Shown in pieces: positions 1 to 64,000 of a stretch of 64,000 nucleotides of DNA; position 1 is the first letter of the stretch, and every line of letters begins with the position of its first letter. A program made the translations under genes and the position numbers. The stretch comes from Thermovorax subterraneus (lineage in GTDB: Bacteria; Bacillota; Thermosediminibacteria; Thermosediminibacterales; Thermosediminibacteraceae): positions 1-64,000 of the forward strand of contig JAKIHM010000006.1 of NCBI GenBank assembly GCA_021608145.1. The letters run 5' to 3'. Under the pieces are notes generated by a model. It did no database searches and was not told where the DNA came from. It saw only the letters and a list, made by a program, of their open reading frames with translations.

Positions 1-427
1 ATGCATCTACGCCTTCCTGGATCCTCGCTCCGCCGGAATCGTTCAGGCCTATTAAGGGCGCTCCCATCTTCATGGCCATGTCCATAACCTTGCATATTTT
101 TGCGGCGTGCATTTCGCCAAGGGAGCCACCTATTACGGTGAAGTCCTGGGCAAAGACGAAGACTAATCTGCCGTTTATGGTGCCATAGCCTGTGACCACG
201 CCTTCACCTGGGGCTTTTGTGTCCGCCATGTCAAAGTCTATGCATCGGTGTTCTACAAAGGCGTCGATTTCCACGAAGCTCCCTTCGTCGAGCAGCTTTT
301 CTATCCTTTCTCTTGCTGTGAGTTTTCCGCTTTCGTGCTGCTTTTTTATCCTCTTTTCTCCGCCGCCTTGCCTTACTTGTTCCCTTCTTTGCCTGAGCTC
401 TTCAAGTTTTTGTTCCATCGTTTCCAT
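1..427 (-). CDS. Biotin-dependent acyl-CoA carboxyltransferase / decarboxylase alpha subunit (N-terminal part)
   Basis: The minus-strand frame opens at an ATG at 427, six bases after a GGGGTG ribosome binding site, and stays open to the window edge. About 142 residues are visible. It starts [16 protein letters not shown] and contains [33 protein letters not shown] and [15 protein letters not shown]. These are typical of the N-terminal crotonase-fold half of propionyl-/methylmalonyl-CoA carboxyltransferases. In anaerobes this subunit often belongs to a Na+-pumping methylmalonyl-CoA decarboxylase. The gene lies downstream of a malonate transporter and a CoA-transferase, so decarboxylation of malonyl-CoA is plausible by context. 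Substrate is not readable from this fragment. The C-terminal half is outside the window. Confidence 0.85.
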
Positions 428-469
428 GCTTTTCACCCCTTTTAAACTTCACAATATTCAATCAAAGCA

Positions 470-513
470 TGAGGGCCCCAATAGATTCATTTCCATCTAT
501 ATTAGGGCCCTCA
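470..513. other. Long hairpin between madM and the carboxyltransferase gene
   Basis: TGAGGGCCC (470-478) pairs perfectly with GGGCCCTCA (505-513). The intervening bases extend the stem through AATAGAT/ATCTAT. Neither strand has a convincing T tract after it. It may be a weak terminator for madM or a structured leader or processing site for the downstream carboxyltransferase mRNA. Confidence 0.5.
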
Positions 514-555
514 CAAAAACACTCATACACTACGCCCGCTATTAATTATTTATTT

Positions 556-1320
556 TTAACCAAATATAGCTCTTATTATAAGAAAACCTACGGATGGAAC
601 AAGAAGAGTTCCTAAACCCGTGTAAAAAGTAGCCGTCATTGCACCATAAGGTACCAGTTTTGGATCTGTAGCAGCAAGCCCTCCTGCAACGCCGCTAGTC
701 GTTCCAAGAAGTCCTCCGTATACCATGGCTGCCGTTGGATTGTTTAGACCTATAACCGACGCTATTATAGGCGTAATGATCATTGTTAACACTGATTTTA
801 CGACTCCGGCTGCTATTGAAAGCGCAATTACTTCAGAACTTGCCCCAAGAGCACTCCCCGTTACCGGACCAACTATGAACGTCACTGCCCCCGCTCCTAT
901 AGTAGTTATATCCACAGGATTTTTAAATCCTAAAGCAACTGCAACAATAGCCCCAATCACGAACGAGAAGGCAACACCAACCAATAAAGAGATAACGCCT
1001 ACAAGTCCCGCTTTTTTTAAGTTTTCAAGCTTTACACCATAAGCAGTAGAGATTATGGCATAGTCTCTAAGCATCCCGCCACCTAAGAGTCCAAGGCCTG
1101 CAAAAAGCTTTATATCGGATAGACCTTTTTCCCCTCCAGTATACTTGCCAGCAATATAAGCCAAAATAAGACCGATTATTATAGCAAATGCTGAACCCAT
1201 CCTCTTTTGCCCAATGGCATCTGCTATGGAATATGCGATGAACATTATAAGCGCTACTATACCTATAGCTCCTACCAAACCATAAGACGTGAAAAGTTTG
1301 GTGATTATGTTAGCAACCAT
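556..1320 (-). CDS. madM: Malonate transporter subunit MadM
   Basis: A very hydrophobic 254-residue protein with about eight predicted membrane segments. It matches the MadM half of the two-component malonate:Na+ symporter known from Malonomonas rubra and Pseudomonas. Recognisable stretches are GLGLLGGGMLRDYAIISTAYG and NPTAAMVYGGLLGTTSGVAGGLAATDP, with a Gly-rich C-terminal half. Its partner madL lies 19 bases upstream in the same direction, as in known pairs. Expected role: uptake of malonate or a close dicarboxylate driven by sodium. The gene ends before a large hairpin. Start chosen at ATG 1320. Confidence 0.85.
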   Translation of the reverse strand: MVANIITKLFTSYGLVGAIGIVALIMFIAYSIADAIGQKRMGSAFAIIIGLILAYIAGKYTGGEKGLSDIKLFAGLGLLGGGMLRDYAIISTAYGVKLENLKKAGLVGVISLLVGVAFSFVIGAIVAVALGFKNPVDITTIGAGAVTFIVGPVTGSALGASSEVIALSIAAGVVKSVLTMIITPIIASVIGLNNPTAAMVYGGLLGTTSGVAGGLAATDPKLVPYGAMTATFYTGLGTLLVPSVGFLIIRAIFG

Positions 1321-1339
1321 ATTCTTTCAGCTCCTTTAT

Positions 1340-1714
1340 TTATTTTTTGCTCTCCTGAGACGTACCGATCTTTGAAATAAGGGGGATCAAGAGCATCGAA
1401 CCAATTGTCGCAAGTCCCCCTGCAAGGAATGCTACTGCACCTCCAGAAAAAGCCGCTACAACATTTTGGATTGAGGACATAGCTACCACTATTGGAATAT
1501 AAAGGGAACTCACAAACTCTATGCCTTTTGCAGTTTTTTCTGGAAAGGGCTTTCCTTTCGCTTCAAGGTAGTTGCTTATAAGCACCAGAAATAACATTGC
1601 AATTCCTACGCCACCCACATCTCCTTTGACTCCCAACAATTCCCCTAGCAGGTTTCCTATAAAAGTACCTGCAAACATGCAAAAGGCAATAATCCCAAGT
1701 CCATATATTTCCAT
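1340..1714 (-). CDS. madL: Malonate transporter subunit MadL
   Basis: A 124-residue membrane protein with about four hydrophobic segments. It begins MEIYGLGIIAFCMFAGTFIG, and GELLGVKGDVGGVGIAMLFL follows near residue 25. Size, order and the LGVKGDVGGVGIAM region agree with the MadL family. It precedes madM and follows the CoA-transferase gene, whose stop lies 16 bases upstream, so all three are probably cotranscribed. It would act with MadM in sodium-dependent malonate uptake. Assigned by family resemblance and by its pairing with MadM. Confidence 0.85.
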   Translation of the reverse strand: MEIYGLGIIAFCMFAGTFIGNLLGELLGVKGDVGGVGIAMLFLVLISNYLEAKGKPFPEKTAKGIEFVSSLYIPIVVAMSSIQNVVAAFSGGAVAFLAGGLATIGSMLLIPLISKIGTSQESKK

Positions 1715-1730
1715 ACAATCTACTCCTTTC

Positions 1731-2915
1731 TCAAATCACTTCATTTGCCCTCAGAGTTTCTATCTGCTCTTCAGTAAAGCCTAACATTTCTTTTAAAACC
1801 TCCTCGGTATGCTGCCCCAACAGAGGTGCAGGACTTTCAACTTTACCCGGTGTTTCGGAGAATTTAATGGGAATTCCTGGGACCTTCATCCTTCCTGCCA
1901 CGGGATGCTCAAGCTCTACGAGCATTTCTCTAGCCTTTACCTGCGGATCGTTTACAACCCTTTCTATGTTATTTATAGGTCCACACGGTATACCCGCTTT
2001 TTCTAAAATTTCCAGCCATTCATCAGTAGTCTTTTCGCTGAAGATTTCGTTTAAAATCGACTCTAACTCTTCCCAATTTTTTGTCCTATCAGGATTGGTC
2101 TTAAACCTCTCGTCGTCAATTAATTCTGGCCTTCCTACGACATTACAAAACTTAGCCCACAAATTGTCATTTCCCACTGCTATTATAACAAAACCATCTT
2201 TCGTCTTAAACGAAGAAAACGGAGTGATTGAAGGATGTCTATTGCCTATAGGTTGTGGAGATTTTCCAGTTACAAAATACCTAGCAATAGCATTTTCAAG
2301 AATAGCAACCTGACAGTCTAGCATAGCCACATCTACTTTCTGACCCAAACCTGTTTTTTCTCTAACGTTCAGTGCAGCCAGAATACCTATCGCAAGGAAA
2401 AGTGCCGCAGTTATATCTCCAATCGATGCTCCAACTCTCGTGGGTGGCCCACCGGGTTGACCGGTTATGCTCATAATTCCCCCCATTCCCTGAACTATAA
2501 CATCATAAGCAGGTCTTTGGCTATATGGTCCGGTATGTCCGAATCCCGAACAAGCTGCATATATAATCCTAGGGTTTATCTTCTTTAATTCATCATAACC
2601 TATTCCTAACTTTTCCATAGTCCCAGGCCTGAAATTCTCAACTAATACATCGCATTTTTCAACCAATTTTTTTAGAATTTCTATTCCTTCTTTTTTCTTC
2701 AAGTTCAAAGTAATACTTTTTTTATTTCTATTGATGCTCATAAAATATGCGCTTTCGTTTTTTATAAAGGGACCAAAACTCCTAGAATCATCTCCCACTC
2801 CAGGAATCTCAATCTTAATAATTTCTGCTCCTAAGTCTCCCAATATCATCGTCGCGAAAGGTCCCGCTAAAACTCTTGATAAGTCCAAAACTTTAAATCC
2901 TTCTAGTGGCTTCAT
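1731..2915 (-). CDS. Family III (CaiB/BaiF) CoA-transferase, probably for malonate
   Basis: The start is the ATG at 2915, preceded by GGGAGG at a 7-base distance. The open frame reaches further upstream, but that stretch lacks a ribosome site and covers leader sequence. The 394-residue protein opens with LEGFKVLDLSRVLAGPFATM and has the family signature VENFRPGTMEKLGIGY. Asp138 in RPAYDVIVQGMGG is the expected catalytic carboxylate that forms mixed anhydrides with acids. It sits directly upstream of madL-madM. The most economical role is therefore converting imported malonate to malonyl-CoA by CoA exchange, for example with acetyl-CoA. Substrate is inferred from context; other dicarboxylates are possible. 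Confidence 0.85.
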   Translation of the reverse strand: MKPLEGFKVLDLSRVLAGPFATMILGDLGAEIIKIEIPGVGDDSRSFGPFIKNESAYFMSINRNKKSITLNLKKKEGIEILKKLVEKCDVLVENFRPGTMEKLGIGYDELKKINPRIIYAACSGFGHTGPYSQRPAYDVIVQGMGGIMSITGQPGGPPTRVGASIGDITAALFLAIGILAALNVREKTGLGQKVDVAMLDCQVAILENAIARYFVTGKSPQPIGNRHPSITPFSSFKTKDGFVIIAVGNDNLWAKFCNVVGRPELIDDERFKTNPDRTKNWEELESILNEIFSEKTTDEWLEILEKAGIPCGPINNIERVVNDPQVKAREMLVELEHPVAGRMKVPGIPIKFSETPGKVESPAPLLGQHTEEVLKEMLGFTEEQIETLRANEVI

Positions 2916-3011
2916 CTTTCTACCTCCCAGAATTAAGTTGTTAAAAAACGTATAAAACAAAGCTTTAAGATTTTCTATCACCTCCCTATAAACTTCTAGT
3001 CTCATGAAAAG

Positions 3012-3040
3012 AAAAATGAGCCTTTAATTGAAACGGCTCA
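3012..3040 (-). terminator. Leader terminator / attenuator before the CoA-transferase operon
   Basis: On the minus strand TGAGCC (3040-3035) and GGCTCA (3022-3017) form a stem. It is extended by TTT/AAA past a bulged G and is followed by TTTTTC and TTTTC. It lies about 100 bases before the CoA-transferase start and downstream of the sigma-54 promoter at 3097-3114. Transcripts from that promoter must read through it, so it can act as a regulated terminator. Confidence 0.65.
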
Positions 3041-3066
3041 CTCTCTCACTCATTCACTCAATTCTA
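3037..3066 (-). promoter_or_regulatory. UAG/GAG triplet tract next to the leader terminator (putative HutP-like binding site)
   Basis: Read on the minus strand, the 30 bases before and into the terminator contain TAG (3066), then GAG starting at 3059, 3051, 3047, 3045, 3043 and 3039. The last GAG is part of the 5' arm of the terminator stem. HutP of Bacillus binds NAG triplets in RNA and opens the hut terminator. A HutP-like gene lies at 4724-5143. The spacing here is irregular (4 and 5 bases, then clustered), unlike the regular 4-base spacing of the known site. Binding is an inference. Confidence 0.45.
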
Positions 3067-3096
3067 TCAATATTAATTTTGCTTATTAGAGTAATT

Positions 3097-3114
3097 ATGC
3101 AATTTATGTACCAA
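3097..3114 (-). promoter_or_regulatory. Sigma-54 (-24/-12) promoter for the malonate operon
   Basis: The minus strand reads TTGGTACATAAATTGCAT, with GG and GC separated by exactly ten bases as sigma-54 requires. It matches the consensus TGGCACG-N4-TTGCA well. Transcription should begin near 3086, giving a leader of about 170 bases before the CoA-transferase start. The adjacent gene encodes a sigma-54 activator. Confidence 0.75.
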
Positions 3115-3253
3115 GCTCGATCATGGAATAAATCTGAGAATTTTAATTCTTATAAGTGTTAATCTCTTTTACATATTACATAGATCGATTTTATCATTTC
3201 ACTATGAATAAAGTCTATTTCATTAATGTATATAATTTTTACATTGTCCATTT

Positions 3254-4675
3254 TTATAACACTTCTATGCCATATTTTCTTAGCTTTTGGTATAAGCCAG
3301 CCCTGCTTATACCCAGCATTCTTGCCGCTCTACTTTTATTGCCGTTACATACCTTCAAAGCATTTATCAAGCTCTGTTTCTCAATCTCACTTAAAGTTGT
3401 GTGGTTATAGTCCTTGCTTTTCATTTTTATACAATTCAAAAACATTCCTCTCAAAATATTTTCCGGCAAGTGCTCTAATTTTATTGTGCCTTCTTCTATA
3501 AAATTAAAAGCCCTTTCTATCACATTCTCCAATTCCCTAACATTTCCCGGCCAACTGTAATTTTTAAGATATTCCATAGCCTTTTCTTCTATCCCATCTA
3601 CCTTCTTGTTGAACTTTTCACTATACTTCTTTAATAGTTGATTACAAATCAACGGTATATCCTCAACCCTTTCCCGCAACGGTGGGAGGTGAATTCTTAC
3701 TACATTCAACCTGTAATAAAGGTCTTCTCTAAATTCTCCCTTGCTGACCTTCCGTTCTAAATCCTGATTTGTTGCTGCAATTATTCGGACATCCACCTTT
3801 TTAGGCGTACTCCCCCCAATCCTCTCTATCTCCCTTTCCTGTAAAACCCTAAGTAATTTGGCTTGCATCTCGACGCTCATTTCGCCAATCTCGTCTAAAA
3901 AGATTGTCCCTTTATCTGCCAACTCAAATTTACCTACTTTGCCTCCTTTTCTGGCTCCTGTAAAAGCGCCATCTTCATATCCGAATAATTCAGATTCTAA
4001 AATATTAGCTGGTATTGCCGCACAATTTATTTTTACCAAATTATTTCCCTTTCTTGGACTCAATTCATGGATTACATTTGCCACCACTTCTTTCCCTGTA
4101 CCACTTTCCCCAGTAATTAGGACCGTAGAATCAGTGTTTGCTATTTTTGCAATTTTACTTTTTAATTCTTTTATAACCTTACTACACCCTATTATTTTTT
4201 CTAAAGGATCAATTAATCCCTTTTCAAAATTTAGACCTTCTGATAAAACCGGACCTGTATTTTCATTAAGAGGATTGCCTTTAAAATCACAAATCCTTTT
4301 TTTATCTATGAGCCTTTCTATTGCCCCAACTATTCTTCCTTCCTTCAAAATTGGTTCAATTACTCTTATCAAGTTACAATCTTCGACAATTTCCCCTTTC
4401 CCAGTTTTTATAACACTTATCAATCGCGAATCTTTAAAAACTTCATCTATTTTCTTCCCAACTATAGCGTCTTTTATTTTAGTACATGACAACAGGAAAT
4501 AAGCTCTATTGATAAACATAACATAGCCTTCGGCATCAATTACAATTATACCTTCAGGACTATCCATAAGGATGCTTTCTAAAATATAAGTTTTTGTCCT
4601 TTCAATTTCCAAGTATTTTTCTAAAAGCTTTAATTCATCCCTTATATGTAAAAAACCTCTCCCTTCCAAGTACAT
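3254..4675 (-). CDS. PAS-AAA+ sigma-54-dependent transcriptional activator
   Basis: The start is the ATG at 4675, which sits five bases after AAGGAG; the GTG at 4681 abuts that site. The 473-residue protein has a short N-terminal region and a PAS domain (about 35-130). The AAA+ domain (about 160-395) has Walker A GESGTGKE, the sigma-54 contact motif GAFTGAR and a Walker B region ending FLDEIGE. The C-terminal Fis-type helix-turn-helix reads NKSRAARMLGISRAGLYQKL. It is encoded just upstream of the sigma-54 promoter at 3097-3114 and shares a transcription unit with the HutP-like gene. It most likely activates the CoA-transferase/madLM operon on sensing a ligand through the PAS domain. A 14-base palindrome at 3137-3150 (AGAATTTTAATTCT) could be a binding site, but only one copy is present. 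Confidence 0.9.
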   Translation of the reverse strand: MYLEGRGFLHIRDELKLLEKYLEIERTKTYILESILMDSPEGIIVIDAEGYVMFINRAYFLLSCTKIKDAIVGKKIDEVFKDSRLISVIKTGKGEIVEDCNLIRVIEPILKEGRIVGAIERLIDKKRICDFKGNPLNENTGPVLSEGLNFEKGLIDPLEKIIGCSKVIKELKSKIAKIANTDSTVLITGESGTGKEVVANVIHELSPRKGNNLVKINCAAIPANILESELFGYEDGAFTGARKGGKVGKFELADKGTIFLDEIGEMSVEMQAKLLRVLQEREIERIGGSTPKKVDVRIIAATNQDLERKVSKGEFREDLYYRLNVVRIHLPPLRERVEDIPLICNQLLKKYSEKFNKKVDGIEEKAMEYLKNYSWPGNVRELENVIERAFNFIEEGTIKLEHLPENILRGMFLNCIKMKSKDYNHTTLSEIEKQSLINALKVCNGNKSRAARMLGISRAGLYQKLRKYGIEVL

Positions 4676-4723
4676 CGCCACTCCTTTTGTTGCCCGTCAA
4701 TTAATATAATTTTGTCATACTAT

Positions 4724-5143
4724 TCATACGTGCATAATTCCTAATCCGACTCTTTCGTGATTTGTCATCGCATGCATAGCCGAGTGCCCGTATATCGCAA
4801 CAGCTAACCAGTCACCGTATCTCACTACGGCTATCTTACCTGCAAAGTTTCCTCCACTCGGAGCGCTGAGCAATAATCCTTCTTTAGCTTCAAGCGAAGC
4901 ATGTATTACAGCATGAATCTCTTTTGGAGTTTTGTTAATTATATTGTTATTTAAACACGCCCCGATGACTGCAATATTAATTTTCCTTTTTAGTTCATCG
5001 CAATCGCCGCCTATACCAGTTACCCCACAAAGATATCCACTTTCTTTATATTCTCTTTTCAGTTTTTCCTCTTCTTCAGCAGTAGAAGTAAGCGCAAGAG
5101 AAAGAGCCATCTTTCCTATATTCGCTGGAGGTAACATTTCCAT
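4724..5143 (-). CDS. HutP-like RNA-binding antiterminator
   Basis: A 139-residue protein resembling Bacillus HutP, the L-histidine- and Mg2+-dependent antiterminator of the hut operon. The shared core includes IHAVIHASLEA, where His77 and His81 align with the HutP metal ligands His73 and His77. The C-terminal GDWLAVAIYG and NHERVGLGIMHV have His129 aligned with His138. It is shorter than HutP because the loop before GDW is compact. No histidine-utilisation gene is visible nearby. It is followed, 48 bases on, by a sigma-54 activator gene and then by a NAG-rich leader with a terminator. This suggests it controls the malonate operon rather than hut. The ligand is unknown. Start ATG 5143 follows AAAGGGG. 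Confidence 0.8.
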   Translation of the reverse strand: MEMLPPANIGKMALSLALTSTAEEEEKLKREYKESGYLCGVTGIGGDCDELKRKINIAVIGACLNNNIINKTPKEIHAVIHASLEAKEGLLLSAPSGGNFAGKIAVVRYGDWLAVAIYGHSAMHAMTNHERVGLGIMHV

Positions 5144-5261
5144 TTTATTGTTCCCCTTTCGATTAATGATGTTAAATTAATGCTATTATAGTTTTTATTT
5201 TATCATTTAATTTGAAATCATTCATTATTAATAAAAAGTCTTTTATTTTCATATCAAAGCG

Positions 5262-5307
5262 ATTAAAAAAGAGAGGCACCTTGTTTCTCATTTTGGCACC
5301 CCTCTTT
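5262..5307 (-). terminator. Intrinsic terminator after the SDR gene
   Basis: On the minus strand AAAGAGGGGTGCC (5307-5295) pairs over 13 positions, including G-U pairs, with GGTGCCTCTCTTT (5280-5268), followed by a T run. It ends the TRAP/SDR transcription unit. Confidence 0.85.
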
Positions 5308-5312
5308 ACTAA

Positions 5313-6065
5313 CTAAAATGCTGTCCATCCTCCATCGACCATAATGTTGGCTCCCGTGATATAGCTCGCCCTTTCTGAGGCTAAGAATAATATAACTTCA
5401 GCTATTTCTTCTGGCTTTCCTACCCTACCCATGGGAGTATGTGAAAGGATTATATTTCTCCAATTTTCGTCCTCCAATACCTTTTCTACCATTGGAGTTT
5501 CCACAAAAGCCGGCGAAATTGCATTTACTCTCACTCCGAATTTTGACCACTCTACAGCTAGAGCTTTTGTAAGCTGCTTCACGCCGCCTTTTGTAATAGC
5601 ATAAATTGACCTTTCAGGGAGCACTACCTCCCCTTGAATAGAAGATATATTTACAATAGCACCTTCTCCTCTTTCAATCATAGTCTTTCCTACTTCCAAA
5701 CAGGTGAAAAATACTCCTTTAAGGTTTATATCAACCATAAAATCCCAATCTTCTTCATTGTATTCTATAGCTTTTTTTCTTCTATTTACACCTGCACAGT
5801 TTACCAGAACATCAATTTTCCCGTATTTTTGCAAAACAATCTCTACCATATTTTTTATATCTTCTACTTTAGAAACGTCAGCAGCAATGGCTTCTGCCTT
5901 ATATCCTGATTCCACCAGTTCTTTTTCGTATTCCTTGCCTTCTTTTTCACTTCTATTTACAATTATCGCTGTTGCCCCCGCCTCGCAAAATTTTTTAACC
6001 GCGGCGCGGCCTATACCTTTCGTGCCGCCCGTTACTATTACTACTTTTCCATCAAATTCTCCCAT
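5313..6065 (-). CDS. Short-chain dehydrogenase/reductase (gluconate 5-dehydrogenase-like)
   Basis: A 250-residue classical SDR. It has the nucleotide-binding TGGTKGIG (12-19), NCAG (89-92) and Asn114 in INLKG. Ser142, Tyr155 and Lys159 form the catalytic set, and a typical C-terminus reads ITGANIMVDGG. A Rossmann enzyme of this type interconverts a hydroxyl and a ketone using NAD(P)H. It is the last gene of the TRAP transporter unit, 29 bases after dctM. An oxidation of the imported compound is therefore likely, with sugar acids and polyols as usual substrates. Exact substrate cannot be read from the sequence. Start ATG 6065 follows GGGAGG. Confidence 0.88.
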   Translation of the reverse strand: MGEFDGKVVIVTGGTKGIGRAAVKKFCEAGATAIIVNRSEKEGKEYEKELVESGYKAEAIAADVSKVEDIKNMVEIVLQKYGKIDVLVNCAGVNRRKKAIEYNEEDWDFMVDINLKGVFFTCLEVGKTMIERGEGAIVNISSIQGEVVLPERSIYAITKGGVKQLTKALAVEWSKFGVRVNAISPAFVETPMVEKVLEDENWRNIILSHTPMGRVGKPEEIAEVILFLASERASYITGANIMVDGGWTAF

Positions 6066-6094
6066 AATTGGTACCTCCCATTCATGCTATTCTA

Positions 6095-7369
6095 TTATTT
6101 CCCCAAAATTTGAGGCAACAGAAGCACCGTTTTCGGGAACAGAACGCAAACAAATAGCGCCAGGACCATCGTCCCCACAACGTAAATTACATCCGGGAAG
6201 GTGTCTTCTATTTTTATACCGACTATCCTGGATGAAGTAAATAGGCAAACAGAAAGCGGCGGTGTCACTCCACCGATCGCTAAATTCAATATCATGGTTA
6301 CGCCAAAATAAATCGGGTCGATACCCAGTTTTGTTATAACTGGCAGGAGTATCGGGGTCAACAGGACTATTGTTGAGTTGGTTTCCATGAAAGTCCCCAG
6401 AAACAAGAACAGTATCGTTATTAAAATCATCATCAATAGCGGGTTTTGTGTTATCGAAAGCAACTGTGATGCTATTAGTTGCGGAATGTTTTGCGTAGCC
6501 AAAATCCAACTGAATGGCGATGCATTTGCAACTATAAATAATATTACGGCACTTGTTATAAGGCTCCTGGAACAGATATCATACACATCTTTCATCTTCA
6601 ATTCTTTATAAACAAATTTTGCTAAAAAGAATGCATAAACACATGCAATAGCAGCAGATTCAGTTGGGGTGACTGCTCCTGACATGACACTTCCTAAAAT
6701 AAATATAGGCATTGCTAGAGGGAAAAGGGCATCTTTTATTATTTTCACCTTTTCTGCCGCAGTAAGATTCCCTATATCTCCTACATAACCTCTCTTTTTA
6801 CCGACTATGATACAGAGGATAACTAAAAAAAGCGCCGTAATTATCCCCGGTATGAACCCTCCTAAAAACATCTTTCCAACCGAAACACCGCTGCACATGC
6901 CGTATACTACCATTGATATGCTAGGCGGAATAACTATACCTAAAGTACCGCAGGCCAGCAAAGATGCTGTAAAACCTTTACTGTAACCCTTTTTTACCAT
7001 CTCCGGAGCCATTATGCCACCTATAGCAGCAGTTGTAGCAACGCCGGAACCAGATACGGCACTGAAAAAGGCGGTTGCTACAACAGCCGAAGCGCCAAGG
7101 CCTCCGGGTATTTTGCCGACTAGCATATTTGCAAGCCTCATAAGCCTAGGTGTGCTTCCATAAGCCATTATCTCTCCCGCTATTACAAAAAGAGGTAATG
7201 CAAGCCATGGAAAAGAGTTTATACCCTCAACCATCCTCTGGGGGATAATAGTTAAAATTAAGTTTCCGCTCATATAAGAATAGACCAAACAACTTATACC
7301 TATTGCAAAACCTACCGGTATGCCGATAATAAGGGCTACAACAAGAGTAATAAACAAAGCGGCTACCAT
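6095..7369 (-). CDS. dctM: TRAP transporter large permease subunit (DctM)
   Basis: A 424-residue integral membrane protein with about 12 hydrophobic segments. It has family features such as PLFVIAGEIMAYG, GIVIPPSISMVVYG, GAVTPTESAAIACVYAF and NLAIGGVTPPLSVCLF. It forms the ion-coupled channel of a tripartite ATP-independent transporter with the small subunit encoded 12 bases upstream and the binding protein before that. TRAP systems usually carry carboxylates such as C4-diacids, sugar acids or keto acids. This supports an acidic substrate for the whole locus. Start ATG 7369 follows AGAGGTG. Confidence 0.93.
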   Translation of the reverse strand: MVAALFITLVVALIIGIPVGFAIGISCLVYSYMSGNLILTIIPQRMVEGINSFPWLALPLFVIAGEIMAYGSTPRLMRLANMLVGKIPGGLGASAVVATAFFSAVSGSGVATTAAIGGIMAPEMVKKGYSKGFTASLLACGTLGIVIPPSISMVVYGMCSGVSVGKMFLGGFIPGIITALFLVILCIIVGKKRGYVGDIGNLTAAEKVKIIKDALFPLAMPIFILGSVMSGAVTPTESAAIACVYAFFLAKFVYKELKMKDVYDICSRSLITSAVILFIVANASPFSWILATQNIPQLIASQLLSITQNPLLMMILITILFLFLGTFMETNSTIVLLTPILLPVITKLGIDPIYFGVTMILNLAIGGVTPPLSVCLFTSSRIVGIKIEDTFPDVIYVVGTMVLALFVCVLFPKTVLLLPQILGK

Positions 7370-7381
7370 TAAAATTCACCT

Positions 7382-7858
7382 CTACTTCTCTTTTGTTGCC
7401 GTTGTCAAAGAGTTATATATTTTTATTAGGAAATAAAGGACCATCAAGAAACCACATAAAGTCAGCGAGCCATATACATAGCCCATAGGAATTGGCACAC
7501 CTGTACTTATATTCATCATAGTAAGTTTTGTAATGTTTATGCTGTAATACGTTATTACACACGTAAAAGCAAGGCAAACTACGTCATCAAAAATATACAC
7601 ATACCTTCTTAAGGGATTTGGCAAAAGGTCCACAAAAAATGTTATACGAGTATGGGAATCTGTGCTAACAGCAAGAGCAGCACCTAAAAAACATAGCCAT
7701 ATCATACTGTATCTTGCAAGTTCTTCTGCCCAAACAAGTGAGACTCCTACTAGATAGCGAAGCATTGCTTGGACGAATGTTACTGTTGTCATCAGTATAC
7801 ACAACACTGTAGCAATTAACCTGATCGCTGTAGCCAATTTTTCTGTGATATTTTTCAT
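7382..7858 (-). CDS. dctQ: TRAP transporter small permease subunit (DctQ)
   Basis: A 158-residue protein with four membrane segments. It has the DctQ signature region VSLVWAEELARYSMIWLCFLGAALAVSTDSHTRI at about 38-71. It pairs with DctM and follows dctP, from which it is separated by a strong intercistronic hairpin. Start ATG 7858 is preceded by GGGAGG. The order dctP-dctQ-dctM is the usual one. Confidence 0.92.
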   Translation of the reverse strand: MKNITEKLATAIRLIATVLCILMTTVTFVQAMLRYLVGVSLVWAEELARYSMIWLCFLGAALAVSTDSHTRITFFVDLLPNPLRRYVYIFDDVVCLAFTCVITYYSINITKLTMMNISTGVPIPMGYVYGSLTLCGFLMVLYFLIKIYNSLTTATKEK

Positions 7859-7885
7859 TAGTAAAACCTCCCGAGAGCTCTCTTT

Positions 7886-7919
7886 AAAGGCCCCGGTAGT
7901 TTTTGATACCGGGGCCTTT
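7886..7919 (-). other. Intercistronic hairpin between dctP and dctQ
   Basis: AAAGGCCCCGGTA and TACCGGGGCCTTT form a perfect 13-bp stem around an 8-base loop. Only three T follow on the minus strand, so complete termination is unlikely. Such hairpins commonly stabilise the binding-protein mRNA or attenuate transcription into the permease genes. Confidence 0.7.
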
Positions 7920-7926
7920 TAAATTT

Positions 7927-8970
7927 TTAATTCGCATATTTCAAAGCAGCATCGACTAGTTCAGAACCAAATTCCTTTTTGAAGTCTTCCCAAATCGGCT
8001 GTACTGCTTTCACAAAGCTTTCTCTGTCGATCTCATTTACCTGCATTCCAGCAGCTTTAAGCCTTTCTATTATTTTATCGTTTTCCTCAGAATTCAATTT
8101 CCTTTCGTAGTCCCTAGCTTCTATTGCAGCTTCTTGAATCGCTTTCTTTACATCTTCAGGGTAACTTTCCCATACCTTCGGGTTTATAATGAACACTCCG
8201 GCATTGTAAAGGTGGCCGGAAAGCGAGAGGTATTTCTGCACTTCATAAAACCTCGATGATTCTATGACAGGGAGTGGATTTTCCTGTCCGTCAACTGTCC
8301 CCTGTTGTAATGCAGTATAAAGTTCTGGGAAAGCTATTGGTATAGCGCTTGACCCTAATACATTGAACATCTTTATTCTTATAGGAGACTGTGAGCTCCT
8401 GAACTTTATGCCTTTCATATCTTCGGGCGTCCTTATTGGTCTTTTGTTGTTTGTAAAATGTCTAAATCCGTTTTCCCAGAAAGCAAGCACTTTCACTCCT
8501 GTAGGTTCCAAGACCTCTTTTTTCAATAGTTCACCGAACTCTCCATCCAGCGCCGCATGAGCATGTTTTTCATCTTTGAATAGGAAAGGTAATCCTTCCA
8601 CAGCTGCCCTCTTGTCCATCCCTTGCCATATATCGATTCCCATTATTATAGCGGCATCGAGCGAACCTGCTATTACCTGCTGAAGCTCTTCTGTGTCTCC
8701 GCCGAGAACGCCACTGTGATATATGTCCACTTTAACTTTCCCGTTAGTCTTCTGAGCAACTAATTCAGCAAATTTCTCAAGTCCTTTATTTGCTGGATGC
8801 GTAGGAGCAAATATGTGAGCTACTTTCAATGTTATTTGACCGCCATCTTGTTTTTGTTCGTTTGTATTTGTGTTATCAGCGCTGTTTTTTGCACCTCCGC
8901 AACCGCTCAAAATCAAAGAAAGCGTTAAAATCAACACTAACATAAGAGAAAGCAGTCTAATTTTTTTCAT
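7927..8970 (-). CDS. dctP: TRAP transporter solute-binding lipoprotein (DctP family)
   Basis: The start at ATG 8970 follows GGAGG. The signal peptide begins MKKIRLLSLMLVLILTLSL and ends in the lipobox LSGC, so the mature protein is a lipoprotein facing outward. The body has DctP features: KVAHIFAPTHPANKGLEKFAE, a central GIKFRSSQSPIRIKMFNVLGSSAIPI with the Arg expected to bind the substrate carboxylate, and TVDGQENPL. It is the first gene of the transporter cluster and lies downstream of the lactate-racemase-like gene. No sigma-54 site or ATGCA palindrome is seen in its 138-base upstream gap, only a TATAAT-like box near 9055. It captures the substrate; identity unknown. Confidence 0.92.
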   Translation of the reverse strand: MKKIRLLSLMLVLILTLSLILSGCGGAKNSADNTNTNEQKQDGGQITLKVAHIFAPTHPANKGLEKFAELVAQKTNGKVKVDIYHSGVLGGDTEELQQVIAGSLDAAIIMGIDIWQGMDKRAAVEGLPFLFKDEKHAHAALDGEFGELLKKEVLEPTGVKVLAFWENGFRHFTNNKRPIRTPEDMKGIKFRSSQSPIRIKMFNVLGSSAIPIAFPELYTALQQGTVDGQENPLPVIESSRFYEVQKYLSLSGHLYNAGVFIINPKVWESYPEDVKKAIQEAAIEARDYERKLNSEENDKIIERLKAAGMQVNEIDRESFVKAVQPIWEDFKKEFGSELVDAALKYAN

Positions 8971-9108
8971 AAAAATATTCCTCCATTTCTCCATTTTAAT
9001 TTAGTTAATCAGATTTTCCTTGACTTAATCTACCAATTTTTAATTTTGTTTTATTATATCACCCCCCTTTAGGCGATATATACATCACAGAAAGTTTTAA
9101 ACAATAAC

Positions 9109-10422
9109 CTACCACAACGTCAATAAATTGCCTTTTTCATCAAATTCAAATGACAATGGCCCTTCAACTATATCGACAAGTTTATTATCATTTATCTCGT
9201 ATAAAAGAGATTCGGAAAGATATAAATATTCAAGCTGTAAAGTGTTTTTAATCCTCACAATACGTGTCTTCTCGCCACTATAGTCCAGGTTGTTTGCCGT
9301 CTTTATCGCTGCTTTTATCGCGTAATAATCATTAGGCATCACCATAGGTATCCTAACAGTTGGAGGTATTGCCGCGGTTATTGAATTTATATAACCTTTT
9401 GTCAAATCCGACTCTTCCAGGACTTTTAGAGTCGTGACATCAGCAACGCCAATTCCGTTGGCATTACCTTCTGTCTTCTCTGTCAAACGCAGGACGACTA
9501 TCCTGTTGACATCTTTGTCCCCTTTTACGAATTCTGAGGCAAATCTGCCAGTTATATTGGGGTCCATTCCGTCTCCGCTGATGTCTTTACCGATTTCATC
9601 TACTATCAAGACATCTATGTTATCTACAGGAAGCCTCGGCATCCACGACTTTGCTTTTTCTAAAAGTTTGGGCTCTTCCTCAAAAAACTCTTGCGGCAAG
9701 AGTACCTTTATATCCGCCGTTTCATCGTAAGCGTTTTCCAAGAGGGCTACTCCGAATACCACAGGAACTTTTGAAAGCACTATCCTAGCCATCGATTTCA
9801 ACCGCTCTGCAAATCGGTAAAAACCCATCTTGTGGCAAAGGTCTGCGCCTTTTTGTTTTCCAAGCCCGATGACAGCCATTTTTATTAATCCGCTTTCAAT
9901 ATCGCCCCTGAAAGAGGTATGGGGTTTGACCCTGTTTATGAGAATTACAGCATCAGAATTGAGCGCATCACAACTCGTATAAACTGGAATTCCCTCTTCA
10001 GTATCACCCAAGTATTCCACATCTAGATTAGATACAACGGGTGCCCCTACCTTGTCATCTGTTATTCCCAATTCTTCCAATACTTTCCTTTGCCCCTCTG
10101 GAGTAGCCCCGCCGTGGCTCCCCATAGCAGGTATAATAAACGGCTTTCCACCATGTTCTAATACAACCTTCACAAGCTCCCACACATATAATGAAATATT
10201 GTTTATCCCCCTGCTGCCTACTGCAATACAAACTCTTTTTCCCTTCAAGCTTTTTAACAATTCGCTTTTTTTTAAAAGTTCCTCATGCAATTTCCCTACC
10301 GGGTCTAAAAGTCTTGGAGTCTCAAAATGTTGTCTTATTTTGTACATAGGGGGTATAATTACATCATCTACCAATTTTACAATAGGTTCAAAATTTATCT
10401 TAAGACTGCAACTATCCATCAT
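9109..10422 (-). CDS. Lactate-racemase-like (LarA/DUF2088, Ni-pincer type) isomerase
   Basis: A 437-residue protein of the LarA/DUF2088 superfamily. Recognisable motifs are PAMGSHGGATPEGQ, INRVKPHTSFRGDIESGLIKM and IGLGKQKGADLCHKMGF. The His and Lys residues in these are candidates for cofactor and substrate contacts. Characterised LarA enzymes use a nickel-pincer nucleotide to epimerise 2-hydroxyacids by hydride transfer. It lies 18 bases after a 2-hydroxyacid dehydrogenase gene in the same unit. Epimerisation of a sugar acid or another hydroxyacid is a reasonable inference. Cofactor-making larB/C/E genes are not in the window. Start: ATG 10422 (a second ATG at 10419 has slightly better spacing from AGGAGG). 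Confidence 0.75.
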   Translation of the reverse strand: MMDSCSLKINFEPIVKLVDDVIIPPMYKIRQHFETPRLLDPVGKLHEELLKKSELLKSLKGKRVCIAVGSRGINNISLYVWELVKVVLEHGGKPFIIPAMGSHGGATPEGQRKVLEELGITDDKVGAPVVSNLDVEYLGDTEEGIPVYTSCDALNSDAVILINRVKPHTSFRGDIESGLIKMAVIGLGKQKGADLCHKMGFYRFAERLKSMARIVLSKVPVVFGVALLENAYDETADIKVLLPQEFFEEEPKLLEKAKSWMPRLPVDNIDVLIVDEIGKDISGDGMDPNITGRFASEFVKGDKDVNRIVVLRLTEKTEGNANGIGVADVTTLKVLEESDLTKGYINSITAAIPPTVRIPMVMPNDYYAIKAAIKTANNLDYSGEKTRIVRIKNTLQLEYLYLSESLLYEINDNKLVDIVEGPLSFEFDEKGNLLTLW

Positions 10423-10440
10423 TTTCCTCCTATTTTAAAA

Positions 10441-11430
10441 TCATGATTTATAAGACAACTCCACGCCTTTTTCTATTAATCCTTTGATATTGAAAATATA
10501 TCTCGGCTGTCTTCCCTCAAAGTAATCGACCACCGCCTGAGCCGCCTCTGTGGACATTCGGGTTGTTGCCTCTTTTGTCATCGCTGCAGAATGCGGTGAT
10601 AGCACCACGTTGTCCAACCTCAGCAATTCATTGTCTTTGTCTGGAGGCTCTTCAGTGAATACATCAAGCCCCGCTCCGGCAATCCTTCTTTCCTTAAGGG
10701 CATCAATCAATGCCTTTTCGTCTATCAAAGTTCCTCTTGCAGTGTTAACGAGATAAGCTGTAGGCTTCATGGAATATATCAAATCTTTTGTCACCATGCC
10801 CCGCGTTTGCGGAGTGTCGGGACAGTGGAGCGTCACAAAGTCCGCTCTCCTGAACAATTCTTTTAAATCATCTACAAATTCATAGTCGCAGTCTTTGAAC
10901 CTCTCTTTAGTATAGGGATCATAGGCTAAAATCTTCATCCCCAATCCATCATGGCACTTTTTTGCTACGAGGGCTCCGATGCTGCCCATCCCAACTACCC
11001 CGAGTACCTTCCCTTCCAATTCTACTGCTATATTTGAATTCCTCATATTCCATTTACCTTCTCTTACAGCCCTGTCCATAGTGCTGAGCTGCTTTGCAAG
11101 GTGCATTATAAGTGCTACAGCATGTTCTGCTACCGACACATTATTTACGGCAGGCAAATTGCAGACAAGGATACCTTTTTCAGTTGCAGCATCTACATCT
11201 ACGTTATCGACTCCTGCACCTGTTCTTGATATAATCTTTAGTTTTGGGGCGCTTTCTATTATTTTCCTCGTTATTTTTGCGTTAGTTCTCAATATTATCG
11301 CTTCCACATCTTTTGCGGCTTCTATCAAATCGGCTTCAGCGGCACTTGGAGCGATCCTAACATCAAACTTACCTTCTAAAAGCTTTCTCCCTTCCGGATG
11401 GATCTCCTGTGAAAGCAGCACCTTAATCAT
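10441..11430 (-). CDS. D-2-hydroxyacid dehydrogenase family protein (SerA-like, no ACT domain)
   Basis: A 329-residue NAD-dependent 2-hydroxyacid dehydrogenase. It shows ISRTGAGVDNVDVDAAT (68-84), the Rossmann GMGSIG (147-152), the catalytic Arg in NTARG, a Glu in FTEEPP and the catalytic His in SPHSAAM. It resembles phosphoglycerate and sulfolactate-type dehydrogenases but stops before any regulatory ACT domain. Its start overlaps the upstream lyase gene by eight bases, so the two are translationally coupled. It probably oxidises or reduces a 2-hydroxyacid intermediate of the pathway; the substrate is not readable. A different enzyme, encoded at 59471, is the likely biosynthetic SerA. Confidence 0.85.
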   Translation of the reverse strand: MIKVLLSQEIHPEGRKLLEGKFDVRIAPSAAEADLIEAAKDVEAIILRTNAKITRKIIESAPKLKIISRTGAGVDNVDVDAATEKGILVCNLPAVNNVSVAEHAVALIMHLAKQLSTMDRAVREGKWNMRNSNIAVELEGKVLGVVGMGSIGALVAKKCHDGLGMKILAYDPYTKERFKDCDYEFVDDLKELFRRADFVTLHCPDTPQTRGMVTKDLIYSMKPTAYLVNTARGTLIDEKALIDALKERRIAGAGLDVFTEEPPDKDNELLRLDNVVLSPHSAAMTKEATTRMSTEAAQAVVDYFEGRQPRYIFNIKGLIEKGVELSYKS

Positions 11431-12328
11431 TTAGCAGTCCCTCTTCCTTCAAAATTTTCCTTATTTCCTCTACTTCATTTTCTTTCAACGGAAGCAAAGG
11501 TATCCTCGGTTCCCGGCCAAAGTACCCCAGTATATCCATCGCCGACTTTACTGCTGCAACCCCACCATGGCCGGACACCTTTTCATTTATGTTACAAAGC
11601 CTTTTACTGAGCTCTTCTGCTTCGTCAATCTTGCCAGCATCAAATAGTTCCTGAATCTCGCAACAAAGGTCCGGCAAGTAGTTGGCCATCGAAAGAACGC
11701 CGCCTATCGCTCCTTTTTCCAGTCCATCTAAAAATTTGTTTATAGATCCAGACAATACGTAGAATTCTGCACCTTCAGGCACTGCGTTTACAAATATTCC
11801 TATATCTTCTTTAGAAGAGTCCTTAATGCCGACAATATTAGGATGGCAAGAGAGAGCAGAAATCGCTTTTGGTGATATCAGCACGCCATTTGCCGACCTT
11901 GGTATGCAGTATATCATCACAGGAATCGGCGACTTATCGGCTACTTCTGTGTAAAACCGTATCAGGGCTTCGTCATTCATTTTAGATGCAAAATAGTGGG
12001 GAGTTATAACGCTTGCAAAATCAATTCCAAATTCCGCTATTTTTTTTATAAACTCGATTGTCGCCCATGCCGATTCCCGTCCTGCACCTACTATCAATGT
12101 CTTGTCCTTCGCCCTTTTTTTGGCAATAATTTCTACCAACTTTAAAGCTTCTTCATCTGTCAAACTTCTAAATTCTCCGTTACTTCCCAACGGCATATAT
12201 CCCCTTACTTTACTTTCGTTCCACTTCTCTATATTCTCTTCATAAGCCCTATAATCAACTCTTTGATCTACAAAGGGCGTAACTACGGGAATGAAAACAC
12301 CCGCCAATTTGTTTTTTATTTCAGACAT
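11423..12328 (-). CDS. DHDPS-family aldolase, 4-hydroxy-2-oxoglutarate aldolase-like
   Basis: A 301-residue class I lyase of the DapA/NanA superfamily. Tyr140 in MIYCIP and Lys169 in VGIKDSS are the expected proton-shuttle Tyr and Schiff-base Lys. From the family as I know it, the stretches LGSNGEFRSLT, VGAGRESAWATIEF and YTEVADKSPIPVMIY match the human HOGA1 subgroup better than DapA. HOGA-type enzymes cleave 4-hydroxy-2-oxo acids to pyruvate plus an aldehyde acid. Context of kinase, hydroxyacid dehydrogenase and racemase suggests cleavage of a 2-keto-acid derived from the imported compound. It is not a biosynthetic DapA by neighbourhood. Confidence 0.82.
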   Translation of the reverse strand: MSEIKNKLAGVFIPVVTPFVDQRVDYRAYEENIEKWNESKVRGYMPLGSNGEFRSLTDEEALKLVEIIAKKRAKDKTLIVGAGRESAWATIEFIKKIAEFGIDFASVITPHYFASKMNDEALIRFYTEVADKSPIPVMIYCIPRSANGVLISPKAISALSCHPNIVGIKDSSKEDIGIFVNAVPEGAEFYVLSGSINKFLDGLEKGAIGGVLSMANYLPDLCCEIQELFDAGKIDEAEELSKRLCNINEKVSGHGGVAAVKSAMDILGYFGREPRIPLLPLKENEVEEIRKILKEEGLLND

Positions 12329-12365
12329 TTGAGCAACATCCTTTCTATTTATAGATTTTCGACTT

Positions 12366-13682
12366 TTAGCATAATAGCTTTAATGCTACTTTACCGTTTC
12401 CCATTATCGAGCAATCTTTTTTCATGTCGAAGTTAAATCCCTTAAATATCCTTTTTTTGAACTCTAGATAAGCATCGCTTATCATACCGCCAGTCCAATA
12501 TATCGTAGGATTGAGTTTCATCTGTTTTTTGCATATATTTAATGCATTAAATACGGGCTCGTATGTCCCTATGAGTAGGCCTATCAGAAAATCTTCTCTC
12601 GTAGTCTCAAACGTAAGGCCAGTAAATGCACCCTTTTTCTTTACTAAACTGTGCCTGTCGCCCGCAAGATAAGGCTTAAATTTTACATCAGTATTGATAT
12701 TTTTCTTTAAAACTTCCGGCAAATATACTTCGTAGAAATATTTTTTATCCATGTCTTTATAAAACTCTTTCCTGAACCACTCTAGAGCGAATCCTCCAAC
12801 AGTAATAGCAAGATAAAGCCATTTCCCGCTTTCCATAGAAACCCTTACGTAATACTTCTCGTGAGGCTTTGGGTCATCCGTCGTAATAGTCACGATTTCA
12901 CTGCTACCCGAAATATTCAATATATCCCCTTTTTCTACCGCACCTGCACCGTAGGCAGCACTTGTAGTGTCGTTCGCGCCAACCGCAACTGGTATACCTT
13001 CCCGCAAACCAGTAAGCGAGGCCGCTTTTTTTGACAACCTCCCTGCTATGCTCAACGAAGGGACGATATCCGGCAATTTATCTGCAGCTATTCCCAGCGC
13101 CTTTAAAATATCGCCGGACCACCCTCCGTCCAATTTAAACGTCTCGTACATTCCAGTAAATGAGGCGTTCGATGGATCGATTATCCATTCTCCTACTAAA
13201 CGGCGGTGTAAAAAAGTATTAAAATGTCCAAATTTATATGTTTTTTTGTATATTTCAGGAAGGTTGTCCTTTATCCATAATATGCTTGTACAAGAAATCC
13301 CTCCAGGAAATGGCAAGTTTCCGTTAATACGCAAAAAATTATCTTTTCCGACAGCTTTCAGCGCAAATTTTGATTGAGGATAACTTCTTCTATCTAGATG
13401 AATTATCGCCGGATATAAGGCATTCCCCTCTTTATCCATGGCTACTAACACAGGTGAGAAAACACAGGGGACTATTATATCTATTTTTCTAAGGAAATCC
13501 TGCAAATCCTTTAATCCCTTTAAAAATGCTTTAAAGACAATTTCTGGATCTATTTGTATCTTATGCTTTTCTATAACTTCGTAGCTGTATTCAACTTTAG
13601 TGCTAGAGAGCACATTTAAACTTTCATCTAAAACTGCCATTTTCAATGAGGATGTTCCAAAATCTACCGATAATATGTTCAT
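12366..13682 (-). CDS. FGGY-family carbohydrate kinase
   Basis: A 438-residue sugar kinase of the xylulokinase/gluconokinase fold. It has the phosphate loop VDFGTSSLKMAVLD at the N-terminus, the catalytic Asp in VAVGANDTTSAAYGAG, and the second ATP-site region NISGSSEIV and YWTGGM. It is shorter than typical xylulokinases (about 490-500), with a trimmed C-terminal end. It is the first gene after the sigma-54 promoter at 13730-13746. The start is taken as ATG 13682. A TTG at 13688 is closer to the AAAGGAG site and cannot be excluded. It likely phosphorylates the ketose or keto-acid that enters the transketolase/aldolase steps. Confidence 0.85.
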   Translation of the reverse strand: MNILSVDFGTSSLKMAVLDESLNVLSSTKVEYSYEVIEKHKIQIDPEIVFKAFLKGLKDLQDFLRKIDIIVPCVFSPVLVAMDKEGNALYPAIIHLDRRSYPQSKFALKAVGKDNFLRINGNLPFPGGISCTSILWIKDNLPEIYKKTYKFGHFNTFLHRRLVGEWIIDPSNASFTGMYETFKLDGGWSGDILKALGIAADKLPDIVPSLSIAGRLSKKAASLTGLREGIPVAVGANDTTSAAYGAGAVEKGDILNISGSSEIVTITTDDPKPHEKYYVRVSMESGKWLYLAITVGGFALEWFRKEFYKDMDKKYFYEVYLPEVLKKNINTDVKFKPYLAGDRHSLVKKKGAFTGLTFETTREDFLIGLLIGTYEPVFNALNICKKQMKLNPTIYWTGGMISDAYLEFKKRIFKGFNFDMKKDCSIMGNGKVALKLLC

Positions 13683-13729
13683 TGTCAAAGAATCTCCTTT
13701 CGCAGGACCATTCTGTAAGTGTTTTATAT

Positions 13730-13746
13730 AGCAAGACGTGTACCAA
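13730..13746 (-). promoter_or_regulatory. Sigma-54 promoter for the FGGY kinase operon
   Basis: The minus strand reads TTGGTACACGTCTTGCT, with GG and GC ten bases apart as in the -24/-12 consensus. Transcription is expected to start near 13718, about 35 bases before the kinase gene. Two ATGCA-N4-TGCAT-type palindromes lie 65-125 bases upstream. Confidence 0.75.
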
Positions 13747-13809
13747 AGAAAATTACTCTAACAAATATGGTTCGAGTCTTAAGTAGTTATAGGATACTTA
13801 AATATTCTA

Positions 13810-13855
13810 ATGCATAATTGCATAAATAATTTATAAGTGTATTGCAAAAATGCAT
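13810..13855 (-). promoter_or_regulatory. Two upstream activator palindromes, ATGCA-N4-TGCAT type
   Basis: ATGCATAATTGCAT (13810-13823) and TTGCAAAAATGCAT (13842-13855) are 14-base 5-4-5 inverted repeats 32 bases apart, about three helical turns. The same palindrome occurs at 21261-21274 upstream of the other sigma-54 promoter of the locus. They are the likely binding sites of the activator encoded at 21274-23019. The second copy overlaps the stop of the transketolase gene. Confidence 0.65.
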
Positions 13856-14787
13856 TAGTCAATCGATAAAAGCGATTTTGCTGCATTTACTATATCCTCA
13901 GCAGTTATGCCGTAAGCTTTCATCAATTCCTCCGGCTTACCTGACATCCCAAACACATCCCTAATGCCTATCCTTTTTATTAGTACAGGCTTCTTTTCGA
14001 TAAGAACCTCCGCAACAGCGCTCCCAAGTCCACCTATGATTGAGTGCTCTTCTGCAGTAATCACAGCTCCGCATTCTGCAGCTTTTAATATCGCTTCCTC
14101 ATCTATAGGTTTTATGGTGTGAATGTTGACTACCATAGCATCTATGCCTTCTTTGGCCAAAACCTCCGCCGCCCTAAGCGACTCCCCTACCATTGTTCCC
14201 GTTGCTATCAGCGCAACATCCTTGCCATCCCTCAATACGACTCCCTTTCCCACTTCAAATTCATAATTATCATCGAATATTGTTTCTACAGGGTGCCTCC
14301 CCAGCCTCAGATAAACCGGCCCTTTGAGCATTGCTGCAGCACGCACCGCTTTTTTGGTCTCTACTGCATCCACAGGACTAATCACGGTCATGTTGGGCAA
14401 CGACCTCATAAGGGCCATATCTTCTATGGACTGGTGGGTGGCTCCGTCTTCTCCCACGGTGATCCCGGCGTGAGTCGCTGCTATTTTGACGTTCAGATTC
14501 GGGTAGCAGATGGAGTTTCTTATTTGTTCGAAGGCCCTCCCGCAAGCAAATACAGCAAAGGTGCTGGCAAAAGGTATCTTCCCGCATGTAGCAAGACCCG
14601 CTGCGGTGCCCATCAAGTTCTGCTCTGCTATTCCTAAATTGAAAAAGCGTTCCGGAAATTTTTTTGCAAAAACACTCGTCTTTGTAGATTTCGACAGGTC
14701 CGCGTCCAAAACTACTATGTCTTTCATCTCTTCGCCCAGCTCGGCAAGAGCTTCCCCGTAAGCTTCTCTCGTTGCAATCTTTGCCAT
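13855..14787 (-). CDS. Transketolase, C-terminal subunit (second pair)
   Basis: A 310-residue pyrimidine-binding plus C-terminal domain half of a split transketolase. GIAEQNLMGTAAGLA contains the Glu that activates thiamine diphosphate. FEQIRNSICYPNLNVK, GVTVGEDGATHQSIEDMALMR and VYLRLGRH are conserved. The N-terminal half is encoded 38 bases upstream at 14826. Together they transfer a two-carbon ketol unit between sugar phosphates. The pair duplicates another one at 18057-19863 in the same operon, so the two may differ in substrate. Start ATG 14787 follows GGAGG. The gene ends at the operon boundary marked by the palindromes at 13810-13855. Confidence 0.9.
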   Translation of the reverse strand: MAKIATREAYGEALAELGEEMKDIVVLDADLSKSTKTSVFAKKFPERFFNLGIAEQNLMGTAAGLATCGKIPFASTFAVFACGRAFEQIRNSICYPNLNVKIAATHAGITVGEDGATHQSIEDMALMRSLPNMTVISPVDAVETKKAVRAAAMLKGPVYLRLGRHPVETIFDDNYEFEVGKGVVLRDGKDVALIATGTMVGESLRAAEVLAKEGIDAMVVNIHTIKPIDEEAILKAAECGAVITAEEHSIIGGLGSAVAEVLIEKKPVLIKRIGIRDVFGMSGKPEELMKAYGITAEDIVNAAKSLLSID

Positions 14788-14825
14788 TTTATTACCTCCA
14801 CTCTTTCATGGCATTATTGTTTCAT

Positions 14826-15650
14826 TTAGCCTCTAAGGGCTTTTAGAGCTTCCTGTGCCTGCTCTTGCGTAGGTGCTTTGCCGTGCCAGTCAACCTCGTT
14901 TTCCATATAAGGGACGCCTTTCCCCTTTACCGTATTTGCTACTATTACCGTCGGTTTACCTTTCATTTTTTTTGCCTGTTCTATTGCATTGATTATCTCT
15001 TCGAAGTCGTGTCCATTTATGTCAATAACGTGCCATCCGAAAGCTTTGAATTTCTCCTCTATTATTTCCGGCGACATTACATCAGTTATGGGGCCATCTA
15101 TCTGCAGGCCGTTGTGATCCACAAAAGCTGTTAGGTTATCCAGTTTGTAGTGGGCTGCAGCCATAGCCGCCTCCCATACCTGCCCTTCTTCCAGTTCTCC
15201 ATCCCCCAAAAGCACGTATACGCGATAATCCTTGCCGTCTAGCTTCCCGGCTATAGCCATTCCATTGGCTGCCGAAAGCCCCTGCCCTAACGAGCCGGTA
15301 GTCATATCCACTCCCGGCGTCTTTTTCATATCGGGATGTCCTTGTAGCATTGAGCCTGTTTTTCTTAAAGTTTTCAATTCTTCTATTGGGAAGTATCCCT
15401 TTTCGGCTAAAACTGCATACAAGGCAGGGGCTGCATGTCCTTTTGAAAGCACGAATCTGTCCCTATCCTCCCACACCGGATTATGCGGATCGATTCTCAT
15501 TTCGCGAAAATAAAGGGCGACCAATATGTCTGTGCAAGAAAGCGATCCTCCCGGGTGGCCCGAGCCTGCCACGGCGGTCATCTCAATTATATGGCACCTT
15601 ATTTTTTTCGCCATTTCCTGTAAATATACAAGTTCTTCTTTTTTCAGCAT
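14826..15650 (-). CDS. Transketolase, N-terminal subunit (second pair)
   Basis: A 274-residue diphosphate-binding half of a split transketolase. The thiamine-diphosphate/Mg motif [20 protein letters not shown] starts near residue 147 and continues to an Asn in VDHNGLQ. The substrate-site [17 protein letters not shown] and the His-containing [14 protein letters not shown] are also present. It pairs with the C-terminal subunit downstream. Split transketolases are common in Clostridia and archaea. Start ATG 15650 follows GGGGG. Together the pair completes a full transketolase. Confidence 0.9.
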
Positions 15651-15675
15651 TTCTTATCCCCCGATATTTGCTTAA

Positions 15676-16605
15676 TTACTCTACTATTTTCGATTTATCG
15701 ATCTTTTTTTCGAAATACCTGTTCTTTTTTATGAAATCCATTACTTCTTCAGCTTTCCCAGAGGAATTCAACAGCTTTATTTTTTCTTTCACCACTTTTT
15801 TCACCCGTTCCCTTGCATAAGTACCGTATTTTCTTACGTCCACGAGTTCCGGCTCTGCTTCCAATTTCTCCTTTATTGCATTCGTAAAAGCCTTATTTAG
15901 CTCCGTTGCAAAGTTTATCTTGCTAATACCCGCTTTAATCGCTTCTACTACCGATTCGTCCATTACCCCTGATGCTCCGTGCAGTACCAGCGGTACCCCA
16001 ACTCGCTCTCTTATCTTCGCAATCCTTTCAATGTCGAGTCTTACCGATTGGACCTTCATCCTGTGGGCGCTCCCCACTGCTACTGCCAGCGAATCGACAC
16101 CCGTCTTTTCGCAAAACTCCTGTGCTTCTTCTGGAGTTGTCAGATATTTTTTGACCTCTTCCGGAGAAAGAGGGCCTTTTGCCGCATCCGGTACTTTGCC
16201 TATCTCCGCTTCAAGTGGGACCCCCGAAGCGTGAGCTATCTCCACCAACATTTTCGTAATCTTCACATTCTCCTCAAAAGGCAGTGAAGAGCCGTCGAAC
16301 ATAAGAGAAGTAAAGCCGGCCCTCAATGCCCTAATCACCGTGCTAAAGTCCACACCATGGTCCAGGTGGCACACCACGGGAACCCTAGATTTTTGCGCAA
16401 GGGTTTTAACTATGGCAAAGAAACAATCTTCACCCGCATAATCTATGGCACCCTGGCTTATTTGTACTATTACAGGTGCATTTTCTTCCTCTGCAGCTTC
16501 AATTATTGCCTGTGCTGTCTCTAGGTTGTTGGCATTAAAAGCACCAACAGCAAACTTGTTTTCCATCGCGTATATCAACATGCCCTTGCTATCTACTAGA
16601 GGCAT
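15676..16605 (-). CDS. Class II fructose-bisphosphate/tagatose-bisphosphate aldolase family protein
   Basis: A 309-residue class II aldolase from ATG 16605; the frame also extends to a TTG at 16623 inside the preceding gene. Zinc ligands are visible: the His in CHLDHG, Glu in LEAEIG, His in VGSAHR and His in LVLHGASG. INFATELNKAF marks the class IIB phosphate site. The loop after the third histidine reads AHRMKVQSVRLD, where FBP and tagatose-BP aldolases have a Gly directly after His. The usual phosphate contact is therefore altered, and the true substrate may not be FBP. It lies inside the sigma-54 operon, four bases after the PHP gene, which argues for a catabolic role. Confidence 0.85.
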   Translation of the reverse strand: MPLVDSKGMLIYAMENKFAVGAFNANNLETAQAIIEAAEEENAPVIVQISQGAIDYAGEDCFFAIVKTLAQKSRVPVVCHLDHGVDFSTVIRALRAGFTSLMFDGSSLPFEENVKITKMLVEIAHASGVPLEAEIGKVPDAAKGPLSPEEVKKYLTTPEEAQEFCEKTGVDSLAVAVGSAHRMKVQSVRLDIERIAKIRERVGVPLVLHGASGVMDESVVEAIKAGISKINFATELNKAFTNAIKEKLEAEPELVDVRKYGTYARERVKKVVKEKIKLLNSSGKAEEVMDFIKKNRYFEKKIDKSKIVE

Positions 16606-16609
16606 AATA

Positions 16610-17560
16610 TCACTCTCCAACAAGGTAATCTCTTATTTCTTCAAATTCTCTTAAGGAAATCCCTCGCTCTCCCAAATACCTGGGGTTTGCCACTCCTTTT
16701 TTGTGGTCGGCGTGGTAATCTGAACCTCCGGTAAAGAATTTTACCTTTCCTTTATACTCTTCTTTTATTATTCTTTCGATCTCGTCATCACTTAAAGAAC
16801 CTTTATAGCTGGTCTTGCTGTAAGTATAGCAGGCCTCTATTCCGTCCAATCCGTGTTTTACCAGCTTTTCTATATACTCCTTCCTGGTCAAATTCCTGCC
16901 ATCGGGGTAGGTTATGACTTCATCTATGAGGAACGGGTGGGCAAGTACTGCCGTGCCTCCGCACGCCTTGATTAAATCTATCGCATCAAAAGGACTTATC
17001 TTTTTCCTCCTCACGTTCAGCTCCGGGTCATCCCTGACCAGTATTTTCGCCTCCTGCCAGGTAGGAGCGTATCCTTTTTTAGCCATTACTTCAAATATAT
17101 GTTTTCTCTGAACTTCATCAGGGTCTCTATATCGTATATTTCCTTCTTCGTCCGTATATTTCAGTATTTCATTTTCGTAATCTATCGGCATGCCCTTTGA
17201 GGTAAGAATCTCGCAAAGTTCCCTGTAAGCATCGGACTTGCTCCTTTTTGCCCTCTCCACTTCTTCTTGTAAGAGGGGGCTTTCGAAATCCATTTTGTAT
17301 CCCAGGATGTGAACATCATCTACGTAAGTGTCGCAGGAAAATTCATAGCCCAAAACCAACTCTATCCCGTGCTTCTTGGCATACAGCCTTATATCGAGCT
17401 TTTCCCCGTTAGTTTCTACATAAAGAGGCGGCTGTATGTCGTGGTCGGTTATCGCTACAACTTTCAGCCCCGCTTCTTTTGCATTAATTATCAGTTCCTC
17501 GGGGGTATCGTATCCGTCGGAGCGCACGGTATGGCAGTGCAAATCGCAATCGTACCTCAT
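16610..17560 (-). CDS. PHP-domain metal-dependent phosphoesterase
   Basis: A 316-residue PHP protein starting at ATG 17560 after AAGGTGG. Metal-site motifs are CDLHCHTVRSDG (5-16), ITDHD, a Glu in LVLGYEFSCD, HILGY, VLAHPF and a C-terminal GGSDYHADHK. The long insertion in the middle (about 95-190) is typical of the family relatives of nucleoside-3',5'-bisphosphate phosphatases. Function inside a sugar operon is uncertain. It could dephosphorylate a sugar or cyclic phosphate intermediate, or remove an inhibitory by-product. It sits between rpiB and the aldolase gene. Confidence 0.8.
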   Translation of the reverse strand: MRYDCDLHCHTVRSDGYDTPEELIINAKEAGLKVVAITDHDIQPPLYVETNGEKLDIRLYAKKHGIELVLGYEFSCDTYVDDVHILGYKMDFESPLLQEEVERAKRSKSDAYRELCEILTSKGMPIDYENEILKYTDEEGNIRYRDPDEVQRKHIFEVMAKKGYAPTWQEAKILVRDDPELNVRRKKISPFDAIDLIKACGGTAVLAHPFLIDEVITYPDGRNLTRKEYIEKLVKHGLDGIEACYTYSKTSYKGSLSDDEIERIIKEEYKGKVKFFTGGSDYHADHKKGVANPRYLGERGISLREFEEIRDYLVGE

Positions 17561-17595
17561 CCCAACACCACCTTTCCCTTCCTGGTTTTGCCAAT

Positions 17596-18054
17596 TTAAG
17601 CAGTCTTGCACCTGTATTTTTCGTCTATCTTATTAATCTTTTCCACTTTGGGCAGCGACCTTCCTCCCTGAAACTCCGACTCAAGCCATATATCTACCAG
17701 TTTTTTTGCAAGTTCCGAGCCCACTATTTGCGCGCCCATCGCCATGACCTGGGCATCGTTGCTCTTTCTCGCCCTTTCCGCAGAATATACATCATGGCAA
17801 ACGGCAGCCCTCACCCCCGGCACTTTATTGGCAACTATGGCCATACCTATCCCCGTCCCGCATATCAGTATTCCTCTTTCGAATTCCCCGGAAGCAATCC
17901 TTTCCGCCAGCGCCACTCCAATGTCTGGATAATCCACAGGGTTTTCGTCGTAAACCCCTATATCGACAACCTCTATCCCCTTAGCTTCTATATGCTCTTT
18001 TATGACTTCCTTCAACTTAAATCCGAAATGGTCGCTCCCAATTATTACCTTCAC
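17596..18054 (-). CDS. rpiB: RpiB-family sugar-phosphate isomerase
   Basis: A 152-residue RpiB/LacAB-family isomerase. It has GSDHFGFKLKE at the N-terminus, the catalytic Cys in ILICGTGIGMAI and CHDVYSAERARKSNDAQVMAMG. RpiB interconverts ribose 5-phosphate and ribulose 5-phosphate; relatives act on allose, erythrulose or galactose phosphates. Its position between a transketolase and a PHP gene in the sigma-54 operon favours a role in the catabolic pathway. It starts two bases after the transketolase C subunit stop. The exact aldose-ketose pair is not determined here. Confidence 0.88.
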   Translation of the reverse strand: MKVIIGSDHFGFKLKEVIKEHIEAKGIEVVDIGVYDENPVDYPDIGVALAERIASGEFERGILICGTGIGMAIVANKVPGVRAAVCHDVYSAERARKSNDAQVMAMGAQIVGSELAKKLVDIWLESEFQGGRSLPKVEKINKIDEKYRCKTA

Positions 18055-18056
18055 AG

Positions 18057-19016
18057 TTAATTCACCTCGCTTTTATAATCATTTTTTAAAAAGCTTTTTA
18101 TCCTTTCAGCTATCGCGTTTCCGTCAAGGCCAAAATAGGCTTTTAACATTTCCTCCGAGCCTGCAGTTCCGAATGTATCTTTCACACCCATTCTCAGTAA
18201 CTTTACATCCGGCCTTTTTTCTGCAAGAAGCTCTGCTACAGCGCTCCCCAATCCCCCGGTTACGTTGTGGTGTTCAACAGTAACCACACTCTGTACTGAA
18301 GAAGTAATTTCCAAAAGCAGGGCCTCGTCCAAAGGCCTTATCGTCGCCATATTTACAACTGCTGCCGATATCCCTTTTTGTCTTAAGATCTCCCAGGCAA
18401 TCAAACTCTCGTATACGGCACTTCCCGAAGAGATGATCAATACATCCTTCCCTTCTCTTAAAACGTTCCCTTTACCTATCTCGAAAACATAATCCTTGCC
18501 AAACAATACCGGCTCATCTTTCCTACCACGTAAGCGCATGTAAACGGGACCTTTGTATTCGAACATCGCTTTTGTTGCCAAATACGCTTCCGTAGCATCT
18601 GCAGGGTCTATTATTACTATGTTGGGTATCGACCTTACAGCTGCTACATCTTCCAGGGCAAGATGGGTAAACCCTAACCATGCCGAAGAAAAACCCGTAT
18701 CAGTTCCCACCATTTTTACATCTAATCCTGCCGTTGCTATGTCTACCCGCACTTGTTCTATGGCGCGAAATGCAAGGAAATTTGCATAAGAAGTTACTAC
18801 AGGAATCTTTCCGCAAAGCGCAAGACCCGCAGCCACACCGATCATCGTCTGCTCTGCTATCCCCACATTAAAACACCTTTCCGGAAATTTCTTTACAAAA
18901 TCTCCGTACCTAGACGCCGAATCCGCCGCAACGGTCACCACATCTTTATATTCATTCCCCACCTCTACAATAGCTTCCGCAAAAGATGTCCTTGTAGACT
19001 TTTTAATTTCACTCAT
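18057..19016 (-). CDS. Transketolase, C-terminal subunit (first pair)
   Basis: A 319-residue C-terminal half of a split transketolase. The catalytic Glu is in GIAEQTMIGVAAGLALCG, followed by FRAIEQVRVDIATAGLDVK, LAHLALEDVAAVRSIP-like sequence and VYMRLRGRKDEP. The start overlaps the stop of the N-terminal subunit gene by eight bases, giving coupled synthesis. Several substrate-site residues differ from the second pair (for example LRGRKDE versus LGRHPVE). The two enzymes may therefore act on different donors or acceptors, such as a dedicated first step and the ordinary pentose phosphate reaction. Confidence 0.9.
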   Translation of the reverse strand: MSEIKKSTRTSFAEAIVEVGNEYKDVVTVAADSASRYGDFVKKFPERCFNVGIAEQTMIGVAAGLALCGKIPVVTSYANFLAFRAIEQVRVDIATAGLDVKMVGTDTGFSSAWLGFTHLALEDVAAVRSIPNIVIIDPADATEAYLATKAMFEYKGPVYMRLRGRKDEPVLFGKDYVFEIGKGNVLREGKDVLIISSGSAVYESLIAWEILRQKGISAAVVNMATIRPLDEALLLEITSSVQSVVTVEHHNVTGGLGSAVAELLAEKRPDVKLLRMGVKDTFGTAGSEEMLKAYFGLDGNAIAERIKSFLKNDYKSEVN

Positions 19017-19863
19017 CTTGAAGTTCCTCCAGTGCTAGTTCCTCTTTCAAATCTTCGTATTGCTCTTTCGTCAAAACCTTATAGTGCCATTCTACCTTGT
19101 TTTCAGCAATTTTAAGCCCTTTTCCTTTTACAGTATGGGCTATAATCGCAGAAGGCTTCCCTATCGAAAAAGGAACATCATTCAAAGTCGAAAGCAGTTC
19201 TTTTATGTCATGGCCGTTGATGCTCTTTACTCTCCATCCGAAAGACTTCCATTTTTCTTCAAGAGGCTCGAGTTTGCTTATATTCTCTGTAAGGTCCCCT
19301 AGCTGCAGTCTATTTCTATCCACAATTACCACTAAATTGTCCAGTTTATGATGGGCCGCTGCCATCGCCGCCTCCCAGTTGCTACCTTCCTGCAATTCTC
19401 CGTCACCGGTTACCACGAAAACTCTGTATTGCTTTCCATCCATTTTTGCAGCCAAAGCCATTCCCATTCCAATTGCAATCCCATGTCCTAAAGACCCCGT
19501 ATTTGCTTCCACTCCCGGGAGCTTTAATTCAGGATGCCCGGGAAGCAAAGTGTCGCATTTGGTGCAGAAATCCCCTAAATATTTTCTGTCAAAAAATCCA
19601 ACCTGCGAAAGAATAGAGTAAAGCGCAAGGCATCCATGGCCCTTGCTAAGTATCAATCTATCCCTGTCGGGCCATTTGGGGTTTTTGGGATCTATTTTCA
19701 TTACCCCTACATACAAAGTTGCAAGTATATCCGCTATCGATAAGGCGGGCCCGAGATGGCCGGTCCCGGCCCTTGTGCTCATCCACAAGCTGTCTTTTCT
19801 AATTCTTTCAGCTACTAGTCTAATGGCCTTTATCTTTTCTTCGTTTTGATTCAAACCGTTCAC
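19009..19863 (-). CDS. Transketolase, N-terminal subunit (first pair)
   Basis: A 284-residue thiamine-diphosphate half of a split transketolase. The diphosphate motif [20 protein letters not shown] ends with an Asn in VDRNRLQ. Also present are the substrate-pocket SKGHGCLALYSILSQVG and GTGHLGPALS, where many transketolases have GSGHPGG. It follows the transaldolase gene by 11 bases and overlaps its C-terminal partner. It forms the first of two transketolases in this operon. Confidence 0.9.
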   Translation of the reverse strand: MNGLNQNEEKIKAIRLVAERIRKDSLWMSTRAGTGHLGPALSIADILATLYVGVMKIDPKNPKWPDRDRLILSKGHGCLALYSILSQVGFFDRKYLGDFCTKCDTLLPGHPELKLPGVEANTGSLGHGIAIGMGMALAAKMDGKQYRVFVVTGDGELQEGSNWEAAMAAAHHKLDNLVVIVDRNRLQLGDLTENISKLEPLEEKWKSFGWRVKSINGHDIKELLSTLNDVPFSIGKPSAIIAHTVKGKGLKIAENKVEWHYKVLTKEQYEDLKEELALEELQDE

Positions 19864-19874
19864 TCCTTTTTATC

Positions 19875-21071
19875 CTAAAAAAGTGATTTCACGTATTCCT
19901 CAAGTTCCATTACCGCTTTTGAGAATTGATTGTAGGTCGTAACTGTGGGCTCTAACGTTTCAAAGTCTTCGGGCCTTATCGTATCCTCACCGTACCCTTC
20001 CGCAAAATAAGGTATCTGGAGGAGTTTTTCCATAACATCATCGGGCACCGTTTCGCCACATTTATTTTCCACAGGCCTATCTAAATAAAGTGTCATGAAG
20101 GATTTTATCAGTTCCGGATTCATCGTATAAACAAGGTCGCATCCTGCCAGCTTTTCAATATGCCAGATATATTGGGTCCCATTTATCCTGGGGCTCACCC
20201 TACTCGACGCCACCAGCATCTTGCTCGGATAATTCCTTTCTTTTAAAATCTTACACGCTTTTTTGGTGACCGCTATTCCAGCCCACCTTTTCATCTCTTC
20301 GGTAAGTTCTATTCCTCTTTCTTTTGCCTGTTGTTCGAATACCTTGGCATCTTCAAACCTACCTATCATAATGGTAATGACCGATCTCCACCTGCTATAG
20401 TCAACGCCGTATTTCTCTCCTGCTGCTTTTCCGTTCCTTACCGCCTCTGCAACCGCAATTATTTGTGGGAGCGTAAAGCAAAGCGTGGCATTTGTAGGGA
20501 TTCCGAGCGATGTAAGTATAAAGATAGCCAAAACCCCTGCCCTCGTAGCCGGAATTTTCACCATTATGTTGGGCTGTAGCGCTTTTAATTCCAGAGCCTG
20601 TCTTAACATTTCCTTTTCGTCGGTAAAAAGCCTGGGGTCTACCTGTGCAGATACATAACCGTATTTGTAATTTGATTTTTCAAACAATGGAAGGTACCTC
20701 TCGGCCCCTCTTTTACAAGCTTCTTTGTAAGCTTCCCATGTCACCCCTTTATAGTCCATGCCGGGATTGGCTTTGATTATATCTTTTATAACTTTTTCCC
20801 ATTCCGGCTTTAAAATGTCGAATACCGCTTTTGTAAGCGGCGGATTCGTGGTAACGCCTTTCAAGACCCATTCATCGGGGTCGGCCTTCTCGTCCCATAA
20901 TTTCTTAAGCTGCATATCGAAGATCTCTTTTAAATCGCCTTCGGAAGAAGCAACAAAATCATCGCGCCAATTTTCGAAGATTAGCGGATTTGAATCCCAC
21001 CAAAGTTCCATTTTTTCTGACAAAGCGGCAAGTCTTTCCATGGCGCTTTCTTTATAAATATTGCGATTCAT
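19875..21071 (-). CDS. Transaldolase-family protein, large form
   Basis: A 398-residue member of the transaldolase family, about 80-180 residues longer than the common forms. LKGVTTNPPLTKAV carries the conserved TTNP. MVKIPATRAG contains the Schiff-base Lys, and TNATLCFTLPQIIAVAEA follows. The extra length is N-terminal helical sequence and a C-terminal extension after ISPRINGTQ-like sequence. It is the first gene behind the sigma-54 promoter at 21124-21140. Transaldolases move a dihydroxyacetone unit between sugar phosphates. This large form may have a specialised acceptor or donor, which the sequence does not reveal. Start ATG 21071. Confidence 0.82.
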   Translation of the reverse strand: MNRNIYKESAMERLAALSEKMELWWDSNPLIFENWRDDFVASSEGDLKEIFDMQLKKLWDEKADPDEWVLKGVTTNPPLTKAVFDILKPEWEKVIKDIIKANPGMDYKGVTWEAYKEACKRGAERYLPLFEKSNYKYGYVSAQVDPRLFTDEKEMLRQALELKALQPNIMVKIPATRAGVLAIFILTSLGIPTNATLCFTLPQIIAVAEAVRNGKAAGEKYGVDYSRWRSVITIMIGRFEDAKVFEQQAKERGIELTEEMKRWAGIAVTKKACKILKERNYPSKMLVASSRVSPRINGTQYIWHIEKLAGCDLVYTMNPELIKSFMTLYLDRPVENKCGETVPDDVMEKLLQIPYFAEGYGEDTIRPEDFETLEPTVTTYNQFSKAVMELEEYVKSLF

Positions 21072-21123
21072 TTTTCAGAAAACCCCCTAACTATTAATCC
21101 TCTTCTTTTGGAGAAAAATTCAG

Positions 21124-21140
21124 AGCAACTTTCGTGCCAA
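21124..21140 (-). promoter_or_regulatory. Sigma-54 promoter for the transaldolase operon
   Basis: The minus strand reads TTGGCACGAAAGTTGCT, a perfect match to TGGCACG-N4-TTGC with ten bases between GG and GC. The start point should be near 21113, about 40 bases before the transaldolase ATG. A matching palindrome lies upstream at 21261-21274. Confidence 0.85.
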
Positions 21141-21175
21141 AAAAATAAGCCTTTGCGATTTTTATCGCAAAGGCT
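21141..21175 (-). terminator. Terminator after the sigma-54 activator gene
   Basis: AGCCTTTGCGAT and ATCGCAAAGGCT form a perfect 12-bp stem with a 4-base loop, followed on the minus strand by TTATTTTTTT. The T tract runs directly into the sigma-54 promoter. It insulates that promoter from activator-gene transcription. Confidence 0.85.
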
Positions 21176-21260
21176 AATTATTCCTTGATTTTTGCGGGTT
21201 TCCAGGCTTTTTACATTAAATGGCAAATCGAGTTTCCGTATGCAATTTTAAGAAAATCCG

Positions 21261-21274
21261 ATGCAAAACTGCAT
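21261..21274 (-). promoter_or_regulatory. Upstream activator palindrome, ATGCA-N4-TGCAT
   Basis: ATGCAAAACTGCAT is a 5-4-5 inverted repeat about 120 bases upstream of the sigma-54 -24 box, a usual enhancer distance. It is the third copy of the palindrome found at 13810-13855. It abuts the stop codon of the activator gene. Confidence 0.6.
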
Positions 21275-23019
21275 TACCTCATATCCCCTGCATCCATCAG
21301 CGCCTCATACTTTTTGAGCTTCCTTATTATCGTGGACTGATCCACGCCTAGCATTTCTGCAGCTTTGTAAGTGCTTCCTCCAATTTCCATTGCGCGCTTT
21401 ATCAATTTATATTCCACCAGGGCGCTTGCCTTCTTCAGAGGCATGATTTCTGCTACATACACGCCTTCAGCATCATAAGTGCCCTCACCGTTTAACAATT
21501 CGGAAGGGAGGTCTTTTTTTGTAATCAAATTTTCTTCCGAAATAACGACCAGCCTTTCAATAACGTGCTCTAGCTCGCGCACGTTACCCGGCCAAGAATA
21601 TTTCAAGAATGCTTCTATTACTTCGTTGGTCAATTGCTTTGAGCGGCCGTATTTTTCATTGTATTTATTCAGAAAGTGATGAGCAAGAATGGGTATATCC
21701 TCTGTCCTTTCTCTCAGCGGCGGTATTGTAATCGGGACCACGTTGAGCCTGTAATAGAGGTCTTGCCGGAATTTCCCTTCTCTTACCAATTCCTTTAAGT
21801 CTTTGTTTGAAGCCGCTATTATCCTCACATCGACTTTTATCGTCTTTATGCCACCAACCCTAATAAATTCTTTTTCCTGCAAGACCCTCAATAACTTAAC
21901 CTGCAGCGGCAGGGGAAGCTCGCTGACCTCGTCAAGCAGCAGCGTCCCTCCATCCGCCACTTCGAAAAGTCCGGGTTTGCCTTCGCTTCTTGCCCCAGTA
22001 AACGCCCCTTTTTCATATCCGAAAAGCTCTGCTTCAAGAAGATTTTCAGGAATTGCACCGCAATTTATTTTAACAAATGGTCTTTCACTCCTGCCGCTTA
22101 TATTGTGGATGTATTTTGCTAAAACTTCCTTTCCTACACCCGTTTCCCCATATATTAAGACCGTAGATTCTACCATGGCTATTTTGTTTACCGTCTCCAT
22201 TAATTTCTCCATTGCCCTGCTCCTGTAAATTATGTGGGAGTTAGCGGTATTGGCCGTTCTCAGGGCAATCAATTCCCTCTCGTATTTTTGCAGAAGTTCT
22301 TTGGTATGATAAAGTTCTGCTTTGAGTTTTTCCTCGTCGGTAATATCTTTTGATATACTCACTACCCTTTTTATCCTGCCGTTTTCGTCGAAAACCGGCG
22401 TTGCCATGACAAGCAGCTTCCGACCTGTTTTGGTCTTTTGCGTTATCGTGACAGGTTTTTTTTCTTCAATAACCATCCTAGTTGCCGATGGAAAATACAT
22501 CCCATTTTTCTCGAGGTCTTTGACGTTTTTGCCTATCAAGCTTTCGGGCTTTACTCCATATATCTTCTCGCACGATGAACTTATCCTCACCTTTGACCCT
22601 GAACCATCGGTAATGCAGGCAAGGTCATCGGAACACGCCATAAATGCTTCTAGATCAGTTTTTACAAGGTCAAGCTCATTTTTTAGGTTTTTTATATAAT
22701 TGTTCATGAAAGAAAGTACTTCCCTGACCGATACAATTCCTACAATTTCTCCCCTTCCATCTACAGCGAGAAACATTTCACCACTATAATTTTCCAGATC
22801 CACGAATTCCTCTTCCCTGGCAACCACAAAATCCTCTATAACACGGAATTTTCTTGAATTTTGGCTCCGGGGTACCTCATAGATTTTACTTACTCTGCCA
22901 TTTTTTGTTACAATCAAGTAATCACAATCTATAGAGCAACCGCCTTCGAACCTTGAAACTTCGTATTCCGTGATTTTGGTTATTTTTTTGTTCAATAAAG
23001 ACCTGAGCATTTCTTTCAT
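21274..23019 (-). CDS. Sigma-54-dependent activator with CBS-like, PAS, AAA+ and Fis-type HTH domains
   Basis: A 581-residue regulator starting at ATG 23019. The N-terminal 110 residues contain a CBS-like stretch (AVDGRGEIVGIVSVREVLSF). A PAS domain follows (about 120-235), then the AAA+ domain with Walker A GETGVGKE and the sigma-54 loop GAFTGARSEG. The C-terminal HTH reads GSTYKAAEMLGVDQSTIIRKL. It is encoded immediately upstream of two sigma-54 promoters preceded by a shared palindrome. It therefore very likely controls the transaldolase and FGGY kinase operons in response to a ligand or a cell signal. No phospho-receiver domain is present. Confidence 0.9.
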   Translation of the reverse strand: MKEMLRSLLNKKITKITEYEVSRFEGGCSIDCDYLIVTKNGRVSKIYEVPRSQNSRKFRVIEDFVVAREEEFVDLENYSGEMFLAVDGRGEIVGIVSVREVLSFMNNYIKNLKNELDLVKTDLEAFMACSDDLACITDGSGSKVRISSSCEKIYGVKPESLIGKNVKDLEKNGMYFPSATRMVIEEKKPVTITQKTKTGRKLLVMATPVFDENGRIKRVVSISKDITDEEKLKAELYHTKELLQKYERELIALRTANTANSHIIYRSRAMEKLMETVNKIAMVESTVLIYGETGVGKEVLAKYIHNISGRSERPFVKINCGAIPENLLEAELFGYEKGAFTGARSEGKPGLFEVADGGTLLLDEVSELPLPLQVKLLRVLQEKEFIRVGGIKTIKVDVRIIAASNKDLKELVREGKFRQDLYYRLNVVPITIPPLRERTEDIPILAHHFLNKYNEKYGRSKQLTNEVIEAFLKYSWPGNVRELEHVIERLVVISEENLITKKDLPSELLNGEGTYDAEGVYVAEIMPLKKASALVEYKLIKRAMEIGGSTYKAAEMLGVDQSTIIRKLKKYEALMDAGDMR

Positions 23020-23055
23020 AATAACCACACCCAAAAAAATTTTTTTATTATTTTA

Positions 23056-23064
23056 ATTATAACA
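23056..23064 (-). promoter_or_regulatory. Extended -10 promoter box for the activator gene
   Basis: The minus strand reads TGTTATAAT, an extended -10 element, 37 bases before the activator start. No good -35 is seen. Confidence 0.4.
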
Positions 23065-23128
23065 CATATTGGACCCATGCTGATCAAATGAAGGAATTCA
23101 ATGGATTATATGAATCCTATGATGCTTC

Positions 23129-24562
23129 TCAGGATTCCTCTCCCTCACCTTTCAATACCCCCATGGGCTTTAATTTGACTACTGGTTTTGTAAGCCCGGC
23201 ATCAACAAGAGTAAATACAACCTCATCAATGTCTTTATATGCCATAGGTGCTTCATCGAGCAGGGCTTTAAGATTGGTTGTGGCTATCACTACGTTTTTA
23301 GTCTGCTCGAGGAGTTCTTCTTTTGTGAATTCGCTCCTTGCCTTCCTTCTAGACATGACCCTTCCCGCTCCGTGGTTTACCGAGCAAAACGTGCGGCGTA
23401 TCCCGGGAAGGCCCACGAGGACATAAGAGGCCGTACCCATACTACCAGGGATGATTGCCGGATGTCCGGTGTCGCGGTAGCAGAGGGGATTATCAGCGTG
23501 CCCAGGGGGAAGCGCCCTGGTGGCTCCTTTACGGTGGACCAGGAGCCACTTTTTGTCGTGCTTTTCTTTTTTTGCTATATTGTGGGCCACATCGTACAAA
23601 AGGTCCAGCCCCAGGTCCAACTCCGGTTTTTTTAGCACTTCAACAAATGCCTCCCGTACAAAATGGGTTATGAGCTGCCGGTTACAAAAAGCGTAGTTGG
23701 CCGCACAGGCCATTGCCTTCAAGTAGTTCTGACCATCTTCTGAAAAAACCGGGGCGCAGGCAAGGCCCTTCACCGGTGCCCTCGTGCCGTTTCTGTCCGA
23801 ATGCTCCCACATAATCCTCGAGTAATCGGTGCAAATCTGGTGTCCTAGTCCTCGGCTGCCGGTATGAATTAGCACATATACCATATTTTTAAAAAGTCCG
23901 AAACGCGATGATAGTTCCTCGTCGAAAACCTTTGAAACCCTTCCGATTTCTATGAAGTGATTTCCCCCGCCTATTGTCGCAAGCTGGTCAGCCCTTTCGC
24001 GGGCCGACTTAGGCACCGCTGAAGCGTCCCCACCTGGAATGCATCCCCTGTCTTCTATCCTTTCGAGGTCCTCCTTCCTTCCGTATCCCGCCCTTACATA
24101 ATATTCAACTCCCAGTGTTGCTATCGCTTCTAAATCCGGTTTTCGTAGTGACTTTACTGCACTGGATTTTCCCACCCCGGCAGGCACCCTCGATGATATA
24201 TATTCAAGGATTTTAGATATTTTTTCCTTATTTATTTCGCCAGCATCAATTTTTGTAGTAATAAGCCTTACGCCGCAATTTATGTCCATCCCGACAGCCC
24301 CTGCCGATACCACTCCTTTTTCGTAATCCGTCGCCATTACTCCGCCTATCGGAAGGCCAAAACCGGTGTGGATGTCCGGCATCCCTATAACCGGACTTAT
24401 TACTCCGGGAAGCATTGAAGCGTGATAGAGTTGGTTTATTGCTTCATCTTCAATAAAATCTTGAAACAGCCTGGGGCTAAGGTATACGTTGATTTCAACG
24501 TTCGTTTCGCTATTAGTAAAAGAATAGCAATTTGTCGATACAAGTTTTAACTTTTCCTTCAT
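23129..24562 (-). CDS. rtcB: RNA-splicing ligase RtcB family protein
   Basis: A 477-residue RtcB. It shows MPDIHTGFGLPIGGVMAT, the metal-binding Cys in GMDINCGVRL, GGGNHFIEIG, IHTGSRGLGHQI and VHRKGATRALPPG. CSVNHGAGRVMSR carries the His that is guanylylated by GTP. RtcB joins RNA 2',3'-cyclic phosphate or 3'-phosphate ends to 5'-OH ends and serves in RNA repair. Length and motifs are complete. It is transcribed away from splB with a 161-base gap between them, and no RtcR or RtcA gene is adjacent. It is probably its own transcription unit. Confidence 0.93.
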   Translation of the reverse strand: MKEKLKLVSTNCYSFTNSETNVEINVYLSPRLFQDFIEDEAINQLYHASMLPGVISPVIGMPDIHTGFGLPIGGVMATDYEKGVVSAGAVGMDINCGVRLITTKIDAGEINKEKISKILEYISSRVPAGVGKSSAVKSLRKPDLEAIATLGVEYYVRAGYGRKEDLERIEDRGCIPGGDASAVPKSARERADQLATIGGGNHFIEIGRVSKVFDEELSSRFGLFKNMVYVLIHTGSRGLGHQICTDYSRIMWEHSDRNGTRAPVKGLACAPVFSEDGQNYLKAMACAANYAFCNRQLITHFVREAFVEVLKKPELDLGLDLLYDVAHNIAKKEKHDKKWLLVHRKGATRALPPGHADNPLCYRDTGHPAIIPGSMGTASYVLVGLPGIRRTFCSVNHGAGRVMSRRKARSEFTKEELLEQTKNVVIATTNLKALLDEAPMAYKDIDEVVFTLVDAGLTKPVVKLKPMGVLKGEGEES

Positions 24563-24723
24563 CGAACTTCACGCTCCAATCTATAAGCTCTATTAATCAT
24601 CCTAATTGTACTTTTAGGCTCGAGTTTTCATATCATAAGTTTATCATTTCAAGACCTTCCTATTCAACGGGCATACATTAACTAAAGCCCTTTCTAGGGA
24701 AAAATAAATAAAGAGGTGATAAA

Positions 24724-25749
24724 ATGGAACTCTTTATCCCGAAACGGGCTTACTTTGAACGCGATGCTTTAAATTATCCATTAGGCAGGAATATCTACTA
24801 TAAACTCCAGGAGATGGGCGTGGACGTAAACTTCACTACTTCCCACAACAGAGTTTTAGGTATTCCAGGGAAGACTCCTCAGGAAGCTTACCTGGAAGCC
24901 AAAAAAACTCTAGTAGTAGGCGTGCGTAAGACTTTGGACTTTGAAACCTGTAAGCCTTCCGCCCATTACCAGTTGCCGCTCGTAACAAGCTGCATAGGTG
25001 AATGTGAATATTGTTACCTAAGCACTACTTTGGGCAAAAAGCCTTATATTAGGGTATACGTAAATCTAGACGAAATCCTTGAACGGGCGAAAAAATATAT
25101 AGAAGAAAGGTCGCCTCAGGTCACCATCTTCGAAGGATCTGCCACCTCGGACCCCGTGCCCGTAGAACCTTACACCGGCGCCCTTAAAAAAACCATCGAG
25201 TTTTTCGCTAAACAGGAAAAGGGCCTTTTTCGGTTCGTGACAAAGTTTACCAACATCGATTCGCTGCTTGATGCGAAACACGGCGGCAGAACCACCTTCC
25301 GCTTCAGCATCAATTCCGAGCGCGTAATAAAAAAATTCGAACACAAAACCCCGCCTTTGGAAGAAAGAATAGGAGCGGCTAAAAAGGTAGCCCTTGCCGG
25401 CTACCCCCTTGGCTTCATCATCGGCCCAATATTTTACTACCCCGGTTGGAAATACGATTATGGCGAAATGCTTGAAAAATTAAGTCTGGGACTTTCGGAA
25501 AGCGCAAAAAAAGCTATAGAATTCGAACTTATAACCCACCGGTTCACGGCGAGGGCAAAAAAGAACATACTTGCCGTTTTTCCAAAAACCAAGGTTCCCC
25601 TCGATGAAGAAGAAAGGGTTTTCAAATTCGGCCAGTTCGGCTACGGAAAATACGTATACCCTCCTGACAAGATGAGGGAACTCAAGGAATTCTTTGAATT
25701 AAAAATCCGGGAATACTTCCCGGACGCTAAACTTCTATATTTCGTATAA
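24724..25749 (+). CDS. splB: Spore photoproduct lyase (radical SAM)
   Basis: A 341-residue SplB starting at ATG 24724 after AGAGGTG. It has TSCIGECEYCYL with the CxxxCxxC cluster motif near 89-98, KPYIRVYVN, FVTKF and RFSIN. These define the enzyme that reverses the spore photoproduct thymine dimer in germinating spores. The Cys equivalent to Bacillus subtilis Cys141 (FEASCTSD there) is Ala here (FEGSATSD). A Cys at position 76 (FETCKPSA) is absent from the Bacillus protein and may provide the hydrogen atom instead. Its 3' end overlaps the convergent gene at 25727 by 23 bases. Confidence 0.93.
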   Translation: MELFIPKRAYFERDALNYPLGRNIYYKLQEMGVDVNFTTSHNRVLGIPGKTPQEAYLEAKKTLVVGVRKTLDFETCKPSAHYQLPLVTSCIGECEYCYLSTTLGKKPYIRVYVNLDEILERAKKYIEERSPQVTIFEGSATSDPVPVEPYTGALKKTIEFFAKQEKGLFRFVTKFTNIDSLLDAKHGGRTTFRFSINSERVIKKFEHKTPPLEERIGAAKKVALAGYPLGFIIGPIFYYPGWKYDYGEMLEKLSLGLSESAKKAIEFELITHRFTARAKKNILAVFPKTKVPLDEEERVFKFGQFGYGKYVYPPDKMRELKEFFELKIREYFPDAKLLYFV

Positions 25750-26023
25750 ACTGTTCGACTTCATCGCTGAATGAAAGGATAATTTTTTTCGCCTTTACAC
25801 CTTCTAAGGAATTCAGCTCCCTTTCTAGTCTCCCTGTTTCTTCATCGGAGCCGCAGAGCTGGAGGATAATGAGGCCTTCATCGGAAGAATGGTTTTCATC
25901 GGTGTCGTGAATCCCGAGCCTCACTTTTATGTTGTCACCGTATTTCGTCAGCACCTCCTGGACTTTAGGCGCAGAAGCTTTTCTATCCCGCTGTAAAATG
26001 GCCATTATGGTTTTGGAATTCAC
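25727..26023 (-). CDS. TM1266-like putative iron-only hydrogenase system regulator
   Basis: A 98-residue protein from GTG 26023, which follows GGGAGG at seven bases; the frame extends upstream without a better start. The stretch SKTIMAILQRDRKASAPKVQEVLTKYGDNIKVRLGI and a later DEGLIILQLCGSDEETGRLERELNSLEGVKAK match the small ACT/NikR-C-like fold of TM1266-type proteins. Those are often linked to [FeFe]-hydrogenase genes, but none lies nearby. Function is uncharacterised. The 3' end overlaps splB on the opposite strand. Confidence 0.7.
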   Translation of the reverse strand: MNSKTIMAILQRDRKASAPKVQEVLTKYGDNIKVRLGIHDTDENHSSDEGLIILQLCGSDEETGRLERELNSLEGVKAKKIILSFSDEVEQFIRNIEV

Positions 26024-26085
26024 CAAAAATCCTCCCTTCATCCCCCAGCCCTTCCCCGGCATTTATATATTTTGCTCATTTTCCA

Positions 26086-26889
26086 TTAATATACATCGGG
26101 CCTTCGGTCCTCGAAAACAGGTATTCGCTTTCTCACCTGTTCCACCACCGACAGGTCAATTACAGCCTCGAAAACGCCCTCCCTTTCGTCGGCTTCCAGC
26201 AGCACTTCACCCCAGGGGTCAACGACGATGGAGCACCCGGGAAATTCTGCTTTGCCTTCCCTCCCTACCCGGTTTGCTCCCACCACGAAAAACTGATTTT
26301 CTATGGCCCTCACAATGTTCAAAAGTCTCCAGTGCATCTCCCGAGGCTTAGGCCACTGGGCTGGAACGAAAAGGATTTTTGCCCCAAGCAGGGCAATTTT
26401 CCTTATAAATTCGGGAAACCTCAAATCGTAACATATAGCAATTCCGCATCTTATTCCGTCTAATTCGAAGGTTACCACCTTTTCTCCTGGTGAAAAGTAT
26501 TTTTCTTCATTCATTAACCTGAACCTATGTACCTTATCATAGCGCGCCACTACCTCTCCGCTCCTATTTATTGCATAAGCCGTATTGTAGACCTTTTTCA
26601 CCCCATCAGATCCATCGCTTCTTATGTCTGCTATCGAGCCAGCTACTATATTAATGTGGTTTTCCTTTGCAACTTTCTTCATCCAATCTATAGTGGGATT
26701 TCCGTCCCTGTCGGCTATATCCGCAAGCCTTTCCAGAGCATAACCGGTATTCCACATTTCTGGAAGCAAAATAATATCAGGTTTCACCTTTACCTTCAAA
26801 GCTTCTTTAAGCAATTTCTCAACTTTCTTTCGGTTTTCCTCAGGCTCCCCACAAACTACATCCATCTGAAGTATACTAATCTTTAACAT
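26086..26889 (-). CDS. Carbon-nitrogen hydrolase (nitrilase superfamily; omega-amidase-like)
   Basis: A 267-residue nitrilase-superfamily enzyme with the catalytic triad visible: Glu in LLPEMWNTGY, Lys in YDKVHRF and Cys in ICYDLRFPE. WPKPREMHWRLLNIVRAIENQ is typical of the omega-amidase/YafV subgroup, which deaminates alpha-ketoglutaramate and other dicarboxylate monoamides. It follows the DUF3842 gene by 23 bases in the same direction. Substrate cannot be told from sequence. Start ATG 26889. Confidence 0.88.
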   Translation of the reverse strand: MLKISILQMDVVCGEPEENRKKVEKLLKEALKVKVKPDIILLPEMWNTGYALERLADIADRDGNPTIDWMKKVAKENHINIVAGSIADIRSDGSDGVKKVYNTAYAINRSGEVVARYDKVHRFRLMNEEKYFSPGEKVVTFELDGIRCGIAICYDLRFPEFIRKIALLGAKILFVPAQWPKPREMHWRLLNIVRAIENQFFVVGANRVGREGKAEFPGCSIVVDPWGEVLLEADEREGVFEAVIDLSVVEQVRKRIPVFEDRRPDVY

Positions 26890-26912
26890 ATCTCATATCT
26901 CCTTCCGGGGCT

Positions 26913-27335
26913 TCATTTTTCCAACTCTAAAAGTCCTTTTATTTTTTCTATAGCCTCTTTAATAGCAAGAAAAAGCGGCTTTTTTTCTATTCCTAGAACA
27001 GTTATATCTTCATTGTCTACAATGGGTATTAGGATTTTTTTAGCCCTGCAGGATGCTATGGCTTCTGCGATTTTAGGCGTTATCTCTCCCATCATACAAT
27101 TCGGGATTACTATTCCCAAGGAGCCTACAATCACATCAACTTTATTTATATTGTAGAGGATTGCGTTTTCCCCTGTTGCACCCTTGTTAGCTTTTTCTTT
27201 CATCATACTCAAAGTTGCGACTGAATTGGTCCCTAAGGCGTATATTTTTACTTCAGGAGGCAAATCCTGCCTTAACAACGATACAATTTGGCTACCTATA
27301 CCCCCTCCCATCCCATCCACAACTGCTATTATCAT
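26913..27335 (-). CDS. DUF3842-family protein
   Basis: A 140-residue protein beginning MIIAVVDGMGGGIGSQIV, a Gly-rich nucleotide-binding-like start, and containing IGSLGIVIP-like sequence (VGSLGIVIPNCMMGEITP). This pattern is that of DUF3842, a family of unknown function found in anaerobic Firmicutes. It overlaps the CooT-family gene by four bases and ends the Ni/Co transporter cluster. A role in metal handling or a metal-linked reductase is possible but only by association. Confidence 0.7.
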   Translation of the reverse strand: MIIAVVDGMGGGIGSQIVSLLRQDLPPEVKIYALGTNSVATLSMMKEKANKGATGENAILYNINKVDVIVGSLGIVIPNCMMGEITPKIAEAIASCRAKKILIPIVDNEDITVLGIEKKPLFLAIKEAIEKIKGLLELEK

Positions 27336-27541
27336 TTTTCATCTTTCCTGCTTTCCAGTATAATCTTATGTTCCAGGAGCTTTATTTCTTTTATTTGGGC
27401 ATCTAGAATTTTTTGTTCTCCTAAGAGATTATACATAAAGATTTTGTCACCCTGTGGCTCTATAAAAATCACATTGTCCATTATCTCCTTTTCTTCGCCC
27501 TTTTCGTAAAGGTACACCCTCGATTCACACACAGTGTTCAC
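27332..27541 (-). CDS. CooT-family nickel-binding protein
   Basis: A 69-residue protein, MNTVCESRVYLYEKGEEKEIMDNV, with FIEPQGDKIFMYNLLGEQKILDAQIKEIKLLEHKIIL. It matches the CooT family. CooT homodimers bind nickel through an N-terminal Cys, here Cys5, and take part in Ni delivery to CO dehydrogenase in Rhodospirillum. The fold is also annotated as RNA-binding-like. It is encoded with cbiM/cbiN, so nickel is the likely transported metal. It lies three bases after the small His-rich gene. Confidence 0.75.
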   Translation of the reverse strand: MNTVCESRVYLYEKGEEKEIMDNVIFIEPQGDKIFMYNLLGEQKILDAQIKEIKLLEHKIILESRKDEK

Positions 27542-27544
27542 TCC

Positions 27545-27757
27545 CTATATTAACTTTTTAGCTTCAAATAGAAATTCACCAGCCGTTTTTAAGGCATCAG
27601 CAGCTTTTTCAATCATCTCAGAAGCTTCCATTTTGCCGAGCCTTCTTGACTTTTCTGCCCAGCTGCGGAAGTTTTCTTCATGAGACTGATTGTGCTCAAT
27701 CCAGTGTGCGAGTAAAACCCGCAAGGTTTCTATTTCTTTTTTGTTTTCACAATCCAT
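27545..27757 (-). CDS. Small His-rich protein (HWxxHNxxHxxNF motif) of the Ni/Co transporter operon
   Basis: I take the ATG at 27757, nine bases after GAGGGG, giving 70 residues. A longer frame reaches a TTG at 27862 that overlaps cbiN, but it has no ribosome site. The core is LRVLLAHWIEHNQSHEENFRSWA, followed by an amphipathic helix. Three His, one Trp and a Glu pair on one helix suggest metal binding. Similar short proteins accompany Cbi/Nik transporters in other anaerobes, to my knowledge without assigned function. A metal chaperone or transporter accessory is the natural guess. Confidence 0.6.
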   Translation of the reverse strand: MDCENKKEIETLRVLLAHWIEHNQSHEENFRSWAEKSRRLGKMEASEMIEKAADALKTAGEFLFEAKKLI

Positions 27758-27848
27758 CTTCTTAAGCCCCTCCTCAAAATCCTTCAGTACTATTTTAAAA
27801 TACAAATTACTTTTTTCAAGGGTTTTCTGATAATTCCCTGTACATTTC

Positions 27849-28127
27849 TCACCCTTTAGCAATCAACTTTATACATCCCCATGCAAAAGCCAGGGTGATT
27901 AAAGTCCCCGTAATACCTGCTATCGCCGTAGATATCTTTTCGTTATTTATTGTTGTAATTGTATAATCAGGCATCGGCGAAAATTTAAGCACCGGAGATT
28001 CGCCTTTTTCCAAAAAACCCAAATCTTCCGCTACCCTTTCCAGGCCATCCGGGAGGGGAGAAGCATATTGCGATAGCAAAGCAGCAATAATTATTGCTAA
28101 GAACAGTATAACTGCCCACCTGTTCAT
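27849..28127 (-). CDS. cbiN: ECF transporter accessory subunit CbiN (Ni/Co)
   Basis: A 92-residue protein with two membrane helices around an extracytoplasmic loop. The loop carries SPLPDGLERVAEDLGFLEKG, the PDGLE motif of CbiN/NikN. CbiN is required with CbiM for cobalt or nickel uptake. Its start overlaps cbiM by four bases. It shares the operon with a CooT-family Ni protein. Confidence 0.9.
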   Translation of the reverse strand: MNRWAVILFLAIIIAALLSQYASPLPDGLERVAEDLGFLEKGESPVLKFSPMPDYTITTINNEKISTAIAGITGTLITLAFAWGCIKLIAKG

Positions 28128-28780
28128 CTTGCTTCACCTCTCTCATTGTAATTTGCAAAGGCCTGCGGTTTAATATCCAAAATTCTTCTAATATAGGCTA
28201 CAGCTACGCATGTTATAATCCCTTCACCTATTCCTATCACTGCATGAACGAGAATCATAGGAGCGATGACTGCATTAAACGAGACAGTACCTGATATTGC
28301 CAATTCAAAGCTGGTTAAGAATGCCCCTGTAAGAACTGACAACCACGCAGAAAGAAATATTGCTGTCATTTCGCTCCCCGTAAATCTCAATTTTTTTACG
28401 GTGTTATAAACTATACTAGCAACAAAAGTGCCTGCAACCGCCATATTTAGAATATTAGCACCAAGTGCAGTAATACCCCCATCCTGGAAAAAAAGGCATT
28501 GCACTATAAGCACGGTACTTAGGACCAAGCTGGCACTATAAGGTCCGAATAAAATGGCAGCCAACGCCGCCCCTAGCAGGTGGCCAGAAGTCCCGGCCAT
28601 TACTGGAAAGTTGACCATTTGGGCTGCAAAAATGAAAGCCGCCATTACGCCTAGAGAAGGAATGTCTCTTTCGCCCAGTTCCTTTTTTGCTTTTGTCATG
28701 CCGTACTTAAGGGCAGCCAAACTTGCAGCAGATGTTACTATTACAGTTTTTGCATCGAGAAAACCATCGGGAATGTGCAT
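28124..28780 (-). CDS. cbiM: ECF transporter substrate-binding subunit CbiM (Ni/Co)
   Basis: A 218-residue membrane protein beginning MHIPDGFLDAKT. The N-terminal Met-His and the internal His in GTSGHLLGAALAAIL coordinate the Ni2+ or Co2+ ion in this family. About seven membrane segments are predicted. The start at 28780 follows AGGAGG, and the initiator Met must be first for metal binding, which fixes the start. Upstream is a dedicated sigma-A promoter and an attenuator-like terminator. Metal specificity (Ni or Co) is not decided by sequence; the CooT-type neighbour favours Ni. Confidence 0.92.
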   Translation of the reverse strand: MHIPDGFLDAKTVIVTSAASLAALKYGMTKAKKELGERDIPSLGVMAAFIFAAQMVNFPVMAGTSGHLLGAALAAILFGPYSASLVLSTVLIVQCLFFQDGGITALGANILNMAVAGTFVASIVYNTVKKLRFTGSEMTAIFLSAWLSVLTGAFLTSFELAISGTVSFNAVIAPMILVHAVIGIGEGIITCVAVAYIRRILDIKPQAFANYNERGEAR

Positions 28781-28810
28781 AATTTATCTCCTCCTTTGGT
28801 TATTGAAATA

Positions 28811-28862
28811 AAAAAGCCATGAAGAAGCCCTGTGGATTCATCCACTCGAGCCTTCATGGCTT
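28811..28862 (-). terminator. Attenuator-like terminator in the cbiM leader
   Basis: AAGCCATGAAG (28862-28852 on the minus strand) pairs with CTTCATGGCTT (28824-28814). An inner GTGGAT/ATCCAC stem sits on top, and TTTTTT follows. It lies between the cbiM promoter (28911-28939) and the cbiM start. A second copy of the 5' arm, GCCATGAAGG, lies exactly 20 bases upstream (28880-28871) and could compete for the same 3' arm. Confidence 0.7.
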
Positions 28863-28910
28863 ACTTTGCACCTTCATGGCACTTTATCAAAATCTTTTCT
28901 TCTGGATTCA

Positions 28911-28939
28911 ATTATAAATCTTTGTTAAATATCTGTCAA
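28911..28939 (-). promoter_or_regulatory. Sigma-A promoter of cbiMN
   Basis: TTGACA (28939-28934) and TATAAT (28916-28911) on the minus strand are both perfect consensus with a 17-base spacer. The -35 box overlaps the stop region of cbiO. Confidence 0.85.
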
Positions 28940-29772
28940 TCCCTGTGGCACCCATTATTTATTAAACTATTAAACAGCTCTCCTGCTTCCTCTATAGTTT
29001 TGGGAATCTTTTCTACTTTTAATCCCCGAATCTTGCGAATTAGCCTTACCACCTTCGGAAATTCCAGTCCGGCTTCCTTTATTATTTCCTCTCTGCAAAG
29101 GACTTCAGTCCCACCCTGAGATAAAACTTCTCCTTCTCTCATCACTATAATTTCGTCAGCCCATTCATGGGCAAAATCCACATCGTGGGTAGCAACGATA
29201 ACCGTTTTCCCCTCTTTATTTTCTTTTTCCAGTATATTATAAAGATTTTCTTTGCTCTTTGGGTCTAGAAAAGCGTGAGGCTCATCCAGCACCAAAATCT
29301 CTGGTTTCATTGCAAGCACACCGGCAATTGCCACTCTTTTCCTCTGCCCATAGCTCAAATGAAAAGGCATTTTGTCAGCATATTCTTCAATTTCCACTGC
29401 TTTGAGTGCTTCCTCTACCCTCAACTCAATTTCCTCTTTTGCAAGGCCTAAGTTCGCCGGCCCAAAAGCCACGTCGTCCCACACCGTCGGTGAAAAAACC
29501 TGATCATCCGGGTCCTGGAACACAAGGCCTACCATTTTCCTCAAAAATTTTTCGTTTTCCTTGTTGGCCTCTACTCCCAAAACTTTTACACTACCTCGCT
29601 GAGGTAAGTATATTCCATTTAAATGCAGGAGCAAAGTGGACTTTCCCGCGCCATTGTGCCCTAAGATTGCAGTTTTTGAGCCCTTTTTTATATTAATCGT
29701 TATGTTTTTTAGCGCTACTGTTCCATCTTTATACCGGAAAGCAAGGTCATCAATTTCTACCGCATAATCCAT
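28936..29772 (-). CDS. cbiO: ECF transporter ATPase CbiO
   Basis: A 278-residue ABC ATPase. It has Walker A GHNGAGKST, the Q-loop in VFQDPDDQVFSP, signature LSYGQRKRVAIAG, Walker B EILVLDEP and the switch His in VIVATHD. It powers the Cbi transporter with CbiQ, encoded upstream with a 16-base overlap. It is placed before cbiM rather than after, so the usual MNQO order is permuted here. The C-terminal part has FPKVVRLI, typical of cobalt/nickel ECF ATPases. Confidence 0.92.
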   Translation of the reverse strand: MDYAVEIDDLAFRYKDGTVALKNITINIKKGSKTAILGHNGAGKSTLLLHLNGIYLPQRGSVKVLGVEANKENEKFLRKMVGLVFQDPDDQVFSPTVWDDVAFGPANLGLAKEEIELRVEEALKAVEIEEYADKMPFHLSYGQRKRVAIAGVLAMKPEILVLDEPHAFLDPKSKENLYNILEKENKEGKTVIVATHDVDFAHEWADEIIVMREGEVLSQGGTEVLCREEIIKEAGLEFPKVVRLIRKIRGLKVEKIPKTIEEAGELFNSLINNGCHRD

Positions 29773-30527
29773 GAAAACTCCCCCATTTCAGCTACTTTAA
29801 AAAAAAGCGGCACCATTGTCATCAGGGCTCCATAAGCAAAATCTCTTATCCCCAGCTTTTCCGGAGTATAAAGTAATCTCATATCCCCACTGTAACCTCT
29901 AGAAAGCATCGCATGATATACCCTTTGGCTCCTTTCAGCGGCTCTCAAGAATAACACGGCAACCAGACGCCCTATTACTCTCATGGAGGTAGTATGCCAA
30001 AAATTCCTGCCTCCCGAATATCCCCTCGCTTTCCTGGCAACCACCATTCGCCAAAGTTCATCGTTTAGTATATTTGCATATCTAATGGTGAAACTGATGA
30101 GATTAACCAGTGTATCAGGAACATGCAGTGCCCATAAAGAGTAAACGAATTCCCTAAAAGTCATGCTGTAAATAGCAGAACTTAAGGCAAGTATAGCATA
30201 GAACGCCCTTAAAAACAGTGCAGCACCACTTACACTCGAATTTTGCTGCACTGAAAAGAAATTGGCAAAAGTAACTGCAGCACTCATAAAGCCGACAAAC
30301 AAAACGGGTAACAAAATGCGACGCATAGTATTTAAAACGGGAAATCCAGTAAGGCAAAGAAGGAGAATATAAAATGCTAAACAGGCGGCAAGATATTCTT
30401 CTTTACTTATAGTAGTCAAAATGGCAATGGACATAATTGCCGAAATCAATTTGATGCGACCATCAATTTTAAAAAATATATTTTGTTTTTTTATCTCCTG
30501 CCCAAAGATTGCATTCAAAATATCCAC
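29757..30527 (-). CDS. cbiQ: ECF transporter transmembrane subunit CbiQ
   Basis: A 256-residue membrane protein with about six segments. It carries the coupling-helix motifs WRMVVARKARGYSG and RAAERSQRVYHAMLSRGYSGD, whose Ala-Arg-Gly triads contact CbiO. The start at ATG 30527 has only a weak site. It is the first gene of the Cbi cluster in the minus direction. The N-terminal hydrophilic stretch before the first helix is typical. Confidence 0.9.
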   Translation of the reverse strand: MDILNAIFGQEIKKQNIFFKIDGRIKLISAIMSIAILTTISKEEYLAACLAFYILLLCLTGFPVLNTMRRILLPVLFVGFMSAAVTFANFFSVQQNSSVSGAALFLRAFYAILALSSAIYSMTFREFVYSLWALHVPDTLVNLISFTIRYANILNDELWRMVVARKARGYSGGRNFWHTTSMRVIGRLVAVLFLRAAERSQRVYHAMLSRGYSGDMRLLYTPEKLGIRDFAYGALMTMVPLFFKVAEMGEFSWIMR

Positions 30528-30576
30528 CTCGAATATAGATTATATTTTTAAAAACTATTTTTAGCAAGTTAATATT

Positions 30577-30610
30577 AAAAAAAGCGCCGACTCTTCGTCA
30601 GCGCTTTTTT
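30577..30610 (-). terminator. Terminator after the UroD-family genes
   Basis: AAAAAAGCGC and GCGCTTTTTT frame an inner GAC/GTC stem with a loop of TCTTC. The hairpin is symmetrical and can work in both directions. It ends the methyltransferase operon before cbiQ. Confidence 0.85.
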
Positions 30611-30614
30611 AATA

Positions 30615-31835
30615 TCAACCGTATAGTTCTACAGCTTCTATCACCGCTTTCAAATTTTCAACCGGCGTATCTGCAGGTACTGAACCCACTCCTGCTGCTA
30701 GTATAAAACCTCCTCCCGGTTTTACCTGTTCTAACAAGTTTTTAATGTATTCTTTTATCTTTTCAGGCGTTCCCCCTACTAGCAGTCCTACGGGAATTCC
30801 GCCCATCACACAGGTGTGCCCTTTGAGAAGTTGTTTTGCTTTCACTACATCTGTTTTTTCAAAATACGCTATTCCCCAACCCTTAGGCAGCTCCAAAATC
30901 GTCTCAAGGTGAGCATCATGGCGGCCCTCAAAGAATACCCATGATTTTATGCCTTCATCCAATAGCCTGAGAATGATAGCCTTAAGGTATGGCCAGTAAA
31001 ATTCCTTGTAAAGTTCAGGAGAAAGGTACTCGTTAAGGTGAAGCGGGAACATGGCATATTTTGCTCCCATAGCCTTAAAAGACAATGAGTAGTTTATCAA
31101 AGGTTCAACCAGCGCTTCAGCAGCTTTTTTAACTTTATCCGGATACCTTCGTATATCCAATATTAAGTTTTCGACCCCTCTCAAGAAGTCTCCAATCATG
31201 TCAAGAGGCGCATAGCCCCAGCCCATCGGTATAGCCGGATAACCAAGTTCCGCAGCAATTTTACCGAACTGAAAAGCATATCCAGCACCTTTCGCAAGCT
31301 CCATCCCCAACCGCACCCAAGTAGCCATCGCTTTACGAGGAGTCTCAAGATTCCTGCATGCCCTCGGAAGGACAGTCTCAGCCACAAATTTTACAGGGTC
31401 TTCTATGAGCTTATCGTATTCGTCGGCTTCCATGAAAGTTCCTCCTATAAACTGCGGCGAAGCGTTTTCGCTAATTTCTCTTCCCGGATATCTGTAGTAT
31501 TTGTCACCCAAAATATCATGCAGTGGACCAGTTATTAAGGTCAAAGCAGGAGATATATCTGGGAACTCAACAAAAGCAAGGCAAAATACCCTACCATCCA
31601 GCCCAGGGGTACCCGCCATGGCCATGTCGAACGGAAAATCCCTCATAAATTTTTCTGATGCTTTTAATGCTTTCTCGTAGTCATAACACATTTCGTATTG
31701 GGTAATTCCTGCATATTTGGGTATGATGTCTCCGCCTATTCCTGAACACGGGACCCTGTCTGGTTCTTGAAGGTTAATGGCCGCCTCAAAACGAGCAAGT
31801 CTTTCTTCAGCAAGTTTTTTTGGGTCTTTCGTCAT
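30615..31835 (-). CDS. UroD-family methyltransferase (first)
   Basis: A 406-residue protein of the uroporphyrinogen decarboxylase superfamily. Its relatives MtaA/MtbA/MtvB transfer methyl groups to or from corrinoid proteins. It has ERLARFEAAINLQEPDRVPC at the N-terminus, HLNEYLSPELYKEFYWPYLKAI in the middle and PGGGFILAAGVGSVPADTPVENL at the C-terminus, the usual URO-D methyltransferase ending. It is in one operon with another UroD protein, a transporter and a corrinoid protein. It should therefore act on a methylated substrate or a methyl carrier rather than in haem synthesis. Substrate unknown. Confidence 0.85.
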   Translation of the reverse strand: MTKDPKKLAEERLARFEAAINLQEPDRVPCSGIGGDIIPKYAGITQYEMCYDYEKALKASEKFMRDFPFDMAMAGTPGLDGRVFCLAFVEFPDISPALTLITGPLHDILGDKYYRYPGREISENASPQFIGGTFMEADEYDKLIEDPVKFVAETVLPRACRNLETPRKAMATWVRLGMELAKGAGYAFQFGKIAAELGYPAIPMGWGYAPLDMIGDFLRGVENLILDIRRYPDKVKKAAEALVEPLINYSLSFKAMGAKYAMFPLHLNEYLSPELYKEFYWPYLKAIILRLLDEGIKSWVFFEGRHDAHLETILELPKGWGIAYFEKTDVVKAKQLLKGHTCVMGGIPVGLLVGGTPEKIKEYIKNLLEQVKPGGGFILAAGVGSVPADTPVENLKAVIEAVELYG

Positions 31836-31874
31836 CCTAAATTACCTCCTGTCATAAAATTTTATATTTTAAAT

Positions 31875-33245
31875 TCATAGGATGAACAAATACGGTATGA
31901 CCATGCCGGTATACTTTTCGTAAGCAGCTTTCATGTATGGAACAACTCTTTCATCTACAATGGGGTAGTCCTTTATAAATTCTTCAAAGGGGACAATATA
32001 TTTGGACTTAAAGGGAGGATACTCATGGGAAAACTTTTTAACCTCATCTTCTCTCTTTTCGGTAGTAACCGGCTGGCCTGGATTTTCATACTTGGCATTT
32101 TCCAAGACGTATTCCATAACGGCTACATAATTCTCAGGGTTAATGTCGTTTATACTCATTGCGTGTTTGTCAAATCCAAAGATGTAGTTGCCGCCCGGCG
32201 CCAATATATCTATGAGCTCCTTCGCCTTATCTATACATTGCTGCTTAGTCCCGGTTTTTAACAATGTTATCGGATAAAAGCCGCTCAATACCATTTTTTT
32301 GCCTAACTTTTCTTTAAAGAGTTTCGGATCGCCGTATTCCATATGCAGGCGCGTGCCAGGTGGTAATTCCTGGAGATAATCAATATAGCGCGTCCAATCG
32401 TCTTCGCAGAATATCCAAACTGCTTGCCCTCTTTCAGCACAGATGTGACATAGTTTATAGAAGGTCGGCCAGTAAAATTTTTCAAAGTCCTTTTGGTTTA
32501 AAAATGTAGCCATGTGCGTCATTATCATATTTGCACCTAATATAGAGACTTCAGGCGTCTTTCCTATCCAAATTGCCAAAGGCATTAATGCTTCCACTGC
32601 TTCAAGGACTTTTTCAGGGCAGCGCTTGATATCTAGCACAATTTTCGTAAAACCCCTGCAGAAATCCGCCAGGAAGTCAAAGGGTATTAATTGGAGCCCC
32701 ATCGTTCCCGGAGGCGGTGAAAAGAATCCGTATTTTTCAACAAGGTAATTGTTAGCTATGTCAAAAGCCCTTTGCTGGTCCATCTGCGCAAAGACTATCC
32801 TCGTAAAATTTATGGATCTCGTTACCGGGTCCGCATCCAGAGCAGCGTTATAGCGGGGCATGATTTTTTCCACCACAAAGTCGAAAGGATTTTTAATGAA
32901 CTCATCGTACTCTTCCGGTTCTAAACCTGATATTTCGGGGTGCTGAATCATCCCTGTCTTGCTCATCACAAATGACTTTGATTTTTGAAACATAAGCGAG
33001 ATGGGATTCCTCGCCCAAGCCATCGCAAAGTTGTCGCCTCGAACGAGCTCCATCGCCTTTTCTCCAATTTCTATCAAAAGTTCTGGAGTGTATTGGTACT
33101 GGGTAGTCAAAAAATCCTTACCTGCGTATTCAATCAAAAACTCGGGGCTCAGACCGTCGCTGACCGGAAACCTATCGGGAATAACTCCGGAGTATACGTC
33201 TCTAAAGAGCTTTTCCCGGTATTCCCTCAATTTCTTGGCATCCAT
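31875..33245 (-). CDS. UroD-family methyltransferase (second)
   Basis: A 456-residue UroD-superfamily protein, longer than the first because of a C-terminal tail from about residue 385 rich in charged and aromatic residues. It carries FRDVYSGVIPDRFPVSDGLSPEF, MTHMATFLNQKDFEKFYWPTFYKL and PGGNYIFGFDKHAMSINDINPEN. It follows the transporter gene by 29 bases and precedes the first UroD gene by 39. The pair may be one demethylase and one methyl acceptor enzyme. Cys residues that could bind Zn for methyl transfer are present but I cannot assign them with confidence. Confidence 0.8.
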   Translation of the reverse strand: MDAKKLREYREKLFRDVYSGVIPDRFPVSDGLSPEFLIEYAGKDFLTTQYQYTPELLIEIGEKAMELVRGDNFAMAWARNPISLMFQKSKSFVMSKTGMIQHPEISGLEPEEYDEFIKNPFDFVVEKIMPRYNAALDADPVTRSINFTRIVFAQMDQQRAFDIANNYLVEKYGFFSPPPGTMGLQLIPFDFLADFCRGFTKIVLDIKRCPEKVLEAVEALMPLAIWIGKTPEVSILGANMIMTHMATFLNQKDFEKFYWPTFYKLCHICAERGQAVWIFCEDDWTRYIDYLQELPPGTRLHMEYGDPKLFKEKLGKKMVLSGFYPITLLKTGTKQQCIDKAKELIDILAPGGNYIFGFDKHAMSINDINPENYVAVMEYVLENAKYENPGQPVTTEKREDEVKKFSHEYPPFKSKYIVPFEEFIKDYPIVDERVVPYMKAAYEKYTGMVIPYLFIL

Positions 33246-33274
33246 AAATGGCCCCCCTCTGTCTTCTTAATAAT

Positions 33275-34639
33275 TTATCTCGCCTGGTTTGCACTCATAA
33301 TTTCCATTACCTTCTCATCGGTTAGCTTATAAAAGAGTATGAAAATTATAGCAGCAATTAAACCACAGGATATAGGTATTAAAGTCACAAGGTTTATAAT
33401 CCCTCGTATTAAAGCTTCTGTAGGTTCAGCAAGGGGATTATATCCTATCATAGCAAGGCCATAACCCACTACAGCGCCACTTAAAGCAACCCCAATTTTT
33501 ATAGGCATTGCCGACATAGACATTATGAAAGCAGTAAGGTCTTTCCCTGTTTTCCACTTGCCGTATTCAGCAGTATCTACATAAAGCGCAGGGCCTATCG
33601 ACATGCTGCTTGCTCCTAAAAACGCGCCAATGCTGCTCAAAGCAATAAACAAGTACGGATTTCTTCCTCCCGAGAGAAAAAGTATTGTGTAAAGGACTGG
33701 GTTCAACAAGGAAGCAAATATAAATGTAGACCTTTTTCCAAGTTTTGCCACAATAAACGGGGCTATTAGGCTTCCTAAAAAGCTAAATACAGACTGACTT
33801 GTAAGGTGGATCGTTATCATGCCCAGATTTCCAGCCACATATTTGTAATAGTATGTGAGCAGCGAAGAGATGACAAATAGGCTGGTATTTCCAATAATCC
33901 CGCTCACAAAGAGCGCCATTAGCGGACCATTGGAAAGCATGTTCGCAAACATCTCTCCTGCCGAAGCCTTAGTGCTACCCTTAATTGCCGTTTTATCTTT
34001 TTCATAGACGTCGTAGCCTTCACTCTGGCGGAATAAGTTCCAATATCCAAGCACCTGTATCACGGCAAATAAAGCGACAGTCAGGAAAAATCCCCTTCCT
34101 TCATTGCCCCTTCCTAATAAATTTATTAAGGGCATACAGGTTAAGGAAAAAACGAGGCTGGATGCTGTCATGAATTGCATTTTTCGCTGGGAGAGTCTGA
34201 GCCTGTCTTGCGGAGTTCTTCCAAGAATGCTCATCATGCTTATGTGGCCGTTATAGGCAAAATTCACGCAGACATGAGCAACTACGTAACAGGCACCGAG
34301 GAAAATAGCTTTTGTGACTTGATTTAATGGAGGGTTTGTAAACATGAGGATGAAAAAAGTGGCGGTAAAAGGAGGTGCTATTAAAATCCACGACCTATAT
34401 TTGCCCCATTTTAGATGGGAGTTTTGTATGATTCCTCCAGTTATTGGAACAGAAATCATGTCGCAAATCCTAGCGATGAGAAGGATAGTCCCCATAAAGG
34501 CTGCTTCAATCATAGCAACATCAGTTAAAAAATAAGCATAATAGGTGACTGCGACCATCATCATTAGGTTGAAAGTAAAATCTACTAACGCATAACTGTT
34601 TATCACCTTATTAGGTACCGCCCCTTGGCCACTGAGCAT
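33275..34639 (-). CDS. GPH-type (MelB-like) MFS transporter
   Basis: A 454-residue membrane protein with 12 predicted segments. It shows the glycoside-pentoside-hexuronide family signature ICDMISVPITGGIIQNS near 60-76, followed by KWGKYRSWIL. It lies between the corrinoid protein gene and the UroD genes, so it should import the methylated compound that the demethylase uses, in symport with Na+ or H+. Start ATG 34639 follows GGGGGG. Substrate is unknown; glycosides or methoxylated compounds are possible. Confidence 0.85.
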   Translation of the reverse strand: MLSGQGAVPNKVINSYALVDFTFNLMMMVAVTYYAYFLTDVAMIEAAFMGTILLIARICDMISVPITGGIIQNSHLKWGKYRSWILIAPPFTATFFILMFTNPPLNQVTKAIFLGACYVVAHVCVNFAYNGHISMMSILGRTPQDRLRLSQRKMQFMTASSLVFSLTCMPLINLLGRGNEGRGFFLTVALFAVIQVLGYWNLFRQSEGYDVYEKDKTAIKGSTKASAGEMFANMLSNGPLMALFVSGIIGNTSLFVISSLLTYYYKYVAGNLGMITIHLTSQSVFSFLGSLIAPFIVAKLGKRSTFIFASLLNPVLYTILFLSGGRNPYLFIALSSIGAFLGASSMSIGPALYVDTAEYGKWKTGKDLTAFIMSMSAMPIKIGVALSGAVVGYGLAMIGYNPLAEPTEALIRGIINLVTLIPISCGLIAAIIFILFYKLTDEKVMEIMSANQAR

Positions 34640-34688
34640 AAAGTACCCCCCTTAGTTTTTAAAAAGTACATCTTAGAAAATAATCCCC

Positions 34689-35327
34689 TTAGACGACCCA
34701 CTCCCTGCAAAACTTTACACCTTCGGCGGCGTTAACAGTCCATGCATCCGCTCCTATATAGGCGCAGGCCTCGCTGTTTACTGCATTTCCACCAATTATC
34801 ACTTTTAAGCCGTCTCTTAGCCCCGCTTCCGAGAGGGCATCTACCGTTTTTTTCATCGACTCGATAGCCAGCGTAAGGAGTCCACTTAGCCCTACTATTT
34901 GAGGCTTTACTTCTTTTACTTTACTTACAAAGTTCTCAGGAGGTTGGTCAATTCCGAGGTCGTACACTTCAAATCCTGCAGCTTCCGCCATGCTTCTGAA
35001 TATGTTTTTACCTATGTCGTGAAGGTCCCCCTGCACCGTCCCTAAAACAATTTTACCCGCACCTTCTTTGCTTTTTGTGCCTATGTACGGCTTTAACATC
35101 TCTATAGCCCTTGCAAGCAAATCTCCCGCGAAAATTAGGTCTCCCACAAAGTACTCTTTCGACTCAAATTTTTCTCCCACTATGTCCATTCCTTTCTGGC
35201 ACGCCTCTACGACTCTTTGAGCCTCTTCCTGTGTGGGATTGCCGGAAATGAAATCTTCCAGAATCTTTATCGCAGTGTTTTCATCCAGTTCCCCTATAGC
35301 GCTAATCAATTCATTTAAATCTATCAC
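34689..35327 (-). CDS. Corrinoid methyl-carrier protein (B12-binding)
   Basis: A 212-residue corrinoid protein from GTG 35327, which follows GAGGGGGG; upstream codons in the same frame lack a site. The N-terminal helical cap (about 1-90) precedes the Rossmann-like B12 domain. That domain has DLHDIGKNIF, whose His ligates cobalt, then VGLSGLLTLAIESM and VIIGGNAVNS. It is the methyl carrier of MtaC/MtvC type. It is the first gene of an operon with a transporter and two UroD-type methyltransferases. No reductive activator (RamA) gene or pterin-binding methyltransferase is visible nearby. Confidence 0.88.
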   Translation of the reverse strand: MIDLNELISAIGELDENTAIKILEDFISGNPTQEEAQRVVEACQKGMDIVGEKFESKEYFVGDLIFAGDLLARAIEMLKPYIGTKSKEGAGKIVLGTVQGDLHDIGKNIFRSMAEAAGFEVYDLGIDQPPENFVSKVKEVKPQIVGLSGLLTLAIESMKKTVDALSEAGLRDGLKVIIGGNAVNSEACAYIGADAWTVNAAEGVKFCREWVV

Positions 35328-35375
35328 AGTAAACCCCCCTCTTTTTATATATGTATATACAAGTCTCGGTACTTT

Positions 35376-35405
35376 TAGTATATATATACTATTGTAAAAT
35401 GTCAA
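35376..35405 (-). promoter_or_regulatory. Sigma-A promoter with overlapping palindromic operator for the corrinoid operon
   Basis: TTGACA (35405-35400) and TATACT (35382-35377) on the minus strand are separated by 17 bases. The -10 box lies inside the perfect 16-base palindrome TAGTATATATATACTA (35376-35391). A second GTATATAC lies downstream at 35353-35360. A repressor binding there would block the promoter; its gene is not obvious. Confidence 0.7.
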
Positions 35406-35465
35406 GATATTCTTATATGTCTTTTTTTTAACTTTTATAGTGCAATTCACGCATTATTATCTATT

Positions 35466-35491
35466 AAAAAAATGCAGGAATGCCCTCGCAT
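35466..35491 (-). terminator. Terminator after the SOD gene
   Basis: ATGC-AGG and CCT-GCAT arms with one bulged base and a 5-base loop are followed by TTTTTTT on the minus strand, directly after the SOD stop codon. Confidence 0.65.
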
Positions 35492-35493
35492 AT

Positions 35494-36108
35494 TCATAGG
35501 AGATTTTTTATTCTCTTAAATCTAATCTCCGCTACATTCCAATCTACATTGTTCATAAATGCCCTTATATAATCGGCTTTTCTAGTTCCATAATCAATAA
35601 AATACGCATGTTCGTAGACATCCAGAACCAAAACGACCTCCGCACCATGGACAACACCGTAATTATGGGCATCTAAAAGATAATTGACAAGTTTGTCGCA
35701 CCTTATGTCATAGACCAAAATAGCCCATCCCCGAGCTGCCATGCCCGTAGCTTTGAAATCCTCGAGCCACGCATCATAAGAACCAAAGTCCCACTCTATC
35801 TGTCTCATTAGCTCTCCACGGGGCATCCCACCGGTACCGCCAAGGTTTTCAAAATAAAGCTCGTGAAGTATGACCCCGTCTATAGCATAAGTTTCTCCTT
35901 TTTTTAATCCGCGAAAATAGCTATAAGTCGCATTCGCATCTTTTCGGTCGGCAGAAAGAAGAAGATTTCTGATCTCGTTTACCTTGTTTACGTATCCCTT
36001 GTACAGCACCTCGTAATGTTCGAGGATTTGTCGCTCCGTAAAGCCCGGCATAATGAGCAGCCGTGGGTTTAACGGAATCGGATGCAAAATATTATAGCCT
36101 TTAATCAT
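35494..36108 (-). CDS. Fe/Mn superoxide dismutase family protein
   Basis: A 204-residue member of the Fe/Mn superoxide dismutase family. It has the metal-ligand regions EHYEVLYKGYVNK, VILHELYFENLGG and LDVYEHAYFIDYG, carrying three His and one Asp. Several substitutions (HELYFENL for the common HxLFW, DVYEHAYFIDYG for DVWEHAYYLDY) mark a divergent clostridial branch. It would detoxify superoxide in an anaerobe meeting oxygen. Activity and metal choice are not certain from sequence alone. Start ATG 36108. Followed by a terminator. Confidence 0.8.
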   Translation of the reverse strand: MIKGYNILHPIPLNPRLLIMPGFTERQILEHYEVLYKGYVNKVNEIRNLLLSADRKDANATYSYFRGLKKGETYAIDGVILHELYFENLGGTGGMPRGELMRQIEWDFGSYDAWLEDFKATGMAARGWAILVYDIRCDKLVNYLLDAHNYGVVHGAEVVLVLDVYEHAYFIDYGTRKADYIRAFMNNVDWNVAEIRFKRIKNLL

Positions 36109-36222
36109 ACCCGCACCACCTCTTTGGTTTATTAAGATTACGTGGTGTTCCTCTTTTTATGATATTTCTTGTAGACTATTTCCGTTCATGAACAGTGCGC
36201 AAAAGATCGAAAATAAATATAA

Positions 36223-36260
36223 AAAGGTGGTCAATAGGCTTTAGCCTATCAACCACCTTT
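36223..36260 (-). terminator. Terminator after the secreted repeat protein gene
   Basis: AAAGGTGGT and ACCACCTTT, with inner GATAGGC/GCCTATT, make a long stem with loop TAAA. TT and an AT-rich stretch follow on the minus strand. Confidence 0.85.
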
Positions 36261-36278
36261 AGCATATTCTCTATGATT

Positions 36279-37745
36279 TTATTTTGCCACCTTAGCAGCT
36301 TCGACTATAGCTTTCACATAGCCGTAAGTATCTTCAAGCGTAGCTCCGGTCACTGCATCTACTTTCTCCTTCATTTCCTCTTTTGTGGTGCTCGCAAGCA
36401 TTGCCTCGAGTTCCGCTATGGTCTTGCCCTTTACAAACTTCACTATTCCGCCGAAGTTCTCGTTTACAGTCTTGGTCGCACCGCCCCTCGTCTTCATATT
36501 GTTGCTGTAATAATCAGCATTCGTGAGCTTCGATGCAAGTACATAACCTTCCTTAACGTAAGTCCCAAATTCTTGGTCCATATTGGGTACTCCTTTTGCT
36601 ACGTCCTTGCTCATAAACTGATAGTCGTCTATGTAGGCAGCTACTATCTTGTCGCCTAAAACAACTGCGGTCGCAAAGGTGAAGCACTTGGTTCCATGAG
36701 CAGCATAATCTACCTTACCGATCTTCAAATTGGCCAGATCTTTTTCTTCCACCAGCATCGCATCCGCATCGGGCGCTGCTTTTGCTACTTTCGCCGCTTC
36801 GACTATAGCTTTCACGTAGCCGTAAGTATCTTCAAGCGTAGCTCCGGTTACCGCGTCTACTTTCTCCTTCATTTCCTCTTTTGTAGTGCTCGCAAGCATT
36901 GCCTCGAGTTCCGCTATGGTCTTGCCCTTTACAAACTTCACTATTCCGCCAAAGTTCTCGTTTACGGTCTTAGTCGCGCCGCCCCTCGTCTTCATATTGT
37001 TGCTGTAATAATCAGCATTCGTGAGCTTCGATGCAAGTACATAACCTTCCTTAACGTAAGTCCCAAATTCTTGGTCCATATTGGGTACTCCTTTTGCTAC
37101 GTCCTTGCTCATAAACTGATAGTCATCTATGTAGGCAGCTACTATCTTGTCGCCGGCCACAGCTGCTACTGCAACTGTGTAGCACTTGGTTCCATGGGCT
37201 GCATAATCAACCTTCCCTATTTTTACTGCAACTTTCTGAGTCTGCACAGGAACTTGCGGGGCAGCTGGAGTTGCCGGTTTCTCAGTTGATGCAGCTACTT
37301 TGGGGGCCAATTTTGCCAAAGTCTTGGGACCTACTATTCCGTCCACCTTAAGTCCGTTCTTTTTCTGGAAGTCTTTTACAGCAGCTAATGTCTTAGGTCC
37401 AAATATCCCATCTACCTTTAACTTATAGCCATGCTGGTTGAGCAATGTCTGCAGCAACTTAACATCCTGTCCTACAGAACCGTAAGCTAACAGCCTTTTG
37501 ATTCCAGTTACACTAGTCACCGCAGTGGAGGTCGTTTTAGTCGTGGTAGTCTTAGCCGCCGCAGGTTGACTGGTTTTGGCAGGCGTCGTTTGCGTTTTAT
37601 TTTCTGCAGGCTTATCGTTCGACGAGTCAGTAGCAGCCGAAACTGCGTCAACTTTGAAAAGTTTTGCTACCTGCACCGGTGCAACAATAGATACGATAAA
37701 TGCGGTGAGTACCAAAAGGGCTACAGCAAATAATTTTTTATTCAT
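36279..37745 (-). CDS. Secreted peptidoglycan-binding protein with two FMN-binding-like repeats
   Basis: A 488-residue exported protein. A signal peptide (about 1-38) is followed by a Thr/Ser/Ala-rich linker. A peptidoglycan-binding domain (about 80-150) contains VGQDVKLLQTLLNQHGYKLKVDGIFGPKTL. Then come two nearly identical copies of about 145 residues (about 173-320 and 342-488). Each copy ends with VDAVTGATLEDTYGYVKA, where DAVTGAT resembles the motif of FMN-binding domains whose Thr carries covalent FMN. Each also has TRGGATKTVNENFGG. It may be a cell-wall flavoprotein relay like Listeria PplA. No ApbE-type flavin transferase is in the window. The flavin assignment is inferred. Confidence 0.75.
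   Translation of the reverse strand: MNKKLFAVALLVLTAFIVSIVAPVQVAKLFKVDAVSAATDSSNDKPAENKTQTTPAKTSQPAAAKTTTTKTTSTAVTSVTGIKRLLAYGSVGQDVKLLQTLLNQHGYKLKVDGIFGPKTLAAVKDFQKKNGLKVDGIVGPKTLAKLAPKVAASTEKPATPAAPQVPVQTQKVAVKIGKVDYAAHGTKCYTVAVAAVAGDKIVAAYIDDYQFMSKDVAKGVPNMDQEFGTYVKEGYVLASKLTNADYYSNNMKTRGGATKTVNENFGGIVKFVKGKTIAELEAMLASTTKEEMKEKVDAVTGATLEDTYGYVKAIVEAAKVAKAAPDADAMLVEEKDLANLKIGKVDYAAHGTKCFTFATAVVLGDKIVAAYIDDYQFMSKDVAKGVPNMDQEFGTYVKEGYVLASKLTNADYYSNNMKTRGGATKTVNENFGGIVKFVKGKTIAELEAMLASTTKEEMKEKVDAVTGATLEDTYGYVKAIVEAAKVAK
36287..37230 (-). repeat. Tandem near-identical repeat units within the secreted protein gene
   Basis: Two units of about 445 bases repeat with an offset of 498 bases (166 codons) and only scattered, mostly synonymous differences. 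The near identity at the DNA level points to recent duplication or ongoing gene conversion. This is a site prone to recombination that could add or remove a domain. Confidence 0.85.
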
Positions 37746-37773
37746 ACAAGACCCCCTTTTTAATGTTTTTTTT

Positions 37774-37805
37774 AGATACAGCCCGCTAGAAAAAGGGCTG
37801 TATCT
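37774..37805 (-). other. Leader hairpin upstream of the secreted repeat protein
   Basis: AGATACAGCCC and GGGCTGTATCT form a perfect 11-bp stem with a 10-base loop, 28 bases before the start codon. No T tract follows, only A residues, so it is probably an mRNA-stabilising 5' structure rather than a terminator. Most of the remaining gap to 38053 is AT-rich with no other gene. Confidence 0.55.
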
Positions 37806-37973
37806 GGAAATAAATTGTTCAAGTAATCACTTTTACCAATATTATAATATATACAAGTATAAATTTCAATAAATTTTTTAAACTTAAGTTACAATATTTA
37901 TACGTATCATCTAAAAACATCTCTCGGAAAAGGAGTTTTTGTCGGAGAAAGGGTCTGCAAAACATGCGGCTCT

Positions 37974-38017
37974 ATGTGAGGTAAATCACATCTTTACACT
38001 TCAAAACCTGTTATGAT
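37974..38017 (+). promoter_or_regulatory. Crp/Fnr-type operator and class II promoter of the 4Fe-4S protein gene
   Basis: ATGTGAGGTAAATCACAT (37974-37991) is a perfect TGTGA-N6-TCACA palindrome. A -10 box TATGAT lies at 38012-38017 with no proper -35. The operator centre is about 41.5 bases before the expected start near 38024, the classic position for a Crp/Fnr activator that replaces the -35 element. No regulator gene of this type is in the window. Confidence 0.6.
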
Positions 38018-38053
38018 TGAATTAGATTCAAGCAAGACAGGGAGGTTTCGAAC

Positions 38054-38815
38054 ATGGCAATAAGGAAAATAGTTCATATAGATGAAGAAAAGTGCAACGG
38101 CTGCGGGCTTTGCGTTCCGGCCTGCGCCGAAGGTGCCATACAGATTATAGACGGAAAGGCAAGGCTCGTCTCGGATAAGTACTGCGACGGGCTAGGTGCC
38201 TGCCTCGGCGAGTGCCCGAGGGGTGCGATTACTATCATCGAAAGAGAAGCCGAAGAATTTGACGAAGAGGCGGTAAAGGAACACATGGCCCGCAGCAAAT
38301 CTGAACCCCCGGTGCATACCCATATCCATCACGGATTTTCATGCCCTGGAAGCCGGGTGATAGACTTAAAACACAGTTCCGATGCAAAAGAAAACGTAAA
38401 AGTCCCGGAAAAATCCTTTTCCGAAGGCGATATCTCCATTAGAATCAGGTCCCAGCTTTCGAACTGGCCGGTCCAGCTCATGCTGGTGCCCGTGGAAGCT
38501 CCTTACTTCGACGGGTCCGACCTTTTGGTGACTGCAGACTGCGTGCCCTTCGCATACCCCAACTATCACTTGGAACTTTTAAAGGGCAAAAGTGTGGTCA
38601 TAGGCTGCCCCAAACTCGATGACGGCAACTACTACGTAAAAAAGCTTGCAGAAATTTTCAAGCGCAACGACATAAAGAGCGTAACCGTAGCCCACATGGA
38701 AGTGCCTTGCTGCTACGGTTTGGTGAAGATTGTTGAAGAAGCGTTAAATCTTTCAGGGAAGGATATACCGCTGAACCTGGTGGAGATAGGAATTAAGGGA
38801 GATAGAAAGAATTAA
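38054..38815 (+). CDS. 4Fe-4S ferredoxin-type protein
   Basis: A 253-residue protein with an N-terminal two-cluster ferredoxin domain. The first cluster is CNGCGLCVPACAEGAI (14-29) and the second CDGLGACLGECPRGAI. A His-containing linker PPVHTHIHHGFSCPGS follows. The C-terminal region of about 120 residues has VTADCVPFAYPNYH and MEVPCCYGLVKI with conserved Cys. This arrangement is seen in small iron-sulfur proteins of strict anaerobes, often near Crp/Fnr regulators and hybrid cluster protein. Start ATG 38054 follows GGGAGG. It may be an electron carrier or a redox-stress protein; the exact reaction is unknown. Confidence 0.8.
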   Translation: MAIRKIVHIDEEKCNGCGLCVPACAEGAIQIIDGKARLVSDKYCDGLGACLGECPRGAITIIEREAEEFDEEAVKEHMARSKSEPPVHTHIHHGFSCPGSRVIDLKHSSDAKENVKVPEKSFSEGDISIRIRSQLSNWPVQLMLVPVEAPYFDGSDLLVTADCVPFAYPNYHLELLKGKSVVIGCPKLDDGNYYVKKLAEIFKRNDIKSVTVAHMEVPCCYGLVKIVEEALNLSGKDIPLNLVEIGIKGDRKN

Positions 38816-38846
38816 AGAGCCATCCATAAGCTAGATGGCTCTTTTT
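38816..38846 (+). terminator. Terminator after the 4Fe-4S protein gene
   Basis: AGAGCCATC and GATGGCTCT form a 9-bp stem followed by TTTTT on the plus strand. The convergent ligA gene ends three bases beyond, and the hairpin may serve both. Confidence 0.85.
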
Positions 38847-38848
38847 AA

Positions 38849-40900
<2,052 letters not shown>

Positions 40901-40905
40901 TCATT

Positions 40906-43068
40906 TTATATCTTTACAAGAGGAGCGTACTTTAATATGAGGCGTTTTGTCCCTTCCGATGCAAAATTTACCGCTATTTCCGCATCTTCTCCCTTACCGT
41001 AGACGGCGGTTACCACACCTTCACCCCATTTGGAGTGCTTCACCCTGTCGCCGGGGTTTAATTTTAACTCCTTTCGCTTCTCCGTTTCTGATGATTGTTT
41101 TATCGCTGACTTGAAGTGCACCACCGGTTTTGCTTTTTTTATATCATCTTCAGGACCGATTTCCTTTAAAAGCCTTGCCGGTATCTCGTCGATAAATCTT
41201 GACGCCGAATAAAATGAGGTGTTGCCGTAGAGATTTCGCCTCCACGCTCTTGTCAGGTAAAGCCTTTTTTTGGCCCTGGTTATCCCCACATAGCAAAGTC
41301 TTCGCTCTTCCTCCAGCTCATCTTCATCGAACATCGACCTGGAATGCGGGAATATACCCTCATCCATGCCGCTTAAAAAAACCACCGGAAACTCGAGGCC
41401 TTTCGCACTATGGAGCGTCATCAAAACCACCGCATCTTTGTTATCGTCAAGCTCGTCCACATCGGAGACCAGGGCGATTTCGGCGAGGAAGTCCTGGAGG
41501 CTTGCTCCTTTATATTTCCTTTCGAATTCTTCGGCCACACCTACCATTTCTTTCAGGTTTTCTATCCTGCTCTGGGCCTCAGGTGAATTCTCGGCTTCAA
41601 GTTCTTCAATGTATCCCGTTTTTTCAAGAATATAAGCTATCAATTCCGGAATCGAAAGCGAATTTTGTTTTTCTATAAAATCATTAATTAGTCTCGCAAA
41701 ATTCTTAAGTTTTGCAGATACTCTCGATGAAAAATTGTAAGCCTCCTCTTTTATTATGTCATATACGGACCTTTCATTTTCCTCCGCCACCCTTTTCAGT
41801 TCGTAGACTGTAGCCTCGCCTATGCCCCTTCGAGGCACGTTTATAATCCTCAAAAGGCTTACATCATCCGAAGGATTTGCCACAACCCTCAGGTATGCCA
41901 TTATGTCCTTTATTTCTTTCCGCTGGTAAAATTTCAGGCCTCCCACTATCCTGTAGGGGAGTCCCATCTTCACCATCATTTCTTCCAGCACGCGGGATTG
42001 GGCATTGGTTCGGTAGAGCACCGCAAAATCTTTAAAGTTAAATTTCCGCGCGTTGACCAGCTTTTCTATTTCCCGGGCAATGAAGAACGCCTCTTCATGC
42101 TCGTTTTCCAGCGTGACAAGATAAATTTTTTCACCTTTGCCGTTTTCGGTCCAGAGATTCTTCTTTTTCCTGCCCAGGTTGTGGCTTATCACGCTGTTTG
42201 CCGCATCGAGGATGTTTTGGGTCGAGCGGTAATTTTGCTCGAGCCTTATGACGGTAGCATCCGGAAAATCCTCTTCGAAGTCCAGGATATTCCGGATATC
42301 CGCACCTCTGAAGCTGTATATGCTCTGGTCGTCGTCCCCCACAACGCACAGGTTCCTGTGCTTTTCGGCCAGCATCTTTACGAGAACGTATTGCGCTCTA
42401 TTTGTGTCCTGATATTCATCTACCAATATGTGCTTGAACTTCGTCTGGTAATGGTGAAGAACTTCGGGACATTCTCTGAAAAGCTCGACCGTCTTCATTA
42501 TGAGGTCGTCGAAATCCAGGGCGTTCAGCTCCTTCAGTTTTTTCTGATAAAGTTCGTATATCCTCGCCAAAGTCTTTTCCCTTATGTCCTTTGCCCTGTC
42601 GTAGCACTCTTGTGGCGTAAGCAGCTTGTCCTTAGCCCTTCCTATAAAACTCAATACTGCTTGGGGTGAGTATTTTTTGTCGTCAAGCCCCATAGCTTTG
42701 ACGGAATCCCTTGCCACTACCTGCTGGTCCTGGGTGTCGAATATTACAAAGTTCCTACTGTAGCCCAATCTCTCAATGTCTGACCTCAGGATGCGGACGC
42801 AAGCCGAATGGAAGGTGCTGACCAGCATCCCCTTCGCCCAGGGGATAAGTCTTTCGATTCTTTCTTTCATTTCCTCGGCAGCTTTATTTGTAAATGTTAT
42901 GGCCATTATACTGCTCGGGTCTACGCCCATGTGTTCAATCAGGTAAGCGATTCTGTACGTCAGCACCCGGGTCTTGCCGCTTCCCGCACCTGCCAGGACA
43001 AGAAGAGGCCCACCCGGATGTGTTACGGCTTTCCTTTGCTCTTCGTTTAGTTCGGATAAAAAATCCAT
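40906..43068 (-). CDS. pcrA: ATP-dependent DNA helicase PcrA
   Basis: A 720-residue UvrD/Rep-type helicase starting at ATG 43068 after AGGAGG. It shows the Q motif (LNEEQRKAVTHPGGPLLV), Walker A AGAGSGKT, Walker B VDEYQDTN, VVGDDDQSIYSFRGAD (motif III), VMTLHSAKGLEFPVVF and VGITRAKKRL (motif VI). The C-terminal Tudor-like region has PGDRVKHSKWGEGVV. PcrA removes RecA and stalled polymerases from DNA and is essential in Bacillus. It follows yerC after a hairpin, and ligA is next downstream. Confidence 0.96.
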   Translation of the reverse strand: MDFLSELNEEQRKAVTHPGGPLLVLAGAGSGKTRVLTYRIAYLIEHMGVDPSSIMAITFTNKAAEEMKERIERLIPWAKGMLVSTFHSACVRILRSDIERLGYSRNFVIFDTQDQQVVARDSVKAMGLDDKKYSPQAVLSFIGRAKDKLLTPQECYDRAKDIREKTLARIYELYQKKLKELNALDFDDLIMKTVELFRECPEVLHHYQTKFKHILVDEYQDTNRAQYVLVKMLAEKHRNLCVVGDDDQSIYSFRGADIRNILDFEEDFPDATVIRLEQNYRSTQNILDAANSVISHNLGRKKKNLWTENGKGEKIYLVTLENEHEEAFFIAREIEKLVNARKFNFKDFAVLYRTNAQSRVLEEMMVKMGLPYRIVGGLKFYQRKEIKDIMAYLRVVANPSDDVSLLRIINVPRRGIGEATVYELKRVAEENERSVYDIIKEEAYNFSSRVSAKLKNFARLINDFIEKQNSLSIPELIAYILEKTGYIEELEAENSPEAQSRIENLKEMVGVAEEFERKYKGASLQDFLAEIALVSDVDELDDNKDAVVLMTLHSAKGLEFPVVFLSGMDEGIFPHSRSMFDEDELEEERRLCYVGITRAKKRLYLTRAWRRNLYGNTSFYSASRFIDEIPARLLKEIGPEDDIKKAKPVVHFKSAIKQSSETEKRKELKLNPGDRVKHSKWGEGVVTAVYGKGEDAEIAVNFASEGTKRLILKYAPLVKI

Positions 43069-43084
43069 TTGTAACCTCCTACAG

Positions 43085-43113
43085 AAAAGTAGCGTGGGTT
43101 CCACGCTACTTTT
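43085..43113 (-). terminator. Hairpin between yerC and pcrA
   Basis: AAAAGTAGCGTGG and CCACGCTACTTTT make a 13-bp stem with T runs on both strands. It overlaps the end of yerC. It can terminate the yerC transcript just before the pcrA ribosome site. Confidence 0.8.
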
Positions 43114-43414
43114 TTTTCTCATCAAGCTCCTTTAATCTTTCTAAAATCATTTTGTAGCCATCGGCGCCGTAGTTCAAAAAACGCTTGACCCTGCTTATGG
43201 TGGCAGTGCTGGCCCCGGTTTTTTCGGCAATATCGCTGTATGTAAATCCGGCTTCCAGCATCTCGGCCACCTGAAGCCGCTGCGCCATGGCCTTTACTTC
43301 TGCAATGGTGCAAATATCCTCGAAAAAGCGATAGCATTCTTCCTTCGTCTTCAAAAGCGTTATTGCCTCAAAGAGCCTATCAATGGCCGGGTCGGCCAAC
43401 CTCTGGAGTTGCAT
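43106..43414 (-). CDS. yerC: YerC/YecD-family TrpR-like repressor
   Basis: A 102-residue protein of the TrpR-related YerC/YecD family. ICTIAEVKAMAQRLQVAEMLEAGFTYSDIAEKTGASTATISRVKRFLNYG forms the predicted helix-turn-helix at about 36-85. The conserved location next to pcrA is common in Firmicutes. Its target is unknown, and no operator is evident. Start ATG 43414. Confidence 0.85.
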   Translation of the reverse strand: MQLQRLADPAIDRLFEAITLLKTKEECYRFFEDICTIAEVKAMAQRLQVAEMLEAGFTYSDIAEKTGASTATISRVKRFLNYGADGYKMILERLKELDEKKK

Positions 43415-43438
43415 TTTATCACTCCATAATTAAAAAAT

Positions 43439-44833
43439 TTAACTTACGAGTTCTAAAAGAACATTGGTATAAATCCTCAAGTTTTTCAAAAGGTCTTCAA
43501 TCTCGATGTACTCGTCCTTTTCGTGGGCAACTTCTGGTTTCCCCGGAAAACCAGGTCCGAAAGCCACCGCGTTTTTGAACATCCTCGCGTACGTTCCGCC
43601 GCCTATTGAAAAACAGTAGGCCTTTTCTCCGGTAACCTTTTCGTAAGCCGCTTTCAAGCTCCTAACTATAGCGCTATCCTCAGGGACGTAATGGGGCGGA
43701 TTGTCGGATATCTTTTCAACTCGAACTCCCTCGATGAGACTTTCCCTTATTTTCGAAATCACCTCTTCCCCTTTATACTTTATGGGATACCTGATGTTTA
43801 CGACGACCTCGCCTGATTTTTCATCCATCCGGATTACTCCCACATTAAAGGTAAGCGGCCCCGATATATCATCGGAAAAATCGACTCCCAATCCCCTGCC
43901 CGTAGTATCAAGGCCTATTTTCTCGTTCAGGAAAAGAATGAATCGCCGCTGTCCTTCATCATCGATGTCGAGTTCCGAAAGAAAAGTTATGAGCTGCATT
44001 ACCGCGTTTTTCCCCTTATGGGGTATGCTTCCGTGGGCGGAAACGCCGTTAGATTTAATAGCAAATGTACCATCGACCTTTGAAAGCTCCATATCGTACC
44101 CGGTTCTTTCTTTGAATTCTCTGAATCTTTCTTCTATGTATACGGCATCACCTTTTAAAACCGCTTCGGCGTAGTCCGGCACCATGTTGGGTCTGTGGCC
44201 GCCTTTCAAGGAGACGAGCGTTACTCCTCCTTCTTTCGCTTTCTTGTCATTTTCAAAATCGCTCGTCAAAGAAAACGTAAGGATGCCTTTTTCGCCGTTT
44301 ATAATCGGATATTCCGCATCGGGCGAAAAAGCCATGGTGGGCTCTTCGTCGTGTTCTAGGTAATATTTTACACATCTCATTCCGCTTTCTTCGTCGGTGC
44401 CGAATATCACTCTAACCCGCCGATTGAATTTTACTCCCGCATCTTTCAAAGTTTTTAAAGCGTACAGGGCCGTCATGGCAGGCCCTTTGTTGTCAGCCGC
44501 ACCCCTGCCGTAGATTTTTCCATCGTGGATTTCCCCGCCGTAGGGAGGATAGGTCCAGCCTGAGCCTTCCGGCACCACATCCAGGTGAACCAGTATCCCC
44601 ACCATTTCGTCTCCTTCGCCCCACTCGGCCCATCCCACGTAGTTGTCCAGGTTTTTGGTCCTGAAGCCGAAACTGCTTGCAAGGTTTAAAGCATAATCAA
44701 GGGCCTGTGCCACTCCTTCTCCGAAAGGCTTCCCTTCAAGCGGCGGTTCTTCAACGCTCCGTATCCTGATTATTTCGCAAACCGACTTTATCAGGGGTTC
44801 CACATTAAGTTCTATGGCCTTTTCAATCTCCAT
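43439..44833 (-). CDS. pepV: Dipeptidase PepV (M20 family)
   Basis: A 464-residue M20 metallopeptidase of the PepV type. It has VGILVHLDVVPEG with the first Zn His, IYGRGAADNKGP with the bridging Asp, the catalytic Glu in FGTDEESGM, an Asp in FSPDAEYP and the second-Zn His in PEVAHEKDEYI. A large lid domain lies between. PepV cleaves dipeptides, completing intracellular peptide use. Start ATG 44833. A 43-base gap separates it from the upstream PAP2 phosphatase gene. Confidence 0.92.
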   Translation of the reverse strand: MEIEKAIELNVEPLIKSVCEIIRIRSVEEPPLEGKPFGEGVAQALDYALNLASSFGFRTKNLDNYVGWAEWGEGDEMVGILVHLDVVPEGSGWTYPPYGGEIHDGKIYGRGAADNKGPAMTALYALKTLKDAGVKFNRRVRVIFGTDEESGMRCVKYYLEHDEEPTMAFSPDAEYPIINGEKGILTFSLTSDFENDKKAKEGGVTLVSLKGGHRPNMVPDYAEAVLKGDAVYIEERFREFKERTGYDMELSKVDGTFAIKSNGVSAHGSIPHKGKNAVMQLITFLSELDIDDEGQRRFILFLNEKIGLDTTGRGLGVDFSDDISGPLTFNVGVIRMDEKSGEVVVNIRYPIKYKGEEVISKIRESLIEGVRVEKISDNPPHYVPEDSAIVRSLKAAYEKVTGEKAYCFSIGGGTYARMFKNAVAFGPGFPGKPEVAHEKDEYIEIEDLLKNLRIYTNVLLELVS

Positions 44834-44876
44834 AAATAAAACCCCTCCCTTTTTAACGAGCGATAAAAAATTACCT

Positions 44877-45452
44877 TCAGCTTACGATAAGTTTTTTTAT
44901 GGCATGCGTCAATAACGCAAAAGTAGTACCCAGAAAAGCACCGCTGAGCACATCGGAGGGGTAGTGCATTCCGGTGTATATCCTGGAAAATCCCACCAAT
45001 GTGGCCAGCGAATAAATGGCATACCTATATGCAGGAAAATAAAGGGAAAACACCACGGCCAGGCAAAAGCCCGCAACGGTGTGCCCGGAGGGAAAGGAGT
45101 GGTCTTTTAGAAGCTTTCTCCAGAATGTGTTCACGTTGGGCAAAACCATATACGGTCTCTTCCTGTATATGCTCTTTTTAAAAATTTGCACTATTCCCTG
45201 GCTCCCCGTGAGGGCGAAAAAGGCTTCGCTTGCGGCAATCCTGGCTTCCTCTTTGCCAAAGATATAGAGAAAGGCACACAAAAGCACTGAAAATGTGGCA
45301 CCGCCGAGATGGGTTATGCGCGGCATTATCGCATCCAAAGGCCTGCACTTTATCCTTTGATTCAGGTACATAAAAAGATTTTTATCCTTTTGATGCAATC
45401 CCTCAATAATTTTACCCAGGAAACTTCTCAAAAAAGGCGACCCCCTACTCAA
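44877..45452 (-). CDS. PAP2-family phosphatase (undecaprenyl-diphosphatase-like)
   Basis: A 191-residue membrane phosphatase with the PAP2 motifs KKSIYRKRP, PSGHT and SRIYTGMHYPSDVLSG. The catalytic His residues lie in motifs 2 and 3. Membrane segments are predicted around about 50-75, 115-140 and 150-185. Members dephosphorylate undecaprenyl diphosphate or phosphatidic acids at the outer face of the membrane. The start overlaps the end of the Usp-domain gene by eight bases. Confidence 0.88.
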   Translation of the reverse strand: MSRGSPFLRSFLGKIIEGLHQKDKNLFMYLNQRIKCRPLDAIMPRITHLGGATFSVLLCAFLYIFGKEEARIAASEAFFALTGSQGIVQIFKKSIYRKRPYMVLPNVNTFWRKLLKDHSFPSGHTVAGFCLAVVFSLYFPAYRYAIYSLATLVGFSRIYTGMHYPSDVLSGAFLGTTFALLTHAIKKLIVS

Positions 45453-45858
45453 CTATTTCCACAACTATGCCGTTCTTCTCAACGGCTTTTATCAAGGGAT
45501 TGATTACTTCGCCGTTTTTTTGCACATCAAAAGCCGATTGCATGGATTTGCCGACGATTATGTGGGTTATATGATTATTCCTCGCATAATCGGCCAAGGT
45601 CTGATATACCTTTTTCCCTGCCAAGATCGAAACCGTTCCTCCCAGATTTTTTGCCATTTCGAAAAGCTCCAGCAATATTTTGTGCTGCTTTAAATCCTTG
45701 TTCAGATCCTCCGATTTATTTACGTATACTACGCAAAATTCCCCTCCTAGCTCTCTTGCCCTTGCCGCCCCCCTCTTTATCAGCCTTTCGCAGCTCTTCT
45801 GTGGAGTCACGCATACCATTATCCTGTGCTCCACCGAGGGGTCAAAAATAATACCCAT
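45445..45858 (-). CDS. Universal stress protein-like (KdpD C-terminal/Usp-type) domain protein
   Basis: A 137-residue protein from ATG 45858 after AAAGGGG; a TTG two codons upstream is less likely. It has a HRIMVCVTPQKSCERLIKRGAARA start, FCVVYVNKSEDL, and ITHIIVGKSMQS. These belong to the universal-stress-protein fold as found as a domain in KdpD sensors. It lacks the kinase region, so it is a free-standing nucleotide-binding protein of unknown role. It precedes the PAP2 gene. Confidence 0.7.
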   Translation of the reverse strand: MGIIFDPSVEHRIMVCVTPQKSCERLIKRGAARARELGGEFCVVYVNKSEDLNKDLKQHKILLELFEMAKNLGGTVSILAGKKVYQTLADYARNNHITHIIVGKSMQSAFDVQKNGEVINPLIKAVEKNGIVVEIVE

Positions 45859-45943
45859 GGGCAAACCCCTTTCGTTCTGTGTAGTTCTCTTCTATTTCTA
45901 TTATACTATGATTATAAAACTTTCAGCAATAAACACATAAAGT

Positions 45944-48333
45944 CTACTGAGAAATAAAAAAGCCGTCTGCTTTTTCCGCACTTTCTCGCATCGGGGGGAT
46001 GCCATCGCCCATGGGTTTTATCGCTCTTTTTATCACCTCGTCCATAGTCTTCACAAAGACAAAGCAAAGGTCTTCTTTCACGTTTTTAGGCACTTCTTCC
46101 AGGTCTTTTATATTTTCCTCGGGAAGTATCACGGTCTTTATACCCGCGCGGTGGGCTGCCAGCACCTTTTCTTTTATTCCCCCGACAGGCAAGACCCTTC
46201 CCCTTAAGGTTATTTCCCCAGTCATAGCCACAGTCCTGTCCACAGGACGTCCGGAAAGGGCGGAAATTAAGGCACAAGCCATGGTTATTCCTGCAGAAGG
46301 GCCATCTTTCGGTATGGCTCCTTCGGGCACATGAATGTGAACGTCGTACTTTTCGTGGAAATCCTCATCTATCCCCAACTCAGCCGCCTTGGACCTGACG
46401 TAGGTGTATCCCGCGTGGGCCGATTCCTGCATGATATCTCCGAGCTTGCCAGTAAGTATCAGCTTTCCCTTTCCCTTCATGACTGTGGCTTCGACGCTCA
46501 GTATGTCGCCCCCCATTTCCGTCCAGGCAAGGCCGGTCGCCACCCCTACCTGGTCGGTTTCCTCGATGACTCCATAGCGAAACCTGGGAGTCCCCAGAAA
46601 CTTTTCGACCATCTCGACGTCTACATCTACAGACTTTTTTTCCCCTTCTACCACTGACCTGGCGACTTTACGGCATATACTTGCTATTTCCCGCTCTAAG
46701 TTCCTCACGCCGGCTTCTCGCGTATAGTTGCGGATGATGTGTACCAGGGCTTCATCGGAAAACACCAGATTCTCGGCATTTAGACCATGTTCTTCTATCT
46801 GCCGGGGGATTAAATGGAGCTTGGCTATTTGAAGTTTCTCGTGCTCGGTGTACCCCGGAATTGATATGACTTCCATGCGGTCAAGGAGGGGTCTTGGAAT
46901 GTTAAACAGAGTATTGGCAGTAGCTATAAACAATACTTTCGAAAGGTCAAAAGGAATTTCTATGTAGTGGTCGGAAAAGCTGTGATTTTGCTCGGGGTCA
47001 AGCACTTCCAGCAAAGCGGCGGTCGGGTCTCCTCGAAAGTCAGAGCTCATCTTATCGACTTCATCGAGCAGGAACACGGGGTTTTTGGTGCCCGCTTGCC
47101 TTATCCCTTGAATTATCCTGCCGGGAAGCGCTCCAACATACGTTCTCCTGTGCCCGCGGATCTCAGCTTCATCCCTAACCCCCCCCCAAGTGACACCCTT
47201 ACGAACTTCCTTCCCATGGCCTTCGCTATGGACCTGGCCAAGGATGTCTTGCCCACTCCCGGAGGACCCACAAGGCAAAGTATAGGCGATTTCATGGCTC
47301 CCGCGAGCTTTCTTACCGCAAGAAATTCCAGAATTCGCTCCTTCACCTTTTCAAGTCCATAGTGCCCCTCGTCCAAAACTTTTTGCGCCGATTTGACATC
47401 CAAGACATCCTCTGTAAAGTTGTTCCAGGGAAGGGCGACAATCCAGTCCAGATAATTTCTTATGACCGCCACCTCAGCCGACACCGGGGGAGTCCTCTCA
47501 AGTCTTTCCACTTCCTTCAATACCTTTTGCTCAAGCTCATCCGGAAGATTTAAGGCCTTTATCTTTTTTCGATACTCGTTGGCTTCCTGCGTCTTTTCGT
47601 CCTGTTCCCCTAGTTCCTGCTGTATGGCTTTTATCTGTTCTCTGAGGTAAAATTCTTTCTGAGATTTTTCCAGCTGTTTTTTCACCCGGTTATTAATCTT
47701 TTTTTCCAGCTCAAGAATTTCTATTTCTCTTGTGAGAATCTCGAAGAGGATTCTGAGCCTTTCTTTTACATCTACTGTCTCTAATATCTTTTGCTTGTCT
47801 TCGATTTTCAGATTGAGGTGAGATGCCACGGCATCGGCAAAACGGCCGGGATTTTTTATATTACCTATCGAAATCAAGGCCTCCGGACTCACCTTATGGT
47901 TTAATTCGACATAATTTTCAAAAAGGTTCATCGTGCTTCGCATGAGGGCTTCTTCTTCGGGGCCAATTTCCATATCGTGTTCGAATATTTCGGTAACCCT
48001 TACTTTGAAAAAGGGTTCTGTCTTTATATATTCTTCTATCAGGGCCCGGTTGAGTCCCTCCACCATCACCCTTATAGTATCGCCTGGCATTTTTAAAAGC
48101 TGCTTTATCTTGGCCACCGTCCCTGTCGCATATATGTCTTCCGGCACGGGGAAGTCTACCCTTGCATCTTTCTGGGCAACAAGAAGAATTTTTTCGTCGG
48201 CCACCATAGCTTCTTCCAGGGCTTCGATGGACTTGTCCCTGCCAACGTCGAAATGAAGTATCATTTTCGGGAAAACTAGAAGGCCTCTAAGGGGCAGAAG
48301 CGGCAAGATTCTTATGTTCTTTTCCCTTTTCAC
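45944..48333 (-). pseudogene. lon: ATP-dependent protease Lon, frameshifted at a run of nine G
   Basis: An almost complete Lon gene in two frames: 48333-47113 and 47278-45944. The first has the N-terminal LAN domain (ILPLLPLRGLLVFP), helical bundle and Walker A GPPGVGKT. The second resumes at [19 protein letters not shown], with Walker [11 protein letters not shown] and the catalytic Ser in KDGPSAGIT and Lys in [13 protein letters not shown]. At 47179-47187 the minus strand has nine G, whereas the conserved [10 protein letters not shown] needs seven. Removing two G, or adding one, restores a protein of about 795 residues. All domains are otherwise intact, so this is either a very recent mutation, a sequencing slip, or recoding. 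LonB follows upstream. Confidence 0.9.
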
Positions 48334-48404
48334 AAAATTTCCCCCTGCATATTTTCACATAATTGGATTATATTCCTCCTAACTTTTTATTCGATAAAAT
48401 CTTT

Positions 48405-50066
48405 TTAATTCCTTCCGAACGCAAAGGCCATTTTTTTGTCATTCTTCGGCTCTTCTTCTGAATTCACCAGGGCATATTCTATCACTTCTTCTATCCTGTC
48501 CACGGCTAAAATCCTCATATCCCAAGTTTTAAAAAGGTCCTGCCAATTTTCCCTGGGTATTATTACAGTCGTCGCACCAGCCCTCTTTGCAGCTTCTATT
48601 TTCGCCACGATTCCACCTACCGGCTTTACATAACCCCGGATGGACAGCTCTCCTGTCATAGCCACTAAATTATTCACTGGAATATTGGTTATGGCTGAGT
48701 ATATAGCCGTGGCTACCGTAATTCCAGCCGACGGCCCGTCTATGGGAGTACCTCCCGGAAAGTTGATGTGTATGTCGAAATCTTCCGGCCTCAATCCGAG
48801 ATACTTTTTAAGTACAGTCAGACAGTTATCCACGGCTCCTCTTGCGGTAGCCTTTCGCCTCAGCTTGTGCGTTTCTCCTCCCATTTCCTCTTCTTCCATA
48901 ATTCCCGTTACAGTGAGCTTGCCCTTCCCTTTCTCCACGGGTATTGCTATGGCTTCTATTTCCATCAGAGTACCCATGTTGGGACCGTAAACGGCAAGGC
49001 CGTTAGCACATCCTACCTGTGGACAGGAGTGCACCCGCTTTTCCGGACGCGGCGAATACTGGCCGCTGTTTACCACCCACTCCACATCCTTGGCCTCTAT
49101 CTTTTTTCTTTTTTCTATCTGTGCGAGCCCCGCTGCCATTTGCAGTATATTGACGGCTTCCCGCCCGTTAGTGGCGTATTTTTTAATCGTCTCTACAGCC
49201 CTTTCTTCGATATCGAAGGAAATTTTGTAAGCCGCATTTCTTGCAATCTTCCCGATATCTTCCGGGCTGAGGGGCTTAAAAAAAATCTCCACGCAGCGGG
49301 AACGAATTGCCGGTGGGATCTCCTGAGGCGTTCTGGTGGTAGCACCTATCAGCCTGAAGTCAGCTGGAAGACCCTTTTGGAAAATTTCATGAATGTAAAG
49401 AGGTATGTTGGGGTCTTCGCTGTTGTAGTAGGCACTCTCCAAAAAGACCTTTCTATCTTCCAACACCTTTAAAAGTTTATTCATCTGCACCGGATGTAAT
49501 TCCCCTATTTCATCTATAAAAAGCACCCCGCCGTGAGCTTTGGTCACCGCTCCGGGCTTGGGTTGCGGTATTCCCGCTATACCCAAAGGACCAGCTCCCT
49601 GGTATATCGGGTCGTGCACCGAACCGATGAGCGGGTCTGCTATGCCTCTTTCATCAAACCTTGCTATGGTAGCGTCAACTTCTACGAATTTCGCATCTGG
49701 CCCGAAAGGGGAACCTGGCGTCCTTTTAGCTTCTTCCAGAACCAAACGAGCCGCCGCGGTCTTCCCTATGCCCGGAGGGCCGTAAATTATAACGTGCTGG
49801 GGATTAGGTCCACATAGTGCCGCCCGCAAAGCTTTAATTCCTTCTTCCTGACCAATTATATCCTCGAACTTAGTGGGGCGCGTCTTCTCCGTCAGCGGCT
49901 CGGTAAGGGATATCTCTCTCATTTTCCTCAATTTTTCCAATTCCTTTTTCGACTCCCGGTCTACCACAATCCTGCTTCCCTGCTGGTTTTTCATCATATT
50001 TATGAAGTAAAGCCCTACTAATATGGCCAAGGCTATCTGAATAAAACTCAAAATATTTACCGTCAC
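48405..50066 (-). CDS. lonB: ATP-dependent protease LonB (sporulation type)
   Basis: A 553-residue LonB from GTG 50066. It has an N-terminal membrane anchor (FIQIALAILVGLYFINM), Walker A YGPPGIGKTAAAR, Walker B GGVLFIDEIGELH and a C-terminal protease domain. The Ser is in [16 protein letters not shown] and the Lys lies in GIVAKIEAAKRAGATTV. In Bacillus, LonB is made in the forespore. The gene lies between clpX and lon as in many Firmicutes. Protein length and motifs are complete. Confidence 0.92.
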   Translation of the reverse strand: MTVNILSFIQIALAILVGLYFINMMKNQQGSRIVVDRESKKELEKLRKMREISLTEPLTEKTRPTKFEDIIGQEEGIKALRAALCGPNPQHVIIYGPPGIGKTAAARLVLEEAKRTPGSPFGPDAKFVEVDATIARFDERGIADPLIGSVHDPIYQGAGPLGIAGIPQPKPGAVTKAHGGVLFIDEIGELHPVQMNKLLKVLEDRKVFLESAYYNSEDPNIPLYIHEIFQKGLPADFRLIGATTRTPQEIPPAIRSRCVEIFFKPLSPEDIGKIARNAAYKISFDIEERAVETIKKYATNGREAVNILQMAAGLAQIEKRKKIEAKDVEWVVNSGQYSPRPEKRVHSCPQVGCANGLAVYGPNMGTLMEIEAIAIPVEKGKGKLTVTGIMEEEEMGGETHKLRRKATARGAVDNCLTVLKKYLGLRPEDFDIHINFPGGTPIDGPSAGITVATAIYSAITNIPVNNLVAMTGELSIRGYVKPVGGIVAKIEAAKRAGATTVIIPRENWQDLFKTWDMRILAVDRIEEVIEYALVNSEEEPKNDKKMAFAFGRN

Positions 50067-50143
50067 GTTCTAAATGTCCCCCCTTTCCAGATTCGGCTTT
50101 TTATATTATTACCCCAAGCCCTCAATTTATCCTGGAAAGGGTA

Positions 50144-50178
50144 GTAAAAAAGTGCAGCGTTTTGCTGCACTTTTTTAC
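50144..50178 (-). terminator. Terminator after clpX
   Basis: GTAAAAAAGTGCAGC and GCTGCACTTTTTTAC make a 15-bp stem with an internal T run on the minus strand, starting one base after the clpX stop. Confidence 0.85.
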
Positions 50179-51444
50179 TTAAGCCGTCACTTCTTTTTTC
50201 TTCGTCTTTTTCCTGTCGGAAGTTACGATAATCGGCTCTTCCCGCTTCAACACCACATCTTTGGTTATTACGCACTTCACGATGTCGTTTCTCGAAGGTA
50301 TCTCGTACATTACGTCCATCATCACTTCTTCCAGTATCGCCCTTAAGCCCCTAGCTCCGGTCTTTCGCCGCAAAGCTTCTTGCGCGATAACCTGCAAAGC
50401 CTCATCGGTAAATTCAAGTTGAACATTGTCCATTTCAAACAATTTCTGATATTGTTTTACAAGTGCGTTTTTCGGCTCTTTCAAAATCCTTATGAGCGCC
50501 TGTTCATCAAGAGCATCCAATGTCACAATGATAGGTACCCTTCCCACAAATTCCGGTATCATTCCAAATTTCAAAAGGTCTTCCGGCATTATTTGCCTCA
50601 AAAGTTCACCCACGTTTTTTTCCTCTTTGCTTCGGATTTCCGCGCCAAAGCCTATGGATTTTTTTCCGATGCGGTTGGCTATAATTTTTTCTATTCCTTC
50701 GAAGGCGCCTCCGCAGATGAACAGGATGTTGGTTGTATCTATCTGGATAAATTCCTGGTGCGGGTGCTTGCGTCCCCCCTGAGGCGGCACGCTGGCTATG
50801 GTCCCTTCTAGGATTTTCAAAAGCGCCTGCTGCACTCCTTCTCCGGATACGTCTCTGGTTATCGATGGATTTTCGGATTTTCTTGCAATCTTGTCTATTT
50901 CGTCGATGTACACTATGCCTTTTTCAGCCTTTTCCACATCGTAATCGGCAGCCTGAATCAATTTCAACAGTATATTTTCCACGTCTTCACCTACGTAACC
51001 GGCCTCCGTCAAGGAGGTAGCATCAGCAATAGCAAAAGGCACATTTAAAATTTTTGCAAGAGTCTGGGCCAGCAGGGTCTTGCCGCTACCCGTCGGCCCC
51101 AGCATTATTATGTTGCTCTTTTGGAGTTCCACATCATCGGATTTTACATTGGAATTTATGCGTTTATAGTGGTTGTACACCGCAACCGAAAGTATCTTTT
51201 TAGCCTGCTCTTGACCTATGACGTATTGATCCAAAATTTCCTTTATTTCTCTAGGCTTTGGTATATCGCTAAAATCCATTTCTGCCTCTTCGCTGAATTC
51301 TTCCTCTATTATCTCGTTGCAAAGCTCTATGCACTCGTCGCAGATATAAACACCGGGGCCTGCAACCAGCTTTCTCACCTGGTCCTGGGTTTTGCCGCAG
51401 AAGGAGCATTTCAGCTGGCCTTTTTCGTCGTTGAATTTAAACAT
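50179..51444 (-). CDS. clpX: ATP-dependent Clp protease ATP-binding subunit ClpX
   Basis: A 421-residue ClpX. It has the N-terminal Zn finger [30 protein letters not shown] (10-39), Walker [16 protein letters not shown], Walker [13 protein letters not shown], and IGF loop region KSIGFGAEI (about 255) for ClpP docking. Arg finger sequence [11 protein letters not shown] follows. It unfolds ssrA-tagged and other substrates for ClpP. It lies just downstream of clpP and upstream of lonB. Confidence 0.96.
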
Positions 51445-51448
51445 GATA

Positions 51449-52051
51449 TCACCTCTTTTCTTCGGCTTTCACCCGTTTGTATATCACCTCATCGATGAGC
51501 CCGTATTCTTTCGCTTCTGATGCCGACATGAAAAAGTCCCTTTCTGTGTCCCGCTCGATTTTCTCAAGCGGCTGTTTGGTGTGCTTTACCAAGATATCGT
51601 TTAGGACCTCCCGCAACCTCAATATTTCCTTAGCCTGGGTCTCGATATCCAGAGCCTTGCCCTGAACACCTCCCCACGGCTGGTGTATCATTATCCTGGA
51701 GTTCGGGAGAGCATAGCGCTTGCCTTCAGCCCCTCCCGCAAGGAGCACCGCCCCCATGCTGGCTGCCATGCCGATACAAATGGTGGCCACATCCGGTTTG
51801 ATGTACTGCATAGTGTCGTATATGGCAAGGCCTGCCGTTACGGAACCACCTGGCGAGTTGATGTAAAGGTAGATGTCCTTGTCCGGGTCTTCCGATTCTA
51901 GAAACAATAGCTGAGCTATCACAAGGCTTGCCACCGTATCGTCGATGGGAGTTCCTATGAATACTATCCTGTCTTTGAGCAGCCTTGAATATATATCGTA
52001 AGCCCTCTCTCCACGATTCGTCTGCTCTATCACTATAGGAACGAGATTCAT
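51449..52051 (-). CDS. clpP: ATP-dependent Clp protease proteolytic subunit ClpP
   Basis: A 200-residue ClpP from ATG 52051 after AAGGAGG; upstream codons in frame overlap the end of tig. The catalytic Ser is in [15 protein letters not shown], His in MIHQPWGG and Asp in the following [28 protein letters not shown] is conserved. It forms the tetradecameric peptidase chamber used with ClpX. It lies between tig and clpX. Confidence 0.96.
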
Positions 52052-52068
52052 CAATTTGCCCCTCCTTA

Positions 52069-53409
52069 TCAAGCTTGTTCTTCTTCACCCTCGCTTTCGC
52101 CTTGGGAAATGTTCTCCACCACCTTTTCGTTGACCTTCGCCTGGGATATCAAAAAGTCGAATATCTTCCTCGTGAGTATGTGGTCTTTTATGTGCTCCAA
52201 GTCTTCTTCCTTCAGATTCTTTTTATATTCGGCCAAAGACTTCTGAGCTGCTTCGGCGTACTTGGTCAGCTCTTCGTCCACTTCTTCTTTGGTGACTTCT
52301 ATATTTTCTGCTTTTGCCAAAGCCTCCAGGACCAACGACGTCTTTACATTGTTGTAGGCCCTTTCCTGGAACTTCCCTTTGAACTCTTCAGGCGAAAGAT
52401 TGGAAATCTCCAGATACTGTTTTAAATCCAATCCTCTTAACCTGAGCTGGAAGGCAAAATCCATAATTAACCTTTCTATCTCTCTATCTACCATTACCTG
52501 CGGAATGTCGACCTCTGCCTGTTCCACCACTTTTTTGAGGATGGCTCCTCTCAGAGAGCTTTCGGAAAGCGATTTTGCCCTTTCTTCCAATCTATTCTTA
52601 ATATCCTGCTTTAATTCCTCCAAGGTTTCAAATTCACTTACGTCCTTTGCAAACTCATCATCCAACTGCGGAAGTTCTTTTTCCTTCACTTCTTTTAGCG
52701 AAACTTTAAAGAGCACTTCCTTTCCCGCCAGGTCTTTGTTCGGATGTTCAGCAGGATATGTAACCGCAACCTCTTTGGTCTCACCAGGCTTCATTCCGAT
52801 TATCTTCTCTTCCAAATCCTCCACCAGGATCTTCGAACCTAGCTCTAGGGGGTAATTTTGGACCTTCGCATCCTTTAAAGGTTCCCCATTTGCGAAACCC
52901 TCGAGGTCAACCAACACCACATCGCCCTTTTGTGCAGGCCGTTCTACGGACACGAGTCTCGCATTTTTCTCCTGTAAATCTTTGAGCTCTTTTTCCACAT
53001 CCTCCTCGGTAACAGTGTACACCATTTTTTCCACTTCTAAACCCTTGTACTGTCCCAACTTTACTTCGGGTTTTACCGTCACTTTGGCGGTAGCGACGAT
53101 GCCGATATCTTTTCCTATTTTGTCTATGTCAAAATGCGGGTGTTCCACCGGCTCTAAACTGTTTTCCTCTACTCCTTTTTTGTAGGCCTCGGAAAGCACT
53201 ATCTCCGCTGCATCTTCATAGAAAACTTCGGGGCCGTAATACCTTTCTATTAGACTCCTCGGAGCCTTACCCCGCCTGAAACCTGGAATGTTGAACCTCC
53301 TTACATTTTTCCTGTAAGACTGCTCTACGGCCTTTTCAAATTCTCCAGCTTCAACTTCGATTTTCAAAGTCGCCACATTATTTTCTATTTTTTCCACATT
53401 AACTTTCAT
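52069..53409 (-). CDS. tig: Trigger factor
   Basis: A 446-residue trigger factor starting at ATG 53409 after AGGAGGA; the upstream frame covers tRNA sequence and is not coding. The ribosome-binding tail has [21 protein letters not shown]. The FKBP-type prolyl isomerase domain is at about 150-240, and the remainder is the helical chaperone arms. The acidic tail ends in [10 protein letters not shown]. It catches nascent chains at the ribosome exit and precedes clpP and clpX as in many Firmicutes. Confidence 0.95.
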
Positions 53410-53524
53410 TATGCTCCTCCTCACAAACACGCTAAACCTTTTTTGCCATTTTATTATAGCATAAAAAAATAAATAATAAAACAATACCCCGGCATGAATA
53501 CCGAGGCTTTTTTTCGAAAGATTT

Positions 53525-53608
53525 TGGTGCGGGCGAGAGGATTTGAACCTCCACGGGAAACCCAACGGATCCTAAGTCCGTCGCGTCTGCCAGTTCCGCC
53601 ACGCCCGC
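53525..53608 (-). tRNA. tRNA-Leu (anticodon UAG)
   Basis: The minus-strand cloverleaf begins GCGGGCGTGGCGGAACTGGC and has the long variable arm of class II tRNAs. The anticodon loop CTTAGGA reads UAG. A TpsiC GGTTCAAAT and an encoded CCA follow. Confidence 0.93.
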
Positions 53609-53609
53609 A

Positions 53610-53685
53610 TGGTGAGCCATGGAGGACTCGAACCTCCGACACCCTGATTAAAAGTCAGGTGCTCTACCGCCTGAGCTAATGGCCC
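53610..53685 (-). tRNA. tRNA-Lys (anticodon UUU)
   Basis: The minus strand begins GGGCCATTAGCTCAGGCGG. The anticodon loop CTTTTAA reads UUU. The acceptor GGGCCAT pairs with ATGGCTC and CCA follows. Confidence 0.92.
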
Positions 53686-53690
53686 TTCTC

Positions 53691-53764
53691 TGGCTGGGGC
53701 GGTAGGATTCGAACCTACGATGCAGGATCCAAAGTCCCGTGCCTTACCTCTTGGCTACGCCCCA
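53691..53764 (-). tRNA. tRNA-Gln (anticodon UUG)
   Basis: The minus strand begins TGGGGCGTAGCCAAGAGG. The anticodon loop CTTTGGA reads UUG. The 3' end is CGCCCCAGCCA with an encoded CCA. Confidence 0.92.
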
Positions 53765-53776
53765 ACAAAAAATAAT

Positions 53777-53854
53777 TGGGGTGGATAGTGGGATTCGAAC
53801 CCACGACCTCCAGAGCCACAATCTGGCGTTCTAACCATCTGAACTATATCCACC
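53777..53854 (-). tRNA. tRNA-His (anticodon GUG)
   Basis: The minus strand begins GGTGGATATAGTTCAGATGG, with the extra G at position -1 expected for His. The anticodon loop ATTGTGG reads GUG. The 3' end is TATCCACCCCA, encoding CCA. Confidence 0.93.
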
Positions 53855-53861
53855 ACGCGTA

Positions 53862-53938
53862 TGGTGCGCCCGAGAGGATTCGAACCTCTGGCCCACGGAT
53901 TAGAAGTCCGTTGCTCTGTCCTGCTGAGCTACGGGCGC
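53862..53938 (-). tRNA. tRNA-Arg (anticodon UCU)
   Basis: The minus strand begins GCGCCCGTAGCTCAGCAGG. The anticodon loop CTTCTAA reads UCU. The end is CGGGCGCACCA. Confidence 0.92.
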
Positions 53939-53941
53939 AAG

Positions 53942-54017
53942 TGGAGCGGGAAACGGGACTCGAACCCGCGGCACCCAGCTTGGAAGGCTGGTGCTCTACC
54001 ACCTGAGCTATTCCCGC
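53942..54017 (-). tRNA. tRNA-Gly (anticodon UCC)
   Basis: The minus strand begins GCGGGAATAGCTCAGGTGG. The anticodon loop CTTCCAA reads UCC. The end is TTCCCGCTCCA. Confidence 0.92.
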
Positions 54018-54022
54018 CCGCA

Positions 54023-54099
54023 TGGTCGAGGCAGAGGGACTCGAACCCCCGACCCCATGGTCCCAAACCATGTGCGCTACCAAACTGCGCCATGCCTCG
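54023..54099 (-). tRNA. tRNA-Pro (anticodon UGG)
   Basis: The minus strand begins CGAGGCATGGCGCAGTTTGG. The anticodon loop TTTGGGA reads UGG. The end is TGCCTCGACCA. It is the promoter-proximal gene of the seven-tRNA cluster. Confidence 0.92.
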
Positions 54100-54189
54100 C
54101 CACGGTTTCAGGACATTGTATAGTATACATTAATTTAATCTTCGAGTCAAGATTATTTTAGCATAATCCTCGGCTGTTTTTCAAACCCT

Positions 54190-55089
54190 TTATATTATGA
54201 TCGTTCCATCATTGCAAGATTCCAAAATTATATATCGCGATTTTATCCCTTTCTCTTTGAAAACACCTACCATAAATTCGCCTGTTTCCTTCGATTTTTC
54301 TTCCTGCACAAGTCCCACCACCGAAGGACCAGCACCGCTTAAGAAGCAGCCAAGTATGCCCATTTTCGGCGCTTTTTCCAATATTTCCTCTAATCCAGGC
54401 ACGAGCGACATTCGGTACGGTTGATGCAGAACATCCTGGGTTGCTACTTGAAGCACGGAAAGGTCTCCTTCGCTTATACCCGCCACAAGCAGCGCAATCC
54501 TACCTATGTTGAATACCGCATCCTCCAGGCTCACATTTTTGGGAATCACCTGCCTTGCTCTTTCAGTTTTAAGTTCGAATTCTGGAATTGCGACTACGAA
54601 CTTCAAATCAGGCGGCATGGATAATTTTTTATATAAAACCCTGTCATTCACTTTTACCGATATGGTAAACCCCCCTGCAATTGCCGCGACCACATTATCC
54701 GGGTGCCCTTCCATTTCGGTGGCAAAATTTATTATTTCTTTCCTGCTGAACGGACTTCCCAAAAGCAGGTTTGCAGCAATCATGCCACCGGCAATACACG
54801 CAGCGCTGCTTCCCAATCCCCTCGCAAGCGGTATTTCATTTTTCAATCTTATATAAAGTTTTTTTTCGATGTTCGCTTTTTTTAAAATGGTGCTGGCCGC
54901 TCTGTACACCAGGTTATCTTCTCCCAAGGATATTTTCCCCTGGCCCTCACCCGACACTTCTATTTTAGGGAAGTCAGAAAATTCCATCTCGATGAAGTTA
55001 TACAAATTCACCGCCGTCCCAATACAGTCAAAACCAGGGCCGAAATTGGCTATGCTCGCTGGAACTCTGACTCTTACCAAATTCTTCAC
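54190..55089 (-). CDS. thrB: Homoserine kinase ThrB
   Basis: A 299-residue GHMP-family kinase. It begins MKNLVRVRVPASIANFGPGF. The ATP-binding PLARGLGSSAACIAGG sits near 90-105, and a C-terminal Gly-rich ILGCFLSGAGPSVVGL completes it. ThrB phosphorylates L-homoserine before ThrC. It overlaps thrC by four bases (stop/start), giving tight coupling, and follows hom in the same unit. Confidence 0.95.
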   Translation of the reverse strand: MKNLVRVRVPASIANFGPGFDCIGTAVNLYNFIEMEFSDFPKIEVSGEGQGKISLGEDNLVYRAASTILKKANIEKKLYIRLKNEIPLARGLGSSAACIAGGMIAANLLLGSPFSRKEIINFATEMEGHPDNVVAAIAGGFTISVKVNDRVLYKKLSMPPDLKFVVAIPEFELKTERARQVIPKNVSLEDAVFNIGRIALLVAGISEGDLSVLQVATQDVLHQPYRMSLVPGLEEILEKAPKMGILGCFLSGAGPSVVGLVQEEKSKETGEFMVGVFKEKGIKSRYIILESCNDGTIII

Positions 55090-56147
55090 TCCCTGCCGTA
55101 TATTGCTCTTTCTAAAGCATGAATTTCCGGCGGAATGACCTCAGGAGAAACGCCCGTTCTTATCGCAGTATCCGGATCTTTCAAACCGTGCCCTGTCAAA
55201 ACGCATACAACTTTTGAATTTTCTTTAAAGTACCCCATCATGGAATGCTTTATGACTCCAGCCAACGACGCCGCCGAAGCCGGCTCTGCGAAAATACCTT
55301 CTTTTTCTGCCAAAAGGTGATACGCATTTAGTATTTCTTCGTCGGTTACCTTATCTATGAGCCCACCGGATTCGGTTACAGCAGCTTCCGCGGTCTTCCA
55401 ACTCGCCGGATTCCCTATTCTAATGGCAGTTGCTATTGTTTTAGGATTTTCTATCACCCTTTTTTCCACTATCGGCGCCGCTCCAGCCGCCTGAAACCCC
55501 AGCATTTTCGGTAACTTCGATATCTTCCCGAGAGAATGGTATTCTCTAAAACCCTTCCAGTACGCCGTGATGTTCCCTGCATTCCCCACGGGGATTGCTA
55601 GGTACTCGGGGGCCTCTGAAAATTCATCGCAAATTTCGAAAGCCGCCGTCTTTTGACCTTCAATTCGGTTGGGATTTATGGAATTAACAATTGTTACCGG
55701 ATGTTTTTCTGAAAATTGTCTCACCATTTTCAAAGCATCATCAAAATTCCCTTCTACGGCCACAACTTTAGCTCCGTATGCTATGGCTTGCGCAAGCTTT
55801 CCCAGGGCAATGGCGTTTTGCGGTATCAGGACTACGCATTTTAAACCGGCTCGTGCCGCATAAGCTGCTGCAGAAGCGGAGGTATTTCCGGTAGAAGCGC
55901 AAATTACCGCAGTAGACCCTTTTTCCAGAGCTGCTGAAATCGCCACTGTCATACCCCTGTCTTTGAAAGAGCCTGTCGGGTTGACGCCTTCGTATTTCAA
56001 GTACAATTCAAAGTTTAATCCTAGGTGATTCTCTAAATTGTATGCCCTTATAAGGGGGGTATTTCCTTCCTTCAAAGTAACGATGCACTCTTTCCTTTTA
56101 ACCGGCAATAAATCGAAATATCTACTAATTATCCCCATGTACGCCAT
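55086..56147 (-). CDS. thrC: Threonine synthase ThrC
   Basis: A 353-residue PLP enzyme. The Schiff-base Lys lies in PTGSFKDRGMTVAIS. VICASTGNTSASAAAYAARAG and the phosphate-binding PVGNAGNITAYW are the fold type II motifs. It converts O-phosphohomoserine to threonine. Start ATG 56147 is preceded by GGAGG within the end of hom, and the two genes overlap by 23 bases. It completes hom-thrC-thrB. Confidence 0.95.
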   Translation of the reverse strand: MAYMGIISRYFDLLPVKRKECIVTLKEGNTPLIRAYNLENHLGLNFELYLKYEGVNPTGSFKDRGMTVAISAALEKGSTAVICASTGNTSASAAAYAARAGLKCVVLIPQNAIALGKLAQAIAYGAKVVAVEGNFDDALKMVRQFSEKHPVTIVNSINPNRIEGQKTAAFEICDEFSEAPEYLAIPVGNAGNITAYWKGFREYHSLGKISKLPKMLGFQAAGAAPIVEKRVIENPKTIATAIRIGNPASWKTAEAAVTESGGLIDKVTDEEILNAYHLLAEKEGIFAEPASAASLAGVIKHSMMGYFKENSKVVCVLTGHGLKDPDTAIRTGVSPEVIPPEIHALERAIYGRE

Positions 56148-57420
56148 TAGAAGATACCTCCTCCACTCTTATGACATTGATTACCCTCTCAACATCCTTC
56201 AAATCCCTTATCTCATTTATGGCTTTTTTAAGGTTGTTGAAATGAACCTGATGGGTTACCGTTACTATTTCTGCCACATCACCTTTTACATCTTTTTGTA
56301 TTACCATGTGGAGGCTTATATCATTCCTCCCAAAAGCTCCGCTAATTTTAGAAAGCACTCCAGGCTTGTCCTTTGCCTTCAAGCGGATGTAAAACCGGCT
56401 TGTCGACGAACCCACATCTATAACTTTCAATTCATCGTAGCAAGTGCAATAGATTCTCCTTTTTCCTTCGCGCGCTGCATCCATTATATCTGCCACTACC
56501 GCACTGGCTGTCGGCATCTTCCCTGCCCCTTGACCAAAAAACATGACTTCTCCCACTGCATCTCCTTCGACAAGAATGGCATTATAGACGTCCCTTACGG
56601 CACTCAAGGGGTGATTTTTGCTGAGCATCGTCGGCGCCACCAAGACCTCTACTTCGCTTTTTCCTACTTTACGAGCCGATGCCACTAATTTTATCGTGTA
56701 CCCCAATTCACCAGCATATTTTATATCTTCGAGCTCTATATTCTCTATGCCCTCAACGTAGACTTTATCTGGAGTTATACGCGTATTGAATGCTATCGAA
56801 GAAAGTATTGCAAGCTTCCTTGCTGCATCGAAACCCTTAATATCATCTGAAGGGTCGCTTTCCGCATATCCAAGCCTCTGCGCTTCACGCAAAGCCTCTT
56901 CAAAATTCCTTTTCTTTTCCTGCATTTGGGTCAAAATGTAATTTGTGGTGCCATTTAGTATCCCCGAAATCCTCAGGATGCGGTTGGCAGCCAAACAATG
57001 TTTCATCGGCCTTATTATCGGAATTCCCCCACCCACACTTGCCTCGAAGTGAAGGCCTACCCCTGACTTTTCAGCAAGCTCGAAAAGTTCTTTCCCGTGC
57101 TTAGAGATTACCTCTTTGTTCGCCGTAACCACATGTTTTTTATTTTGCAAAGCCTTTTTTATGTAGCTCAGTGCTGGTTCTTCTCCTCCCAAAACCTCGA
57201 CGACTATGTTTATTTGTTCATCATCCAATATATCATCGGCCTTCACGGTCAATTTACCATCTGCGTAAGGAGTCCTTTTCTTTGAAAGGTCCCTTACCAG
57301 TATTTTTTTTACGTTTACTTCTTCACCCAATCTCTGCCTTATCACTTGACGGTTATTCTCAAGAAGCTCCACCACACCTGTTCCGACTGTACCAAGTCCC
57401 AAAATCCCAATATTAATCAC
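56125..57420 (-). CDS. hom: Homoserine dehydrogenase Hom
   Basis: A 431-residue protein from GTG 57420, six bases after GGGGAGGG; an upstream ATG at 57453 is in the previous gene. It has the Rossmann start INIGILGLGTVGTGVVELL, the catalytic region with NGTTNYILTQM and SDPSDDIKGFDAARKLAILS, and a C-terminal ACT domain (KDKPGVLSKISGAFGRNDISLHMV) that probably mediates threonine feedback. It reduces aspartate semialdehyde to homoserine. It is the first of hom-thrC-thrB, preceded by an ACT-domain regulator gene. Confidence 0.95.
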   Translation of the reverse strand: MINIGILGLGTVGTGVVELLENNRQVIRQRLGEEVNVKKILVRDLSKKRTPYADGKLTVKADDILDDEQINIVVEVLGGEEPALSYIKKALQNKKHVVTANKEVISKHGKELFELAEKSGVGLHFEASVGGGIPIIRPMKHCLAANRILRISGILNGTTNYILTQMQEKKRNFEEALREAQRLGYAESDPSDDIKGFDAARKLAILSSIAFNTRITPDKVYVEGIENIELEDIKYAGELGYTIKLVASARKVGKSEVEVLVAPTMLSKNHPLSAVRDVYNAILVEGDAVGEVMFFGQGAGKMPTASAVVADIMDAAREGKRRIYCTCYDELKVIDVGSSTSRFYIRLKAKDKPGVLSKISGAFGRNDISLHMVIQKDVKGDVAEIVTVTHQVHFNNLKKAINEIRDLKDVERVINVIRVEEVSSNGVHGDN

Positions 57421-57449
57421 GATTTTCCCTCCCCTTTGCCTAGCTTTTG

Positions 57450-57893
57450 TCACTCTTGAGCTAATACTTCTATCTTTGCCACTCCCTGCTTTTTTTCGAC
57501 GATTTCAAGCACTTCTTCAACATTTCTCGTCATCTGGCTAGTGTCAAAAGAAATTGTTACGTTTGCAAGACCCTGCAGGGGAATATTTTGATTTATCGTA
57601 AGTATGTTTCCTCTAGCCTTTGCTATTTCATCCAAAATTGATGACAAAACCCCCGGTTTATGCTCCAAAATCAAAGCTATTGTAATTATCTTGCCCATGC
57701 TGGCCTCATAAAAAGGGAATACATAATCCTTGTATTTGTAAAAGGCACTTCGGCTCATACCGACCATTTTTGTAGCTTCGTTTACCGTCTTTGCCTTACC
57801 GTTTTTCAGAAGCTCTTTAGCCTTTACCGTCTTTTTTAATATTTCAGGCAAAATCTCTTCCTTGACTATGTAAAATCCCTTGCCTCCCGTCAA
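57450..57893 (-). CDS. ACT-domain protein, UPF0735/PheB-like
   Basis: A 147-residue protein with an N-terminal helix-turn-helix-like part ([27 protein letters not shown]) and a C-terminal ACT domain ([32 protein letters not shown]). This matches UPF0735/PheB. The combination of a DNA-binding-like helix and an amino-acid-binding ACT fold suggests a regulator for threonine or aromatic amino acid genes. It directly precedes hom. Function is not established. Confidence 0.85.
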
Positions 57894-58021
57894 ATTATTA
57901 ACCCCTTTCTTATTCTAGGCGTCTTTGTAAAAAATACATTTTTACGTCGATGGGAGACATTATACCGCAAAATCGTTAAAAAAACAACCCCTTATGGCTG
58001 GATATTTTAAAATTTTAAGTG

Positions 58022-58050
58022 TTGACATCTGCGTTAAATTGTTTTAAAAT
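58022..58050 (+). promoter_or_regulatory. Sigma-A promoter of the serine T-box operon
   Basis: TTGACA (58022-58027) and TAAAAT (58045-58050) are separated by 17 bases, about 25 bases before the T-box leader begins. Confidence 0.75.
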
Positions 58051-58077
58051 GTGAAGAAAATTATTTGTTGCGCAAAC

Positions 58078-58283
58078 AAGCCGTGAAGGGGAAAATTAAA
58101 GGGAATTCCTTTTAGAGAGCCGGTGGTCGGTGCAAACCGGCAGGAACCCTTTATTTCCGCCCCAGAGCTGCCGGCGATGAGCCAGGCCGGGCGATGCCCG
58201 TTACCAAAATGAGCCTTTAGATTTAAATTTGCTACTTAGGGTGGCACCGCGGATAAAACCGCCCCTTTACGGGGCGGTTTTTT
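58078..58283 (+). promoter_or_regulatory. T-box leader, serine specifier
   Basis: The leader contains the conserved T-box AGGGTGGCACCGCGG (58238-58252). A terminator follows, AACCGCCCC/GGGGCGGTT with a T run (58255-58283). In stem I, AAAGGG and GGGG on the left pair with CCCTTT and CCCC on the right. They leave an internal loop ATTTCCG in which TCC (58156-58158) is followed by a purine, as specifier codons are. TCC is a serine codon. The downstream genes are for serine synthesis, so uncharged tRNA-Ser should relieve termination. Confidence 0.85.
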
Positions 58284-58317
58284 GTATATAAAAAAATTCA
58301 AAAGGAGGCGGTTTCAA

Positions 58318-59466
58318 ATGAAAAAGCATCATTTAAGGATTCCAGGTCCAACCGAGGTCCCTGAACAGGTTCTAAGGGCTATGCAGGCCCCCATGGTCAA
58401 CCATAGGGGCGAGGAGTTTACCTCGTTGTTCAAAAAAGTCTCGGAAGAGATAAAAGAGGTTTTTCAAACAAAAAATGACGTGTTGATATTCCCTTCTGCA
58501 GGGACGGGAGCAATGGAGGCGGCTATTGCAAACCTCTTTTCTCCCGGAGATCTAATAGTTTCTTTTAGCTGCGGGGTCTTCGGCGACAGATTCGCAGACA
58601 TAGCGGAAGCTTTTGGGGCAAGAGTAGAAAGAATCAAGGTCGAATGGGGAAGGCCAGTGACCTATGAAATAGTGAGGGAAAGGATTTCAAAAGATGCCAA
58701 AAAAGAAATAAAAGGGGTGCTATTTACCCATAACGAAACATCTACAGGCGTCCTCAACGACATAAAAAGCCTAAGAGAAGCTGTTGGAGACCACCCTGCA
58801 CTCGTGATAGTTGATGCCATAAGTTCTCTAGGAGCGGTGGAGCTTAACACCGATGAATGGCAAATAGATGTGGTAGTCGCAGGTTCGCAGAAAGCTTTGA
58901 TGATTCCACCCGGCCTCGGGCTTGTTTCAGTGAGTGAAAGAGCGTGGAAAGCTGTAGAGGATTCCAAGATGCCCAAATATTACTGGAACTTCAAAAATGC
59001 AAAAAAGAGCTTGGAAAAAGGCGAAACGCCATACACCCCCGCGGTATCGCTGGTATATGCCCTTGAGGAGTCCTTAAAACTGATTTTTGATGAGGGGCTT
59101 GAAAATATAATAAAGAGGCACAAATTACTGGCAAAGGCTTTAAGAGAAGGCCTCAAAAATCTGGGATTCAGGCTTTTTGCAGAAGATTCCTGGGCATCAC
59201 CGACGGTTACCGCAGTGGATGTATCGGACTTTCAAGGAAAAATCAATTTCTCTAAGGCTTTGAAAAATAGATTTAACATCACGGTGGCAGGCGGACAGGA
59301 AAAGCTAAAAGGCAAAATCATAAGAATCGGTCACGTCGGGTACGTGGATGAACTGGATATTATAAATGTGCTCTCCGCCATCGAAATGATATTGGCAGAT
59401 GAGGAACTTTTTGGAAAGGGTGTAAAAGCTGCCGAAAAAGTTTTTAATGAAGGAGTGGAGGTATAA
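58318..59466 (+). CDS. Serine-pyruvate/alanine-glyoxylate aminotransferase family protein
   Basis: A 382-residue class V PLP aminotransferase starting at ATG 58318 after AGGAGG. It has HLRIPGPTEVPEQVLRAM and SAGTGAMEAAIANLFSPGD. The Schiff-base Lys is in VVAGSQKALMIPPGLG. Its operon contains serA under a serine T-box. It probably supplies the transamination step between phosphohydroxypyruvate (or hydroxypyruvate) and (phospho)serine, as this family does in several Clostridia. A glyoxylate aminotransferase cannot be excluded by sequence. Confidence 0.9.
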   Translation: MKKHHLRIPGPTEVPEQVLRAMQAPMVNHRGEEFTSLFKKVSEEIKEVFQTKNDVLIFPSAGTGAMEAAIANLFSPGDLIVSFSCGVFGDRFADIAEAFGARVERIKVEWGRPVTYEIVRERISKDAKKEIKGVLFTHNETSTGVLNDIKSLREAVGDHPALVIVDAISSLGAVELNTDEWQIDVVVAGSQKALMIPPGLGLVSVSERAWKAVEDSKMPKYYWNFKNAKKSLEKGETPYTPAVSLVYALEESLKLIFDEGLENIIKRHKLLAKALREGLKNLGFRLFAEDSWASPTVTAVDVSDFQGKINFSKALKNRFNITVAGGQEKLKGKIIRIGHVGYVDELDIINVLSAIEMILADEELFGKGVKAAEKVFNEGVEV

Positions 59467-59470
59467 CATT

Positions 59471-61042
59471 ATGAGGGTGCTGGTGTCGGATAAAATAGCA
59501 AAGGAAGGACTCGACATCCTGAAGTCCGAATTTGAAGTAGACGTAAGGACTGATTTGACTCCGGATCAACTGAAGGAAATTATCAAAGATTACGATGCCC
59601 TAGTCGTGAGGAGCCAGACAAAGGTAACGAAGGAAATAATCGATTGTAGCAACTTAAAGGTCATAGGAAGAGCAGGTGTCGGCGTCGATAACATAGATGT
59701 GGAAGCCGCGACGCTGAAGGGGATACTCGTTGTAAATGCCCCTGAGGGAAATACCATCGCCGCCTGCGAGCATACCTTTGCCCTGATGTTCGCTATGGCT
59801 CGCAAAATTCCCCAGGCCGTAATAAGCCTTAAGTCGGGAAAATGGGAAAGAAACAAATTCACCGGAGTTCAACTTTCTGGTAAGACCCTGGGGATCGTGG
59901 GCCTCGGGCGAATAGGAAAAGAAGTAGCAAAAAGGGCTTTAGCCCTCGGCATGAACGTGGTCGGGTATGACCCATATATTGCTAGAGAAAATGTGGAAAA
60001 CCTCAATATTATGCTCACAGATCTAAATGAAGTTTTGCGCACTTCAGACTTCATAACGTTCCACGTTCCTCTCACCAAAACTACCCGCCAGATGATCGGG
60101 GAAGAACAATTCAAGATTATGAAAGACGGGGTGTATATAATAAACTGTGCAAGGGGTGGAATCATAGATGAAAAGGCCCTTTATGACGCCCTCGTTTCAG
60201 GAAAGGTTGCAGGCTGCGCCCTGGATGTCTTCGAAAAGGAACCTCCTGAAGACAGCCCGCTTCTAAAACTCGAAAACGTAATCGCAACTCCTCATCTGGG
60301 TGCTTCCACCGCGGAAGCTCAAATAGTGGTCGCAGAAGAAGTGGCTAAAGATGTCATAAGGGCTCTGAAGGGCGAAATAGTAAAAAATCCTGTAAACATG
60401 GTCACCGTAAGGCCTGAAGAATACAGCTTAATTTTGCCCTATATAAAGCTTGCAGAAAAAATTGGGTGTCTATACACCCAACTTAAAAACGGCAGGATAC
60501 AGGAAGTGGAGATGATTTACGGGGGCAGACTCGCAAATATGGACGTCAAATTGGTCACAACAGCCGGTATAAAAGGGCTTTTGTCCAACATTTTGCAGAT
60601 ACCAGCCAACCTTATAAACGCGCCAATAATAGCAAGAGACAGAGGAATAAAGATAACTGAAAAGAAAATAAAAGAAGATGAGGACGCACCCGGCACAGTA
60701 ACCATGAGGGTTACGACAGATAAAGAGGTAGGGACTATTTCCGGATGCGTTTTGGAAAAGGATAGCCCCAGAATAACAGGGATAGACGATTATAAAATAG
60801 ACCTAATTCCCGAAGGGTACGTCCTCATCACAAACCACAAGGACAAACCGGGAATAGTTGGAAAAGTTGGTACCATCCTCGGAAAGAACGATATAAATAT
60901 AGCAGCAATGCAGCTAGGGAGGAAATCATACCGTGGCGACGCTTTAATGGCCCTCAGCGTGGACGAAGAAATCCCGGAAAGCGTATTGAAGGAGATCAAG
61001 GCCATCGAGGATCTCAAAGATGCAGTATTCGTGAAATTATGA
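59471..61042 (+). CDS. serA: D-3-phosphoglycerate dehydrogenase SerA
   Basis: A 523-residue long-form SerA from ATG 59471, after GGAGG, four bases behind the aminotransferase stop. The NAD-binding GLGRIGKEVAKRA, catalytic Arg in NCARGG, Glu in FEKEPPEDSP and His in TPHLGASTAEAQ are all present. An intervening domain (about 320-450) and a C-terminal ACT domain (GYVLITNHKDKPGIVGKVG) allow serine feedback. It oxidises 3-phosphoglycerate to phosphohydroxypyruvate. Confidence 0.96.
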   Translation: MRVLVSDKIAKEGLDILKSEFEVDVRTDLTPDQLKEIIKDYDALVVRSQTKVTKEIIDCSNLKVIGRAGVGVDNIDVEAATLKGILVVNAPEGNTIAACEHTFALMFAMARKIPQAVISLKSGKWERNKFTGVQLSGKTLGIVGLGRIGKEVAKRALALGMNVVGYDPYIARENVENLNIMLTDLNEVLRTSDFITFHVPLTKTTRQMIGEEQFKIMKDGVYIINCARGGIIDEKALYDALVSGKVAGCALDVFEKEPPEDSPLLKLENVIATPHLGASTAEAQIVVAEEVAKDVIRALKGEIVKNPVNMVTVRPEEYSLILPYIKLAEKIGCLYTQLKNGRIQEVEMIYGGRLANMDVKLVTTAGIKGLLSNILQIPANLINAPIIARDRGIKITEKKIKEDEDAPGTVTMRVTTDKEVGTISGCVLEKDSPRITGIDDYKIDLIPEGYVLITNHKDKPGIVGKVGTILGKNDINIAAMQLGRKSYRGDALMALSVDEEIPESVLKEIKAIEDLKDAVFVKL

Positions 61043-61049
61043 CAAATTT

Positions 61050-61340
61050 TCAGTATCCCCGCTCCGGGTCGACGATATTTATCAATGGCTCACCATGCAG
61101 GTACCTTCGCAGGTTTTCGTTCACCACCTTCATGGCCCTTTCCATGTAACGGTCGGAACTGCCTGCTATGTGCGGGGTTAATATAACATTTGGCATTTTC
61201 CGCAGGGGACTTTCCGGAGGCAGGGGCTCCTTTTCAAATACATCTAGGGCTGCCCCTGCTATCCAGCCTTCTTTCAGCGCCTTTATGAGGGCCTTTTCGT
61301 CAACTACGGCGCCTCGGGCTATGTTTATGACCTCAAAACA
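61050..61340 (-). pseudogene. C-terminal remnant of a D-2-hydroxyacid dehydrogenase
   Basis: Minus-strand translation gives VINIARGAVVDEKALIKALK, then AGAALDVFEKEPLPPESPL, LTPHIAGSSDRYMER and a TGA stop at 61050-61052. These are the catalytic Arg, Glu and His regions of a NAD-dependent 2-hydroxyacid dehydrogenase. The N-terminal two thirds are gone. Upstream the reading frame breaks in the bases that follow the stop of the phosphoesterase gene, where LKPGVF occurs in another frame. It is a decayed gene. Confidence 0.75.
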
Positions 61341-61349
61341 CCCCTGGTT

Positions 61350-61823
61350 TCAAAGCTCATTTATCGAGCTTTTTATTTCCCCTTCACTTATTTCGAGAAT
61401 GCCGAAAGTAGGCCTTTCCCCGCGTCGGGGAAGGGCTAGGCTACCCGGATTGATTATAAGGACGCCTTTAGCCTTGATGATTTCCGGACAGTGAGTGTGG
61501 CCGAAAACTACTACATCGGCAGAAAGTTCCTTTGCCCTATTCAAGAGCTTATCATACCCGTACTTCACTCGGTAAGCGTGGCCGTGGGTTATGAGTATCT
61601 TTTTACCTTCTAACTTTACAAGGCGCTCGCCCGGGTAGTCCGAAAAGGTATCGCAATTCCCCGAAACTCCGTAAACTCTGTATCTATATGCTTCTCTTAT
61701 GTAATCTGCATCAGATGATATATCCCCTGCATGAAACACCAGATCTACAGGACCTGCAATTTCTAAAGCGGTATCTATAGACTGCAAAAAGCCATGGGTA
61801 TCGCTAAAGACCGCTATTCTCAA
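61350..61823 (-). CDS. Metallophosphoesterase, YfcE family
   Basis: A 157-residue phosphodiesterase. It has FSDTHGF (Asp and His), HAGDIS, VSGNCDTF, ITHGHAYR and FGHTHCPEI, the five metal motifs of the calcineurin-like fold in YfcE/MJ0936 proteins. Members hydrolyse phosphodiesters, often with Mn. It is followed by remnants of a dehydrogenase and preceded by rdgB, 16 bases away. Confidence 0.9.
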   Translation of the reverse strand: MRIAVFSDTHGFLQSIDTALEIAGPVDLVFHAGDISSDADYIREAYRYRVYGVSGNCDTFSDYPGERLVKLEGKKILITHGHAYRVKYGYDKLLNRAKELSADVVVFGHTHCPEIIKAKGVLIINPGSLALPRRGERPTFGILEISEGEIKSSINEL

Positions 61824-61839
61824 TCCTTAACCCTCCGCT

Positions 61840-62442
61840 TCAAATAACACCTTTTGCAAATTGGAATATGTGTATTTTCATTTTTTCCATAGCCCTGGCC
61901 CGGTGGCTCACGGCATTTTTCTCCTCTAGCGTGGCCTCAGCTAAGGTTTTCCCAAGCTCCGGTACAAAAAAAACAGGATCATATCCGAATCCCATGGTAC
62001 CTCTTGGCTCAAAGGTGATAAACCCTTCTAAATAACCGTGTTCGATAAAAATCCGCCCATCGGGCAGTACAAAGCACAAGCAGCAGACGAATCGCGCTTT
62101 CCTTTTTTCAGCCGGAACGCCTTTGAGTTCATTCAGTAGTTTTTCGATATTTTCACGGTCGCTGGCAAATGGCCCTGCAAACCTCGCGGTGTGCACACCT
62201 GGCCTCCCTTCTAAGGCCCCGACTTCCAGCCCTGAATCGTCGCTGAGAGCTGCGGTTCCAGTCAGCTGCACAACCTTCTTTGCTTTAATTAGGGCGTTTT
62301 CGTCAAAGGTCTTTCCGTTTTCTTCCACTTCTATATCCGGAAAATCGCACAGCGAAAGGATGTTAACAGGAATATCGGAAAGCATTTCTTTAAATTCCTT
62401 CAACTTCCCTCGGTTCTTTGTAGCAATAACAATATTTCGCAT
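61840..62442 (-). CDS. rdgB: XTP/dITP diphosphatase RdgB (HAM1 family)
   Basis: A 200-residue Ham1-family enzyme beginning IVIATKNRGKLKEFKEML. It has ALSDDSGLEVGALEGRPGVHTARFAG and the C-terminal GTMGFGYDPVFFVPELGKTLAE and SHRARAM. It removes non-canonical purine triphosphates from the nucleotide pool. It shares one base with the upstream rph stop, an arrangement common in Firmicutes. Confidence 0.94.
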   Translation of the reverse strand: MRNIVIATKNRGKLKEFKEMLSDIPVNILSLCDFPDIEVEENGKTFDENALIKAKKVVQLTGTAALSDDSGLEVGALEGRPGVHTARFAGPFASDRENIEKLLNELKGVPAEKRKARFVCCLCFVLPDGRIFIEHGYLEGFITFEPRGTMGFGYDPVFFVPELGKTLAEATLEEKNAVSHRARAMEKMKIHIFQFAKGVI

Positions 62443-63185
62443 TATTTTTCTACCTCACCCAGAATATCCTTTAAAGCATCTTTTTGGACGGCAATTAATT
62501 CGAATACGCCTTTTTGCGCCAAGTCAATAAGTTCGTCGAGGTCCTGGCGGGTAAAGGGAAAGGCCTCGCCCGTCCCTTGAATTTCCACTATCTGCCCCTT
62601 GTCTGTCATCACGACATTCATATCCACCTGGGCTCTGCTGTCTTCATCGAAATTCAAGTCCAGCAACTTTTGCCCTTCTACTATCCCAACGCTCACTGCC
62701 GCAACAAAACTGTTGACAGGAATTACCTCTAAAATCCCTTTATCTTTCATAAACTTAAAAGCATCTACTAGGGCTACAAAAGCCCCCGTTATAGCCGCTG
62801 TGCGCGTCCCTCCGTCGGCCTGTATCACGTCGCAGTCCAACCAAACCGTCCTTTCTCCCATGGCCGCAAGGTCCACGACCGACCTTAAGGCCCTTCCTAT
62901 CAATCTTTGGATTTCCATGGTCCTGCCGCTCGGGCGCAACGTTTCCCTTACATTGCGCATTTCCGTAGCCCTAGGCAGCATCGAATATTCAGCAGTAATC
63001 CACCCTTGCCCTTTACCTCTCAGAAAAGGAGGGACTTTTTCATCGATAGTGGCTGTACATATTACTTTGGTGTCTCCCGCTTCAATTAGGACTGAGCCCT
63101 CGGCATACTTGTTGAAATGTCTTGTTATCTTAACACGTCTTATCTCGTTGTATTCTCTACCATCAACCCTTGCCAAAAAAACCAT
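62442..63185 (-). CDS. rph: Ribonuclease PH
   Basis: A 247-residue RNase PH with [27 protein letters not shown], the Arg-rich RNPH signature in [57 protein letters not shown] and SVGIVEG. It trims tRNA 3' ends by phosphorolysis. The start is taken at ATG 63185 with GAGAGG very close; an in-frame TTG at 63176 has better spacing. The next gene downstream is rdgB. Confidence 0.94.
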
Positions 63186-63195
63186 CCTCTCCGAT

Positions 63196-64000
63196 TTAAA
63201 TATTGACGGGGTTAATGTAAGCAGGCTTTAATATTGGAACATCCAGCATTGTGCCCTCAGGTAAGACCCCGCTTTCACCCTCCACCTGCAGGGTAACTTT
63301 CTCCACCCCCGGAAACTCGGAAAGAGTCAAAACTATCGTATTTACCAAAGCCTGTTCTATTTCGACACCCCCGCCGTAACCTTCTATTTCCTTGGAAAAA
63401 TTTGCTATCACTTCATTGCCGTTTTGACTTACATTCAGCACTTTTGTATCAGGCGGTATAACAGCGCTTAAGCCCATTCCTTCCTTCGGACCCTTGATCA
63501 ATTCTTCCAAAGCAGTCTTCATTATATTGTCGCTTTTTTCAACCATTCGGGTAACCGGGACAAAATATGAAAATGCCCCGCTCCTGCTTGATGCTATGAA
63601 ATACAATGTCACGGGGATCTTATTTTTTGCAGTTGTCCTCTCTTCAAGGTTTATCATTTCGCGCTTTAATTCATCGCTTAAAACAGTTCCGTTAGGACAC
63701 CTTTTCAAAGGTTTGCCTTCCACCATCAGATGTACCTTTTGAATGGAGGGAAATTCGGTTAGGGTATAAACCACGGCTTTTACGGCAATTTCCTCCTGCG
63801 ACCTGTCTTTCAGATTCAAAAACTCCCTGCTGAAATCTACCTTTGCAAGCCCATCCCTTATAGTCATACCTAAAACCCTAGTTCCTGGAGGCAAAGGAGG
63901 TTTTAGACCCTTATCTTCCAGCTCCCTTTCCTTTTCTGGTGTATATACTAAATTTTCCAAAGCGGCCTTGCCTATTCCTTCCACCCACGGTATGTCTTTT
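63196..64000 (-). CDS. gerM: GerM-domain sporulation/germination protein (partial)
   Basis: The minus-strand frame stays open from the window edge at 64000 to 63196; the N-terminus is outside. About 268 residues are visible. Two GerM domains are present, each with a short helix-strand pattern: [12 protein letters not shown]-like [19 protein letters not shown] and [44 protein letters not shown]. GerM is a lipoprotein in the spore-forming Bacillus lineage that acts in cortex formation and germination. The signal sequence cannot be checked here. Confidence 0.85.

Follow-up and report, generated by a model that had tools for sequence, protein, structure and literature searches.

Bacterial metal homeostasis is known mostly through DNA-binding sensors, together with a few riboswitches. 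Genes for nickel/cobalt or B12 transport are under the control of the NiCo and cobalamin riboswitches, which act in the leader of the transcript. Among elements read by proteins, the RAT of BglG/LicT-type systems is a single, longer, imperfect hairpin, and CsrA/RsmA sites are ANGGA within hairpin loops, GGA being the loop criterion.

The closest described systems are those of the ANTAR proteins (EutV, NasR, AmiR). Their targets are described as two hairpins whose hexaloops carry A as the first and G as the fourth nucleotide (PMC3369931), with the second small hairpin placed inside the 5' arm of the terminator (PMC3369931, PMC8934654). In these systems, termination is the default and a trans-acting protein antiterminates. 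Antitermination by EutV is reported to be lost when the linker is lengthened by 20 nt (PMC8934654).

The window (the whole stretch of DNA that was analysed, 64,000 nt of Thermovorax subterraneus, assembly GCA_021608145.1, contig JAKIHM010000006.1, positions 1 to 64,000) was found to possess a leader of ~125 nt in front of cbiM, the promoter-to-cbiM region being 28781-28940 (-). As read from its sequence, this leader is considered, with a probability of roughly 0.68, to be a protein-operated transcription attenuator of a nickel-starvation (possibly nickel/cobalt-starvation) regulon. The device looks like an undescribed RNA switch that stands in front of many Bacillota metal-uptake genes and is worked by a putative protein. 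The features of the leader and of the operon behind it are as follows.

28911..28939 (-): sigma-A type promoter, with TTGACA at 28939-28934, a 17-nt spacer and TATAAT at 28916-28911
28868..28882 (-): hairpin 1, GUGCC[AUGAA]GGUGC, -3.8 kcal/mol, holding repeat copy 1 (28880-28871)
28849..28861 (-): hairpin 2, AGCC[AUGAA]GGCU, -4.8 kcal/mol, holding repeat copy 2 (28860-28851); the would-be antiterminator
28810..28860 (-): intrinsic terminator, stem 28860-28816, -25.2 kcal/mol, U tract 28815-28810 (TTTTTT)
28788..28797 (-): ribosome-binding site of cbiM, AAAGGAGGAG
28124..28780 (-): cbiM, cobalt/nickel uptake S component (PF01891)
27849..28127 (-): gene of a PDGLE-domain protein (PF13190)
27545..27862 (-): 105-aa ORF between the PDGLE gene and cooT, without a Pfam match
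27332..27541 (-): cooT, of a small nickel-protein family (PF10133), which may be the partner of the RNA or else one of its targets
26913..27335 (-): DUF3842 gene (PF12953), of the protein family most widespread among genomes bearing the motif

An earlier note on this DNA had placed a strong terminator between a consensus promoter and cbiM, and this was confirmed. The promoter matches the consensus at 12 of 12 positions, which makes it the sole such site among 18 sites in the 4 kb scanned, and the cbiO-like ORF upstream (28936-29772) has its stop codon inside it. Downstream, the predicted terminator has the GC-rich stem followed by a U tract which is characteristic of the intrinsic (Rho-independent) type; it was absent from the output of a simple terminator scan of the 4 kb, which by its stated limits accepts only loops of 3-8 and ungapped stems. 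The fold of the intergenic leader has a minimum free energy of -41.8 kcal/mol (z = -4.0), with none of 200 shuffles being equally stable. The duplication reported in the same note was also found, two copies of GCCATGAAGG with a spacing of exactly 20 bases lying at 28880-28871 and 28860-28851 (-). As hairpin 2 is itself the 5' arm of the terminator, the two structures are mutually exclusive. Copy 1 is able to substitute for copy 2 as terminator arm in the window (-20.0 kcal/mol with copy 2 blocked), and therefore hairpin 2 held alone would be insufficient there, both hairpins being needed.

The earlier note had judged the leader to be unlike the cobalamin and NiCo riboswitches, and had taken a match to a known riboswitch model as a point against its proposal. 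No Rfam 15 family reached its gathering score in the leader, and nothing credible appeared at E <= 10 in 28700-29000, where the best E value (0.11) belonged to a lncRNA family. Neither the NiCo model (RF02683; 28700-29000) nor the cobalamin model (RF00174; at the leader) gave a match at the gathering score or at E <= 10. The trait in common with these two riboswitches is the control of transport genes from the leader, whereas their anatomy differs from that of the cbiM attenuator. With the BglG/LicT-type RAT, the leader would share a protein-stabilised antiterminator overlapping a terminator, but it has small tandem hairpins in place of the single longer one. Sixteen chosen related loci contained two cobalamin riboswitches, one 5S rRNA and one c-di-GMP riboswitch, none of them overlapping the motif; the cobalamin aptamers (loci L034 and L107) sit apart from it. 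Among the listed titles and opening parts of abstracts of the open literature, with PMC13056359 and PMC2954224 among the papers covered, no description of the attenuator was found, and the open literature likewise returned nothing on the larC leader or on DUF3842.

The same arrangement of hairpins and terminator also precedes cbiM in 15 of the 20 related loci L020-L039, and the arrangement is therefore not due to chance. The comparison of relatives' cbiM leaders suggested in the earlier note, which had regarded non-conservation as fatal to its proposal, thus found the attenuator conserved. Among these 20 loci, the attenuator is absent from L024 and L039, takes a variant form in L032 and precedes larC, where the same cluster begins, in L031, while L035 ends near a contig edge and was counted among the five without a confirmed arrangement. 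What the relatives keep is the terminator and the loop type A(N)GRA; the identity of hairpin 1 to copy 2, also expected by the note, is not kept. Before the larC attenuator of L031 (G024), at ~150-240 (-), a 24-nt unit with an ACGAA hairpin occurs in two copies, and the adjoining region (G024:C252:11002-11324) holds DUF3842 fragments with an internal stop.

The stem of hairpin 1 covaries among the cbiM relatives (GUGCC/GGUGC, GUAUC/GAUAC, GGCAUC/GAUGCC and others) with the loop A-N-G-A-A and its closing C-G pair being kept, and hairpin 2 has a like loop type and supplies the terminator with its 5' arm. When 21 elements were aligned, the terminator was seen to keep 90.5% of its pairs (34-52% pairing in slid controls), with changes on both sides in 5 of the 12, and hairpin 2 is 97.6% paired compared with at most 57% in slid controls, although these figures lean towards structure because the scan from which the rows were picked itself demanded pairing. 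The rows were chosen by hand from that scan, after removal of those that were near-identical, of hairpin-1 alternatives and of hits judged to be coding. Given this pre-selection for pairing, the upstream hairpins were tested separately, in elements detected by a model built without such hairpins. Within 130 nt upstream, 35 of the 91 elements outside model building have a C-[A(N)GRA]-G hairpin with a stem of at least 4 bp, compared with 2/91 further upstream, 0/91 on the antisense strand and 0.8% of shuffles. When CANGRAG words were chosen blind to pairing, the four flanking positions were all paired in 28 of 46 against a background of 45/610, and the pair types differ at each flanking position. 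No A(N)GRA hairpin lies within 130 nt upstream in 61 of 105 elements, part of which show an NGRA tetraloop and others nothing, so either a single hairpin suffices or the scan overlooks some forms. The shared signature is a C-closed (A)NGRA loop occurring one to four times, the last within the terminator.

Across the relatives, the number of hairpins ranges from 1 to 4 and the loop-to-loop distance is 14-17 or 35-116 nt, a variability which argues against one compact aptamer. Hairpins 1 and 2 have the same loop in 14 of 38 pentaloop pairs, where shuffling predicts 14.4, and the first loop is complementary to the 3' part in only 13 of the 38. It had been suggested in the earlier note that the 3' arm could choose between two partners; as a conserved mechanism this was not upheld, since matches at chance level mean that the loop type, rather than identical copies, is the conserved feature. 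Such independence of the loops is as expected if a trans-acting factor outside the RNA reads the loop signature. Among the mechanisms that the note had offered, a metal-linked RNA-binding protein stands as the best kind of explanation, while a ribosome-based one is unsupported, the frame not being kept. A leader peptide was considered in this connection and rejected: neither L003 nor L007 keeps the 7-codon frame that runs through copy 1, and AAGAA replaces ATGAA in L007.

A covariance model (R1) consisting of the last hairpin and the terminator was searched against 398 Bacillota genomes. When the model was run on the window and 14 other loci, no site but the true one was strong (28803-28864, 54.3 bits), the next-best score of 20.3 bits being its own reverse strand. 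Matches were present in 174 of 398 genomes and 127 of 267 genera at E <= 0.05, and in 93 genomes at E <= 1e-5, with copy numbers, which are lower bounds (13 candidates were scored per genome), reaching at least 13. At the strict cut-off, the compact RNA signature is thus found in roughly one in four of the Bacillota genomes sampled. From 92 fetched places and 29 of the 30 loci from the genome search, 106 distinct elements were obtained.

The first genes behind the element belong, in 79 of 94 cases, to clusters of metal transport, metal cofactors or recurrent companions. The largest of the 94 were CbiM (18), NikA-like binding proteins (9), CobN-like proteins (6), DUF3842 (6) and SAM methyltransferases (5), followed by DUF4198, Opp/Nik ATPases, FmdE, ECF S components and ZnuA-like proteins (4 each), TrmO-like and FecCD proteins (3 each) and ABC permeases, FeFe-hydrogenases and LarC (2 each). 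CooT, PDGLE and a weak NicO occur once each, and the remaining 15 of 94 are singletons or unclear ORFs. These clusters were annotated through their representatives, with CooT, PDGLE, DUF3842 and some singletons being assigned from reading of the sequence. Behind the element, LarC with its role in nickel insertion, the NikA-like proteins and cooT point to nickel, and the FeFe-hydrogenase genes (G324, G376), whose product is a nickel-free enzyme, fit a nickel-starvation response. The element would accordingly be a mark of a metal regulon, most likely one of nickel starvation and possibly of nickel/cobalt. By linking nickel importers, larC, cooT, CobN-like chelatases, FmdE and FeFe-hydrogenases, the signature offers a handle on the regulon of nickel-enzyme-dependent anaerobes and suggests roles for DUF3842 and CooT. 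In L096 (G027), three attenuator-like elements stand in series before each of two metal-transport clusters (5206-5634 and 19350-19777), the two series being near-identical, and among the matches listed an attenuator followed by an ECF S component and a SAM methyltransferase gene was seen in L100, L102, L145 and L153.

It is proposed that the transcript from the promoter would form hairpin 1 and then hairpin 2, both presenting the C-[A-N-G-R-A]-G loop. The far stronger terminator, which no structure in the leader rivals, would by default capture the 5' arm bearing hairpin 2, and transcription would stop before cbiM. When metal is scarce, a putative RNA-binding protein acting in trans, probably while free of metal, would grip the conserved loops; in holding hairpin 2 it would block the terminator, allowing the polymerase to read into cbiM-PDGLE-cooT-DUF3842. 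In the window both hairpins would have to be held. The protein may be DUF3842, CooT or a third factor. A wider and tentative form of the proposal is a Bacillota-wide RNA regulon of nickel starvation in which DUF3842 and/or CooT are metal-sensing antiterminators reading (A)NGRA loops. If true, this would be a metal sensor acting on RNA rather than on DNA, whose reach would extend over nickel importers, genes for nickel cofactors and nickel-free replacement enzymes, and it would give substance to the 'predicted RNA-binding' label of the CooT family.

Other readings of the leader were weighed against this one. An ordinary attenuator or operon-internal terminator which lowers cbiM expression without regulation, the repeat being incidental, might be argued from the position of the terminator between cbiO and cbiM, where it would reduce upstream read-through; the leader nevertheless owns a perfect promoter, the loops of the first hairpins are conserved though they lie outside the terminator, and the device recurs before metal genes across many genera, so that this explanation is very unlikely. 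Strong structural conservation and the metal-gene context would suit sensing by the RNA alone, in which the hairpins would form a new class of riboswitch that binds Ni2+/Co2+ or a nickel cofactor; the NiCo riboswitch is a precedent. That is judged quite unlikely, as hairpin number and spacing vary widely, the main conserved sequence amounts to loops of 4-5 nt and a closing pair, there is no compact junction, and the few pairs of hairpin 2 are set against a terminator of -25 kcal/mol. With the ANTAR systems, the leader shares tandem small hairpins with a common loop signature, the second lying within the 5' arm of the terminator (PMC3369931, PMC8934654); overlap of the second hairpin with the 5' side of an intrinsic terminator was found in the cbiM leader, and the same default termination and antitermination by a protein in trans is proposed for it. 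A diverged ANTAR-type system, in which dimers of ANTAR domains bind both hairpins, is still extremely improbable. The loops are C-G-closed pentaloops A-N-G-R-A, or NGRA tetraloops upstream, and not hexaloops with A1 and G4, and hairpin number and spacing are variable. The linker is short in the window, but the loop distances of relatives are 14-17 or 35-116 nt, whereas EutV is reported to lose antitermination with 20 nt of added linker (PMC8934654). In addition, PF03861 had no match in the genome of the window (G000, 11 candidates scored), which excludes ANTAR there, nor in the motif-bearing G003, G006, G008, G009, G012, G013 and G021, and the element belongs to a metal-uptake regulon. The attenuator is thus predicted to work like ANTAR/EutV antitermination, yet is not a member of the ANTAR family. 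CsrA as the loop-reading protein is highly unlikely. Some element loops are A-N-G-G-A, near the CsrA site, the hairpins are tandem, and CsrA gave a match in G000 as well as in 23 of the 27 motif-bearing genomes chosen; against this, the window (loops AUGAA) and most relatives have GAA and not the GGA of a CsrA site, and CsrA is found in 7 of 13 motif-free genomes while the motif-bearing G068, G204, G315 and G317 have no match, so that CsrA cannot be the only factor.

As to which protein would work the preferred protein-operated attenuator, DUF3842 and CooT, both encoded in the operon, co-occur best with the motif, with exceptions, and no candidate is shared by all motif-bearing genomes. It is possible but doubtful that DUF3842, by itself or together with CooT, acts in trans on the leader and that motif-DUF3842-cooT forms its autoregulated unit. 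The family is present in 89 of 93 genomes bearing the motif at E <= 1e-5, compared with 91 of 305 others (p 1.9e-32, Fisher, genomes taken as independent with their shared ancestry ignored), the association persists among CooT-less genomes, and its gene is first behind the element in G062, G085, G103, G138, G254, G373 and G165. However, it also occurs in those 91 genomes without a strong motif, it is absent from the motif-bearing G027, G056, G099 and G296, and G024 has only fragments with stops. The four genomes named, of which G027 (99% complete) has 7 motif copies, have neither CooT nor DUF3842. The predicted structure (pLDDT 93) is a general Rossmann-type fold, which says nothing about RNA; no Foldseek match was obtained at E <= 0.001, and the best VIA-align Z of 9.3 was among many unrelated folds of that type. 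CooT as an RNA-binding antiterminator, binding when metal-free and releasing as nickel-CooT, is unlikely. The CooT of this operon, which we take to be a nickel-binding protein, belongs to a family carrying an old 'predicted RNA-binding' label. It is found in 76 of 93 genomes with the motif at E <= 1e-5 and in 42 of 305 without (p 2.8e-34, Fisher, genomes likewise taken as independent), and in 49 of 53 genomes with at least 3 motif copies; the association persists within DUF3842-bearing genomes, and the motif immediately precedes cooT in G028, G146 and G147 among the matches listed. This co-occurrence would be equally expected if CooT were merely a member of the regulon, though, and CooT is missing from 17 of the 93, including the near-complete G027, G069, G171, G221 and G293. 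Its AlphaFold model (pLDDT 92) has clear matches (E <= 0.001) only to CooT structures and shows no RNA-binding fold.

The cooT product scored 79.3 bits with PF10133 (curated cut-off 27), with 6fan as its PDB relative; its start is GTG in the ORF list, and the modelled protein begins with MCESRV within the same frame. A loose search (E up to 10) of 16 CooT-less genomes for divergent CooT gave no match over the cut-off. Six of the seven ORFs at weak CooT places were read (L120 was left out) and set aside as two sporulation-protein-like, two sigma-factor-like and two unrelated sequences. CooT is fused to a longer, histidine-containing C-terminal part in L108:5660-6460 (G123) and L114:5532-6332 (G156), and open frames of 266-328 aa spanning CooT occur in several further genomes. 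A TM1266-like protein (PF21699) is encoded at the end of the gene cluster in the window (25727-26062 (-)), one of three matches in the genome; as a partner it was rejected, there being no association with the motif (51 of 93 motif-bearing and 158 of 305 other genomes).

Elsewhere in the window, two URO-D-type proteins and an MFS transporter are encoded beside cbiQ/cbiO at 30615-34639 (-), possibly as a corrinoid methyltransferase system. Seven tRNA genes are clustered at 53528-54099 (-), and a T-box leader (RF00230, 97.6 bits) was identified at 58074-58269 (+).
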